The translations under genes and the position numbers were made by a program. A stretch of DNA of 64,000 bases from Sorex araneus (lineage: Eukaryota > Chordata > Mammalia > Eulipotyphla > Soricidae): positions 194,958,000 to 195,021,999 of the forward strand of contig NC_073306.1 of assembly GCF_027595985.1 (NCBI RefSeq), given 5' to 3'. Of this stretch, positions 1 through 64,000 are shown piece by piece. The notes below the pieces were generated by a model that saw only the letters and a program-made list of their open reading frames with translations, ran no database searches and was not told where the DNA came from. Positions within the stretch are counted from its first letter, which is position 1. Every line of letters begins with the position of its first letter.

Positions 1-44
1 TCTTAAACATGGATTGCTTTTGCTTTTCAGAAAAATACAATACT

Positions 45-225
45 GGGGGCCTGGAACGATAGCACAGCAGATAGAAAATTTGCCTTGCACGTGGCAAACC
101 CGGGTTCAAATCAGCATTCCATATGGTCCCCTGAGCACTGCCAGGAGTAATTCTTGAGTGTAGAGCCAGGAATAACCCCTGTACATCACCGGGTATTACC
201 CAAAAAGCGAAATAAATAAATAAAA
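45..225 (+). repeat. Shrew-type tRNA SINE, poly(A) family
   Basis: Head with an A-box-like TAGCACAGCAG and a B-box-like GGTTCAAATC, then the family body (CATATGGTCCCCTGAGCAC, CCAGGAGTAATTC) and an A-rich AAATAAATAAAT tail. Moderately diverged. Confidence 0.85.
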
Positions 226-2495
226 TACTCATTGGAACTGTATAGAATTTAAGAGTCACAGAATGTCTGCTGTGAGAATATACAGAATTTTTATGGAAAA
301 GAAGGTATTCAATGATGAGCTTTAACCTCAAAATCACATTCGAGCGAGATGACACTTTAATGGCACTTTTATAACATGCATGCCTGCATTTGTGTTTATC
401 TGTATTTTGAGTGAAGATTTAATCAGAGATGTCCAAAGAAGGGAAGAGATGACAGCTTTATTTAAATTTAGAGAGAACAGATACTCATGCTGAGCTCAAC
501 AGCCACAACTTAAAGTTCTCAATCTCACATAAATTTTATTTAATGATGTGTTCAACTTAGGAATTCTAAATTGGCAAAATCACTGACTATAAAGCAACGA
601 ACCCTACTATGTTTCTCATATATGTAAGCATGAAATATATATCCTCGTTGTTTGTAAACTTTCACCACGCTTATACAAAGAATATTAAACTTCCATTATT
701 CGTTAATTCACTCAAAAAATACAAGACTTTTCTGTAAATATATTGTTCTTCCTGGTAGTTTTGTTAAGGGGAGGACTCTCAAGTGGTGCTCAAGAGGCCT
801 GAGGGTCTAAAGGTCACTTTTCTCAATTCTTGACCATCCTGGCAGGGTTCAATGTGGAGACCAAACATGTGGTGCTGCTCATGCCATGCTATGTCAGAGA
901 CAGCAGGGCCAGTAGTGCCAGGGGATTTCAGAGGCACTGGAAGGTCGGGGGGTGGCATACAGTGCCTGGGATCAAATCAGGGTTCACCACAACGCATGCA
1001 CCGTAACCTCTGTACTAATGTTTATGGTTTTGATGTTCAAAGTCCCTGCACCTTCCATATGCCTCCAAATTGCAGCAAAATCTGAGATTTCATCTTTTCT
1101 CATCACTGAGTAGGACAATTATGCCACAACTTCTTTGTATATTTATCTGTCATTAGATTCCTGGGTTATTGTACAGGCTGCAATGAACATAGAGACAGCT
1201 TTTCAAGTCAATGTTTTGGCGTTCTTGAAGTTGATAGTAAGAAATGGAATGAAAGTTCTATTCATGCTTTCTTAAGAAATCACTATACTATTTTTATGTG
1301 AAAATCGTATATCTGAAACAGACCACATTCCCACTAATAGTGAATAAGAGCGGGTAGAAAGATGGTTTTTCTAAGCTCTACTCAAAACTGACCACCTTTC
1401 TAGTTATAAGGCATGTAACATATATTACCTTCAAATACAAAAAAAAAAAAAAGGCCCTAAAAAATGTTCTTTTCTACTCTTGCAGGCTGTAGCTTATGTA
1501 CTTACTTTAGCTAGCCTGGCATGCCCCAGACAACCAGACCTTAAAACTGTGAATTGTGTAACTTTGGCAATACTTATCTTGCACCCTGTGGTTTTCTGAT
1601 TTATACTAATTAAAACCTGTCATTCTGTGGCTTTGATGTGGTGAATAGGTATGGTATTCTATGGGCTAGAAAGATGATCAAGAACCCTTAGGATGGTTTT
1701 TTCACACTTTTCAGGAGAAATAACATCATCTCTGGGTAAGATAGGTTAAGTTTGCATTGACCCTGTCTTTTAAAAACCAACTGATCAGAAGAAGTTGTGT
1801 TTGGGGCCTGACTCATTGGAACAGAAAAAGAAAATGTCAGCTTAAAATTAAAATATTGGGGTTTGTAGGCTATACAAATTTTCTTCAATAAAGTTATCAC
1901 ACCTGGAACTACAGCTACAACCAGACTTACCAGTGTACTGAGCTTGCAATAACCCACTGTGATTTCCACTACACATCTTGCGCACCAAACAAGTGAATTG
2001 AATGGACACGTAGTAGGACACCAATTTGTATCTCTCATGTCCATCTTCCAGAGTAACACTAATGTCTACAATACCCCTACCGTATTCCATATTTCTACAA
2101 TGGCCCATACTACTGAGGTCAAGATCAGTAGTAAAAGAAATATAATTCCAGGAACTTTCTTCAACTGGGTCCTTCCGAACTTAATCATTTTCACTCACTG
2201 GTATAGTGATTGATGCAGAAATCTGCCTCTTCTTAGGTATCTGTTCTCACTAAGTGATCTGGAACTGGGGAAATAATTACAAGATAGATGCAAATCAGTC
2301 CACAGTTAGGTGAATGTGGGCCAGGATTTCATAAGCTTCAGTTGGTACCCTACTAAGATTTTTCTTGTTCAAAAACACCTTCTAATCCCTCAGAAATCTG
2401 AGTATCTCCCTTGCCTGAGCCCAACCTGTACAGTGACCCTAAGCAAATTGCTTCAGAACCCTTCAGAAAAGACTCAGAGAAGCTTCCTTGATATA

Positions 2496-2496
<1 letters not shown>

Positions 2497-2558
<62 letters not shown>
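2497..2558. repeat. (GT)n then (GA)n microsatellite
   Basis: A short GTGTGTGTG run passes directly into about 25 GA units with one AAAG interruption. Confidence 0.95.
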
Positions 2559-2634
2559 TCATGAGACTTTTCCTCATGTTTCTCTCAGTTCAAAGTTTCT
2601 AGGTCTGCAAACTAGATTTAAGACCATTAGTCAT

Positions 2635-2810
2635 GGGGCCAGAGCGATAGCACAGAGGGTAAGGTGTTTGCCTTGCACACAGCTGACCTGGGTTCGATTC
2701 CCGGCATCCCATATGGTCTTCCCAACACTGCCAGGAATAATTCCTGAGTGCATGAGCCAGGAGTAACCCCTGTGCATCACTGGGTGTGACCCAAAAAGCA
2801 AAAAAAAAAA
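2635..2810 (+). repeat. tRNA SINE, poly(A) family, with perfect 15-bp TSD
   Basis: Complete copy with A box TAGCACAGAGG and B box GGTTCGATTCC, ending CCAAAAAGC plus A12. It is flanked by the identical 15-bp duplication AAGACCATTAGTCAT at 2620-2634 and 2811-2825, which points to a fairly recent insertion. Confidence 0.95.
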
Positions 2811-3325
2811 AAGACCATTAGTCATATTATTAGTGATCTTAATTAGGCTAAATGAATCTATAATTTTTCATCTTTGTATATCAAGCAGCATCTTAATAAG
2901 ATATCCATCTTTTCTTTTCCTAGAGATCCATGATCTACTAGTCATCACCACAGATTCCTCTTGGTCCAAGTCCCTTGGTCACCATTCCATCCTGTGGCCA
3001 ATTGTGAATATTGGACATTTTTTGTCTTGGCTTCAGCTATTTCAGAAATCTGTTTTTAACATTGAGATCACAAAGCAGTATCACCCATCATCATGTTTGC
3101 CCTCCAGTGGATAAATTCATAAAATTCTTCCTAATGCTTTAGTGAAGGAAGCATTTTCTGGGTCCTTCACAGTGGGAAACGTGGAAAGAGAATCAAATGG
3201 TGAGCATATAAATGTGATCTCTAATACACCAATATATTTCAGGCATGCCAGTTATTGGTATACATAATTTTTATGCCGTGCCTGAATAATCTTGTTCCAC
3301 TGATACCAAATGATGCTGGTTTAAT

Positions 3326-3495
3326 GGGGCTGGAGAGGGAGAGCAGTGGGTAAGGTGTTTGCCATGCACACAGCTGACCCAGACTCATTCCCAGGCACCT
3401 CATATGTTTCCCCAGGCCCGCCAGGATGGAGCCCTTAGCATAGAGCTAGGAGTAGGCTCTCCAGCACTGCCAATAGCCCAAAGTCCCCCCCAAAA
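3326..3495 (+). repeat. tRNA SINE, diverged
   Basis: Recognisable head (GGGGCTGGAG, CAGTGGGTAAGGTG) and body, but with a damaged B box. No clear target-site duplication. Confidence 0.75.
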
Positions 3496-3576
3496 TTATT
3501 CTAGTTTATTATTTACAGAGCAAATATTTAAATTTTGAAATGGATTTTATTCTTAAGTGTTAAAAATTTTAAGTAA

Positions 3577-3740
3577 GGGGCTAGAGCTATAGCACAGCAG
3601 GTAGGACATTTGCCTTGCACGTGGCCGACCCGAGTTCGATTCCCAGCATCCCATATGGTCCCCTAAGCACCGCCAGAGGTAATTCCTGAGTGCAGAGCCA
3701 GGAGTGACCCCTGTGCATCACCAGGTATGACCCCCCCAAA
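3577..3740 (+). repeat. tRNA SINE, poly(A) family, with 15-bp TSD
   Basis: Complete copy flanked by AAAAATTTTAAGTAA at 3562-3576 and 3741-3755, identical on both sides. The A-rich start of the duplication is typical of L1 endonuclease cutting. Confidence 0.93.
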
Positions 3741-3999
3741 AAAAATTTTAAGTAAATATATGACAAGCAATTACAAAGGCAGCATGCAAATGACTATGTA
3801 TATAAATAAAGTGTGTGGAAACTTTTATTTATGCAATCTTTTAAGTTCTGGGTGCAAAAACTATTGACCAGGAGAGCAATGTCTTTTCCAAAGTTCTTGT
3901 TACACAGCACGTTGGTAATCTCTCAGACAAGAGCATAATGGCTCCAGAGTGAGAGACAACAATCTTCATACACTTTATTCTAAGGAAAGTTTTTTTCAT

Positions 4000-4210
4000 C
4001 ATGTTTAGCAGATTATTCATAACAAGCAACACAAAATAAATTATTTAGGACCTACTATAGGGGCAGGCTTGGGCAGTGGTTGGGAAAATTGGAAATAATG
4101 GTGGTGAGAAGATGTAATGGTGGTGGGATTGCTGTTGGAACACTGAATGTAATAAATTATTTTAAACAACTTTATCAAAATAAAATTTAAAAAATTTTAA
4201 ACTTAAAAAA
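4000..4210 (+). repeat. Unclassified poly(A) retroelement, family G, 3' end
   Basis: Ends GTAATGGTGGTGGGATTG, then AATGTAATAAATTA and a long A-rich tail. The same ending occurs at 5300-5385 and, on the other strand, at 60965-61090. I do not recognise the family. Confidence 0.5.
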
Positions 4211-4377
4211 TAAAATATAAAAAAACAATGTTCTCATTACAATTATAGGCTAAAGTACCCCACTTTTAGACTTCCCACTCAGCACTCTAGCCAGTTTCTC
4301 TTCATCCACCAAGCATTCATTTGAAAATCCAGTTAAAGTTATGATTAATCTGTTCCTTAAAAAAAATTAATACAATG

Positions 4378-4530
4378 GCACAACGGCTAGGGCGTTTTTC
4401 TTGCAGTGGCTGACCCGGGTTCGATTCCCAGCTTCCCATATGGTCCCCTGAGCACCGCCAGGGGTAATTCTTAAGTGCAGAGCCAGGAGTGACCCCTGTG
4501 CATCGCCGGGTGTGACCCAAAAAGAAAAAA
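4378..4530 (+). repeat. tRNA SINE, 5'-truncated
   Basis: The first bases of the head are missing; the copy begins at GCACAACGGC. It is flanked by AAAATTAATACAATG (4363-4377) and AAAATTAATGCAATG (4531-4545), one mismatch. Confidence 0.9.
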
Positions 4531-4689
4531 AAAATTAATGCAATGAATAAAATTCTGCCTGCCATTTCAGAGATTACTCAAGTGACCTGCAGTCTAATTA
4601 TTCAAATACCTACCATTTATGGTATTATATAAATCGGAGTAAATATTCAGGTTGACCCAGAACCAGACTTATAGTCTAAATTTATGTTT

Positions 4690-5385
4690 TAGAACCTACA
4701 AATAATCTCCTTGGGAAAATAAGTCTCAAACAGATGAGAACTGAGCGTATCAGCGGCCTTGATCCAGAGACAGAGCCGTGAATCCTGGAAGACAGCAGCC
4801 CGCTGGAGAACTCTTCAGACCCAGAACCGAGCCAGTTCAACCGGGGCACCTCAGATGGAGCAGGTGTCCCCTCTCCACCCACTTCAGATAAAACCCCGGT
4901 GGCCACAAGCTTCCAAAGGAGAAAACCAGGTACACGGGTTCAGGGGCTAAGACTCCAGGCCACATGGCGACGGAGGAGATGGGCCGTCCCTTCCCGTCTC
5001 TCTGCCCACTTCGGGTTCTGGCTGTCACGCCCACGATCTGCCTCCGGGCTCCATCTCAGCGCATCAATGGCCTTGACCCAGAGACTCCCAAATGAATCTC
5101 AAAATGGATTAGCTCCCTACAGAGATGTCTCTGGACCCCAATCATTTACAATTTTAGAATTCCAGACCCAAGAGCGGCCATGTGACCTCTCATGATATTC
5201 ATAATAGGCAATAGAAAATAAATTACCTAGCATCTGCCACCTGGCAGGCAGACTTGAATGGTGGTGGGGAACTTCAGAGTAATGGTGCTGGGAAGGTGTA
5301 ATGGTGGTGGGATTGGTGTTGAAATATGGAATGTAATCAATTAATGCAAACAAACTTATGAAACTAAAATTTAAAAAAAATTAAA
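4690..5385 (+). repeat. Unclassified poly(A) retroelement, family G, long copy
   Basis: GC-rich 5' part, then an AT-rich 3' end with GTGTAATGGTGGTGGGATTG and an A-rich tail. GCCTTGATCCAGAGAC near 4756 recurs as GCCTTGACCCAGAGAC near 5071, so the 5' part holds an internal repeat about 315 bases apart. Matching fragments lie at 15656-15935 and, reversed, at 61400-61925. No protein coding is recognisable. Confidence 0.55.
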
Positions 5386-6700
5386 GAGGAAAAAACAGAT
5401 GAGAACTTAAAATTTGTAATGCATCTCCCCTACTTGTAAAACTGCTCCATCGTTAGATGGTTGACTCGCATGATGTGTGAGGCCGGGTGAATGACAGCAA
5501 CATGCAGACAACACTGCATTTTGCAAAGAGGGAGAGAGAGGAAAGCATCAGTTTAAGCCAGGTCTTTCTTTCATACACATCAGACACCAGATAGTAAAAG
5601 TACCAGCAACCACATTGCACAGAACCCAGACAGTAGAACCTAAATTCTTACCCTTGAGAAATGCTCATGATAATGTTGTTTGTCAAGATGTGTTTTGCTG
5701 ATGCCTTCAGCTCTCACCTGACTCTTTCATCTTTTCCTAACTTTCAGCAGCTTTCTAGACCCATCTAACAACTGGTTCGATAATGACTTAAAGATATGCT
5801 ATAGTGAGCAGACTGAAGGAAATGACGGAGAGTTTTTCAAAGTGGAGAGGGATTCACATTCTAATTTATTCACAAACTAGAAGTGGGTGGGTCTTCCTTA
5901 AAGATGTGTTTGGGAAAACTGCCATTAAAAATATCAACCCTGAATTTATGTGTCTAGCGGAGTTTGCACATCATTTTTACATGACTGTCTAGGGTTAAAT
6001 TACCTCCATGAAGCAGCCAGAGCTAAGTCCCAGATGACTGAAACCATATCATTTCTGCAGGTAGCAACCTTTGAAAAAATCAGAGACAAAGGAGGAAATC
6101 TTTATAGGAGCAATCTGTCTTGACTGTGTAAGACTTCCTTTTTTTAGGAGATCCTTCCCAGTAATGCCAATGACCTGGGGCCACTCTCTATGATACAAAA
6201 CACAGCAGCACCCAGCAATGCATGTGGATAGAAGGGGGGGAGCAGGAATCTTAACAATGAACTGAGCAACAGCCCTGGGCAAGCCAGGCTGTGCTCCTGC
6301 CCTTTGAGCCATGACCCTCACACTAAGAATTTCTTTCATGTCCATTCAATATATATCATATAATAAGTAAAATCAGTTCATTCACATGTGGAAGATAAAG
6401 AAACAAGATTAATGCGCAAACAACAACAAAAAGCATTTCCTGAGGAGGAGGGCTTTGGCATGGATAACCGTGGATATATAGGATCCATTGTATGGTGGTA
6501 TGAAGTAAATATACTTTTTATTGGAATCATAATGTGGAAGGCATAGGTTTAAGACTATAATGCCATACTTCTGACATCTGTATAATGTTATAAAACTATG
6601 TCTGTTCAACAAAAGTTAAAATATAAAAAGATACACTGTCAGTAAATTTACTCTGAAATTTTGTCCAGCTAACAGATTTTGAGTGCTTGTGCTTGGCGAG

Positions 6701-6862
6701 TACCGTGTGGCCACCCACCAACGAGATGGTCAGACTTCTCCATCAAAACCCTGAATGAACCGTTTGAGGCTCTTCCTGTTCCTGGAGCAAGCAGATATCA
6801 TTGAGACGTTACTGGCGCCCGCTAGAGCAGATCAAAGACCAACAGGATGACAAGTGATACAA
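6701..6862 (+). mobile_element. RTE-type LINE, 3' end fragment with TSD
   Basis: Carries the last codons of an RTE reverse-transcriptase ORF. One frame reads RRYWRPLEQIKDQQDDK and then stops at TGA, followed at once by the short repeat GATACAAGTG. About 28 bases are missing relative to the copy at 40892-41295. It is flanked by GTGCTTGGCGAG (6689-6700) and GTGCTTGGCAAG (6863-6874). The element is 5'-truncated. Confidence 0.85.
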
Positions 6863-7024
6863 GTGCTTGGCAAGTGTTTGTTACTGTGGTACCTAGAGCC
6901 TCTATGATACCAAGGTGCATAAGTAACTCAGTGGTAAAGTGTAATACTAAGGTAAGAAGTCAAAGAACAGAAGGAGAAGGACTATATATGCTGGAGAAAA
7001 GGAAATGTTTCATAGAGTAGAGGA

Positions 7025-7900
7025 CTTTTTTTTTACCAGAAATATCTTTATTTTATTTAAATATTTTTTATTTTATTGAATCACTGTGAGATACAGTTAC
7101 AAAGCTTTCATGTTTGAGTTTCAATCATACAATGATCGAACACCCATCCCTTCATCAGTGCACATTCTCCACCACCGACATCCCCAGTATATACCCCCTT
7201 CCCATCCCCCCTCTGTGGCAGAAAATTTCCCCCATACTCTCTCTACTTTGGGGCATTATGGTTTGCAATATAGATACTGAGAGGCCATCACGTTTGGTCC
7301 TTTATCTACTTTCAGTACACATCTCCTATCCCGAACGATTCCTCCAACCATCATTGACTTAGTGATCCCTTCTCTATTCCAGCTGTCTTCTCCCTCAGCT
7401 CATGAGACATACTTCCAGCTATGGAACAATATTCCTGGCCCTTGTGTCTACTGTCCTTGGGTGTCAGTCTCATATTATGTTAATTTATATTCCACAGATG
7501 AGTGCAGTCATTCTATGTCTGTCCTTCTCTTTCTGACTCATTTCAATTAGCATGATACTCTTTATGACTATCCACTTGTAAGCAAATTTTATGACTTCAT
7601 CTTTCCTAACAGCTGCATAGTGTCCCATTGTGTAGGTGTACCAAAATTTCTTTAACCAGCCATCTGTTCTCAGGCACTTACGTTGTTTCCAGATTCTGAC
7701 TATTGTGAACTGTGCTGCTATGAACAAACAGGTGCAGATATCATTTCTACTGTGCTTTTTTGCACACTCAGGATATATTCCCAGAAGTGGTATTGTGCAG
7801 TCATAATGGAAGCTCAATTTCCAGTTTTTGAAGGAATGGCCATACTGGTTTCCAAAAAGCCTGAACCAGTCATCATTTCCACCAACAGTAAAGGAGTGGA
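7025..7900 (-). mobile_element. L1 3' end, antisense
   Basis: Read on the - strand, it encodes the C-terminus of L1 ORF2 (LLGIYPECAKKHSRN and WLKKFWYTYTMGHY are recognisable), then a 3' UTR and poly(A), seen as poly(T) at 7025-7080. It is broken by stops and 5'-truncated. AT-rich sequence at 7905-8035 may be an older L1 piece. Confidence 0.88.
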
Positions 7901-8035
7901 AAAGACATTTTTTTTTTCATTGAAATTACACTGCATTATAACATTAGATAGGTTTTAGGCATGCAACATTATAAATTAATGTGTGCACACATTTATTTCA
8001 TTGCTAACCATTGATATATTTTTTGACTGTTTTGT

Positions 8036-8190
8036 TTTGTGGGACACACCCAGAAATGTTCAGGGTTTACTCCTTTCTCTGCACACATGACACTCAGACA
8101 TCACTCCTGGTGGTGCTCAGGGGAATATACAGGGTATTAACCCAGGTTGACCATGTGCGAGGAAGCATCCTATACTGTGGCCATCTAAGG
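8036..8190 (-). repeat. tRNA SINE, old copy
   Basis: Reverse-oriented body (GACACACCCAG, TGGTGGTGCTCAGGGG) with heavy divergence and a decayed head. Confidence 0.6.
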
Positions 8191-9894
8191 ACTTTCTTTA
8201 ATGCAAGTTGAGATGAGGAAACAATATTGAAAGGTTTTGATCTGACTCATATTTAATGTATCACTCGGGCTGCTGATTTGAGAATAAAGAGGAGCAAGAA
8301 GCAGAGACAACATTAAGGAGGTGGACAAGAAAAGAACAAAGTGGCTGGAGATGGTACATCGTGATCTGATTCCAAATCTAATCTATTTGAAAAGTAGAGC
8401 TGAATTTCCCCAAACAGGTGATTCAATTATGACCCTAAGAATTTAGATGATTCACTTTCTCTTCTGAATCTAAATTCTATAATTCGGAGAAGCTTTTTCT
8501 CTTTTGTAATGTAAGAATAGATGTAAAATAATGTAAGAATGTAAGATAGAATCTTACATTCACATAGAAACTAGTACTTTAAAAGCCTGAAAAATGTATG
8601 AATATATAAAATTATATATAGCATATATATGTATATATATGAAAAATGTACATATATAAACACACATTTGTACATGTATGTAACAGCTTTTCAGTTATTT
8701 TCTCTCTTTAGGAAGCTTTATAATAAAGAAAAATACATGACAAGTGCCTTTAAAGAAAAAAACAAATATTTCCATTTGTTTAAAAGAAATCTTCTCCAGT
8801 TAATTATCTTTCGACTACTGAAGTATGCTGGACTTGGAAGTCTTCAAGCCCATGTTCTCCCTTGAAATCATATCTTGCTAGTCTTTTTTTTTTCCTTGCT
8901 TGCTCTTTCAAGCTCCTGTTCTTTCTTGAGCTTGAAAGATTCCTTTTCTTCTCCCCCCCACCCTCCTATCTTTTTAAGTTTCATTCAATAATAAAATACT
9001 TTATCTTACTAAAAAAAATTTTTTTAAGTATGCAAGATTCTTAGTTTCTGGTGGTTAAAGCAAATGTTCAATTTCTAATGAGTCCAGAATTATCTTCTCA
9101 TCAGAGAAAAAAGAGGAGAACCAAGATGTGTTCAAGGTTAGAAACAAAGGTAAATTATCTGTGGCAACTCTTTGACTTAGTGACTCTGGTGACCCAATCG
9201 AACTGTACCCCTCCTATGAGTGTTTGCACAACCTTGCCATGAAGGTGCTATGGCAAGTGAAAAGAGGAAGTCAATATAGTACAGACTCTCAATCTAAATA
9301 ACCCAGCCTACATTTTTTATTCAATCACACTCCATCTCAGTTTCCACAAGTGTTAAATATTTACCATTCATAAATTTTGAGGAAAAGACAACATATCTGA
9401 TAAAAACTCTTTTCCTAGGTCACATGCTAAACAAACAGGTTGAAGCACCTTAGAATTGAAAGGATTGGAAGGCACCGTCTAAGATACTGAGGGTGGGCTT
9501 TAGAGACTCATTCTCTGTGAAAAAAGAAATTTGAATTGTGATAGATGGGCAAGGGAAACTACTCAATACAAAGTCACAGACAGAGGGGTGACCCCTGAGT
9601 ATCCAAACCTATTGAGAATGGGGAGCTTGAAATGGGTAGTTAGTCTCAAAGTAGATGTGTCAGTGTAGATGCTAGCATTTCTGTGAGGGAAGGTGATTAT
9701 GTGATGTCTAGTAAAAAATGACATGATAGACTCAACAAGCTTCAACTTACTCAATTATCCAGTCTGCTCTAAGTGTTCATTTAAAAGTTGATTCATCTTA
9801 CCCATCATGCACACTTTCAATATCAAGAGAAAGTCTCTTGTTTTCAAGAGAAGCAAGACTTTACTTATTACTTTCCAAATAATGGAACTTTGAA

Positions 9895-10065
9895 AAAAAA
9901 ACAATTTATACTAATTTATATTTATTTATAATATATTTATAATATATTTATTTAATATAATATATATTTATATAACAATATGTAATTGTATAAAATGTCG
10001 ATATTAAATATATAATAAGTTAATTATATTTATATAAATTAAATTTATACTAATATTTGGAATTA
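9895..10065. repeat. AT-rich low-complexity tract
   Basis: Nearly pure A/T with imperfect TTTATAATATA repeats. Intergenic. Confidence 0.85.
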
Positions 10066-10149
10066 ATTTCACAAATTCATGGCTTCTAAATTCACATACC
10101 ATTTTACAATAAAGTCTCATATAATTTTCCCTGTTATCCTGGCATAAGA

Positions 10150-10812
10150 TGTCCATGGCACTTTGAGGCCACGTGCTTCCTGGAGCTTGGTTTTATATCT
10201 AGATGTTGACCAATTATGGGATTACACGACACTGGGGGCAGTTTCTGGGTGTGACCACTTAGCTACTGGAAAATGGGGGACCTGGGGGAAGAGGCCCAGT
10301 CCCAATCCGAGCAGGCTTGGAGATCTCAACCCCGGGTCCCTCACACCTGGGTTCTGCTGCTGGTTCCTTCATGCATGAGGCTCGTCCAAACATGTGGAGA
10401 GGGGCTTTGAGCATGGCTGTGGCTGGGTTTCAGGAGTCTTCGGCTACCGGGGCTCTGTTCAGGGGAAAGAGGGAAACTCAACCCACCCTCTCCAAGAGGC
10501 CCCGGTGAAGACAGCCAGGTGCGGAGACAAGAGATTCTTGGAGAACCTGGCAAGCTACCAAGAGTTTTCCTGCCCGCATGGAAGAGCCTGGCAAACTCCC
10601 CATGGCGTATTCATATGCCAAATACAGTAATAATGATGCGTCTCATCTCCTGAGCCTGAAAGAGACTCTAATGCAGCACGTTGGGAAGGATGAGTAAAGA
10701 GAGACTGCTAAAATCTCAGGGCTAGGATAAATGGAGATGTTACTAGGCCTGCTGGAGCAAATCGAGGATCAACGAGATGATAGTGATGATAGTGATAGTG
10801 ATAGTGATCCTA
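10150..10812 (+). mobile_element. Long non-autonomous element with RTE-type tail
   Basis: The 3' half contains the middle block of the long SINE family (CCTGGCAAGCTACCAAGAG, CATATGCCAAATACAGTAA), separated from its tail by about 90 extra bases. It ends with the RTE-like tail (CTGGAGCAAATCGAGGATC) and a GATAGTGATAGTGATAGTGAT repeat. The 5' 350 bases are GC-rich and unfamiliar, without a tRNA-like head. The 5' limit is approximate. It could be an ancestor or relative of the long SINE, or several nested insertions. Confidence 0.5.
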
Positions 10813-10874
10813 GCATAGCATCAGGTACAAAAATGTATATTTTATCCATACTGTTTAGAATAAAATGGTAAAAA

Positions 10875-11080
10875 TCCAGGTAAACCTGGGTTCAGAAAAA
10901 CCTCTTGTTCCACAATCCTTTGAAAAGTTATTTAACCTCATTAAAATTCTATTTTTCTTTTATGGTACAAATGGGGATGTAAGGGGGTCACAGTATAGGG
11001 TTTTTATTCATGTTAAATAAATCATCTAAAACACCCCGATGCTTGAACACAGTAAGTGGAGTTATTGTTACACATTTCAA
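10875..11080 (+). repeat. Probable MIR
   Basis: Weak match to the ancient mammalian MIR layout: CCTGGGTTC, then TTATTTAACCTC, then ACAAATGGGGATGTAA. Confidence 0.45.
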
Positions 11081-11757
11081 GGCATTGTTACATAAGATAA
11101 TGGTAACTAGCCTGGGTTTATTATCACTACATAGTTTATTAATTAAATTTGTATATCTATAACTTCTTTAAAGCATATAATTCAAAGCAAAAAATAGTAA
11201 TAGGGTAGAGAAATGAAAAGGTAAGCATAAGCATAAAGGAACTTAATAGACTCTCTTCGAACTCACTGGTGCCTTCTCTACCCATATTGAGTAGTTTTGG
11301 GGTTAGGCAAGTCAACTGATATAATACAATATCTCAGTACAAGGAAAAATAAAAATAGGATAGTCATATCCACAAAAGCAGAAAAAGCATCTGACAAGAT
11401 GTAATTCCTCTTAATCACAAAAATTCTCAATAAAAATGGGGATAGAAGGAATTTTTCTCATGATAGTTACAGTCATTCACTACCAACCCACAACACCTCA
11501 CATGCATTATTTACCTGGCTCCCTAATAGAAACATATTATCCCCTTTTACTTAACAGGGAAACTGAACAGTAGAAGTATTTATTGAAAGTATCGGCTAGA
11601 GTCTGGCAACTCTGAAGTCTGGCCAGTTCCCACCATTAGTAAGAACTCAAAAGAAGTTTTTCCTCCTTGCAACTTAAAATCTTGGGGAATGAAAGGCTCT
11701 TAATAAATAGAAGCAGAGAAATTTGGGTGATCACAGTCCTTAGAAAATGTAGATATC

Positions 11758-11922
11758 GGGGCTGGAGCAATATCACAGCAGGTAGGGTGTTTGCCTTGCA
11801 CATGGCCGACCCAGGTTTGATTCTCAGCATCCCATATGGTCCCCTGAGCACCGCCAGGAGTAATTCCTGAATGCAGATCCAGGAGTAACCCCCGTGCGTC
11901 ACCATCCAAAAAGAAAAAAAAA
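11758..11922 (+). repeat. tRNA SINE, poly(A) family, with TSD
   Basis: Complete copy flanked by TAGATATC at 11750-11757 and 11923-11930. The body lacks the usual GGGTGTGACC end. Confidence 0.9.
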
Positions 11923-12239
11923 TAGATATCCCTTGAGGTGTTGGGGGGAATGTACACACACCCACAAATACCCAAAACACACAAATTCCTCTGCACACTT
12001 TCATGGATTTATGGATACAGTTTAAGAAAGCAAGTTTTGGAGAGATGCCTAAAGCTGAGTTATCCCAAGGACACCTGGCTACCTGAGCAAATATCTCTGG
12101 GCCTAGGGAGTGGGGCCAGGACAAGTCCTGTGCAACACCTCCAAACTTCACAGAGCTGACAGCCCAGGAGAAACTAGAAAATTAGAAGGGAAAATTGAGT
12201 AGAAGCCCGCTGAGCTCAATGAGTGAAAACAGTAGTACT

Positions 12240-12482
12240 ATAGCACTATTGTCCCGTTGCTCATCAATTTGCTCGAGCGGGCACCAGTAAGGTCTCCACT
12301 GTGAGGCTTGTTGTTACTGGTTTTGGCCTATCGAATATGCCGAGGGGAGCTTGCCAAGCTCTGCCGTGCGGGCAGGATACTTTTGGTAGCTTGCTGGGCT
12401 CTCCAAGAGGGATGGAGGAATTGAATCAGGGTCGGCCATGTACAAGGCAAGCGTCCTACCCGCTGTGCTATGGCTCCAGTCC
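12240..12482 (-). repeat. tRNA SINE, long RTE-tailed family
   Basis: Read on the - strand: head, then GAGCCCAGCAAGCTACC, ATATTCGATAGGCC-like and GGAGACCTTACTGGTGCCC blocks, then the tail ending CAAATTGATGAGCAACGGG. No poly(A). Confidence 0.88.
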
Positions 12483-12514
12483 ATCAGCAATATAAAGCAA
12501 ATTAATTAGTACCT

Positions 12515-12690
12515 GTTAAGGGACAGGTGTGGGAATTGGGTGGGAAACTAGGGACATTGGTGGAGAGAAGGGCACGTTGATAGTGGGACTGGGATTGGAA
12601 TATTGAATATCTGAAACAACTGAGTTGTGGGCAACTTTGTGAATGAATGGTGGTGTTTAAATACAGTTACATAAATAAATAAATAAAAAG
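12515..12690 (+). repeat. Family G-like poly(A) retroelement 3' end
   Basis: GGACAGGTGTGGGAATTGGG through GGACTGGGATTGGAATATTG to an A-rich AAATAAATAAATAAAAAG tail. Similar in layout to 17330-17625. Confidence 0.45.
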
Positions 12691-12957
12691 AAATACAAAG
12701 TAAATAAGCATTTTTCCTTTTTTTTAAGAAAAAGGAAAGTTTTGTATAAAGATACTTTAAAACTAAGGTAGAAATGTCATATATACAATATCAACATGCT
12801 AGGCATATATTCAAAAGAAATTAAGTCACTAGTTCAAAAGGATATATCTGCAGCTGTATTGTTCACATGGAATCGACCTAAATACACATTGACCGATGAC
12901 TGAATAAAGTGACTGTGCCCAAAGGAATATACTACCTGCCAAATGAAAAGAGGAAAT

Positions 12958-13130
12958 CGTGGTGGCCAGAGAGCTAGCACAGGAGTTAAGGCGGTTGTTT
13001 TTCCACGCAGCCAACCCCTCTCAGAGCCCCAGAACCACGTCTTGTCACCCAAAACACTGCCACATGTGATCCCTGAGCACAAAGTCAGGAGTAAGTCTTC
13101 AACATCACTGGGTGTGACCCCAAATTGAAA
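12958..13130 (+). repeat. tRNA SINE, diverged
   Basis: Head remnant CAGAGAGCTAGCACAGGAG and end CATCACTGGGTGTGACCCC are clear; the middle is rearranged. Confidence 0.65.
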
Positions 13131-13684
13131 TATATAAGTAAATAATGAAATTGAGTCTGTGAGGACAAAATGAACAGCAACTAAAGAAATTATGGTAAGT
13201 GAAATAGGAAAGGTCGGAAGGTAATTACATGGTCTTACTCATTTGCAGAACGTGTATTACTAGAGCAAGTTATCCTGGGAGTTGGGGTGGCCAGCAGCTG
13301 GGGGAAGGGGAGCCAACTCCCAGATTCAGTGAAAACGACGAGGTTTACAGAAAGAAAGGCAAGGGGGTTTGGGGGAAACGAGGAAGCTCTGGTGGTGGGT
13401 GGTCCTCCCAAGAGGTGCTAAAGGGGCACAGTGGCCTTTCAAGCCAACCTGGTGGGCAGTTTATCATCAAAGCAGTGCAGCTCGGACCCTGCACTGTGGG
13501 GGCACCCAGGCACTCAGGAAGTGCTGGAAGGGTCCTCGGCCAGCCCCGGTGGTACTCGGGCTTCCAGGGTTGCCCGTAGCAATGCTAAGGTACCAGATGA
13601 TGCTGAGCATCCCACCGAGGTCTGTGCAGGCTCAAGGTGCACTTGAACCATTGTAATATCTCCCGGCCCCAGGAGCGGAATCTT

Positions 13685-14450
13685 TCTTTTTAAAAAAAAT
13701 AAAAATTATTTTATTATATTGAATCACCATGAGAAAAAAAATACAAAGCTTTCAGGTTTAAGTCTCAGTCATACAATGATTGAACCCTCATCCCTTCACC
13801 AGTGCATCCGCCACCAAGAACCCCAATATACCCCCCTCCCACCCAGCCCCCACCTAAGTAGCTAATGATCTTCATTTTATTCTCTATACTTTGAATACAT
13901 TCAATATTTCAATAGAGAACTCACTATTTGGAATTTCCCCCCAACAATCAGGCCTGCTGAAAGGCATCATTTAATACTTTCTTTTCATTGCTGAGAATGA
14001 AGTTTTGGATTTCTGATATTTAAGTTCAGTTCACAGTCTAGATGCATGTCTGTAAGAAGCCGCTCTGGGTGCCAAAATGGGTTAGAAGACCTCTCGGATC
14101 ATAGTCTTCACAAGTTGAGGGTCTGTTTCGAGAGCAGCAGCTCCGGATCTTATCTGGGCTGAGGGCATGCCAGTACCACCCCCTTCCCATGATCGCCTAT
14201 GAGCCACAACATTGCAATGTTCCTACCTCTGAGTGGAAGTCTTAGGAGGTGGCTCTCGCCACATGGATGATGCCGCCACCGCCATTTTCCACGCAGAAAA
14301 ACAGGGTGGAGAGGGAAAATCCCTCCCCGGGCGGCACATAGTCGTAGTACAGCTCATAGCCTAGATGCATGTCTATAAGAAGCCGCTCTGGGTGCCAAAA
14401 TGGGTCAGAAGACCTCTCGGATCATAGTCTTTACGAGCAGAGGGTCTCTG
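13685..14450 (-). mobile_element. L1-tailed non-autonomous element, with internal duplication
   Basis: The - strand 3' end matches the last 130 or so bases of the local L1 (CTGGTGAAGGGATG, CTGAAAGCTTTGTA, then poly(A)). The rest is not L1. A block of about 90 bases starting GATGCATGTCTGTAAGAAGC (14041) recurs at 14364, 323 bases away. A related 5' motif, CTAGACTGTGAACT, links it to the copies at 15515 and 63486. Confidence 0.6.
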
Positions 14451-14532
14451 GAATCTTTCTTGTGATGAGTTGGTACTGGAGCTTCAGTGCTCGGAGTGGT
14501 GAAAAGTGGACACCAAGTCCCATAATATTGTA

Positions 14533-14705
14533 AACCCAGACCGGAGAGATAGCCCCAGATAAGGAGCTTGCCTTGCATGAGACGAACCTGCATTAGGTTC
14601 CCTGCAAGCCAGATTGTCCCCTGAGCCCTGCCAGGAGTAATTCCTGAGCGTAGAGTCATGAATAAGTAGCACATTATAACCAGCTAGTATGACCAAAAAA
14701 AGGGA
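14533..14705 (+). repeat. tRNA SINE, diverged
   Basis: GAGATAGCCCCAGATAAGG head, then GTCCCCTGAGCCCTGCCAGG body and a short A tail. Old copy. Confidence 0.7.
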
Positions 14706-14997
14706 GGGGGGAATTATAAACCAAGAAATCACTTAATAAAAAGGAATGCTGTGTGACGGACACAGAGGGGAACATTGAGAAAGCAAATAAGCAAGTAATG
14801 AGATAATAGTTTTTTACCATTTAAAAATAGTCTGCAACGGTACAAACCCATGTCATAAACATGTTTACAAATGGAGTAGCCGTTTGTGGAAAAGGGAATC
14901 TATGCCACCTGCAGTCACGTGTGAGAACCAGTGTTTCTAACTCCAGGCACCAATCACCTTGATCTGCTGCACCTGTTGGTCTTCAACCCACCCACGG

Positions 14998-15185
14998 TTG
15001 GCGCTGGAATGCTCACACGGTGGGCAGGGCGCCTGTCTTGCCTGCAGTCAACCCGGATTCTAGCCCCCGCAGCACATACAGTCCCTCGAGCAACGCCAGG
15101 CATTAATCCCTAAACAAAGAGCCCAGAGCACAACCCCTAAACACCTGAGCACCACCAGGTGTATCCCCAAAACCAAAGTCAAAAC
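14998..15185 (+). repeat. tRNA SINE, diverged, GC-rich
   Basis: GGTGGGCAGGGCGCCTGTC and CAACCCGGATTCTAGCC correspond to the A- and B-box regions. The body ends CACCAGGTGTATCCCCAAAA. Confidence 0.65.
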
Positions 15186-15514
15186 CGAAACAGCAAGTCC
15201 AAGGTTGGTTCGGGTGTTAGAAATGTTAAGGACTCCCGGATGAGTCTCCCCTTTGGAGAACTGCCGCTTTAGACGGGCTTGTCTCCAGCGCTAAGGGAAC
15301 AGGCACACCTGGGGGTCCGGCCATGCAGGCTCGCCTTCCCGGGGCAGGCGCCCGCAGTCCAGGCTGGAGGCTCTGGTCACACCGCAGGGATTTTCTGTCG
15401 CCGCTTCAGGGTAGGAGTCACCCATAGATTACTGACTCCACCATTTAAAATAAAAATTGGGGTCGCTGCTCTCCACCGAGCTGTGACCCGAGTGGACATG
15501 CGGCCTCTCCGTTG

Positions 15515-16110
15515 CTGAATGACCATGATCCCCAAGGCCACCTATCTACTCTTGTCACCAGCAGCTCCTTGCAGAAATGTCTCTAGACTGTGAACTAAGC
15601 CACGGCCCCATGCTGCTCCAGGAGGGAAAAGGTTTTCCCGTCATCCCGTCATCTTGTAAGGACCACTAAAGAGAAGTACGAGCTTGCAATGAAGCAATTT
15701 CTGGCAGAAATTTCCCTGGACCTAGTTACTAAAATATTAAAACACAGAAATCCAAAACCACGATAGCGGCCACGTGACCTCATATCTCTTCATTCTCAGC
15801 AATGGAAAACAAATTATCAAATGCTTCCTTTTCAGCAGGTCTGATGGGGGGGGGAGGGCTCCAAACAATAATAGTGAGTTTTTTGTTGAAATATTGAATG
15901 TAATCAAAATAAAGAGAAAGTAAAGTGAAAATTATCAGCTACACAGGTGGGGGGCTGGGGGTGGGAATGGGAGGTATATTGGGGTTCTTGGTGGTGGAAC
16001 ATGTGCATGTGCAGTGGTGAAGGGATGGGTGTTCGATCGTTGTATAACTGAGACTTAAGCCTGAAAGCTTTGTAACTTTTCACATGATGATTTAATAAAA
16101 AATAATAATA
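15515..16110 (+). mobile_element. L1-tailed non-autonomous element, split by a nested insertion
   Basis: The 5' part (15515-15655) includes ATGTCTCTAGACTGTGAACT and CGGCCCCATG. The 3' part (15940-16110) has GGTATATTGGGGTTCTTGG, GCCTGAAAGCTTTGTAAC and poly(A). The middle, 15656-15935, matches family G (GCGGCCACGTGACCTC). Compared with the intact copy at 63486, the middle looks like a later insertion. Confidence 0.6.
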
Positions 16111-16127
16111 ATAAAATTGGTTTTGGT

Positions 16128-16298
16128 TTGGAGAGATAGTGCAGTGGGTAGAGCGTTTACCTTACATGCGTTCCACCCAGATTTAATCATAGCATCCTGT
16201 ATGGTCCCCAAAATCCTCCAGGACTGATCCCTAAGCCCAGAGCCAGGAACCTGTGAGTAAGCCCTAAGCCCCAGGTGTGGGCCCAAAACCAAAAAAGA
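16128..16298 (+). repeat. tRNA SINE, diverged
   Basis: GAGATAGTGCAGTGGGTAGAG head and TGTATGGTCCCC body. Its A-rich tail has grown into the adjoining purine microsatellite. Confidence 0.75.
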
Positions 16299-16352
16299 AG
16301 GGGAGGGAGGAGGAGGAGGATGAGGAGGAGGAGGAGAAGGAGGAGGAGGAGC
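16299..16352 (+). repeat. (GGA)n purine microsatellite
   Basis: GGAGGAGGA with GAT and GAA interruptions, directly after the tail of a SINE. Confidence 0.93.
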
Positions 16353-17128
16353 ACAAGCCCTGCAGTACAAGGTGTTTGCGTGGTAAAATAAAAATTTGTT
16401 TTATAAGTACCATTGTTTTAATAAATACCATTGTCTTAAATAGCTTTGACTTACCTTTACGTAATAAACGCCACGTTCCTTGTGCAAAACTTAAGGAATC
16501 TATAAAATAATTTAATATAAAATATATTCACTAATATATCACTAACATACTTTGAAATCAGTCACATGTGACCATTTCCTTCTTACTCCAATTACCTCTA
16601 AGTACTTTAGTGTTTTTAAAGAAAAGTAGACTTGGTTGTTTTTGCAATCCAATTCACACTACCAAGAATTCATCATGAGACCATTATGTGAATTGTTTTG
16701 TTTGTTTGCGCCACTGTTACTTAAAAAGGGGGGGGCACAATGATTATTCAGTGAAATGTGGTAAAAACTGGGGGAAAATAACTAGTTTTTCACTGAATTA
16801 TATAATGCGGTTAGAGTTGCAACTCTCAGAAATGATCTGAGACGACTTGAAATGAGCTTCGTCAGCTTGTTTAAGGGGTGGTGACGGGTCAAGGATGCAG
16901 CTTTTGAGCTGGAGTAAGTCTGGCACCAAATGTCCCTGTCCCCCCACATACACCTGAAGAAACTCCTTAGCGACCATTGTGGCAGAGAAAACAAGGCTAA
17001 ATAAAGTGATCAAAAGTGACTTTTAGGGGGCATGCTTATATTATCCTTGACTCCTGTGTTTAAAGAGAACACAGACAGAGAAGGAAAGAAATCAAGGGAG
17101 GAAGAAATGAACAAGGAGTAATACGTGA

Positions 17129-17296
17129 GGGGCTGGAGCAATAGCACAGCGGGTAGGGCGTTTGCCTTGCATGCGGCCAACCCATGTTCGAATCCCAGCA
17201 TCCCATATGGTCCCCTGAGCACTGCCAGGGGCAATTCCTAAGTGCAGAGCCAGGAGTAACCCCTGTGAATAGCTGGGTGTGACCCCCCCCAAAAAA
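17129..17296 (+). repeat. tRNA SINE, poly(A) family, with TSD
   Basis: Complete copy with A box TAGCACAGCGG. Flanked by AGTAATACGTGA (17117-17128) and AGTAATAGGTGA (17297-17308). Confidence 0.93.
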
Positions 17297-17329
17297 AGTA
17301 ATAGGTGAACATCAGAGTTTCAGTTATAG

Positions 17330-17625
17330 AGGTGAGATAAGAGAGGGTAGACCCTCACAGATGAGTGAGGACATACCCGAAACATAGGCTCAACAGAACT
17401 AAAAATGAGACCAAAGCCGGAAGCACTGAAGCTTTGTAATTCGCCTGTTAAATTGACAGGTGGGGGTGGAATGGGACTTGGCATAGAGAGGGATTCTAGG
17501 AACACTGGTGGAGCTAAGTTGACACAGGCAGAGGGACAGAGGGATTGTTTTTGAATTGTTGTATGCCTAAGATGCAGCTATCAGTACCTTTGTGAATCAT
17601 GGCTCTTGAATAAAAAAAAAAAAAA
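17330..17625 (+). repeat. Family G-like poly(A) retroelement
   Basis: Ends AGATGCAGCTATCAGTACC, TTGTGAATCATGGCTCTTG, then AATAAA and a run of A. Layout resembles 12515-12690. Not otherwise recognised. Confidence 0.4.
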
Positions 17626-18869
17626 AATTAAGTGACTCTTAGTAGCAGTGCCCCAATAGTCTATAAAGCTAAGGCCCAATTCAAAACTTCAGCCCCTACA
17701 TGAGGGCAAAGGCCAAGGTCATTCAGCACACAATTTCTCTTCCACATCCATAAATACCCTGGGCTCTACTCATCCGATCACTTCTGAATTCGTCTCAAAG
17801 TATGAAGAGTACAACCATTTTATAACTGCTACCCACTTTCTATAAAATCCAACAAAGAGACGCAGGAATTTGGAGCAGATCCAATTTTACACATGGATTC
17901 ATATCGATATACCTTGAATACGTTTAATTTAAAACTAAATGTTCTAATTCCATTTTATTCCTTGGGGACAAAATTTGGGGATAGGGGTATGCTGAGAAAT
18001 GGAGTGTTATTTGGCCCAAGAAGGATGGACAAGGCCTCTCTCGTTTCTTTTAAGAACCTGAGCCCTGTGTACAATAGATGAACCCATGTGTGTGATCATA
18101 CTAAGTGGGAAACCAGCCTTGGGCTTGTAAGTCAAGCATTCTTAAATTGCAAATACCAATGTCAAAATAAGCAAACTATGGATGTTTTTTTTTATGGAAC
18201 AAAAGAATCTTGGCTTAGCAATGACAGAAAAGTTTACTCTTGCCAATGAGAAGTGTAATTGCCCCATTTACTTAAAAGTAGTCTTCCTCATGAAGTCAGC
18301 TTTTAACAAACATCCACAATATCAGCTCTTCAGCAATTTTTTCAACTCCCATTTTCATGAAGTTGTATTTTCATGAACAGACAAGAATTCATTTGTCCAG
18401 GCATCCTAAAATTCTAGATCCCATAGGACTAAATTATATTTTATTTCCAAAAGAATATCCAGGCGGTCGGTCTTTTATATATCACAAATTTTATCAAGTC
18501 TTTGAGTTGTCCATAGATACACATCCCACTTCATTTTAATTATATATTAAATATACCAATTAAATGCATCTGTTTGTGTACCTTTTAAATGATTTATTAC
18601 AATGGGTGTATTTAATATTCACTTCTATTCCTTAAATGTTTTTGCATTCACAGAGTTTTCATACTTGAAAATCCTAAAAGGAAAGCATCTTTTGAAAGAC
18701 ATTAAGGAAAGCATCTTTTGAAACTTCCTGCTGTAAGCTCATTTTCCTGGCCTGTTATTATACATAATAAGAGACTTGATTTCACAGCTTCTATAATAAT
18801 ACACTATAAATTTTACATTGGCTATGTTTTTTTCATTTAAACTCTTGTGATGGCAAAATGATTTTCCTC

Positions 18870-18924
18870 AAAGCTGATTGGCTGTGCACATCTCCAGCAG
18901 TGCTTAAATGTAACCTTGCTATCT
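18870..18924 (+). promoter_or_regulatory. ENAM: Candidate ENAM promoter
   Basis: An inverted CCAAT box (ATTGG, 18877-18881) lies about 25 bases before a weak TATA-like CTTAAATG (18903-18910). Both lie just upstream of a stretch that could be the first exon, which ends in a strong GTAAGT donor. The spacing suits a tissue-specific RNA polymerase II promoter. This is inference from position and motif only; no ameloblast-specific site is claimed. Confidence 0.3.
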
Positions 18925-18929
18925 CAAGC

Positions 18930-19121
18930 TTTCTGGCAAGGAGAACACTTTATTTTAAGTCTTTTTGGTACAGAACGTGACATCTGTGAAGAAATTTGCT
19001 TTACTATTAAGAAATAAATATGTCTTGTTCTTTGAGATCTCTTTGACTTCAGCAATTTGTAGTCATTTTCATTATGAACCATTAAAAAGGTATATTTAAA
19101 AGACAGATTAACAAATTTCAA
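18930..19121 (+). other. ENAM: Candidate non-coding exon 1 of ENAM
   Basis: Mammalian ENAM begins with a non-coding exon. A strong splice donor, GTAAGT at 19122-19127, lies 589 bases before the acceptor of the first coding exon. The segment contains no useful open frame. Placing exon 1 here gives a gene of about 18 kb, similar to human ENAM. The 5' boundary is a guess set by the promoter-like motifs upstream. Confidence 0.3.
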
Positions 19122-19710
19122 GTAAGTTTTTTTTTAACATATTGGAGCTTCTGGCATTGGGTGAGTATTAGAGATTGTCAACATAAATAATATAGTACCA
19201 ATTACTGAAATGGATTCATAGATATTGAATTCACAAATGTTAGTTGATCTCCTCAGTGAATTCTTTCATATTGTATATTCATTGTTGGTACACTAAAATT
19301 CTCACAAAAATTTAAAATCCTTGATTTATTTGGTGTACTTGTTTTTCTTAGTTTTCTTCCAAGTTAGTTCAACCTTATATAATATTATGCCTGTATACAG
19401 TTCCTAAAAGAAAACTATATTTCTGTCAATATTGCATTTAGAACTATCTCAAAACAGTGCCTGAGTCACTTTTTGCATGATTTACCTCTCTTTTATAGTA
19501 ATAAAAGACTTGGTTATGAAAATTTTTAGTCATGAAAATTCTCTAATTGGTTGGTTATGAAAATTCTCTAATCAGAGTACAATTAAATAAAACTAATAAC
19601 ATGACATGTACTACCTTAGAATTGACACTTTATTAATTGTTTATTCATTTATTTTGGTTTTTTCTTATATTTGAGTTTCTTCTAATGCTCAATATCTATT
19701 TCTCTTAAAG

Positions 19711-19788
19711 GCTTATGAAAGTTTTGGTGAAAAAATGTTGCTGCTTCCGTGCAGGTATGGAGCCTCTTGTCCGAAGCTAGATCACTTT
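19711..19788 (+). CDS. ENAM: ENAM coding exon 1 (upstream start codon)
   Basis: The acceptor TCTCTTAAAG ends at 19710 and the donor GTGAGT starts at 19789. The first 24 bases are 5' UTR and the ATG is at 19735. The 18 encoded residues begin MLLLPCRYGASCPKLD, close to the human N-terminus. A second in-frame ATG in the next exon (23039) begins the hydrophobic signal core, so this exon may be dispensable for secretion. Confidence 0.9.
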
Positions 19789-22700
19789 GTGAGTATTTTA
19801 ATCCATTTTCCAAGATACATAGGTTGCTTAGCAAACTAAGAATTGTCAGGAGTACACCAGAGAGAAAAAAAATTACTTAAATATATCAGAAAAAAATCAA
19901 ATTCATAGATAAGAAGGAAAACCTAAGAATTTACACAGTCATTATACTACATAGTAAGCATAATGAGTGTTACTTCCAATTTAAAAAAAAACTGATCACA
20001 GACTTGCATCCGATCATAATTATTTTGTTTGGGGGCCACACCAGGTGGTGCTCAGGGATTATTTCTGGCTCGTGGCTATAGGATCACTCCTGGCTGACTC
20101 CAGGACGATATGTGATTCTGGGGTGTCCACCGTGTATAAGACAAGTGCTTTACCTGCCGTGCTATTGCTCTGGCCCCCATCATAAAGTTTTAAAGATGAA
20201 AGAAATCTTAAAAGTCACCTGAAAGAAAATATTACTTTTACAAAATGAAAATTGAATGCCATTTTATATTTGCAAAATAGAAGCCTACCACCTTTAACAT
20301 CATTACCAAGGATCTGTCCAGTGATATAGTTTTGCTGGTATAGTGTGTGCTATAGGTTCAATCTGCAACACCAAAACAAAAAAATAAATATTCTCAGTAG
20401 TGACTACTTTAAAGATTAAATAAGAAATTAGTCTTAATAAAAATTAGCAATATTTTTATTTAATTAAATCAGAAAAGAATGTCCAAAGGTTTTCCCAAAT
20501 TTTGGTCATAATCTCAAAAGTTTGATTTAGAAAAGAAATCATTCACCAATATTTCCCTTAGTAATTTCCTTACATTGTTATAGGCTAAACAGTATAAAAT
20601 TATATTGACCTGTCTATAATGTTGTGAATCTGAAAATCCTTAATTAGCAGGAATTGATACATACATTACTGTTTACTTTGTTTAATTACATTTTTCCAAT
20701 TCTTCTGATATATCCCAGTAATTTTTAAAAGGAATTTTTACACCTACAATTCAGGAAAATGTTGAAATAGCCCTTTATTATATTGTTCCTTCAGGAAGCA
20801 GATAGGTGAGAATTGGTTTACTTAACTACTAAGTGTATTTAATGTTCCTCCCAAAAGGAAAAATGAACAAAAGAAATTAGCAATTACTAATGCCTATATT
20901 CTGTTACTATGCTAAAAATTATATTGTATATATTATGCCGTGAAAATACACCATTCTGAATAAAATCTTTATTTTCCTATATTGCATATGCAAATAAATC
21001 CATTTTCTTAAGAAATTACCCAAGTATATACTTCAGAATAAACCTTGTTCAAAGATGTAAATAGAAGTATTACTTTTGTAAGGCTTTAGAATTAACTAAA
21101 GTGGAATATATTAAATCTGTGAAAGCAATCTCCACATTTTATATGTCTACAGTTTCAATCTTTTCTTCTTTGAATTTAATCAAAGTATCCAACAAAGATA
21201 ATTTATGGAGTTGCCTGTTTTGTCCTATTTCTCCCATTTATGAGAAGAATATTTTAAGATAAAGCAATAGTAACAGAAAAAAATAGAGGAAAGGAGAAAG
21301 TGATAGGATTCTATGATATTCTGTTTAGTTTGATTAGTCCCTACATAATAGAATATTGTCTACATCATCTTGCTAGTTTAAAGTAATAATTTTGGAGTGT
21401 ATCTCATGGAAATTGAAATCTTTCTGAACAGTGAATATAGTCAACAACAGTGAATATAGTCAACCTTTTCTTTTTTGCTTTTTTTTTTTTTTGCTTTTTT
21501 TTTGGGGGGGTCACACCTGGTGATGCACAGGGGTTACTCCTGGCAATGCTCAGGGGACCATATAGGATGCTTGGAATCGAACCCAGGTGGGCCGAGTGCA
21601 AGGCAAATGCCCTACCCGCTGTGCTATCGCTCCAGCATCAACCTTTTCTAAGCTAGACTAACAACTGAAAGTTCAAAACCATCAATCGCCATCTTTTTAA
21701 TAACTTGCTAATTTCCACCTCACAATGCTGCTGTTCTTGTGACCGAGCATCTCTTTCCAACTTTGTCTTTGTCTTTGGTCCTCTTCCCTCCCCTTCCTTT
21801 TCCTTCTCTCCCTCCTTCTCCCCAGCTGACCCACACTCCCTCAGCCCCGCCCCCTCCGTGTTTCTCTCCTCTTTCCTTTTTTAAGTCAGATCCTTTGGCA
21901 GCTTAGAACAGTACCACTGCACTGTGTGGAGGCTGATGGAACCATCTCTGAGGCAGAGACCTGGACCCAGAGGCAGACCCCCTGGAGGGAGGGAGGGTGC
22001 ACAATGGTCTAGTCGGCACATCCCTATGAGCATTTTACTCTGGGGGGGATTAGAAAATGCCTTAAAGCCACCTTTTGGGCAAATGTCTAGTCAGGATAAT
22101 TTTGTCCCCCCTGGGGACATTGAGGATGTCTGGAGACACTTGATGGCCACAACTCCTAGCCTTGCAGGGTAAAAGCCAGGGTACCTCCAGATCACGCACC
22201 TGGAACAGGCTCCACCATTAGGAATTCTCCAGCCCTTGGGGTCGGAGCAATAGGACGGCAGGTAGGGTGCTTTCCTTGCACACAACAGACCTGGGTTCCA
22301 AACCTTGAGCCCGTTAGGAGTGACCTCTGAGCCCAGAGCCAGGAATAAGTCCTGAGCACACCCAGGTTTACCAAACGAAAAAAATTTTTTTTTTCATTTC
22401 CTGCCCCAAGAGCTGCAAAGAATTGTGCGAGGTTAAGAAAGCCTGAAGGAGCAATAGCACAGTGGGTAGGGGGTTTGCCTTGCACAGGCAGACCCGGTTT
22501 GATTCCTCTGTCCCTCTCAGAGAACCCAGCAAGCCACCAAGAGTATCCCGCCCTCACTGCAGAGCCTGGCAAGCTACCCTTGATATGCCAAAAGCAGTAA
22601 CAACATGTCTCACAATGGAGACGTTACTAGTGCCCGCTGGAGCAAATGGATGAACTAGGGGAAGACAGTGCTAGAGTGCTACCACTCAACCACTAGTACC

Positions 22701-25700
22701 TTCGTTCTGTAAAATACAAATGGTATCAAGGCTTCATTATTATCTATTCCTGAACTTCGCTTTGGGGGTGCTACACCCGGCTTTGGGCTCGCTCACTCTG
22801 GGCTCATTCCTGGCTCTGCAATCAGGGATCACGCCAGCCATGAAGCCCGGGGGACCTTATGTGGTGCCAGGGACCGAACCCCTGTGTCCAAGGCAAATGG
22901 CTTACCAGCTGTACTATCACTCTGACCCCCTGAACCTCTTCTTAATAAGCAGATGGATTTATTGCCTGCGTGAATTCGGTTTACCCTTCGCAAATACAAA
23001 TGAGATACGGTTTTGTATTGCAGGTACCAAGTGGTAATATGAAGATTCTCCTGGTCTTTCTAGGCCTGCTCGGTTATTCTACTGCTATGCCAGTGAGTTT
23101 GCTTCTTTTTAACTTACTTATTTTCTTTTTATACAAACTTTTCTTGGTTTTCTAATATTGTATCTTGGAAGAAATTGGCTTATCTCAACTGATATTCGGA
23201 ATTAATCACCCATATTTTCTCACTTTCAGATGCAAATGCCCCGAATGCGGGGATTTAGCAGTAAAAGTGAGGAGGTATGTATGATTATTCTTTCTGGAGA
23301 TCTTTTCCAGAGTCCTTCAAAAGAGTTCATTTTAAAACAGAGAATATTAAAATTTTTTCTAAGACAAAAAAATATATACATGGAAAATTATAGAGGGCTG
23401 GGAATTTGAAAGACTCAAATTCTCATCTAGCCTAAGTATTAAGTTCCCTAGAGTTATTCTACTTAAATATTTAAATATCCATTTTAGGGCAAATGTGAAT
23501 TTGTGTTCAAGTACAGTAAGTGTCAGCTTTTTTTTTTTTTACATTTTCAAGCTAGCAAAGGTAAGCCATTTCTATTAATGGTTGTTAGACAGTAGACACT
23601 TGAGCATATAAATATTTTTTGCAGGACTTACATCCAGGTTCATAAACCAAATTCATACCCAGCAGAAAGAATCGTCTTTTCAACAGATTATCACATTCTC
23701 AAATCCTAAACACTGAAAGAGAAGAATATTCATTCCTTGTGTTTCTATATTGTTTCTTCTCAAAATAAAAGTTTGGCTTAAAAATTAAAGTGCCGTAGAG
23801 GTTGTTTTCATTTCATGCTTATTTTTAATTCATGCATAATAAGAAAGAGACATTATAACCTTGTAACATAAAATAAAAAATTGGAACAAATGAATATTTT
23901 TCACTTGGTACCAAATTAATGAATTTCCTTGGTCACAGATGATGCGGTTCAATCAATTCTTTATGAACTCCCCTCATGTAAGTCCTACTTTTATTTTTTC
24001 TAATGGCTTTGAATTTATATACAGATAAGTACAGTATAAGTATAGGTTTGTCTTAGTTAATAAAGACACAGCAATAGGTATGTTTTAATTATAATTAGAA
24101 AAATTTCAAATGAGTAAATTATTTTACATACATGAGTTTTCTTCTTATTCATAACTCTTGTTCTTTCATGAAAATCAAAATTATTTATTAACTACCCAGG
24201 TTTATATATCCAGAAGAAAATGTTTGTGGACAAGAAAACAGTAAATTGTTTGTGAGAATAAATGCCATGCAAAATATACTCACAAAAATTACAATAGCAT
24301 GGCAAATAGATGGGGATGGTAAATTTTATTTGGATTATCTTGAAAGATAACACTAAATTATTAAATTAAATTTAAATTGTATCTCACTTAAATAAATTTA
24401 GCTTATACTTACAACCACATACTATTATTTAAAACTAACAACAACTCAGGGCTGGAGTGATAGAGCAGTGGGTAGGGCGTTCGCCTTGCACGTGGCCGAC
24501 CCTGTTCGATTCCTCCTTCCCTCTCGGAGAGCCCGGCAAGCTACCAAGAGTAGCTTGGTACTACTTGGTACTACTTGGTACACCCACATGGCAGAGCCTG
24601 GCAAGCTACTCGTGGCATATTGAATATGCCAAAAAACAGTAACAACAAGTCTCACAATGGAGATGTTACTGGTGCCCATCCATGAGCGACGGGATGACAG
24701 TGATACAGTGAACAACAACTCAAGGGTTGCTTGCATCTTTTGACATAAGTTTTCTCTTCAAAGTAATATGATAATGCAATAATATTTTCTGGCTCTTAAC
24801 TTTTGTTATATGATTACAAGAACCACTGGGAACTGGAGAATGAAGGACTTCACCAATTTTCTCCTTTTATATCGGAGAATCTTTAAAGCAAAACCCCAAA
24901 AATCCTGGGGCTCATTCCAGGTATACTGAGCCAATCAAGTCAGAAATTCAGTGCTTATGTGATACTCTGGCCTCCCGGTGTTCTGGTGGCCATAGAGCCA
25001 CACCCAGATATGCTTGGGCCCCTTATGGGCCTTGGCGGGTGGCACTGAGAAAGCCATGCAGTACTACAGTGCCAAGCCCCAAATATCGGTGCTCATGAAT
25101 GCCATGCAGGATCTTCAGTCATCTAAGCCATGTCTCTAATTTGCATCAAATTTTCTCTTAATCCTATTCAGTCAAGTCCCTCTGCATTTAAAAAGCATGT
25201 CCTCTCAATTTAGCATCATTTTTTATTTCTCTTCTTCAACTCTAGATTGGTCTAGCTTTCTCTAGCACTCATTCTCAATGTTTTGTTTGTGATCTGCAAT
25301 TTTCACCAACAATTTTCATTTTAATAAAATCCTGTTCGATGCCTGATTTTCAGTTTTACCTATCATCAACAGATATTCTCTAGTATTGTATACCTTATCC
25401 AGTAGACCAAAAAAGGGCTGACCAGTGAATATTGGAGCTAGAGGCTGCTATTAAGCCAGGGAAGGAACATGTGAATAGAAGCTAATATTGTAAAAAAATC
25501 TGATAATGAATTTGAAAGCTGATAAGAATTCTTTTTATTAAAAAAGGCAATTAATAGTGTTTACATATACCAGATTTTTATTACCTCTCATTTTTTTAAA
25601 TGGCATCGTTTCTTTCATTTATTCTTGTGGGTTTTTTTTTCCTTCTTGTTCAACCTGTTTGTAACCAGTCCGATTGATTCTGATTTTGTCATCAACTTCT

Positions 25701-28700
25701 CTATAACCTGACCCATCCACCTCTTTCCTGAGTCAGACTTCAGAGTTATTTTTTTTTCAACTGAAATTTTACGCAGAATTCTGCCTTTGGGTTTATTTTA
25801 TTCTTTTTATAGAAGACTGAATTCACTTCTCTTGAGATCTGTCACTGTCACTGTCACTGTCATCCCGTTGCTCATCAATTTGCTCGAGCGGGCACGAGTA
25901 ACATCTCCATTGTAGACTTGTTGTTACTGTTTTTGGCATATTGAATACGCCACGGGTAGCTTGCCAGGCTCTGCCATGCAGGCTGGATATTCTCGGTAGC
26001 TTGCCGGGCTGTCCAAGAGGGACAGAGGAATCGAACCTGGATCAGCCACGTGCAAGGCAAACACCCTACCTGCTGTGCTATCGCTCCAGCCTTCCACTAT
26101 TGAGTCAAATTCTTTAGCTGAGTTTTAGAGATGAAATTTAACCTAATTAATTTATTAAGTAGGTTATTAGTGATGGAGGATTTAGGTTGTGTTTGTGTCC
26201 TTATTTGAGTAAAACCTTCCTATAAAATTTATTTCCATGCCTCACATGTCTGAGCTCCTGGATTCTAGCTCTAGTACTGCAACAAATGAAAATTCCTTTT
26301 TCTTCATGATTACTGATGTAATGGGTAATTGAAGATGAAAAGACTCTACATCTCAGCCCTGTGTGGTTTGACTGACATTTGCTCCCCTTTCAGATGTCAC
26401 AGCTGGGTCCCATGTATGGAGATGGAATGCCTCAGCTCTTTCCACAGTATCATATGCCAATGTGGCCTCAGCCACCACCTCATATGGGGCACCCACCAAA
26501 ATCACCAACTCCTCCATCACCCAAGACTGATCAAACTCAAGAGACTCCTAAACCCACCCAGTCTCCACCCCCCAAAACGTCAAAGCAGCCTGCACAGCAG
26601 TCACAAACTACTACTCCTTCTAAGCCCAAAGAGGAACTGCCACAACATCAGGTGAGACTTTTGAGGAAAAATATCAAACCAGAGTCCGAAATGGCCTCAG
26701 GGGGGTTGGAGAGCAAAGGTGCCCTTACATACACATTTCCTCCAGTGTTTCTGAAGGTAGGTACTGTTAGGTATAAAATAGGATCATTATTTGGACATTT
26801 ATTTCAAGGTCATACTTGACCACCAATCCAAAACTCCTTGGTGAGTCATTTTTTTCTTGATTTAATTATTTCACAGATAATTAAAGACCCTTCTTTAAAA
26901 ATAAAATAAAATAAATTTGCAGTGTCATATAGCAATATGAGCCCCAACAGAACTGGTAGGAAGCAGAGATTCAGCCCTACCCCCAGATCTTCTAAGTTGC
27001 CTAAGTTGCTAACTGAGAAAATGATCTGATGACAGTAACCGTGTTCCACCTGTGCTGTGATTGTCTAAACCACTTCCATGAAAGGTATCCCTACTTCATT
27101 ACTTCTGGATAGCATAGCTTAAAGTTCTAACTTCAAGATAACTTTATAAATGTTTTCTCAAAATCCCATTCAGAACATTATTTTTTAGACACTCACAGAT
27201 ACAGAGAATACAAAACTGAGTAATAAGATAATCATGAATTTGAATCCTAGCTTCAATCTTTTGCCAGCGATGCAGCATTTGAAGCAAATGGTTTTCCTTC
27301 TCTGTACCTCAAAGTCTAAGGAAACAGGCAGAACAATGCATGACTTCTCTGGTTATGTGAGAATTAAATGAGTTGACCAGTGTAAAGTGCTCAACACAGT
27401 ACCTAGACCATAGGTGTTCAATAAAACTCATAATAGTTGTTACTAGTATCAAATACCCTAAGAAATTTCAGTGTACGTCAATGTAAATGTAGACTCCTAA
27501 GTTTCCCATAATTGTATTTATATGCATATTTCATTTTTTGTCTTCTCCTCAGTTTCCTTCTTCTCTAATTATTTCTTTCTCTTCAGGCATACCCACCATT
27601 TGGGTATCCCTTCCCACCACTGTGGCCAATTCCACACGTAAGTTTTTTTTCTTTATTCTTGAAGTGAAAAATATTAGCATGTTTTATTTCAAACAATTAT
27701 GATTTCATATAGTCTAAGCAGATGCCATATGCTACTGAGTAGGAAGCATAAAACAAAATCATTATACCAGTAATCAGGAAGGAAAATGAATTTTTATTTG
27801 TTGCAGTACTAGAGCTAGAATCCAGGAATTCAGAGGCATGGAAACAAATTTTATAGGAAGTGTTTATTCAAATAAGGACATAAACACAACCTTAAATCCT
27901 CTGTTACTAATAACCTCATTAATAAATTAATTTTAAAAAACATACTACTTCATCCACATGGCAGAGCCTGGCAAGCTACCCGTGGCATATTCATATGCCA
28001 AAAACAGTAACAACAAGTCTCACAATGGAGACATTACTGGTGCCTGCTCGAGCAAATCGATGAGCAACAGGACGACAGTGCTACAGCGAAGTGCACACTA
28101 CTTCATTACTATTTCCCACTTCCCTAAGAGATTAGAAAACATAGAAATTATCTTCACATAGTATAATGGGAAATTTAAAGTTTGACATTATTTGTTTTTG
28201 TTTTGTGTGCCACACCCTGCTGTAGTAGGAAATACTCTTAGCTCTGTGCTCAAGGATCATTCCTGGTAGTGCTCCATGAGTCATTTGTAGTGCTGGGGAT
28301 TGAATCTGGGTCAACTATGTGCAAGACTTTACCACTGAACTATCTCTCCAACAAAGTTTTGAATTATTAAAAGAATATCTAGGGAGCTGAAGGTAAAGCT
28401 CAGAAGTAGAACACATGCTTTGCATGTGTGAGACTTGGATTCTATTCTCAACAGTGCAAAAAAAATAATAAATTGGAAATTTATTTCAATTGCATAAGAA
28501 GCACTAAAAATATGATTTACAAATTAAGCACTTGGAACTAAAGCATTATTAAAGCCAATGTTGCTGACAAAAGCAGCGAGAAATACTTTAACATTCATTG
28601 GCATTGGGTTTTGCTGTTTACAATTCTAGAAGCTTCCTTGGGAGTGGGTGGTGAAATCTCCATTGGGGCTTAAGGTCCAGGCCCACTCCTGGCAATTCTT

Positions 28701-31700
28701 GTCCCAGATGTATGGGTCTGACATTTGAGTGCCCAGACCCAGAATTTAATGCCCTATTGCCCAGGGTGAGATCCAACCTGTAGAGCTCTCTCATTGCTCT
28801 CCATCCCCAAAAGGCTTCCTGTCTATCACTAAGAAGCCAGACATTTCCAGGAGCAAGAATTCCTTTTCTTTCTGTCCCCTGAAAGGACTGATTTCTTTCA
28901 CTGGTCAGATAGAGTAAACTAAAGGAAAACTAAGCAATAACAGGTTAAGGTTTGAAAAGTATCCGAGCATGAATCTCTTGCTAAAGCACCTGTTACTTTT
29001 CTACTGAGGAAGTTTTCAAGATTTGTGGAGCTGAATGTTCTTTTTCTAAAGCCTCTCTTGAACAGAAACTTAGTCTCCACTTAATTAGGAAAATAAACTC
29101 TGACCAAATGAAAATATCATAACAGTAATCCTGGATTATCAAATGTGAATCAACATAGTAAAAAATAATATAAATTAACCTCCATTATTAGATATTATAA
29201 TATAGATATTTTCATTATAATAAATTTACCTCTCCCCTCACCCACGATAGGGGATAACGGGACGGGATAATGCTAGGAGATTCAGTCATGGTATTTTACT
29301 CATCTAAACTCCAGATAAAGAATTTGCGCTTACTGATAAATTATCATTATTAGGAGCTACATAAAGGGAGTTGATCACTCAGAAACTAATAATCCAAGTA
29401 AACTACTGGTTTGAAATATTTAAGACACTTTGAACCTTAAAAAGGGCAGCATAGAAAGTGGTTTTCCCTGTGCTCATTGTGGTTTCACCTTTCAGAGGAT
29501 GCCACCAGGCTTCGGACGTCCCCCCAGTAGCAATGAAGAGGGTGGGGTAAGTACAAATAATGCTACATTTCCCGTTAAGACTTCCAGTTCATTGGTTCCT
29601 GCTTTTTTCTCCTTTGTTTCTAATAAATTAAAACTTAAACACCCATGAGTTAAGAAAAGGTAAAATAAATCAAACTGGCAATTTAAAACAAAATGTGTAT
29701 CACTTCTCCACATGAAATAAAATCTCTTTTCCTTCCTCTCCTCCCAAATCAGAAGGTTCACCTGACAAACTATTTTTCCAGGTTAGTTCTGGACTCTAGA
29801 GAGGGAGAGAGCAACAGTTCTCCCCAGAAAGAAATTAAGCAATTATTTACTTATCTCCCATATTGTACAACCAAGTTAAAGCCTAGAGAAGATAAATTAC
29901 TCTTCTGGTTTACCCTCCGGATTAAGGGATAAACCAGAACAAAAATTTTCTGGCAACTCTATTTCTTTTTAATTTACTCCATCACACAGGTAGACACAAA
30001 TAGAGGTCACAGAGTGTTCAAAGTATATTTTAGGGGCTGTCAAGATAGCTCAAAGGGCCGGAGTGCTTGCTCTGCTGGCAGAAGCCCTAGGTTTTGTCTC
30101 GTGGCACTGCGTGATCCCCTAAGCATCACAGACATACAACCCCTAGTACATAAGCCAGGAGTAGCAGCACTGTCAAGTATAGTTTCTGCCCCACCCCTCA
30201 CCCCCCGAGAAAAAGCAACAAAAAGTCATTTTAGTGACTGTAACCCTAGAGTTTACTTCCTCTTATTTCCTAAATATGCAATGGTTCCAGATGAAATATA
30301 AGATCCTGATATTTCTGAGGAAGTAGGTCTAGGAAGGGAGTTAAAATAGTGTCAATAAAAAGTACTCTGAAAAAGGCTAAGGAAATAGTACAGGGTTAAA
30401 GTGCCTGTCTTGAATGCAATTGGGTCCTTTTCATTGTCACTGTGTATGGTCCCCCAGTCATCAACAGGAGTCATTCCTGAGCACTGTCAGGCATAGCTCC
30501 AAAACCAAAACAATAAAAGCTATGTGTCTTTAAAAAATAAAAGTAAATAAGATGAGAGAAGAAAAGAAGACTATGGAGGAATGGGTTGAGGTATTTATGT
30601 AAAATCCAAAAATTAGTTGTCCCAAATTTGTAAAATGGTTCAAATAATTTTATTCATTCCCCAAACTAGTATTTCAAATTTCCACAAATATATCATGAGA
30701 AAATAAGAATAACCCAGGCATATTGCAGAGACATATAAGATGTCTATATTCTCAGCCAAGGAAGTGGTTCAGCAGAAGAGTACTGGCCTTACATGTGTGA
30801 GGTCTTGGATTTGATTCTCAGTACCACATAAAAAAAAAAGTAGGGGCTGGAGTGATAGCACATCGGGTAGGGTGTTTACCTGGCACGTGGCTGACCCGGG
30901 TTCAATTCCCAGCATCCCATATGTTTCTCTGAGCACCGCCAGGGGTGATTCCTGAGTGCAGAGCCAGGAGTAACCCCTGTGCATCACCCAAAAAAAAGAG
31001 AAAAAACAGTAGTAGTCTGTTTCCCTCCTTCTGAGGATGCTGCCCAGTGTCCTGAATCATCTAGAAGATACCTCCTCCCCTATATGTCTCACCACCTCCA
31101 TCCACAGACAGGGATAAAAAATATTAAAGCAGATAACTTGGTTTAATATTAATATTTATACTTATATTTACATTGAATATTAATTTAACACAGATATTTA
31201 ATATTCAAATAACTTTAATGTCTGCCTAATATACCAAGCGAATTCACTGTGATTAAATGATTTGTTGAACAGAAAACTTAATATGCATGTACACAATGCT
31301 AAGGAGTATGTAAACAAGGTCAGAAAAAGCATTTTCACTCAAAAACTTCATGTGGGCAAATCAAGTAGGAGAATACCAGGAAAATAGGCCAGTGAAGTTT
31401 AGTAGATTTATTGTTATGGCAGATATCTCTACTGCTGTCAACACATAATCAGAGAAAGTTAAATTCTGCCCAGGGCCAGTCAGGCCAGAGAAAAAACTAT
31501 GCAAGCTAGTCCTGAGGGTGAGTCATTGGACAAGAAACGTAGGTGAGAAGAAAATTCAGTATGACGTAACCGTGCTGAAAGCACTGACCACAGAGACTAG
31601 TCAGAATAAGGAGTTGTTCAAAATCATTTTAATTTTTATTTAGTTATGGTAGAAAAAAATAACTTAACTTACAATCTACCCTCTTAACAAACAAAAAAAA

Positions 31701-34700
31701 ATTATGAAGCAATTCTGTTATTTACAAATCCTTTTCACGACAGGGCTTCATGCACGTAATACCCCAACACCACACTCCATGGCAGTGTGTGCGCTCCTCC
31801 ACAAGGGTCTTGCATCCCCTCCTAAACACTTTTTCCCACCTTGATATGCTCAGTTCTTTAAACCAGTTCTCAGGTTCTGTTGTCTTTAACAATTTATTAT
31901 TCCCATATTATGTTTCTTAAGTGAAGAGAACAGTGTTGTTGACTCTAAGTACAAGGTCACACATACAACAGATCTCTAGAGCATATTCACCTCGCTTAAC
32001 TAAAATTTTGTTCCTCTAGATTATTAATTCCCTATTTTCTCCTCTCTCCAACTCCTAGAAATCACTATTTTGCTCTCTGATTCTGTAAATAGACTCATAT
32101 ACTTCATATAAATGGATAAGTGATATTTGTCTTTCTTGTTTATTTCAGTAAGAATAATGTACTCAGGATTTATCCAAGCTTTCCTTACTGCAAAGTTGCC
32201 CTCTGTTTTTTAGACTAAATTCCATTCCATTATAAGTGTATGCTACACTTCTGCATCCCTTCATCTGTTGATAGACTGGGTTGTTTCTAGATTATATTCA
32301 TTGTATATAAGGCAGCAAACAGTATTTGTAGTAGTTGGGATTTGCAATTGCGTAAAATACATAGGGTAGGGCCAGAGAGACAGAATAGAGGTAGTTTGCC
32401 TTGCATGCTGCCAGTCCACTTCAATCCTGAGCACGACTGAGTGACCCTGATCACAGAGCAAGGAGTAAGCCCTGAGCATAGCCAAGTGTGGCCCAAAAAG
32501 CAAAGAATAAAATGAAAATGAATATGATAGACAAAAGATAATTATAGAAAATATTTATTTTATCCAAAACAGCAAAGAATAAAATGAGGATAAATATGAC
32601 AAAGAAAAGATAATTATAGAAAATATTTATTTCATCTCAAATTTGAAATCCATAAATATGAGTTTAGTCCAAAGTCATACTAGTAATATTGGTAGAACAG
32701 GGGCTTTAACTATTATCTATTTAGTGTTCCCCTCCTTAACAGCATGATATACTGCTTTATATTTTATATTGTGGGGTTAGAGTTTATCCTATAATGCAAG
32801 AGTAACTTGAAATAGAATTTAAAGAAGAAAGTAACCAAACTTTTCCACATGTCCCACCTCCATCTTCTATTACTGTGATGGCAGTGGAGAAGCATGATTC
32901 GAAGACTGTGACCTATAAGAAATTATTCAGAATAACCTGTAAGAAAAGCTCAGCATACTAGGCATAAAGGAAGAAGAGACTAGGATGTGAATTTAGATTT
33001 GGTAGGTCTCAGCTATTAGGCAACTTAAGGAAACAAAGAAGAGGACAGAAATTTGGGAGACCCGGCAAATAGTAGTGTGTGTTGCTTAGATAAAGAGTAT
33101 TGGAAAAGAAAGTTGGGGGGAAGTAAGATCCTTTCAGTGAGAGGTACTCATGAGATCTTCAGTGATGTAGTATTATCTCAACCTAATACATTAACCAGCC
33201 CAAGAGTAATCATTGGAAATCATTGAACTGTAATTGTACTGAAAGAATTGACCTGCAATAGTTTACACAAGATGGTTATTTAAAATAGAAACAAAAAAAT
33301 CAGGAGGATTTAAAATGAAAGCTTTAAGAAATGAAAAGGTTTAAAACTTAGATTTAGTAACCAGGTCTAGGAAAACAAAACTTTTTCTATTCTAAATTTT
33401 TAATAGTCACAAAGTAATAGTACCAAAATAAATAACCACAGGGAATAAAGACATGAAAACTAAGGAGAAATTAAATTTTAAGAAAATGTGGTCAAGGAGA
33501 GTAAAAGAAGCATAGTCTATTCATAATTCCCTAAAACACGTTTAAAAGCAAAACCATGGTGGGAGCCAGTAATTATTGATTTTATTCTTTCCAACAGAAT
33601 CCTTACTTCGGATTTTTTGGATTTCATGGATTTGGGGGTCGTCCTTATTATTCAGAAGAGATGTTTGAAGATTATGAAAAACCCAAAGAAAAAGATCCTC
33701 CTAAAGCAGAGAGTCCAGCCACAGAACCCACCTCTAATTCAACTGTTCCTGAGTCTAATTCCACCCAACCAAATGCAGCCAGTCCCAGAAATGATACCAT
33801 CACAACTGGAAACCCTGCAAACAACCCTCAAAGTGGGATCATCCCATCCCCTACAGTTAATATTTCAGGCCAGGGAGTATCAAGAAATCAAATCCCATTG
33901 GGACCCCGTCACAATTTTTATGAAAATTATCCGAATCCTAATGTCAGAAATGTTCCAGCAGGAAGACAATGGCGTCCCACTGGTACTGACACATGGCAAA
34001 GACAGAATGTGCCTTTTTACCGAAATCAACTATATCAAAGAGGTCCACGGTGGAATTCCTTTACTCTTGAAAACAAACAGGCTATTCGTCCTGGAATTCC
34101 ATTTTATAGCAAAGCTTATGCTTCTACTGCAAGAGGCAATTCTCCCAATCAAGCAGGAAATCCAACAAATTTCAAAAGGAAGCCTCAAAATCCAAATAAA
34201 CAACCTCTGGGACCCAATACTGCCCAAAATGTTCCTCTGGGTCCTAAAAATGATATCGCTGGTCGCAATGAAAAAACTCAGAATCCAAAAGAGAAACCAG
34301 TGGGTCAAAAAGAAAGAATAGTAACCCCGACCAGGGATCCAACTGGCCCCTGGAGAAATTCTCAAGATCTTGGAGTTAATAAATCAAACTATAAACCCCC
34401 TAATCCTCACCCCTCGGGCAACAGATTAATCCCAAATTTTAATTCTGTTGATCAACGTGAAAATCCTTATTACCCAAGAGGAGATACCAGAAGAGCTCCA
34501 AATTCTGATGGACAAACCCAAAGCCAGAATTTGCCCAAAGGGATTGCTTTAGACCCGAAACGGATCCCATATGAACCAGAAACTAATGGCCCAGAAATAA
34601 AGGCCAATACATATCAGCCTGCCTATCCTGCAGAAATCCCTTCCTCGGCAAGAGAACAATTTCCTGCTGGAAGAAACAATTGGAACCATCAAGAAATCTC

Positions 34701-36429
34701 TCCATCTTTTAAGGACGAGCTTGGGAGGCAGGAAGGGCAAGTACTCCCTCCCTCTCACGGTTCCAGAGGAACTATGTACTACCCTGACTATAACCCCTAT
34801 GACCCCAGGGAAAACCCACCATACTTGAGGAGCAATATATGGGATGAGAGATATAGTCCTCCCAATACTATGGGACAACCTGAAAGTTCACTATTCCCCA
34901 TGAATACCCCGGATCCCAAAGATACATCTCCTTACAATGAAGAGGACCCAACTGACCCAACTGATGGGGATGAATCCTTCACAGGACAAAGCAGATGGGG
35001 TATGGAAGAGACAAGGTTTAAAGGAGGCCCATCCATTAAGCAATACGAAGGAGAGCAGTATAACTCAAATCAACCAAAAGAGTACCTTCCTTATTCCTTT
35101 GATAATCCTTTAAAACCCAGAGAAGATTTTCCTTATGAATTTTATCCCTGGAACCCAGAGGAGAATTTTCCATCATATACTACAGTTCCTTCTGTCCTAC
35201 CGCCTGTGGAAAACAGAGGCTATTATACTAATAATGCTATTGGACAAGAAGAAAACAGTCTGTTTCCTTCTTGGAGCTCCTGGGACCACAAAACTCAAGG
35301 TCAAGGACAGAAAGAAAGAGGTTCCTATTTTAATAGAAATTTCTGGGATCAATCAACAAACTTACACAAAGCCCCAACTAGCCCACCACACCAGAAAGAG
35401 AACCAACCCTATTCCAATAACTCCCCAGCCGGACTTCAGAAAAATCCAATATGGCAAGAAGGCGAGAACGTGAATTATGGCATGGAAATTACTAGGTTAA
35501 ATCCAACAGAGGGCGAACACCCATCTTTCCCAAGCTTAATTTCTCAAAGTCTCCCAGCAGGTCAAAATGAAGCACACTCCTTTAACCCAAACCACAGAGG
35601 TTCTTGCTGTGTGGGTGGTTCCATGGGACAAAAGGACAATCCACTTGCTCTTCAAGACTATACTCCATCCTTTGATGTTATACCAGGGGAGAACCAAGAT
35701 ATTAGTCTTCTGTACTCAGAAGATATCCATACTAAGCATCCAAGACACACCATTTCTCCCACAGGCATTATACCTAGCCAGAGAAATAGCTCCGACAATG
35801 GACTTCCTGGAGAAAGTGAAAACCTGAGCCATTTTGGAGATGATGTGTCCAATATGAGAAGAGACACACCGTGTTCCCTAAAAAGTCATCTAGGTCATAA
35901 AGGAGGTGCGCCCTCTCCTGAAGCCAGTCCCCTTCACTCAAAGAACACACCCTGCTTCAAAAATGATCATGGAGGAGATGGGAATAATGTTTTGGAACAA
36001 GTATTTGAAGACAAACAGTTGAGTGAAAAAAATGTTGACCTGACTCCTGAACAGCTTGTTATCAATACAGTTGATGAAGGTCCCAAACCAGAAGGAATTC
36101 AGAGTGAAGTGCCGGGAAATGAGGACAAGAGACAGAAACAAAGACTGCCTAGTATCCTGCCGTTACCATGCTTTGGCTCCATTTTAGCGAAGTATCACTC
36201 CTCCGGCACCGGAAGTCCATCTAGCATTGGAAACCAAGGCCCATTTGATGAGAATCCAAATATGCCTACTGAAATTCCCAATTCGCTGGATGGGGTAGCT
36301 ACGGGGGCACAGTTTCAGAATATAAATGTAGACCTGCTCAACGCAGGTGAACATATTCCATTTGATACCCTTCCAACAGGCACCAACCTACAGGATCAGG
36401 TACAAGACTGCTTACTCCTTCAGGCCTAG
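19735..36429 (+). CDS. ENAM: Enamelin, spliced from eight coding exons
   Basis: Enamelin is a secreted phosphoglycoprotein of forming tooth enamel. It is cleaved by MMP20 and is needed for mineral to form at the ameloblast front. The coding parts join 19735-19788, 23024-23092, 23230-23274, 23939-23977, 26394-26651, 27587-27637, 29496-29546 and 33598-36429. Every junction is phase 0 with GT/AG borders, giving 1,132 residues. The signal peptide ends at Ala39 before Met40-Pro41, as in human. Three Ser-x-Glu sites for the FAM20C kinase are present: Ser54, Ser184 and Ser208, matching human Ser54, Ser191 and Ser216. Asn-x-Ser/Thr sites occur at Asn236, Asn243 and Asn254, in the region of the glycosylated 32-kDa fragment. 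The last residues, DQVQDCLLLQA, are the conserved family end. No stop, frameshift or lost splice site was seen. Defects in the human gene cause amelogenesis imperfecta. Confidence 0.96.
20027..20181 (-). repeat. tRNA SINE in ENAM intron 2
   Basis: Reverse-oriented copy starting GGGGGCCAGAGCAATAGCAC on the - strand. Diverged, no clear duplication. Confidence 0.8.
21472..21637 (-). repeat. tRNA SINE, poly(A) family, with perfect 12-bp TSD
   Basis: Poly(T) on the + strand, then a complete reversed copy. Flanked by TCAACCTTTTCT at 21460-21471 and 21638-21649. Just left of it a 20-base unit, ACAGTGAATATAGTCAAC, is tandemly doubled. Confidence 0.93.
22088..22165 (+). mobile_element. MER5-like hAT DNA transposon remnant
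   Basis: ATTTTGTCCCCCCTGGGGAC and GATGTCTGGAGACACTTG resemble the MER5A consensus, an old non-autonomous hAT-Charlie element. Only part is present; the call is from memory of the consensus. Confidence 0.55.
22237..22395 (+). repeat. tRNA SINE, diverged
   Basis: GGGGTCGGAGCAATAGGACGG head and GAGCCCAGAGCCAGGAATAA body, with an A-rich end. In ENAM intron 2. Confidence 0.75.
22442..22670 (+). repeat. tRNA SINE, long RTE-tailed family
   Basis: Head AGCAATAGCACAGTGGGTAG, block CTGGCAAGCTACCCTTGATA, tail GGAGACGTTACTAGTGCCCG. No poly(A). In ENAM intron 2. Confidence 0.88.
22752..22930 (-). repeat. tRNA SINE, old copy
   Basis: Reversed head remnant and body end 93 bases before the acceptor of ENAM coding exon 2. 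Strongly diverged. Confidence 0.65.
23024..23092 (+). CDS. ENAM: ENAM coding exon 2 (signal peptide core)
   Basis: The acceptor TTGTATTGCAG is followed by VPSGN and then MKILLVFLGLLGYSTA-MP. The hydrophobic run is the signal peptide core, with cleavage expected after Ala39. The donor is GTGAGT. An internal Met24 (23039) is the alternative start used in some annotations of the family. Confidence 0.95.
23230..23274 (+). CDS. ENAM: ENAM coding exon 3
   Basis: Fifteen codons between the acceptor TTTCAG and the donor GTATGT, encoding MQMPRMRGFSSKSEE. Ser54 followed by Glu-Glu is a Ser-x-Glu phosphorylation site. The intron before this exon is only 137 bases. Confidence 0.95.
23939..23977 (+). CDS. 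ENAM: ENAM coding exon 4
   Basis: Thirteen codons (MMRFNQFFMNSPH) between GTCACAG and GTAAGT. It is one residue shorter than I recall for human. It is phase 0 at both ends and so could be skipped without a frameshift. Confidence 0.93.
24449..24710 (+). repeat. tRNA SINE, long RTE-tailed family, with 12-bp TSD
   Basis: Complete copy flanked by AACAACAACTCA at 24437-24448 and 24711-24722, identical. It ends GACAGTGATACAGTG rather than poly(A). An internal unit, TACTTGGTAC, is repeated about three times near 24552-24581. In ENAM intron 5. Confidence 0.94.
25841..26094 (-). repeat. tRNA SINE, long RTE-tailed family
   Basis: Near-complete reversed copy. The + strand begins with CACTGTCACTGTCACTGTCA, the reversed terminal repeat. 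In ENAM intron 5, opposite in direction to the copy at 24449. Confidence 0.93.
26394..26651 (+). CDS. ENAM: ENAM coding exon 5 (Pro/Gln-rich)
   Basis: Encodes 86 residues. The first part, with FPQYHMPMWPQPPP, is well conserved. The second is a low-complexity run rich in proline, glutamine, lysine and threonine, around TDQTQET. Acceptor CCCCTTTCAG, donor GTGAGA. Confidence 0.95.
27233..27450 (+). repeat. MIR
   Basis: Ancient mammalian tRNA-derived repeat: GAATTTGAATCCTAGCTTC, GTGAGAATTAAATGAGTTGA, GTAAAGTGCTCAACACAGTA and GTGTTCAATAAAACTC follow the MIR consensus order. In ENAM intron 6. Confidence 0.8.
27587..27637 (+). CDS. ENAM: ENAM coding exon 6
   Basis: Seventeen codons, AYPPFGYPFPPLWPIPH, rich in proline and aromatic residues. 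Acceptor TTTCTCTTCAG, donor GTAAGT. It appears shorter than the human counterpart, which accounts for part of the overall length difference. Confidence 0.94.
27954..28096 (+). repeat. Long-family SINE, 5'-truncated, with TSD
   Basis: Starts inside the middle block at CCACATGGCAGAGCCTGGC and runs to the RTE-like tail (CTCGAGCAAATCGATGAGC). Flanked by ACTACTTCAT at 27944-27953 and 28097-28106. The truncation shows that the 3' tail, not the head, started reverse transcription. Confidence 0.92.
28193..28355 (-). repeat. tRNA SINE, old copy
   Basis: Reversed, diverged body (TGTGCCACACCCTGC, GGGGATTGAATCTGGGTC) in ENAM intron 7. A second, headless tRNA-like fragment follows at 28381-28470 on the + strand. 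Confidence 0.65.
29496..29546 (+). CDS. ENAM: ENAM coding exon 7
   Basis: Seventeen codons, RMPPGFGRPPSSNEEGG. Ser184-Asn-Glu is the Ser-x-Glu site equivalent to human Ser191. Acceptor CACCTTTCAG, donor GTAAGT. Confidence 0.95.
30032..30222 (+). repeat. tRNA SINE, variant subfamily
   Basis: AAGATAGCTCAAAGGGCCGG head and GTGATCCCCTAAGCATCAC body. The head differs from the main family and resembles the copy at 54206. Confidence 0.65.
30365..30515 (+). repeat. tRNA SINE, diverged
   Basis: GGAAATAGTACAGGGTTAAA head, TATGGTCCCCCAGTCATC and GTCATTCCTGAGCACTGTC body. In ENAM intron 8. Confidence 0.65.
30843..31000 (+). repeat. tRNA SINE, poly(A) family
   Basis: Good copy: TAGCACATCGGGTAGGGTG, GGTTCAATTCCCAGCATCC, then the body and an A-rich tail. 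A headless older fragment lies just before it at 30755-30840. Confidence 0.88.
31640..32340 (-). mobile_element. Old L1 3' region, antisense
   Basis: The + strand shows the complement of an old L1 3' UTR and ORF2 end, e.g. CATCCCTTCATCTGTTGATA and GGGTTGTTTCTAGATTATAT. Strongly decayed. In ENAM intron 8. Confidence 0.55.
32368..32505 (+). repeat. tRNA SINE, diverged
   Basis: GGGCCAGAGAGACAGAATAG head, AGTAAGCCCTGAGCATAGCC body, CCCAAAAAGCAAAG end. Its 3' end was carried into the tandem duplication that follows. Confidence 0.75.
32497..32640. repeat. 72-bp tandem duplication
   Basis: AGCAAAGAATAAAATGA through GAAAATATTTATTTTATC (about 32500-32564) is repeated with few changes at about 32572-32636, including AAAGATAATTATAGAAAATA in both units. 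In ENAM intron 8. Confidence 0.85.
33598..36429 (+). CDS. ENAM: ENAM large last coding exon
   Basis: The acceptor TTCTTTCCAACAG leads into NPYFGFFGFHGFGGRP and then a single open frame of 943 residues ending at TAG (36427-36429). It carries the 32-kDa region with Ser208-Glu-Glu and the Asn-x-Ser/Thr sites. A long acidic, Pro/Asn/Tyr-rich C-terminal part follows. Composition and repeated Asn-Pro and Arg-Glu-Asn-Pro motifs fit an intrinsically disordered matrix protein. The frame is uninterrupted. Confidence 0.97.
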   Translation, partial: NPYFGFFGFHGFGGRPYYSEEMFEDYEKPKEKDPPKAESPATEPTSNSTVPESNSTQPNAASPRNDTITTGNPANNPQSGIIPSPTVNISGQGVSRNQIPLGPRHNFYENYPNPNVRNVPAGRQWRPTGTDTWQRQNVPFYRNQLYQRGPRWNSFTLENKQAIRPGIPFYSKAYASTARGNSPNQAGNPTNFKRKPQNPNKQPLGPNTAQNVPLGPKNDIAGRNEKTQNPKEKPVGQKERIVTPTRDPTGPWRNSQDLGVNKSNYKPPNPHPSGNRLIPNFNSVDQRENPYYPRGDTRRAPNSDGQTQSQNLPKGIALDPKRIPYEPETNGPEIKANTYQPAYPAEIPSSAREQFPAGRNNWNHQEISPSFKDELGRQEGQVLPPSHGSRGTMYYPDYNPYDPRENPPYLRSNIWDERYSPPNTMGQPESSLFPMNTPDPKDTSPYNEEDPTDPTDGDESFTGQSRWGMEETRFKGGPSIKQYEGEQYNSNQPKEYLPYSFDNPLKPREDFPYEFYPWNPEENFPSYTTVPSVLPPVENRGYYTNNAIGQEENSLFPSWSSWDHKTQGQGQKERGSYFNRNFWDQSTNLHKAPTSPPHQKENQPYSNNSPAGLQKNPIWQEGENVNYGMEITRLNPTEGEHPSFPSLISQSLPAGQNEAHSFNPNHRGSCCVGGSMGQKDNPLALQDYTPSFDVIPGENQDISLLYSEDIHTKHPRHTISPTGIIPSQRNSSDNGLPGESENLSHFGDDVSNMRRDTPCSLKSHLGHKGGAPSPEASPLHSKNTPCFKNDHGGDGNNVLEQVFEDKQLSEKNVDLTPEQLVINTVDEGPKPEGIQSEVPGNEDKRQKQRLPSILPLPCFGSILAKYHSSGTGSPSSIGNQGPFDENPNMPTEIPNSLDGVATGAQFQNINVDLLNAGEHIPFDTLPTGTNLQDQVQDCLLLQA

Positions 36430-36810
36430 GGATAACTTCAACAAAGAACCGTTAGGAAAGGAAAATAGCTGATAATCTTCAGGGGCTCCCAGGCAGCCCT
36501 CCCCACTCCCCTGACCCAGACTCAGGACTTTGACTACCTTCTTCCTGATCCTGGAGACTCTTCCCTTCCCAGCAATAAGAGTAGCGGCCCTGGTGACAAT
36601 GACGAGGCTGGGCCTCAGAGGTCCTAATAATACGCAATACCTTTATAAAGGCAGGCTGGCTAAGACCATCCTTGAACATAGAAATAACTCACCTAGACTA
36701 ATGTCCCTCTGCTTGCCAGTTCTTCCTTTTTATCTCAAAGATTCTTACTTGCAAAAATCACCTAGTCTTGCAAAACAGAAAGGCGAATAAATAGCATTTC
36801 ATGAACGGAG
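36430..36810 (+). other. ENAM: ENAM 3' UTR (proximal form)
   Basis: Sequence from the stop codon to about 20 bases after an AATAAA. No open frame of interest. A longer 3' UTR using later AATAAA copies, near 38635 or 39290, cannot be excluded because the human 3' UTR is longer than this. Confidence 0.5.
36786..36791 (+). terminator. ENAM: Polyadenylation signal AATAAA of ENAM
   Basis: Canonical AATAAA 357 bases after the ENAM stop codon. A T-rich stretch follows from 36848, but much of it belongs to a later SINE insertion, so the downstream element is uncertain. Confidence 0.45.
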
Positions 36811-36855
36811 ATATGTACATCAGTATAATCCTGATGCATTGTACATGTTTTTCTT

Positions 36856-37041
36856 TTTCTTTTTTTTTTCTTTTTGCTTTTTGGGTCACACCCAGCGATG
36901 CACAGGGGTTACTCCTGCCTCTGAACTCAGGAATCACCCCTGGCGGTGCTCAGGGGACCATGTGGTATGCTGGGAATCGAACCCTGGTCAGCTGCATGCA
37001 AGGCAAATGCCCTACCCGCTGTGCTATTGCTCCAGCTCTTT
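36856..37041 (-). repeat. tRNA SINE, poly(A) family, with 14-bp TSD
   Basis: Reversed complete copy just after the ENAM polyadenylation signal, flanked by TACATGTTTTTCTT at 36842-36855 and 37042-37055. Confidence 0.93.
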
Positions 37042-37164
37042 TACATGTTTTTCTTGTGTTAACTTTTGTTAGTTTTTTTCCTATTAATATTATTTTTGTG
37101 TGTCTTTTTTTTTCCTTCCACTGCCTCTTTCTTGACCTTATTGTTTCTTTTCTTTTGGAGAGGA

Positions 37165-37303
37165 GCGTTCAATCACCCTTTTGGTGCTCTGGTGCTGCTC
37201 CCGGTGTGGCTTTCTGGATTACTCCCTGGAAGTGCCCAGAGAACCATGCAGTCCTGGAGATGGAACCCAGCCCCCCACATGCATTTGAGCTATCGCCCCA
37301 GCT
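37165..37303 (-). repeat. tRNA SINE, old copy
   Basis: Reversed and diverged: GCTCCCGGTGTGGCTTTC and GAGATGGAACCCAGCCCCCC remain. Confidence 0.6.
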
Positions 37304-37489
37304 CTTATTATTTCCTTTCTTGCCTTCCTTCTCTCATCCATCTCTTAGCCATCATTTTTTTTACTTTGTCTTTTTTTCTTTCCCATCTTTGTCTTCTTTC
37401 TTGTTGTCTTCATTACGTAAATGGCATGGTATCATTTACCATCACTCACTAGTCTTTACCTTCTCCATTATTTTTCTCTCCCCATCTTT

Positions 37490-37640
37490 TTCTTTCTTTT
37501 TCTTTTTGGTCACACCCGGCAATGCACAGGGTGTGCATTCCTGGCTCTGCACTCAGGAATTACCCTTGGCGGTGCTCAGGGGACCATATGGGATGCTGGG
37601 ATTCGAACCCAGGTTTGCTGCTTGCAAGGCTCCAGCCCCA
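37490..37640 (-). repeat. tRNA SINE with internal deletion of the A-box region
   Basis: A good reversed copy except that CTTGCAAGG joins directly to CTCCAGCCCC, removing about 25 bases with the A box. Flanking CTCCCCATCTTT / CTTCCCATCTTT suggest a target-site duplication. Confidence 0.85.
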
Positions 37641-37770
37641 TCTCTTCCCATCTTTATGCTCCTTATATATCACTTATCAGTCAGTCTTTTTTCTGCTCTG
37701 ACTACTTTCTTGACTACAATTTCTTTTTCTCCTACTGCACTATTTGTGTATCTTAAGACTGTATGTCTTA

Positions 37771-37998
37771 GGGCAGGAGAGTTAGCACAGGGGTTAAGGT
37801 TAGCACAAGGGTAAGGTGAGCCAACATGCAGTTTCATCCCCAGCACCACATTCCCCACCCCAACACACACACACACACACACACACACATCACTTGGTGA
37901 AGGAATGGAGGCTTTGGAGCACCAGGTGTGACCATGGAGACCCCTGAGCATGACAGGGTGGTCCTGGTGACCCCTGCCCCCCCACACACACAACCCAA
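37771..37998 (+). repeat. tRNA SINE interrupted by (CA)n
   Basis: GAGAGTTAGCACAGGGGTTA with a doubled TTAGCACA segment, body CCCCAGCACCACATTCCCC, then CA repeats (37862-37889) and a G-rich end. Confidence 0.65.
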
Positions 37999-38051
37999 AA
38001 AATGACTACATATCTTTCTCTATTTTTGATCTCCTCTCCAAGTTCTACACT

Positions 38052-38217
38052 TTTTTTTTGGACCATACCTGGCAGTGCTCAGGGGGTTACTCTTGGCTCT
38101 GAGCTCAGGAATTACACCTGGCCGTGCTCAGGGAACTGTATGGGATGCCAGGGATTAATCCTGAGTTGACCGTGTACACGGCAAGTGCCCTACCAGCTGC
38201 ACTATCTCTCTAGCCCC
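38052..38217 (-). repeat. tRNA SINE, diverged
   Basis: Reversed copy: GGCAGTGCTCAGGGGGTTAC, GGGATGCCAGGGATTAATCC, CTGCACTATCTCTCTAGCCC. A tRNA-like fragment without the usual body follows at 38466-38555. Confidence 0.8.
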
Positions 38218-39452
38218 TATCCTAAATTCTTTAATCTTGTTCAGTAACCACTGGAATACACATTTTAGAAATAGTAACCAAGATATAAACTTTTGGTTTT
38301 TTATAGACTTTGCCAAATAGACAGCTCAACCAGAGTAACATTCAAGAAGTAGAGGATACACAACCTAGTTTTCTAGAGTTCAAAGCCTGGGCACAAAGTT
38401 TGAGCAGTGGGGAAGAAAGAGCTGCCACTCTAGGACTGAGCATCCTGGAAAAAGAAAGAGTAGGATTGGGTAGGGATGTGTGTAGCTCAGAGTCAGAGCT
38501 CTTGTCTTGTGTGTATAAGGCCCTGGGTTTGATCCCTGAACTGCTTAAAACAGTAACAAAACAGGAAGTACTTACAGCATCTCACTTCCACTTGATAATA
38601 TACAGGATTTGAGAGTTCCTACGCTTCTCAACAAAATAAAGAAGAGAGTCAATAGTTAGTTTTCTATAAGTGATTCTACCAATACATACCAACTCTAAAG
38701 ATGTATTCTTAATATCCTAGCAGAATTTTTTATGGATACATCATACCTTCATATCTTGATTAAATTGTGTAAATTATTTTGTAAAGTAGATATTACTATT
38801 TTGCCTTGCTTAAATATATCTATGTGTGTTTTTTTTAAGTGGCATTTTATCCTATCTGTATATCCTATCTGTATATTGTTTCTCAGAAGAAGAATTCTTG
38901 AAATGATCTAGAAAGTTATCTTCTAACTCTAAGGAGTTTTTTTTTTGGAGAAAATTTCCTGGGATAGATAAGAAGACCTCACAAATTAGGAAAATATAGT
39001 GTTGACAATCTCCCAAGAACAGTTACCTTATACTTTAAGTCTTTTAAAGTTCCTAACATGACCTTTTGTATATAGTAGATAGCCAATAAATATTTATCAA
39101 CAGACTGTTGTTTAAAAGGCTTTTCAAATGTTTGATGTTTGAAATCCCATCCTGGGATTTGCTCAATTCTCAAGCTGAGATGTGTAATTCCTTTCTTTCA
39201 CCTGACGGCAGAGCGTACCCTTGGTCCCCCACTCTGGAGAAGCTGATGTTCTTCCTTGAATGCTCTCACAAAGGCCTCATATTTCTCAAAATAAAATTAT
39301 TTAACTTAAAATAATAACTTTCAAAGTTCTGCTGAAAAGATGACAATGCATTTTTCCTACAAAAAAAATCTGGGAGACTGAAGAGCCCAGAGTACTATTT
39401 TATCATAGGCGCTCAGGCTAAGGAAGCCTTTTAGAAACACACCATCTAGGCC

Positions 39453-39650
39453 AACATTTCTCAATTTGGGAACGTATGGCTAGGATTTTCCAAGGGGAGC
39501 TACAGGTGAAAATTGTGTAAGTAGGGGCCCCTAGCTGGAGACTAGAAGAACAGCTGGTTAGCCAGTAGGGGGACAGGGTTGGGGGAGGTCCACAAAAAAG
39601 AAACAAGTTCAGAAGGCCACCATGGTCGGGAAAAAGTTGAGAAACAGTAA
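39453..39650. mobile_element. hAT-type MITE with TIRs and 8-bp TSD
   Basis: The ends are inverted: AACATTTCTCAATTTGG at the left, and TTACTGTTTCTCAACTTTTT read from the right. The flanks TCTAGGCC (39445-39452) and TCCAAGCC (39651-39658) match at 6 of 8, as expected for an old hAT insertion. The 198-bp interior has no coding. Confidence 0.7.
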
Positions 39651-39765
39651 TCCAAGCCTGCTACTAGCTCCTGAAATTCCCCACAACCATTCTATATTTT
39701 AATCACAGTGAAAAATCATTCACAAATTCTGTATAAAACACTTTGTTACCTTTTAGGGTCCATTT

Positions 39766-39800
39766 GTTGTTGTTGTTGTTGTTGTTGTTGCTGTTGTTAG
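39766..39800 (+). repeat. (GTT)n microsatellite
   Basis: Eleven GTT units with one GCT interruption. Confidence 0.95.
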
Positions 39801-39904
39801 GGAGAGGCCAGGTATATAATGCAGGGCCACATCTGTGATGCGTGCACTCTCACTGAGTCACATACAGGCCCCTAAAAGTTTTTCCTAAGAGCTGTCAGAC
39901 CATC

Positions 39905-40078
39905 GGGCCAGAGAGACAGTCACGCAGGTAAGCACCTTGCACATCGCTGACCTGGATTCAATCCCCAGCACAACATATGGTCCCCTTAGCACCCCCAAAA
40001 GTGATACCTGCACAGAGCCAGGAGGAAGCTCTGAGCAGTACCAGGTGTTGCCCAAAAAACAAACAAACAAAAAAAACG
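39905..40078 (+). repeat. tRNA SINE, diverged
   Basis: GGGCCAGAGAGACAGTCACG head, TATGGTCCCCTTAGCACCC body, and AACAAACAAACAAAAAA tail. Confidence 0.8.
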
Positions 40079-40891
40079 ATCTGGCCCAGAAGAGGGCTCG
40101 TGCTTGGTTGGCAATCCTAGTTCAAACCCCTATGCTACCTCCTGAGCTAAACTGATCCGAACAGTCTTTCCCCTCGGGCTTCCCGGGAAAGACCCCCCAT
40201 GCTGCCCGCACACACAGAGGCAATCCTCACAGCCCACCATACCACACAAGCGCCAACATGATCCTGGTCCCCCTGGGCTGGGGTCCTCAGCAGGGATGAA
40301 GGATTATCCTCACCAAAATAAACCTATACTGCTCCGCTTCACTATTTTTTCCAATTGTTCTTTGAATCTACAATTAAAACTTTCATTGTAGGCTATTCAT
40401 TCAGTCCACGATTTCTTCCCAGTGCGTGGCTCTTACCTTAGTCTTGGCAGCTACATTGATACACCTACATCTGTGAAGCATCCCAGCTTACATTATCATC
40501 AAAGATCGCTGTCAGTAATCCATAAAAGGCACAATGAGACAGAAATATCTATTGCATTTGAGAAGATCATTCTTCTCTTAAGAAGGAAATGAATATGGCC
40601 CTATTGAAAATGAATCTTCATCTCATCCGAACAGCAATTCTTCCACAAACCTAGATATCAGATCAAAGTCCCTTGCAGGAAAGAAATTACCCTGTGTGCT
40701 AATTTATTGTGCAGCTTTCATTGTCAGCTCTTAAGGTGACGGTCCCACGGTTATGACGGGGCTTTGAAAACAACCCTTTGTGTCTCTGGCTCCCCCATCC
40801 CACCCCGCCGCCCCTAGTGAGTTCCTGCTTAGTGAACAGTCACCTACAAATTCTCACATGTCTGGGGAGGAAACATTTTTAAGGGGAAGTT

Positions 40892-41295
40892 CACTTGTAT
40901 CACTTGTAACCCCATTGATCTTCGATTTGCTCGAGCAGGCGCCAATAATGTCTCCATTTGTCCGTCTCCAGCTAGTGCAGCCCAATGATATCTGCTTGCT
41001 CCAGGAACAGAAAGAGCCTCAAATCGTTCATTCAGAGATTTGACCAAGAAATCTGACCATCTAGTTGGTGGGTGGCCACGAGGTCTTCTGACATCCTGTG
41101 GAATCCAGTCAGTAACAGCTCTTGTCCAGCTGTCGTCTCTGAATTGCATTACATGATCGGCCCATCTGATTTTTGATGCCTTGGCAAATGAGACAGCATC
41201 CCTGATTTTTGACCGTTGACGGAGGTCAGAACTCCAGATTCCTTCTCTCACTTGAGTGAGACATGATATTCGCAGCATAGCTCTTTCGATTTAAG
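40892..41295 (-). mobile_element. RTE-type LINE, 5'-truncated copy with TSD
   Basis: Read on the - strand it encodes the C-terminal part of an RTE ORF. ISCLTQVREGIWSSDLRQRS, IRWADHVMQFRDDSWTRAV and RPRGHPPTRWSDF match the linker after the reverse transcriptase. After a one-base shift the last codons read WRHYWRLLEQIEDQWGYK and a TGA. It ends in ACAAGTGATACAAGTG without poly(A). Flanked by TTAAGGGGAAGTT (40879-40891) and TTAAAGGGAAGTT (41296-41308). It is dead, having lost the endonuclease and most of the reverse transcriptase. Confidence 0.9.
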
Positions 41296-42172
41296 TTAAA
41301 GGGAAGTTATATAAAAATATTTATCTTGCATTGATTAAGTAGAGAGAGAAGAAAATAATGCCTGAGAATGACAAGGGCAGGTAATAACCCAGAAAGGCTA
41401 AACCTCAACTACTTTGTAAGCTTTCCCGTCTCACAACCCAAAAATAGATTTCTTTCGGGTAGTTGACTGAGTTGGCTGGAGGTAATTTTGTACTTTTTCA
41501 CTTTAAGCAAGAAATAAGCAGAAGAGGAGAAATATTCATTCTAGTTGCGTCTGAAAACAGCCTCGTAGCCATTCTCATAGAGATTCTTCCTCTGGCTCTT
41601 TGCTCCCCCGAATAGCAAAGTCAGTAGCAGTCATGAGCCTCCTACATGACTCCCCAGAGAGAACACATGAGACATTGCTCCGAGTTACCTTTATTACTCT
41701 TTTGAGATCTCTAGCTCGCCCTCACGCTCGCCCCTCTCCTTCAGCCACGACCCTGATGAAGAGTCATCTCCGACTCAGGAAACCCGACTTTGTTTCTAAA
41801 AACCAAAAGGGGAACCGGAAATGTTGGAATTAAAATCAACGGTTCTGTCTCTCCTCCACAAAACCTCAGTGGTTTCACTGTGACACACACCAAACGCCCA
41901 GCGAGACTCCAGAAGAGAACTGCACTACAGAGAACATAGATGATGTTTCACAACAGAATATACAGCACTTGTGTTTGGCGGGGGAGTTATTTGTTTTTGC
42001 TTTTTCACTTGAAGTACCATGGTTTATGATACCGTCAATGATGGGGTTTCAGAAATTCAGTGTTCGAACACCATATCCTCAGGCCTTAACACTGAGGTGC
42101 TAGGTGGATTGACTAGAATTACCCAAGTCTGAGCACCTGGGTACCTGAGCACCACTAGAGAGCCCCCCAAAA

Positions 42173-42200
42173 TAACAATAATAATAATAATAATAATAAT
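42173..42200 (+). repeat. (AAT)n microsatellite
   Basis: AATAATAAT run, probably the expanded tail of the decayed SINE-like sequence at about 42080-42172. Confidence 0.9.
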
Positions 42201-42639
42201 ATTTAAATGAAATGTTTAAGTACTATATAAAATAATTTGAAAATTTTTGTTACATTATAAAAATTAACAGAGTACTAGCATGCGATGTTAATATTTCATC
42301 TTATATTCTCTTATTTGGGAGTGTAGGGTGGAGAGCCTTAATTATTTTATGAACTAGAATTATTTTCCAAATCACCATTTATAAGCAATTTTCATAAAAT
42401 TAAAACTCTTTTTCATTGTAAAATATTCTGAAATATGCTGATATTATCATTCCCTTGATGATAAACTTAAACTCTCTTCTGAATTTTCAGGGTGATAAAG
42501 GAAATGATGATAAAATTTTATGCCTCTTTGTCCTATTTCTTACTGTTTCCTCAGAAGTATGACTATTGTGGGAAATTCTCAGACCACATATTTTAGATAA
42601 GATCTATTTGAATGACAGTACCAGTTTTTGGTCTTCACA

Positions 42640-42790
42640 GTCTTGGATTTGACTAACAGTTCCTTGTGTACTAATTTAAAGCCTCTAGATTATTACTTCA
42701 TCTCTTTGGGGCTCCATTTCATCATTGGTAGAAGGAAGATAGGCAGTTATGAGGATTAAATGAAAATGTTAAAAATTTATGTACGTTTAT
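42640..42790 (+). repeat. Probable MIR
   Basis: TACTTCATCTCTTTGGGGC, CATTTCATCATTGGTAGAA and GAGGATTAAATG follow the MIR order. The sequence at 42850-42870 (ACCAGGGGTTCTCACCC) resembles a hAT end, but I found no partner. Confidence 0.55.
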
Positions 42791-44411
42791 TTCACAATTT
42801 AACCACTGGGTGGAGGTAGAGGCTTGTCATTCTAACATTCTAAACCAGGGGTTCTCACCCAATTCCCAAAAAAACACCTGGTAATGAATGTCTTCAAGGT
42901 ACGTGAGTTCTCCAGCTGCATCCCCAAACTTTTTAACCAGCATTCCTGTCACTGGGGTTCACAAGTTATTAACAAGTTCTCCACGTGCCTTCCAAACTTA
43001 AACTTAAGTTTTAAGAATATCGATGTTTACATTTTTCTCTGATTTGTTGCCCTGTCAGAGAAAAAAGCCAAGACATTGAACACACAAAAGCAACTGCAAT
43101 TTATAGAAGGTTACTGAGTCCTACAGCGGCACTAAATGATATACAGTAGATTGCAGCATTTATCTTTATTTGCTTCTTTAAAAAAATAAACAGATCATTG
43201 TATTTATACACACATAAAGGAACAATCTTGGAAATACTATATTCCAACTTGGATTTATCGGCTCAGATGCCCTGCCATTCCCAACCAAGCCCTGGAAAGT
43301 TCTCACACTCTGATTGTTCTACTCCTCCCACAGGAGGGACTCGGGATTCCGTGTTTCTCTTGTTCCAAACATGTGTATCCACACACTTATTATTACGAAA
43401 GTGTGAGTACGGCTATGCTGAGTATCAAGTTAGATGGAACCATTAAAAGTGACAATAGTGTTAAAGTGAAAGCTGAATCTTTGACTTGGGTCTAGTGGTT
43501 TCTTAGGATCTGGCACAAGGAAACATGTTCCTCCTCTACAGAGATTCCATAGTGTATCCATGATAAATTTTCTCTTAGTACATAGAAGAAAATGAATTAA
43601 AGACTGCCAGAAGTCTAAGTTTCTAGATAAGCTTCAGCTAGATATTGAGATGTTGATGCTGGGTTAGAGGGTCTTTTCTAAATGAATCAGCGGCGTGGTC
43701 AAACCTTTTACTGTTGGTATGAAAGAAACTATGGCATCAATGGGAAGAGAATTGAGAAGTCTCTTTAGAAAGCTTCTCCCTGTCTCTTGAGACAACATGG
43801 ATGGACTTCAAAGGCATTAGCTGAGTGCAGTCAGACAAAGAAAAACTAGTGCTATATAATCTCGCTTAGTTGTGGACTCTAAACATAAATAAAAATATAG
43901 AAAAAGAGATAAACTTGTGTTTACTGAGAGCAGATGGTTTGATGAGACAGAAGCTGAGGAAAGGGTCAAAATGCACAAACTTCTAGTTATAAGGTCTAAG
44001 GGATGAATATGATGACTATAGCTAACAGTGCTGTATGATACACAACAAAGTTAAAAGAAAAAATCTTAAAAGATCTTACCATAAAGAACTTTTCCTTCTT
44101 CTCAATTCCTTTTAATTCTATCTTTAGAAATAATGGATATTAACTGAACCATTCATTGTAATCAGCCAACAATGTATTAATTATATTTAATCAAATTTTA
44201 TTTTATTTGCCTTAATCTGTATTGCTATTATTTCAATTATTTCTCAATAAACCTGAAGTTAGAGGTAGAACATCTCTCACAAATTCTTGTAATATTTTAG
44301 AATCTGTTTGCATCTATGACATTCTGCCAAATTATTGTAATTACTTAGGCATAAATCCTCTTTTTTCAATTAAGCTATACTGCATTTGTTCATTCAGCAA
44401 GCATTCTTTTT

Positions 44412-44590
44412 TTTTTTTTTTTTTTTGCTTTTTGGGTCACACCCAGCAATGCACAGGGGTCACTCCTGGCTCATGCACTAAGGAATCACCCCTGGCGGTG
44501 CTCAGGGGACCATATGGGATGCTGGGATTTGAACCTGGGTCGGCCGCGTGCAAGGCAAACGCCCTACCCGCTGTGCTATCACTCCAGCCC
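44412..44590 (-). repeat. tRNA SINE, poly(A) family, with 17-bp TSD
   Basis: Near-consensus reversed copy with a T21 run on the + strand. Flanked by CAGCAAGCATTCTTTTT at 44395-44411 and 44591-44607. Probably a young insertion. Confidence 0.95.
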
Positions 44591-44784
44591 CAGCAAGCAT
44601 TCTTTTTAACTGAGCACTTACATGTGTCAAGCATTGTTTATGGTAAGCTCTTCAAATCTAAATTTTCCAATAAGTCATGCAACTGACTCAACTTTGGTCC
44701 TCATGTTGTTCATCACTGGGAAAGATTGAAATGCCTGATCATGTGAATCATGCACACAAGTAGAAGTCAGTTCACACTCATAGT

Positions 44785-45020
44785 CACTGTAACTATCACT
44801 GTCATCCCGTTGTTCATTGATTTGCTCGAGCGGGCACCAGTAATGTCTCCATTGTGAGACTTGTTGTTACGGTTTTTGGCATATCGAATACACCACTGGT
44901 AGCTTGCCAGACGAGATACGCTCTGTAGCTTGCTAGGCTCTCCGAGAGGGGCGGAGGAATCGAACCCGGGTCCACCACATGTAAGGTGAACGCCCTACCC
45001 ACTGTGCTATCGCTCTAGCC
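44785..45020 (-). repeat. tRNA SINE, long RTE-tailed family, with 12-bp TSD
   Basis: Reversed complete copy flanked by CACACTCATAGT (44773-44784) and CACACTCGTAGT (45021-45032). About 20 bases are missing from the CGGGCGG-type middle block. Confidence 0.93.
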
Positions 45021-45126
45021 CACACTCGTAGTAAATAAGTAAATGATCTGCTAGAGAGTAATAAGTTCAGGGGGACAAAAAAGACAGATGAGGGGATGGA
45101 GATAGCAATTTTTAAAATATGCTCAG

Positions 45127-45235
45127 GGTGATGACTAGGGAGACAGCTCCAGGGACAGAACACATACCTAGGATATACGAGGCTTTAGTTCAATCCTGGC
45201 ACCACATGGGCCCCTGACACCATTGGGTGTGACCA
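45127..45235 (+). repeat. tRNA SINE, old fragment
   Basis: ACTAGGGAGACAGCTCCAGG head and CACCATTGGGTGTGACC end, with much of the body lost. Confidence 0.55.
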
Positions 45236-45299
45236 CAGTGGCTCGAAAGTATCAATGGACCTGCACACTGTGTGATATGCGTCAATAAAAAGCTAATCA

Positions 45300-45960
45300 G
45301 ACACAGAAACAGGGAATCAAATCAAACACTTAGAAATTAGACAGCTCACTACTGAACAACCAGTGGCCTAGAGAGGAAATCAATCACAAGATTCCTGGAA
45401 ACAAATGAGAATGAGGGCACAAGCCACAGGATCTTGGGGGACACAGCAAAAGCAGCATTAAGAGGAAAGTTTATAGTTCTGCAAACAATCATCAAGAAGA
45501 AAAGGCCCACATAAATAACTTCACAGATTAATATCTTGGAAAATAATCAACAAAAGAAGCCCATCCTCAGGCAGGAGGATGGAAATAATAAAACTTAGAG
45601 CAGAAATTAATGAGCTAGAATCAAAAAAAAATCCAAAAGATCAATGAACCCAAGAGCTGGTTCTTTGAGAAAATAAACAAGACAGATAAACCACTAGCAA
45701 GATTCACAAAGAAAGAGAGGGAGAGAACCCTAATAAACGGAATCAGAAATGAAAGAGGGGGACATCACAACAGAAACCACAAAAATTCAACAGATCATTA
45801 GAGATTACTTTGAGAAACTTTATGCCATGAAATAAGAGATTCTTATAACCTCCCAAGACCAATACTGAATGAAGAAGATTTGGAATACCTGAACAGACCT
45901 ATCACTACTGAGGCATCAAGAAACATCAAAACAAGAGAGCATAGAAACACAGAAGCGTCA
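45300..45960 (+). mobile_element. L1 ORF2 fragment, sense
   Basis: In shifting frames it reads parts of L1 ORF2 between endonuclease and reverse transcriptase: [63 protein letters not shown]. Several stops and frameshifts; no L1 3' end follows. Confidence 0.88.
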
Positions 45961-47519
45961 GGACCACACCTCTAGGTCAAGCCCATCCAGGAGTGGCTCC
46001 AAGCTCCAACCAGTGTATTGCATCACACTGGTTACGGTTCCTATTAAGAAAAATGGTCAGGGTGGAGAAGACGACTGCTCAGCAGGATGCTTAGGGAGGA
46101 GTGCCAAAAGGAAGCTATCAGAGGGCACTTACTACAAGTTAATGCCCAAAAAACTCTAGCATGGTTCCTTGCATGGGTAAACACTCAATAAATGTTTCCT
46201 GATTAAATAAAATTTAATTTTATTTAAAATTTTCCTGATTAAATAAAATTCAAAGACTCAGCTGAAAAAACTTGAAAGCCCAAGTAAATTAAGTATTAAT
46301 CAGGAGTAATGTATTTTAGGTACATCATGTTTCCAGCTGAGTATTAGAATTTCCTAGTTTTATCCCTAAAAATGCATAAATTATAGAGATGAACACAGTG
46401 GAGGTTATTAACAATTGCAATTATCATTAAAAATAGAAAACAGAACAATATCTCTTCAACAAATTGATTTTACTGTTTGACCTCCTGTTATTTAAATTCC
46501 AGAGTTAGCCTTAATCCTCCATGGGACCCTTAGTTATTAAGGACTGTTGCCCTTGACCTTCTGCCATTAAGTTTTACATACCATGATGAACATTATTTTT
46601 CTCATTTGAGATTTAAATGACAAAACTAGATCAAATATGTACTTGCATCCAGTTATTAATATATATTTACAACATACTTTTATAAACTGTTCATAAATTA
46701 AAAATTGTATTTTCAAACAACAAAGTTAACACAAATGTTTCCAATAAATTATTTCACACAGGTATGAATGCTTATGAATCTATTTAATAATTCAGGCTGT
46801 GCTAGAGAATACATGGTTTGGAATACACATTTCATTGCATTTGGCTTACAACATAGATTATTTCCAATGGATATTTCTTACATCTCCTGTTTATAAAAAA
46901 AAATTATCTAAGAAATAAAAATATGTAGCATTTGCTATCAAATTCATATTTTAAAACATTTTTCAATTATGCATTCAATTATGTCACTTTCAACTAAATG
47001 GTTTCATACATATTTGACATCACATTGTAAGTAATTTTTACAAATATTTTAAAAATAGTTTCCAATTATTACTTTCTGAATGAGGATTACAATTGACTTA
47101 TGTTTACATATAAATTTTCTCTACACAGTGATGCTTTTTGAAAATGAAGTAAAATGTGCAAAAGCTTTGGTTCTCCAAGGCAAAGTCAAAAAGAGAGGGA
47201 TGACTTAATCAAACCTCCTGTTTTACTCTTTGACTTACTTTGTCTATATTTTTAATTTTACTTTTTCATTTTACTACTAGAAATTTTTTTCTCCAGGACA
47301 GTTAGGTAAGGATGATAACAGAGATTTCCATATTTGTAACATGAGCCTACAATTGAGAAGTAATTATCTAGTTAAAATAACAATGTCACTCTTTCAGTTT
47401 TGAGCTGGGATAGTTTTTTAATTGTCAAAAATAATCACGGTTTCAAATGGATTAGGAACAAATACATGAGATCAAAATGGAGAGCCTTTCAAAATAAATG
47501 TTGTGCAGTTAGCAATGAC

Positions 47520-47748
47520 TTAATAATTATCATTGTAATAATAACTATCTTCAGGATAGCAGGAATCTGGGGTCAAAGCTACTTCCACCACAGTGGTCTT
47601 ATCACCAAAGGTGAGTGGGACCCTATTGGTGTAGCACTTGTTTCTCTCATAAGTATAGCAAACTTCGTTATCTTCACACAGATTGCTCTGGGAGGAAGTA
47701 ACTACTTTATTTTCCAGCTCCACTTCTACAAGATCACATTTTTTGCAC
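47520..47748 (-). CDS. JCHAIN: JCHAIN exon 4, with extended C-terminus
   Basis: The acceptor TGCTTTTCAG leads to QCKKCDLVEVELENK and the C-terminal domain with Cys92, 95, 115, 121, 129 and 154. The family normally ends Cys-Tyr-Pro-Asp. Here the codon after Pro is Glu and reading continues through Asp-Ser-Tyr-Tyr-Tyr-Asn-Asp-Asn-Tyr to a TAA (47522-47520). The start of the exon is fixed by the reading frame and by the conserved Cys-Lys-Lys-Cys. Confidence 0.95.
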
Positions 47749-50700
47749 CTGAAAAGCAAACAGATCCATCAAACATTGTCTCAAAATCTGAATAACTATA
47801 CATTTCCACGCAAAATCAATTATTTCTTGCAACTCTGAGCGAACTTCAATTGCTCTACAGTAGTGAAGAACCCAGTGGAAATTAGTAGTGAAGAACCTAA
47901 TGCAAATACAATGGTGAAGAACTCAATGTAAATTAGTTGAAAGAATGGCTATAGAATGAGTAACTCCTTAATATCATCACTTGGACTATATCATACAATT
48001 TCTATTCTTATGTTTATTCCCAACTGCATATCAGAATTAAAGGCATTACTTATAGTGTTACCTTTTTTGGTAACAGGATTTTGTAGTTTCCAAAGAATTA
48101 TCTGCATATTAACAAGTCTGAAATCCAATTATTGGACTATTTGGACAAATTGGTGCTCTTTGTATTTGATCATAATAATTTCTTATTTAGAATAAAAATT
48201 TTTAATTTGTCTTGGGGCCACATCGGGCTGTGTTTAGAGCTTACTCCTGGCTCTGTGCTCAGGGATTACTCCTGGCTGGACTCAGGGGACTATATGGAGT
48301 GCCAGAAATAGAATATGATTGGCCACATGCAAGGTAAGCACCCTAATTGCTGTACTATCTAGCACCTACAATAAACTTACAGGAAAATTTTATCTGCAAA
48401 TATAATAATTAATTAGTCAACATCAGATTACCTTGGTAAACATTTATGTGTCAACCTATTAAGAAAAACATTCTTACAAATAAGTTTTCTTATTAGCAAC
48501 TACTCTTAACAATGCCTGTTAGATTTATCTTAGTAACAAGAAATATTTCTTACTGGTCAGCCAAATGGTACACAAATTCGGTTCTCATTGGAGACGTAGG
48601 ATCTGTAATATTCTCCCTGTTCCCCACAGGAACACTGAAAAAAAGAAAGTAAAGCAAAATAATAAAACCAGCAAAAATTAATATTTGTGCTAACAGATAT
48701 ATTAAAGGACAGTATCTACCATTTAACTTGGGCTTTTAAATTTAGCAAGATATAATAATATTTGATTCATATCTCACAGTAATTCAAATTTGGTTTTGGT
48801 TTGAGGACCAAAGTGGTGTTGCTTAAGGTTTACCTGGCTCTTTGCTCAGGGATTGCCCCTGGAGGGAACTGGGGGACCATATGTGATGCTGGGAATTGAA
48901 TCCCTGTTGGCTGCATTCAAGGAAAGCACCTTATCCACTGTGCAGTCTCTCCAGCCCTCAGTATATTTCACACATTTCTACTCAAAACAGTCCTCCCAGT
49001 TACTGACATACTGGTGCTGGAGGTGGTGAAATATCATTGCAAGTGTAGTAATAGGCAAATGTTGTATGTATAAAAAAAAAGTCCTGGGTTTCATCAACTG
49101 CACTGAAAATAAATTTTAAAATACATTTAAAAATAAAAACATGCCCAGATTAGAGGAAGAGTTCAGCAGGTAGGGTAGGTACTTGCCTTGTAGGCCAACC
49201 TAGTTCAACCCCCAGCATCCCATATGGGCCTGACCCCCACCACGAGGGATCCCTGGGCTCAGAGCATGGTGTAAACATTGAGCATAAGTAATCGCACAGC
49301 GGTTGGGCATTCGCCTTTCATGCGGCCAACCCGAGTTCGATTCCTCCGCGCCTCTCAGAGAGCCCGGCAAGCTACCGAGAGTATCGCGCCTGCAGGGCAG
49401 AGCCTGGCAAGCTACCCGTGCATATTGAATATGCCAAAAACAGTAACAATAAGTCTCTCAATGAGAGACATTACTGGTGCCCGCTCAAACAAATCGATGA
49501 GCAACGGGATGACAGTGACAGTGACAGTAAAAATATTCTTCTGAAGGAAAAACAAATATGTTATGTAAAGATGGACACTCCTTAGCTTGAGAGATGGCGC
49601 AAAAGTCTGAAAAGTATGTCCTTCATGCAGGAGTCCTGAATTCAATCCCAGTACAACATAGTCAACCAAGCAGGACCAGGAGTGACCCCAAAGCACAGAG
49701 CCAGGAGCCGACCCTGAGTCCCACCAGGTGTGCCCCCTCCCCTTAAAAAATAAAAAACATCAAGTGGAGCCAGAGCGATAGTACAGTGTGTAGGGCGTTT
49801 GCCTTGCATGCAGCCGACTCATATTCCATCCTCGGCATCCCAGATGGTCTCCCAAGCATCACCAGGAATAATTTCTGAGTGCAGAGTGAGGAGTAACCCC
49901 TGAGTATCACAAGATGTCACCCCCAAAAGAAAAAAAAAGTGCCCTGAGCATCACCAAGTATAAACTATCACTGTCACTGTCATCCCATTGCTCATCGATT
50001 TGTTCGAGCAGGCACCAGTAACGTCTCTCATTGTGAGACTCATTGTTACTGTTTTTGGCATATCCAATACACCATGGGTAGCTTTCCAGGCTCTGCCGTG
50101 CGGGCGCGATACTCTCGGTAGCTTGCCGGGCTCTCCGAGAGGGGCGGAAGAATCGAACACGTGTCAGCTGCGTGAAAGCCGAACACCCTAATGCTGTGCT
50201 ATATGTAAGTTTAAAAAAGATAGAAGATAAAAAAGGTTGTGCATGGGCACTTTGATGGTGGAGGATATTAATTGTAGTAATTAATTGTAGTATTAACTGT
50301 AGTAATTTTGTATATGGAAACCATAAACTTTAACCCTATTGTAAACACCTAAATTACAACAAAACACAATGATAACATTTTCAAAAGACACTCCTCTTCA
50401 ATGTGGATTAGGTGCCAATGCCATAAATGCCATCCCTTCAGGTTGTAAACTTGTCCAATTGTCTGTTTCTAATAGGGACTATATGGTATGAAGACTGAGT
50501 GGTCAAGGAGAACCTGCTAGTGGAAATGCTGTGGAAGCTAAGACATGCATGCTGCAGAGGAGTTAAAGGGGTAGAGAGGGGCAAAAAGTAAAATTAAAAA
50601 ATAAAAAAATTTGGGCACAACTAGCATATGCAATAACAAAAGAAAAAAACAATTATGAATATGAGAAAGTAAAGGTACCATAATGTGGTTGGATTATTTT

Positions 50701-53700
50701 CCAACAGGAGGTTTAAAAAAATGAGATGTAAAAAGGAGTAGCACTGGAAGCGCTTAAACGCATGCTGATTATTCTACATTAAGCTGAAGTGTTTGTAATT
50801 TAGCCCCAAAACAATGTTAAAAGGATTGTTAAGTTTAGGAGGATGCTAAAACAATGTTGGTTTATTTTTGTTGTTTTGGTTTTTGCTGTTATTGTTTTTG
50901 GTTTTTGTTTTTTTAATTTTTTATTTTTTTTGCTTTTTTGGGTCACACCCAGTGATGCTCAGGGGTTACTCCTGGTTCTGCACTCAGGAATTACTCCTGG
51001 AGGTGCTTGGGAGACCATATGGGATGTGGAGGATTGAACCCGGGTCAGCTGGCGCAAGGCAAATGCCCTACCCGCTGTACTATCGCTTTGCTCCCTGTTA
51101 AAACAATGTTAAGAAAAAGTGGGACACAGTAATAACTTGCACATGATAAATATGATTTATTAATTGTAGTAATTAATAAATTACTATAGGTGAATCAATA
51201 ACAGCAAATATGGGGGTGAGGGTTGAGGGAGGTTGTTTCAGAGTGTTTTTGATTGATTAAGGAATGTTGGAGGCCACAAAGAGATTGGCCAGAGGCTATT
51301 CCTGGCGTTGCTTAAGAGGACCATATGTGGCCAGAGATTCCAAATGGGCTCAGTTGGATACAAGGTATTATCTCTGCAGCCCCTAAATATACCCAATGTA
51401 TTTTGAAAATGTGCTTATAATAGTCTCTAAAAGGAATATCCAGTTTCTTATAGGAATAGGTCTTCTCAATTTAAGCTAATAATAACTCAGAGATCCATCC
51501 TATTTTCCCTCTATTTAAAGATGAAGAAATAGAATGAATAAGTAATTTGTATACCAAAACACACCGTTCTTAAACTATTTAATCTGAAACAGTCTTATTA
51601 AATGGTAATGGATGCTATATTCTCATTCAGTAAGAGGTATTTGATTTAAGAAAACTACTAAAGGTTAGAGTGGTTCATAAGGAAGACTTGTTATTGATTA
51701 TAGATCCAAAAGGAATTTCATTCTCTTTTTTTTTCTTTTGTCACACCTGGTAATGTACAAGGGTTATTCCTGGCTCTGCACTCAGGAATTACTCCTGGCG
51801 GTGCTCAGGAGACCATATGGGATGCTGGGAATCGAAACCAGGTCAGCCGAGTGCAAGGCAAACGCCCTACCTGCTGTGCTATATCGCTCCAGCCCCAGGA
51901 ATTTCATTCTTAAGCACTGACATTTTAACTCTTAAGAATTTCATAGTTGGTCCTGGAGTGATAGTACAGTGGGTAGGGTGTTTGCCTTGCATGCAGCCTA
52001 CCCGGGTTCGATTCCCAGTATCCCATATGGTTCCCAGAGTACCACCAGGAGTAATTCCTGAGTGCAGAGCCAGGAGTAAACCCTGAGCATTACTGGGTGT
52101 GACCCCCCCTCAAAAAAAAAAGAATTTCATAATTTATAACTCTAAACTACTACTAAATTATCAAATAAAATTAACATTTGAAGTTCAATCTACAAGTGAG
52201 GTTAAATCAAATTACTCAGTTTGAACTGTATACCTTACATTTATGTATAAATATGAATAATCAAATATTCTGTACTTCACATACATCAAAATAAAACTTT
52301 CAATGTGTACTTCAAGCTTGATTTTGAACTATCAAAGACAGCTGAATGTTCTGATTCAAAGTTAAAAACAACTTCCATGTACACAGAGAACATTGATGAC
52401 TAGGTAAAAATCTTGTGTCATAATTTGGTATTTCTGACTGGTTTTAGATTGCTTGGAAATCTTTGTTCCTACCCCTAGTTTCTACATAATTAGCTCCTGA
52501 CTATTAACCAGATTGAACTTCATGTCAGGCACTACGTATTAAAAAGCAAAATAAAAAAAAAGTACACCAATCAAACAATGGCTACTACCAGACACTGACT
52601 ACACTTTTAACATGACAAAAAGGAAATATGAAATGCCACATACACAATTCTGATGTTTCTCTCCACAATGTCTTCTTCAGGATTATGAGGAGATGGGATG
52701 ATTCTGGAAGTTATCCGAGTACATTGACATTTGTTGTCAGCAAGAATAACATTTTCCTCTCCATCATCGACTTGAAAAATAAAACATTAAGAACAAAAGA
52801 AACTACATATATTTATATATTTTATATGAAGTTACTTTTTCCCTTGCAGAAAAATTAAGTTTAATGACTAATCTGTTTCACCTTCTCTATTTTTTTCTCC
52901 ACCCTTACTAAAGTAGTTAAGTAGACACTCACATAATAATGATAACAATCCAAATGAGCTATGAAATAAAATTTTTGTTTGTTTTTCTTCAGGTTAATCC
53001 TGAGCTGACAGAATGCTGCTTTTCCTCAAATGTTTTCCATGGAGGAATAGCTCTTCGCTAGTGCAGCCTTGTCTAAATCATTGCCAAATGCAAAAATGTG
53101 AGCAAACACAAAAATCAAGGCTGGATTTCTCATAGGCCAAAACAATTCATTAAAAGTAAACCTTTATAAAATAAATTTCAAGTGTCATCCTTCCTGAATT
53201 CATATAATTTGGGGGGAGGGAAAGCAGTGCCGAGAGGGGTGTTGTATTTTGTGGACCTAAGAATAGACATGTTTTACCCAAAACCAAGTTTAACCTTTTT
53301 TGTTAAACTTCTAAATATTTTTGTTACAACTTTCTTATACTTGCTCATATTTTTATTTCTCATAATACCAAGTTGTTATGGCAAAATGATTAAAGAAAAT
53401 GATACACTGTGTATATATATTCCTTTCTTCTTTTTTTTTTTTTTTTTTGCTTTTTTGGTCACACCCAGGGATGCACAGGGGTTTCCTCTGGCTCTGCACT
53501 CACGAATTATTCCTGGCAGTGCTCATGGGGCCATATGGGATGCTGGCAATTGAACCGGGTCGGCCCGTGCAAGGCAAACGCCCTGCTTTCTGTGCTATGG
53601 CCCCTGCTTCCTTTTTTTTTTTTCCTTTAGTGTAAAGAGGTTTTTTTGGTTTTTTTGTTTTGTTTTTGTTTTGCTTTTTGGGTCACACCTGGCAATGCAC

Positions 53701-56700
53701 AGGGATTAATCCTGGCTCTGCACTCAGGAATTACTCCTGGCGGTGCTCAGGGGACCATATGGGATGCTGGGAATCGAACCAGGGTTGGCCGCGTGCAAGG
53801 CAACCGCCCCACCCGCTGTGCTATCGCTCCAACCCCTTTAGTGTAAAGAGTTTAACCCATGACTTCATGCAAGCAAGGTGATCCTCAACCATTGAGCCAT
53901 ATCCCGAGTCACTTATTACTATTTCCTATAAGAAGTTGGCCAGGATTCAATCCAGTCAGATTATTAAACAAATCGATCCTGGCACCACACGGTTCCCCAA
54001 GTGTCACTGGTGCAGCCTGGAGGCCTCCAGTACCGCCGATGGTCTGAGTATCGCTGGCGCCCCAAGGCGTGAGCAGCGCTGCATCCTCGGGCTCACACTG
54101 AGCCTCCAGCACAGTTGGCCAAAAACCACTGGTGAGGCTCACATGGGGCCCCTGGACCCCCGAGCCCTACTGGAAGTGCCCCCCCACACCATAGGAAAAG
54201 GTTTTCTGACGGCCTTGAAGATAGCTCAAAGGGCTGAACACATGCTTTGCATGCAGGAACCCTGGGTTTGATCCCTGACGTTGCGTCATCCCCACCACTG
54301 CCAGTGGAGACTCTTGGGGACCGAACTGGAAGTAGCCTCCAAGAGGTTTGCTGGATGTGACCAAAAGCAAACAAAGTATGTTATTTTTACACACCCCACC
54401 CCTCCCCAAGCACCTCCAGGTGTAACCCTGGTGATTCCCCAACATTGAACCACGCAGCTATTTGGCAAATGTGGCTGGAAGTGACACTGGGGCCCCTTAA
54501 GCACTTCAGGGGAGCCCTAAATTCCCCCAAAAGAATTCTTTTATTTATTTTTTTTCTTTTTGGGTCACGCCTGGCGACGCACAGGGGTTACTCCTGGCTT
54601 TGCACTCAGGAATTACCCCTGGCGGTGCTCAAAGGACCATATGGGATGCTGGGATTCGAACCCGGGTTGGCCATGTGTAAGGCAAACGCCCTACCCGCTG
54701 TGCTATTGCTCCAGCCCCAAAAGAATTCTTTTTAACAGAACATATGCAGATATAAAGGGTTACAAATTTTCAACAGCACTTTGAAAATATTGTGAGGTAC
54801 AAGTATTATTTAATGTGGAGGAAAATAATAAATAACTATAAAATAAATATGATAACTATGAAAACAACTTTACTAACGCTCTTAAAAATTCGTCACCAGG
54901 GGGTCTGGGGCGATAGTCCAGTGGGTAGGGCGTTTGCCTTGCAGGAGGGCGACCCTGGTTCGATTCCCAGCGTCCCATATGGTCCACCTAGCAGAGCCAG
55001 GAGTAACCCCTGTACATCGCTGGGTGTGACCCCAAAAAAGCAATTAAAAAAAATTCATCACCCAAGACTTGTACAATATAGTTTTAGAGATAGTGGAAAT
55101 ATGTCACATATGATAAAATGCCATTATGCTATTTGGAAAACAAAGACTACTTTCACCTTCTTTTAAAAAAGCCTCAACTCTCTTTAATCAAAAATTGAAC
55201 AAGGGTTAGTATTTCAAAGAACACACAAAAAATATTTATTATTATCTGGATTTAGTTCAGTTAAGAGATATTTAATTAATAATGATTTTATTTATTCTAA
55301 TTAAGATAATGATTTCAGGTATATTTTTATTTCTATGATTTTGTGATATTAAAATCTTTTAGATAAATGATCTAAATAATTTCTTGTCATCAAGTCCAAA
55401 CAAAAAAACCAGCAACAACAAAGATTTAGTGCATGATTTCAAATCCTAACGGCTAAGTAATCAGGATAGACATCATTATAACTGGGTGTCTAATTATTCC
55501 AGAGATGATCCCAGAGCAGAGAGGACCTAATTGAAGTATTTCCATCCTAATGGTAACAGCAATTACAAAAACATTTTAAGCTCATTGTTATTGTACTTAT
55601 AATTGTTTGAAGTACTGTATAATGCATTATTGTCCCATTTTCCGTAACTACTTAATAACTTCTGATAAAAGTCTATGGAATTGGAGATGAAATGTTATGA
55701 AGTCAGTTCAAGAAAATGATTTCCTTTTTTAATGTTTTGAAAAGAGTAAGATGACTTAAATGGTGTCCTCTATCCTACTGCTGAACTCATGACTTTTTAA
55801 TGCTTTTCACCAAAAAAAAAAAAATACAGATAGACTTGTAATGTTTGACTAAAATTACAGATTGAATTGAGGACAGGAGTTGATTACTAAGTTTTAAATA
55901 CAAAATGTCCATATTTCAGTACGGCATATAATTTAGTTCCACGCTAGCAACTAAAGGAAAATATAGCACTGGTATTATTGCTTTAAAACATTAGATAGCC
56001 TAATACACTTACCAGAAATATACAGATACATTTATCAAGACTTAAATAGAATCTTTATATTCCCTCTGACTGCCAGGAAGTATTTTTTCCTAATTTATCT
56101 GTTAAAACAGATTGTGCTTTACTTTATTCCAAAAGTACCTAAGAGATAGTAGGTGTACCACAAGTATTGATTACACTTTTATTTAATTCCATTCAAACAA
56201 TAAGAAAAATAGAGATGAAGAGAGAGTACAACTGGTAGGTCACTTGCCTTTGGACATAGCAGTCCAGATTTAAACCATGGCATTACATATGATCACCTAA
56301 ACACAGCCAAGAGTAATCCCTGAGCACAGAGCCAGGAGTAAGCTCTGACCACATTTGGGTGTGGTCCATGAACAAGAGAGGGAAGGCAGAAAGGAAGGGA
56401 GGGAGGGAAGGAGGGAGAGGAGAAGGAAGGGAGGGAGAGAAGGAATGGTCACATACTGGATTAAGAACATAATAAGTTTACTAAAATGCAATTAGAATTA
56501 GATCACATACAATTAGAATAAGATATTCATTAGGAATTGTAAGTATGGATTAGATTACCTAGTTTTCCCTTCCATATTCTTGCATGTGAGTTTAGGTAAG
56601 TTGGAACAACTCTCTAAATCTAAATGGGACCAACAATATACCAGAAATAGTAACAGTACTTATCTTCAAGTGATTATTGTAAGAATTATGTACAATAATG

Positions 56701-58393
56701 CATGTAAAGTGCTTAGCATAATGCCTAGAACATACATAATATGTGCTAAGTAAGCTATAACTCTTTTCTATTTGTAGATATATAGATGTTTTATGTTTAC
56801 AGGTATGTAAAAATGTTAGTAAGCATATTTATCTATATATTAATATACAGTTAATGTTTAATATTATATCCTAAATAGTATTAAAAATTCATTATCCTTA
56901 ATCTAAATGAGTATAAAATATGTTGAATGGCTTCTTAATTACATAACTCTAAATTACGTATCTTGTTTTGTCTTAAAAAACAGTAAGTTCTGTGTTAAAA
57001 AACAATCTATCCATATTTTACCTCTTTTTAGTGGAGTAAATAGTCTTATTTTGGAAATAGAAGAGAAGAGAGAGGGAGAAAAGAGGGTCCCATAAAGTAA
57101 AACATGACCCCAAGTAGGGATGTACAGGCAATTCTGCACCTTGCTTTTAGCTCATGTTCTCTCCTATCTAGACAAAAATTATTAGTATGCGCTGCTGTAT
57201 GTATAATGCATGTCTTTTCATGTAGTTAATTGAAAGGCCAATAACAAAAATAACCAAAGTTCAAGGAAGTTATAAGCAATTTAAACAATGTTAAACATTG
57301 TCTAAGAGTCGTAAAATGGGACCGGAAAGATAGCAGCACAGTGGGTAGTCTGTTTGCCTTGGATATGGCCAACCCAAGATCAATCCCTAGCACCCCATAT
57401 GGTCCCCAGAGTCTGCCAGGAGTAATCCCTGAGCACAGAGCCAGGAATAAGCCCTGAGCACTGCCGGGTGTGATCCAAAAAACAAACAAACAAAAAAAAG
57501 AAAAATGAGTCATAATTCAGGTATCATGTATTCTGGAAGATTTTAAAATTAACACCAGAGATCGGACTGATAGTTCAGTGAGTAGGGCTGCTGCCTTGCA
57601 CGCAGCCAACCCAATTCTGATCCCTGATGCCCCATCCCTGAGCCCTACCAGGAGTGATCTCTCAGCACAGGAATAAGCCCAAAGCACCACCAACTGTGCT
57701 CCCCACACCAATAATAACAATAATAATAATAATAATAAACCTTTTTAAAAATCCTAACAGCAGTCACTCTGGAGAATAAAAGCACAATATTGGGGCTAGA
57801 GCAATAGTACAGTTCATTTGCTGGCACATGAACTACCCAGATTCCATCCCCAACATCCCATGTAGTTCCCTGAGCACTGCCAGAGGTGATTCCTGAGAGC
57901 AGAGGCAGGAGTAACCCCCGAGCATCATCAGGTGGACTCAAAAAGCAAAAAATAATAATAATAAAATAAAAGCACAATATTTCTTTTATTATAGTAAAAA
58001 TTGCCTCACTTCCTTAGAATATTAATTTAAGAGCCTCAAGAATATTAGTTATGTTAAAGATTCAATGTGAATCTTCATATAAGTATAGCTATCTAGATTC
58101 ATCCAGATGTGCCTACTTTCTTATTCTCAAAGTTGCAATAGGAAAATAAAAGAGAAAAAATAATAACTACATTGAATTTTATTCTGTGTAAATATCATTG
58201 CCCATATAAAGGACAGAAAAATTATCCAGATAACTGACCCAGGAAAGCACAAACATAAATGTTTAAATCTGAAACACAGATCTATTAGATTTTTTCTTTT
58301 ATCTAAATTCATTTCAAAATACCACATACCTGTCGCAAGAACAGCCTTAGAAAAAATGGCCAAGACACCCCAGAAAAGCAAATAGCTCTTCAT
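47520..58393 (-). CDS. JCHAIN: Immunoglobulin J chain, spliced from four exons
   Basis: The J chain is a small secreted protein of plasma cells. It bridges pentameric IgM and dimeric IgA and allows binding to the polymeric Ig receptor for transport to mucosa and milk. The coding parts on the - strand are 58393-58330, 52770-52644, 48634-48554 and 47748-47520. Phases match the known four-exon gene, and the joined product is 166 residues against 159 in human. All eight family cysteines are present: 36, 38, 92, 95, 115, 121, 129 and 154. Cys38 and Cys92 correspond to those that bond to Ig heavy chains. The single Asn-Ile-Thr glycosylation site is at Asn72. Two differences stand out: three residues are missing between Cys115 and Cys121, and the C-terminus runs nine residues past the usual end. 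The gene converges on ENAM. Confidence 0.96.
47859..47934. repeat. Three-unit minisatellite (25-26 bp)
   Basis: AGTAGTGAAGAACCCAGTGG, AGTAGTGAAGAACCTAATGC and AATGGTGAAGAACTCAATGT start three adjacent units. In JCHAIN intron 3. Confidence 0.88.
48211..48367 (-). repeat. tRNA SINE, diverged
   Basis: Reversed copy with TTGGGGCCACATCGGGCTGT and CTCAGGGATTACTCCTGGC. In JCHAIN intron 3, in the direction of transcription. Confidence 0.78.
48554..48634 (-). CDS. JCHAIN: JCHAIN exon 3
   Basis: 81 bases between CTTTTTTTCAG and GTAAGA, encoding PVGNRENITDPTSPMRTEF then VYHLAD. Asn72-Ile-Thr keeps the single N-glycosylation site, with Thr in place of the Ser in human. Confidence 0.95.
48793..48958 (-). 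repeat. tRNA SINE, diverged
   Basis: Reversed copy: GGGACCATATGTGATGCTGG, CCACTGTGCAGTCTCTCCAG. In JCHAIN intron 2. Confidence 0.78.
49145..49286 (+). repeat. tRNA SINE, short copy
   Basis: AGTTCAGCAGGTAGGGTAGG head, CCCAGCATCCCATATGGGCC body, lacking its poly(A). The long-family SINE at 49287 directly follows. Confidence 0.75.
49287..49528 (+). repeat. tRNA SINE, long RTE-tailed family
   Basis: Near-complete: CGCACAGCGGTTGGGCATTC, CGAGTTCGATTCCTCCGCG, GAGAGCCCGGCAAGCTACC, tail CAAATCGATGAGCAACGGG and (GACAGT)3. In JCHAIN intron 2. Confidence 0.93.
49583..49745 (+). repeat. tRNA SINE, diverged
   Basis: GAGAGATGGCGCAAAAGTC head and CCAGGAGTGACCCCAAAGC body. Confidence 0.65.
49766..49940 (+). 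repeat. tRNA SINE, poly(A) family
   Basis: GAGCCAGAGCGATAGTACAG head, body to TCACCCCCAAAAG and A9. The B box is damaged (TCATATTCCATCC). Confidence 0.85.
49962..50205 (-). repeat. tRNA SINE, long RTE-tailed family
   Basis: Reversed complete copy. The + strand starts ACTATCACTGTCACTGTCAT. In JCHAIN intron 2, facing the copy at 49287. Confidence 0.93.
50859..51098 (-). repeat. tRNA SINE, poly(A) family, with 12-bp TSD
   Basis: Reversed copy with an unusually long T/G-rich tail (50859-50935). Flanked by TAAAACAATGTT at 50847-50858 and 51099-51110. Confidence 0.92.
51264..51385 (-). repeat. tRNA SINE, old fragment
   Basis: GGAGGCCACAAAGAG, GAGGACCATATGTGGCC and GTATTATCTCTGCAGCCCC remain. Confidence 0.55.
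51725..51896 (-). repeat. tRNA SINE, poly(A) family, with 14-bp TSD
   Basis: Reversed near-consensus copy flanked by AGGAATTTCATTCT at 51711-51724 and 51897-51910. In JCHAIN intron 2, sense to that transcript. Confidence 0.95.
51946..52119 (+). repeat. tRNA SINE, poly(A) family, with 12-bp TSD
   Basis: Complete copy flanked by AAGAATTTCATA at 51934-51945 and 52120-52131. It faces the copy at 51725 at a distance of 49 bases. Confidence 0.95.
52644..52770 (-). CDS. JCHAIN: JCHAIN exon 2
   Basis: The acceptor TTTTTCAAG is followed by 127 bases encoding the mature N-terminus and the first strands, including ADNKCQCTRITSRII and EEDIVERNIRIV. Cys36 and Cys38 are present. The donor is GTATGT in phase 2. 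The AAG acceptor is less common than CAG but acceptable. Confidence 0.95.
53432..53608 (-). repeat. tRNA SINE, poly(A) family
   Basis: Reversed copy after a T20 run; GGTCACACCCAGGGATGCAC and GAACCGGGTCGGCCCGTGC. In JCHAIN intron 1. Confidence 0.9.
53640..53834 (-). repeat. tRNA SINE, poly(A) family, with 16-bp TSD
   Basis: Reversed near-consensus copy flanked by CCTTTAGTGTAAAGAG at 53624-53639 and 53835-53850, identical. Confidence 0.95.
54206..54378 (+). repeat. tRNA SINE, variant subfamily
   Basis: AAGATAGCTCAAAGGGCTGA head and GGGTTTGATCCCTGACG B-box region. Its body differs from the main family. GC-rich sequence from 53970 to 54200 and its continuation to 54530 may belong to related older repeats. 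Confidence 0.6.
54543..54714 (-). repeat. tRNA SINE, poly(A) family, with TSD of about 18 bp
   Basis: Reversed copy flanked by CCCCAAAAGAATTCTTTT at 54525-54542 and 54715-54732. Confidence 0.95.
54898..55048 (+). repeat. tRNA SINE with internal deletion, with 14-bp TSD
   Basis: GTCCACCTAGCAGAGCCAGG shows that about 28 bases of the body, around the CCAGGAGTAATTC block, are absent. Flanked by AAAAATTCGTCACC (54884-54897) and AAAAATTCATCACC (55049-55062). Confidence 0.92.
56210..56372 (+). repeat. tRNA SINE, diverged
   Basis: GAGAGAGTACAACTGGTAGG head, GAGTAATCCCTGAGCACAG body, in JCHAIN intron 1. The tail has become the purine repeat that follows. Confidence 0.75.
56373..56447 (+). repeat. 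(GGAA)n/(GGGA)n purine microsatellite
   Basis: GGAAGGGAGGGAGGGAAGG and similar purine-only units directly after a SINE. Confidence 0.93.
56585..56765 (+). repeat. MIR
   Basis: GTTGGAACAACTCTCTAAAT, GTAAAGTGCTTAGCATAATG and CATAATATGTGCTAAGTAAG fit the MIR core and 3' end. In JCHAIN intron 1. Confidence 0.75.
57319..57500 (+). repeat. tRNA SINE, poly(A) family
   Basis: GATAGCAGCACAGTGGGTAG (with a duplicated GCA), body CACCCCATATGGTCCCC, tail AACAAACAAACAAAAAAAAG. Confidence 0.88.
57560..57738 (+). repeat. tRNA SINE with (AAT)n tail
   Basis: GACTGATAGTTCAGTGAGTA head, CAGGAGTGATCTCTCAGC body. The tail is an AATAATAAT microsatellite (57709-57738). Confidence 0.8.
57792..57964 (+). repeat. 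tRNA SINE, poly(A) family, with perfect 17-bp TSD
   Basis: Flanked by AATAAAAGCACAATATT at 57775-57791 and 57965-57981, identical. The head has a short deletion after TAGTACAG. Confidence 0.94.
58330..58393 (-). CDS. JCHAIN: JCHAIN exon 1 (signal peptide)
   Basis: ATG at 58393-58391 starts MKSYLLFWGVLAIFSKAVLAT, which matches the J-chain signal peptide closely. It ends in phase 1 at a GTATGT donor. Signal cleavage is expected around residues 20-22. Confidence 0.96.
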
Positions 58394-58424
58394 CTTGACT
58401 TCGCTTCTTTTGAAAAACTCAAGC

Positions 58425-58500
58425 TAAGAAGTCAGTGTTAAGGTGAGTGGTCTATAAGGGGTGTGCAAATGATGCTGCTTCTGCTTTCTTAAAATAACAC
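58425..58500 (-). promoter_or_regulatory. JCHAIN: JCHAIN core promoter candidate
   Basis: Read on the - strand towards the gene there are: an A/T-rich MEF2-like TTATTTTAAG (58498-58488), a purine run AAAGCAGAAGCAGC (58487-58474), an octamer-like ATTTGCAC (58470-58463; consensus ATTTGCAT) and a TATA-like CTTATAGA (58458-58451). The ATG lies 58 bases further on. The mouse J-chain promoter is known to use B-MEF2 and a non-canonical PU.1 site with a GCAGAAGC-type core, so these blocks are good candidates. The assignments are by motif resemblance only. Confidence 0.55.
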
Positions 58501-59210
58501 ATCAGGCGGCTAACAAACTAAGAAACGATCAGACTGCGGTTGAGGTCTGAAATTTAAATGCTACACTGAAAAGAAGTGTAGCATTTCTGGTTTTTATCCA
58601 AAAGCATTCCACAGGAGTAAAGCTTTGGTGAAATTATCTTTTTAGTTTACATTTCCGCTACACAATTAATCCAGTGTAAATAGGTGTTCTCAACTTTATT
58701 ACCTGAATAGATTCATTATCAGTTATCAAATTAAGTATCTCACATGTATTGTGCCTGGAACAGTAAATGAAGAAAAGAGAAGGGAAAGAACAAATTAAAG
58801 ATCTTACTGCCTGATTATACTTTATGCAACTTCCCTCCTTATCATTTTTATTATCCAGAAAAGGATTTTATTTAAGAGAATAAAAGAGAAAATGGCAGAA
58901 GCTTTTCAAGTCATGAGAGGATGTTTCCTAGGCAGAATTCCCTTATGTAAGTTTTTCTTCTAGATTTAATCACTATAGGATTTAAATATATGTACTACAT
59001 ATGACATATGCAATTATACATAATCTGATTGCTTTAAATTATGCCATATACTCAAATATGTAATTAGAATTAGGTGCAAGTAGATATTAGATGTACCTGT
59101 TGTCACATTTTAATTTGATGACAATAAGGCAGACTGTTTTTTTTTTCAGTTAGTAACATCTTCCAGAATTAAAACCCATAAAATTATTTCCTTAAAAAAT
59201 GTTTCAATAG

Positions 59211-59385
59211 GGGCTGGAGTGATAGCACAGCGGGTAGGGCATTTGCCTTGCACGCAGCGGACCCAGGTTCGAATCCCAGCATCCCATATGGTCCCCTAGC
59301 ACCGCCAGGGGTAATTCCTGAATGCATGAGCCAGGAATTACCCCTGTGCATTTCCGGGTGTGACCCCCCCCAAAAAAAAAGCAAG
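59211..59385 (+). repeat. tRNA SINE, poly(A) family, with perfect 17-bp TSD
   Basis: Near-consensus copy with A box TAGCACAGCGG and B box GGTTCGAATCC. Flanked by AAAAAATGTTTCAATAG at 59194-59210 and 59386-59402. About 0.8 kb upstream of the JCHAIN start codon. Confidence 0.96.
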
Positions 59386-60421
59386 AAAAAATGTTTCAAT
59401 AGAAGCATAAATTGCTGCGGAATTTCTTGCAATTTTTTTCAATAATGAGGGTCAGATTTTTTAAAAATGAGAGAAAACACCCAACATGAAAGAATTTTCT
59501 AAGTAGATAGAATTAGTTATAACAACATGTCGGTCATGTTTATATGCAACAACATCAAATCTATGGTACTTTGGTTCTCCATTCTCAATTTTAGTCTCCT
59601 AGAATTTTAAGAAAAATATCTCAGAACCGTAAGCAAACATTGATCTTTACTTAAAAAATAAGCAGCTGGTTTTATAGCTAACAGTGAGAAGAAAAAAGAA
59701 TGAACAAGCTAGCAAATAATTTGTACTCCCTTAATCAATATGTATTGATTGTCTAGCAGGAGCAAAGTACCAGGCACTAGAACAAATGTTACTATACTAC
59801 CAAACTTTACTCTCATTTTAACCTGTGTCACAGGTCTTGGAAAGGACTTCTGTTAAGAAAAATGTACTGGATTCACCTGAACATATATATCTTTTGGAAA
59901 GTAGAAAACAACCGAAAGCAGGGTATTTTAGTGTGTGGTCAGGAGGTCAAAACAATTAACAACTACTTTAAAAGCACCTCATACCTCATGGTTTCTAAGC
60001 AACCAATTCAAATTATCACTCTAAAAAAGGAATAATCAGAAGCTAGCTGTTGGATACTTTTTATTTAATTCATAATTTCCTTGAAAATAAACTCAAGGCT
60101 AGACTGGCCCCTTGAAAGTAAGTTGGATAAATCCTTGGGGAAAAAAATTTAAATTTCTTACACAAAGCTAATTTTTATTAAAAGCAGAATTATCTGATTT
60201 ATAATTATTAAACTAAACAAAAGTTCTAGATTTGGAGTTTCTATGATTTCAGACTCATCGTTTTGCATTTACCTAGAGCATTTACATAAGGCAACTAAAA
60301 TAACTTATTCTAATAAAAATTAGGTGTGGAGATCCAAGTGGCACATTATCACTAAATAGAGAGTCTATACCTGTAATATAGTATCAAAGAACAATGTTTT
60401 GTCAAGTGGGATTAGGAATCA

Positions 60422-60422
<1 letters not shown>

Positions 60423-60470
<48 letters not shown>
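60423..60470 (+). repeat. (TG)n microsatellite
   Basis: About 24 TG units that stand where the 5' head of a SINE should be. Confidence 0.97.
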
Positions 60471-60472
<2 letters not shown>

Positions 60473-60620
60473 GGCACTTGCCTTGCATGCAGCCAATCCT
60501 AGTTCACCTAGTTCAATCCCTAACAACAAATGTGGTTCCCCAGCCTCTCGGAACTGATCCCTGAGGGCAGAGCCAGGAGTAAGCGTGAGCAACACAGTGT
60601 GTGGCCCCAAAATAAGACAA
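60471..60620 (+). repeat. Headless tRNA SINE joined to (TG)n
   Basis: Begins AGGGCACTTGCCTTGCATGC right after the TG run; body and GTGTGGCCCCAAAATAAG end are present. An internal CACCTAGTTCA duplication sits in the B box. Confidence 0.82.
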
Positions 60621-60844
60621 AACAAAACAAAAAATATTTATTTTTTAATAGAACTTTTCTTATCTAGTCTGACTTCTATTTGGAAAATTCTCAGGATTAA
60701 GTTCATTCTCTTCACTAACATAATCTCTTGTGATCCAGCTTTCCTATCTGTCAGGCTTCATCTTCACTTCCTCTTCACTCATCAACACCCATTTGTGATC
60801 CTGGTCACACATTTAAGCTTCCTGTCCCTGATTCAGCCCACCCC

Positions 60845-60847
<3 letters not shown>

Positions 60848-60898
<51 letters not shown>
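60848..60898 (+). repeat. (CA)n microsatellite
   Basis: About 25 uninterrupted CA units. Confidence 0.97.
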
Positions 60899-60900
<2 letters not shown>

Positions 60901-60964
60901 CTATTACCTGAAATGGGCTTCCATGCCTCCCTCACTTAAATAATCACCTACCTAATGCTCTTTT

Positions 60965-61925
60965 CTTTTTAATTTTATTTTTATAAAGCTGCTCACAGTA
61001 ATTTGTTACATTCAATATTCCAACACCAGTCCCACCACCATTTCACCTTCCCACCACCATTATTTTGAATTTTCTCAACCACCACCCAAAGCTGCCCCAA
61101 TAGCAGTCCTAAATAATTTATTTTATACTGATTATGAATAATCCACTAAAAGTGATCCCAAAAAGTTTTCCTAGAAGAAAGTATGCGAAGATTGTTGCAC
61201 CTCACCCTGGAGTACACTCAGAAGTTACTCCTGGAAGTACTCAGGGGACCATATGATATGCTGGGGATCGAACCCAGGTTGACGCATGCAAGGCAAATGC
61301 CCTACCCACTGTGCTATCACTCCAGCCCCGCTAATATTTTTTTATTGAGATGGGTTGCCTTCTATGTTACATACCATTCAAGGTGGTGTGCTGCTCCTGT
61401 CCATCAGTGGTGTAGAGTATGAAATTCACATTCACGGCCACGTACTCTAGGAATTCTAAAATTTTAAATAGGTTGATACAGCTGGAGTTAAATTTTTAAC
61501 TGGATGGTGACTTTGGGGTCCATAGGCATCTCTGAAGCTTGTTGCTCTCTTCTGAGTTTTATTTGTGTGTCTCTAGATCATGGCTGTTAATGAGCTTAGA
61601 TGATGCCAGAGGGAGTTTCATGGGCATGACTGTCAGGTTGCTGATAGAACAGGGAGATGAGGGAAGGTTGTCCATTCCCAACTTCGTGAGAGCCTGGAGA
61701 TTTCAGTCACAAAACCCACATAGAGTTTTTCAGCAGATTCGCTCATGGATGAGGCTTATCCCAAGCCTGTGGAGATCATCCATGAGCATGGCAGCAATTG
61801 GTTCTGGAGGTTTTTGACTGCCTGGGCACTGTTTGGGTGGGTGGTGGGCTTATCCACCCTGTTCCAGAGTGCCCCGGATAAGACTCAGCGTGGCATGGGG
61901 TCTGGAGGCATCTCTCCCTAATACA
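60965..61925 (-). mobile_element. Family G retroelement, reversed, split by a SINE
   Basis: 60965-61185 is the reversed 3' end (CCAACACCAGTCCCACCACC). From 61400 on, CACGGCCACGTACTCTAGG and GAATTCTAAAATTTTAAAT match the complement of 5140-5190. The gap at 61190-61330 is a SINE. The 5' limit is uncertain. Confidence 0.5.
61195..61329 (-). repeat. tRNA SINE nested in family G
   Basis: Reversed copy, lacking its tail: GGGGACCATATGATATGCTG, CCACTGTGCTATCACTCCAG. Confidence 0.85.
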
Positions 61926-61939
61926 TAACTTTTTTTATG

Positions 61940-62087
61940 TTGTGATTTTGGTTTTTGGATTTGAATCCTAGCATTGCTCAGGAACTACTCCTAGTTCTAT
62001 GCTCAATAATCACTCTTGACAGGGCTTGGAAGATCATATGTGGTGCTGGGGGTTAGACCTTCATTGTCTACATGCAACTCAAGTACT
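61940..62087 (-). repeat. tRNA SINE, old copy
   Basis: Reversed, diverged: GCATTGCTCAGGAACTACTC, GATCATATGTGGTGCTGGGG. Confidence 0.65.
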
Positions 62088-62244
62088 TTTTTTTTAATTG
62101 AATCACTATGAGATAGAGTATTAAAAAGCTGTTCATGATTGGGTTTCAATCATGCAATGTTCCAACACCCATCCCTCCACCAGTGTAATTTCCCAGCATA
62201 AGTATCCCGTTTCCCTTCCATCCTCCCTCAAATCCCCCCACTCT

Positions 62245-62281
<37 letters not shown>

Positions 62282-62945
62282 GTCATTTTAGGCATTGTGA
62301 TTTGCAATGTAGATGCTGAAAGGTTATCATGTATATCCTTTTACCTACTTTCAACACTCGGTTCTTATCCAGAGTGACAGCTTCCAAGTATTGTTGTCAT
62401 CCTTTTGATCCTCTTCCATCTTAACTATCCTCCAGTCCACATACACTCATGATAATTTCTAACCATTGACCAGTCCTCCTGGCCCCTGTTTTCTCTGGCC
62501 TTGAATAATAGTCTCATACTATTTTTTTAATACCCTACAAATGAATGCAGTCATTTTATATCTGTCCCTCCCCTTCTGACTCATTTCACTCAGCATGCTA
62601 CTCTCCATGCCCATCCATTTATAGGCAAATTTCATGACTTTATTTTTTCTAACCATTGTGTAGTGTTCCATTGTGTAGATGTACCATAGTTTCTTTATCT
62701 AGTCTTCTATTCTCTGGAACTCAGGTTGTTTCCAGATTCTGGATATTGTGAATAGTGCTGCAATGAACATAGAAGTGCAGACGGCGTTTCTGCTGTGTGT
62801 TTTTGGACCCTCAAGATATATTCCCAGAAGTGGTATTGCTGGGTCAAGTGGAAGTTGTTTCTTTGTTTTTGAGGAATGTCCATATTGTTTTCCCAAAAAA
62901 AGGCTGAATCAGTTGGCATTCCCACTAGCAATGAATGACAGTCTC
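62088..62945 (-). mobile_element. L1 3' end, antisense
   Basis: Same layout as 7025-7900: poly(T), 3' UTR with a (CT)n run at 62246-62282, then the complement of the ORF2 C-terminus (LLGIYLEGPKTHSRNAVCTS is readable). Decayed and 5'-truncated. Diverged SINE-like fragments follow at 63180-63460. Confidence 0.88.
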
Positions 62946-63485
62946 TCTCTCTAAGGATTCATTTTCTATAGAGTCACTAGTGAACATAAAGATTCTCTGA
63001 CTATACTCAATCAGAAATTCTAGGTATGTGGTTTTAGAGTGTGTAATTTTGGGGTTGGGAAGAACTCCCATTAAGTACACAGGCAACCCCATGAGGAGCT
63101 ATGTCTAGCAATTCTCGACCAATCGGGCTACTTATTTAACACTAGGACCCTAGATTGTTGTTCTGAGACCATCAGGGGCAAGATGGTGGTGCTCAGGCAT
63201 CCAGGTCTACACCTGGAAATGTTGGGGGCCATAGGATACTGGGAATTGAATATTGGTTAGCTATGTACAAGACATGTGCCTCAACCCTTATATTATCTCC
63301 TTGAACCTGGAATTTATATTTTATAGGAGCCATACCCAGCAATGCTGTGGACCAAAGGAGAATGAATGGGAGGGCATGCAGCACCAGAGGTCATAGTAAA
63401 AATGGCACCTGTAAGACACATACCCCTACCACTTGAACCATATCCGTAACCTTGGAACATGTGTTTTAAAAAGCATTCCACTTGA

Positions 63486-63846
63486 GCTGCCAAGATGTGA
63501 CCCCGGTGCCACACATGTGCAGCCTCTCTGCAGCTGCACGAGCATGATTCCAGAGGCCAGCTAAACTACTTTTGGTACCGACAGCTTCTTGCAGAAATGT
63601 CTCTAGACTGTGAACTAAGCTGTGGCCCCATGTCTGCCCAGGAGGGGAAAGGTTTTTCTCTCTTGTCTTTTCCTTCCTGGGGGGTTGGTGGGGGAGAGAG
63701 ACAAGGTGTACTGGGGTTTTTTTTGGTGGTGGAATATGTGCACTGGTGAAGGGATGGTTGTTTGAGCATTGTAAAACTGAGACTTAAGCCTGAAAGCTTT
63801 GTAATTTTCCACATGGTGATTCAATAAAAATATTAATTTTATTTAA
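63486..63846 (+). mobile_element. L1-tailed non-autonomous element, complete, with 18-bp TSD
   Basis: Bounded by AAAAAGCATTCCACTTGA (63468-63485) and AAAAAGCACTCCAGTTGA (63847-63864). The 5' 215 bases (CTGCCAAGATGTGACCCC to GGAGGGGAAAGG) are not L1. The last 130 or so (GTGCACTGGTGAAGGGATG, AAGCCTGAAAGCTTTGTAA, then poly(A)) match the local L1 3' end. No coding. It is the cleanest of three copies in the window. Confidence 0.75.
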
Positions 63847-64000
63847 AAAAAGCACTCCAGTTGATTCTGAACAATATGTGTTGAAAACTGGTAGAATAAC
63901 TAGTATTAATAACTATTTGAGGAAGATGATCAAGAGGATAATGAAAAATGTTTTTTGAAATCTCCGTATTCCACAATACTGACATCCCAGTAGGAGAACA

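Follow-up and report, generated by a model that had tools for sequence, protein, structure and literature searches.

Is the tail of a SINE family copied from the protein-coding end of the LINE that would mobilise it? This question is raised by a truncated RTE element in a 64,000-nucleotide stretch of the Sorex araneus genome, hereafter the window. As the preliminary description of this DNA stated, the minus strand of the copy at 40892-41295 ends with codons, a TGA, and directly a repeat (...TGG AGA CAT TAT TGG CGC CTG CTC GAG CAA ATC GAA GAT CAA TGG GGT TAC AAG TGA TACAAGTG). The copy lies between target-site duplications of 13 bases that differ at one position, AACTTCCCTTTAA (41308-41296) and AACTTCCCCTTAA (40891-40879), so that the element corresponds to exactly 41295-40892 and its 3' end to TACAAGTG, eight bases past the stop. 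Its CpG-free divergence from the subfamily A consensus is 2.0%. This copy is not itself open, since a small deletion located a few codons further upstream puts it out of frame, and the codons given correspond only to the last frame; unlike it, other RTE copies of the genome present the open frame. The copy previously placed at 6701-6862 does have a like ending, with bounds of 6702-6862, 13-base target-site duplications (6689-6701 and 6863-6875, one mismatch), and a difference of 2.1% from the consensus of subfamily B. The features of the window are collected in Table 1.

Table 1. RTE-related features of the window; positions count from its first letter.
Feature	Positions	Strand	Further evidence or remark
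5'-truncated RTE LINE copy (subfamily A), 404 bases	40892..41295	-	Target-site duplications and consensus divergence
3' segment common to LINE copy and long SINE (last codons, stop, 3' UTR), 67 bases	40892..40958	-	
TGA stop of the RTE ORF	40900..40902	-	Matching TGA closes an open stretch in 9 of 20 other copies
Entire 3' UTR, TACAAGTG; target-site duplication adjoins	40892..40899	-	
5'-truncated RTE LINE copy (subfamily B)	6702..6862	+	TGA at 6855-6857
Headless bipartite derivative: RTE 5' UTR, ORF start, last codons, terminal repeat	10536..10795	+	
Long SINE (head, RTE 5' UTR piece, RTE 3' end)	12237..12482	-	Absent from the preliminary list
Long SINE	22448..22678	+	Absent from the preliminary list
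Long SINE	24449..24711	+	
Long SINE	25848..26091	-	
Long SINE, 5'-truncated	27954..28089	+	
Long SINE	44794..45021	-	
Long SINE	49291..49524	+	
Long SINE	49968..50202	-	

The 3' boundary of the LINE was defined in the whole genome (2.406 Gb in 65 contigs), where a search for copies of the LINE gave 6,002 candidates. Forty places were scored, 39 of them being other copies at 92-93%, and 20 of these 39 were fetched, each with 3.6 kb upstream. All 20 align through ...GACTACAAG TGA TACAAGTGAT and then diverge about 10 bases past the TGA, the exception being L026, which has one additional repeat unit and diverges about 20 bases past the TGA. The LINE 3' UTR is of 8-10 bases, very short and repeat-bearing, being made of the TACAAGTGA repeat. 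A long 3' UTR after the stop was looked for in these 20 copies and not found, in agreement with the original claim that there is almost none. In copies with a clear target-site duplication, the duplication starts where the alignment to the LINE stops, inside or beside the terminal repeat. Fifteen of the 20 copies were scored for duplications adjoining the repeat, those omitted being five whose 5' ends are complex. A score of at least 7 is reached in 8 of the 15, compared with 0 of 210 mispaired flanks; one of the 8 (L014) represents an AT repeat that is to be discounted.

Also, in 9 of the 20 copies one of the three longest open stretches of the locus, with a length of 142-401 codons, closes at precisely this TGA; taking the identical L016 and L017 as a single copy gives 8 of 19. 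The 401-codon stretch, from L025, is a reverse transcriptase (RVT_1, E 2.2e-23), with R2 and LINE-1 proteins among its 10 PDB matches. In L021 the first TGA is lost and, as each TAC AAG TGA unit of nine bases contains an in-frame stop, the frame is closed by the TGA of the following unit. At the opposite end, the LINE ATG opens the frame MSKERLKKSRGRTRLPKRRKTKMIVCTFNARTL, and the N terminus bears a weak resemblance to an APE-type endonuclease, one of two pieces giving a match to Exo_endo_phos just short of the Pfam cutoff (E 3.5e-05; 24.1 bits, against 24.5) and the other piece matching no family. Related LINE proteins were sought in viral and prokaryote collections, where none was found. The LINE is assigned to the RTE clade, with a non-LTR reverse transcriptase. 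In two of the fetched loci (L010, 1137-2844, and L013, 1094-2332), the 5' part of the RTE copy is inverted next to a 3' part in sense orientation, an arrangement like that left by twin priming. Moreover, L016 and L017 (contig C1, near 446.70 and 446.78 Mb) share stretches of 4,402 bases in opposite orientation that are identical letter by letter, for which reason they would represent a recent inverted duplication or an assembly artefact.

The six SINEs of the preliminary list were said to end with the 3' bases of the RTE, and all six do; with two further SINEs, the window contains eight long SINEs with the RTE-type tail, together with one headless relative. Tail matches between window copies reach a best E value of 3.5e-12, and a comparison of the consensus long SINE with single LINE copies matches the 3' end in 20 of 20 along about 66 bases (E 1e-10 to 2e-20), bearing out the proposal that the SINE tail is the end of the ORF of its partner LINE. 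As the LINE has almost no sequence past its stop, this tail corresponds to its last protein-coding codons, and contains 18-19 of them, the stop letters, and the terminal repeat. Across the last 66 bases, it differs from the 3' end of subfamily B by three substitutions and two one-base deletions. A stop inside the shared segment had been anticipated, and this holds only in part: the letters TGA are kept in the SINE, but they are out of frame there because of a one-base deletion (GACAAGTGA to GACAGTGA). Among the RTE copies of this genome, no better source LINE was seen, the tail and the middle of the SINE matching one and the same element.

The correspondence of the middle is an addition to the preliminary description. 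By alignment, the SINE also holds a piece of the LINE 5' UTR of at least 111 (about 115-120) bases, with 106 of 111 bases agreeing with the 5' consensus of 10 loci. Loci extending further 5' were obtained with a 5' probe, and in 10 of the 11 compared (L082-L092) the SINE middle is found at the same position, the eleventh (L090) being truncated where it would be; the matching segment stops 55 bases upstream of the LINE ATG. Pieces of both ends of one RTE are then present in the SINE (5' in 10 of 11 loci, 3' in 20 of 20 copies), making it bipartite, with a tRNA-type head at 1-67, the RTE 5' UTR from 66 to about 182, and the RTE 3' end at about 184-249. The 67-base head, presumably an RNA polymerase III promoter, is also found in short SINEs of the genome. 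ARAGORN reports no tRNA in 16 of 20 long-SINE loci, and its seven tRNA-Ala calls in the window (30848, 44514, 51954, 53759, 54906, 59215, and 61253) all coincide with heads of short SINEs, which suggests a tRNA-Ala origin of the short SINE. In younger SINEs (window 49962-50202 and L029-L048), a palindrome such as GTCTCTCAATGAGAGAC spans the joint between the 5' UTR and ORF-end pieces.

Exact tails in the genome number 731 for LINE subfamily A, 1,290 for subfamily B, and 16,517 for the SINE type, with 0 control matches in each case; these counts are minima, the exact 23-mer being present in two of the eight SINEs of the window, and the SINE-type count includes part of the headless family. The CpG-free divergence from consensus is 0.9-3.4% for LINE A (19 copies, one of the identical pair being dropped) and 1.0-5.1% for the young SINE (20 of 21 copies), both samples being biased to young copies since they comprise the best matches of the search. 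In the window, the LINE copy shows 2.0% and the eight SINEs 2.6-9.6%, the latter from a hand-made consensus. For the older subfamily B, from which 20 copies were fetched of 40 scored, values of 7.3-13.6% are obtained in 13, and those of 25.5-29.8% in the remaining seven were set aside as probably reflecting misaligned flank. Also, 20 of the 21 SINE copies were scored for target-site duplications, and 9 of these 20 reach at least 7, compared with 0 of 380 mispaired flanks. Judged by these divergences of young copies, the activity periods of LINE and SINE overlap, a point that the preliminary description had proposed to test.

The headless relative belongs to a family that surfaced in a pattern search for LINE copies with the SINE tail variant (19 matches, 1 control match, 12 fetched), its members being L093, L094, L095, L098, L103, and the window copy. 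A 27-base signature of this family has 6,968 exact matches in the genome and 0 in controls. All six aligned copies read the T of GTCTCA as in the SINE, where the LINE reads GCCTCA, and SINE and headless family keep nearly the same 66-72 tail bases, although their inner breakpoints differ. The window copy retains GAGGATCAA, close to GAAGATCAA of the LINE, and also has a one-base tail deletion (GATAGTGAT); because the pattern that picked the five fetched copies demands such a deletion, only the window copy gives unselected support. Two further features of the family are that the fusion ATG AGT AAG ... TGG AGA CGT appears to be in frame, giving a mini-ORF, and that in L095 and L098 an (AT)n run and CATCATCATAAAGGGA lie just upstream.

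Judged from this structure, the headless family is likely an intermediate between LINE and SINE. The simplest order of events would be an internally deleted RTE, followed by loss of the stop frame, and then by further deletion and gain of the tRNA head. An internal deletion would join the RTE 5' end to its 3' end; the deleted RTE would later lose a further stretch at the junction and acquire the head; and the LINE protein would start target-primed reverse transcription at the common 3' end, allowing the SINE to spread. Such mobilisation gains indirect support from the common 3' end, the target-site duplications, and the overlap in divergence. Very probably, then, the long SINE is a bipartite RTE-SINE composed of a tRNA-type head, about 115-120 bases of RTE 5' UTR, and the last 66-68 bases of the LINE, which most likely arose from an internally deleted RTE and would be spread by the LINE protein. 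Because the LINE, the headless deletion derivative, and the SINE coexist in this genome, they allow the successive stages in the origin of a SINE to be traced.

What the RTE enzyme would read in this common end is a separate matter. It is quite possible, if somewhat short of probable, that the enzyme recognises the terminal repeat (TACAAGTGA / CAGTGA units) and nothing else, the codons in the SINE having come along with the founding deletion without a role of their own. Consistent with this, the LINE tail folds no better than its shuffles (z +0.77, +0.54, and +0.24), the changes in the SINE, taken together, do not stabilise it to an unusual degree (of 3000 random sets with an equal number of changes, 627 are as stable), and extra conservation of the last 20 codons is not clear between subfamilies A and B: of 115 codons, 22 are changed (10 by synonymous and 12 by non-synonymous differences, one of the latter being a stop in the older consensus), and 2 of the 22 fall in this last stretch. 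The start of the target-site duplications in or next to the repeat points in the same direction. Against it, the SINE and the headless family preserve nearly the same tail despite their differing inner breakpoints, which one common ancestor could also account for, and the SINE tail, taken together with the junction, has a better fold than most of its shuffles, 5 and 7 of 200 being equally good. However, the fold comparison between LINE and SINE is not like for like, since the SINE stretches include the junction hairpin and the LINE ones do not. A conserved RNA hairpin as the recognition signal was rejected on the LINE-tail shuffles and the 627 of 3000 sets, and no selected structure is claimed.

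Recognition of the coding part as RNA by the enzyme is plausible, while the repeat alone may suffice. A broader reading, which we offer tentatively and would not yet call probable, is that the RTE carries its RNA signal inside coding sequence, the last codons serving both as the C terminus of the protein and as an RNA handle. The SINE, freed from coding, would then show which bases are needed as RNA only, its stop frame being broken and the 9-base unit TAC AAG TGA, with its in-frame stop, having given way to 8- and 6-base units; and an abundant mammalian SINE family would have been enabled by a LINE shared with parasitic worms. A tail made mostly of codons also allows a well-defined test of which part of the template RTE-clade enzymes recognise.

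A different origin of the tail, which we regard as unlikely, is that the SINE took it from a LINE subfamily already bearing the SINE-type end (ACAGTGATACAGTGA), so that the stop frame was lost in the LINE and not after release from coding. Both one-base deletions indeed occur together in L101 and L102, two plain LINE copies whose upstream sequence has about 85% identity with that of L025, and in one deletion derivative (L096). This end is rare in LINEs, though, since of the few genome pattern matches described above several belong to the headless family, while the 1,290 exact subfamily B tails retain the stop, and the few LINEs with the SINE-type end could be LINE/SINE recombinants. Chance likeness, or an unrelated common repeat, is so improbable as to be rejected, given that two separate parts of the SINE match both ends of one LINE in order and that the 16,517 exact 23-mers face no control match, no point in its favour having been found.

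From the host and the type of element, the LINE is most likely RTE1_Sar of Sorex araneus, an assignment toward which we also used its presumed resemblance to nematode RTE C termini. If so, an element shared with parasitic nematodes not only copied itself in a mammal but became the engine of a mammalian SINE family that outnumbers the LINE itself.

RTE1_Sar, like the LINE described here an RTE LINE of the common shrew (the two being compared by description and not by sequence), has been reported as horizontally transferred between strongylid nematodes and this species, and the term SINE is absent from the main text of that report (PMC6542046). In the literature searched by title and start of abstract, a scope outside which Repbase and subscription journals lie, no description of the shrew LINE/SINE pair was found; the kind of element is known, and it is the shrew pair and its setting that are without a match in that literature. 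One paper, in which no occurrence of 'shrew' was counted, names CR1 and RTE as the clades to which most partners of SINEs belong (PMC3747384). The preliminary description considered the borrowing of coding sequence less usual, a view weakened by bipartite RTE-SINEs of birds and hagfish, by a likely moth precedent, and by reports that the 3' UTRs of RTE elements are very short and carry repeats (PMC2887409), such tiny 3' UTRs being the reason why an RTE-derived tail would include coding sequence.

Among known systems, Bov-tA and Bov-A2 are likewise ruminant SINEs that depend on an RTE-clade LINE, Bov-B, with a tRNA-headed form and one listed with the LINE 5' end, although Bov-B corresponds to another RTE lineage (PMC3747384), of likely snake origin (PMC13295347). 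In the cotton bollworm, the tRNA-derived SINE HaSE1 matches at its 3' end HaRTE1.1, an RTE whose short 3' UTR contains repeats, and this pair is likely a precedent for a partly coding SINE tail; however, its central domain is not reported as an RTE 5' UTR (PMC3272025). The SINE1-1_EBu and SINE2 families of hagfish are, as in the shrew, chimeras of a small-RNA head with RTE 5' and 3' parts, for which internally deleted RTEs have been proposed as intermediates, but with different heads and RTE families (PMC7245038). Finally, the AviRTE SINEs of birds combine a promoter-bearing head with a bipartite tail from 5' and 3' parts of an RTE, and AviRTE is also a LINE shared between a vertebrate and nematodes; nonetheless, their 3' piece is described as the full 3' UTR of about 40 bp, whereas that of the shrew SINE consists mostly of codons (PMC4844689).
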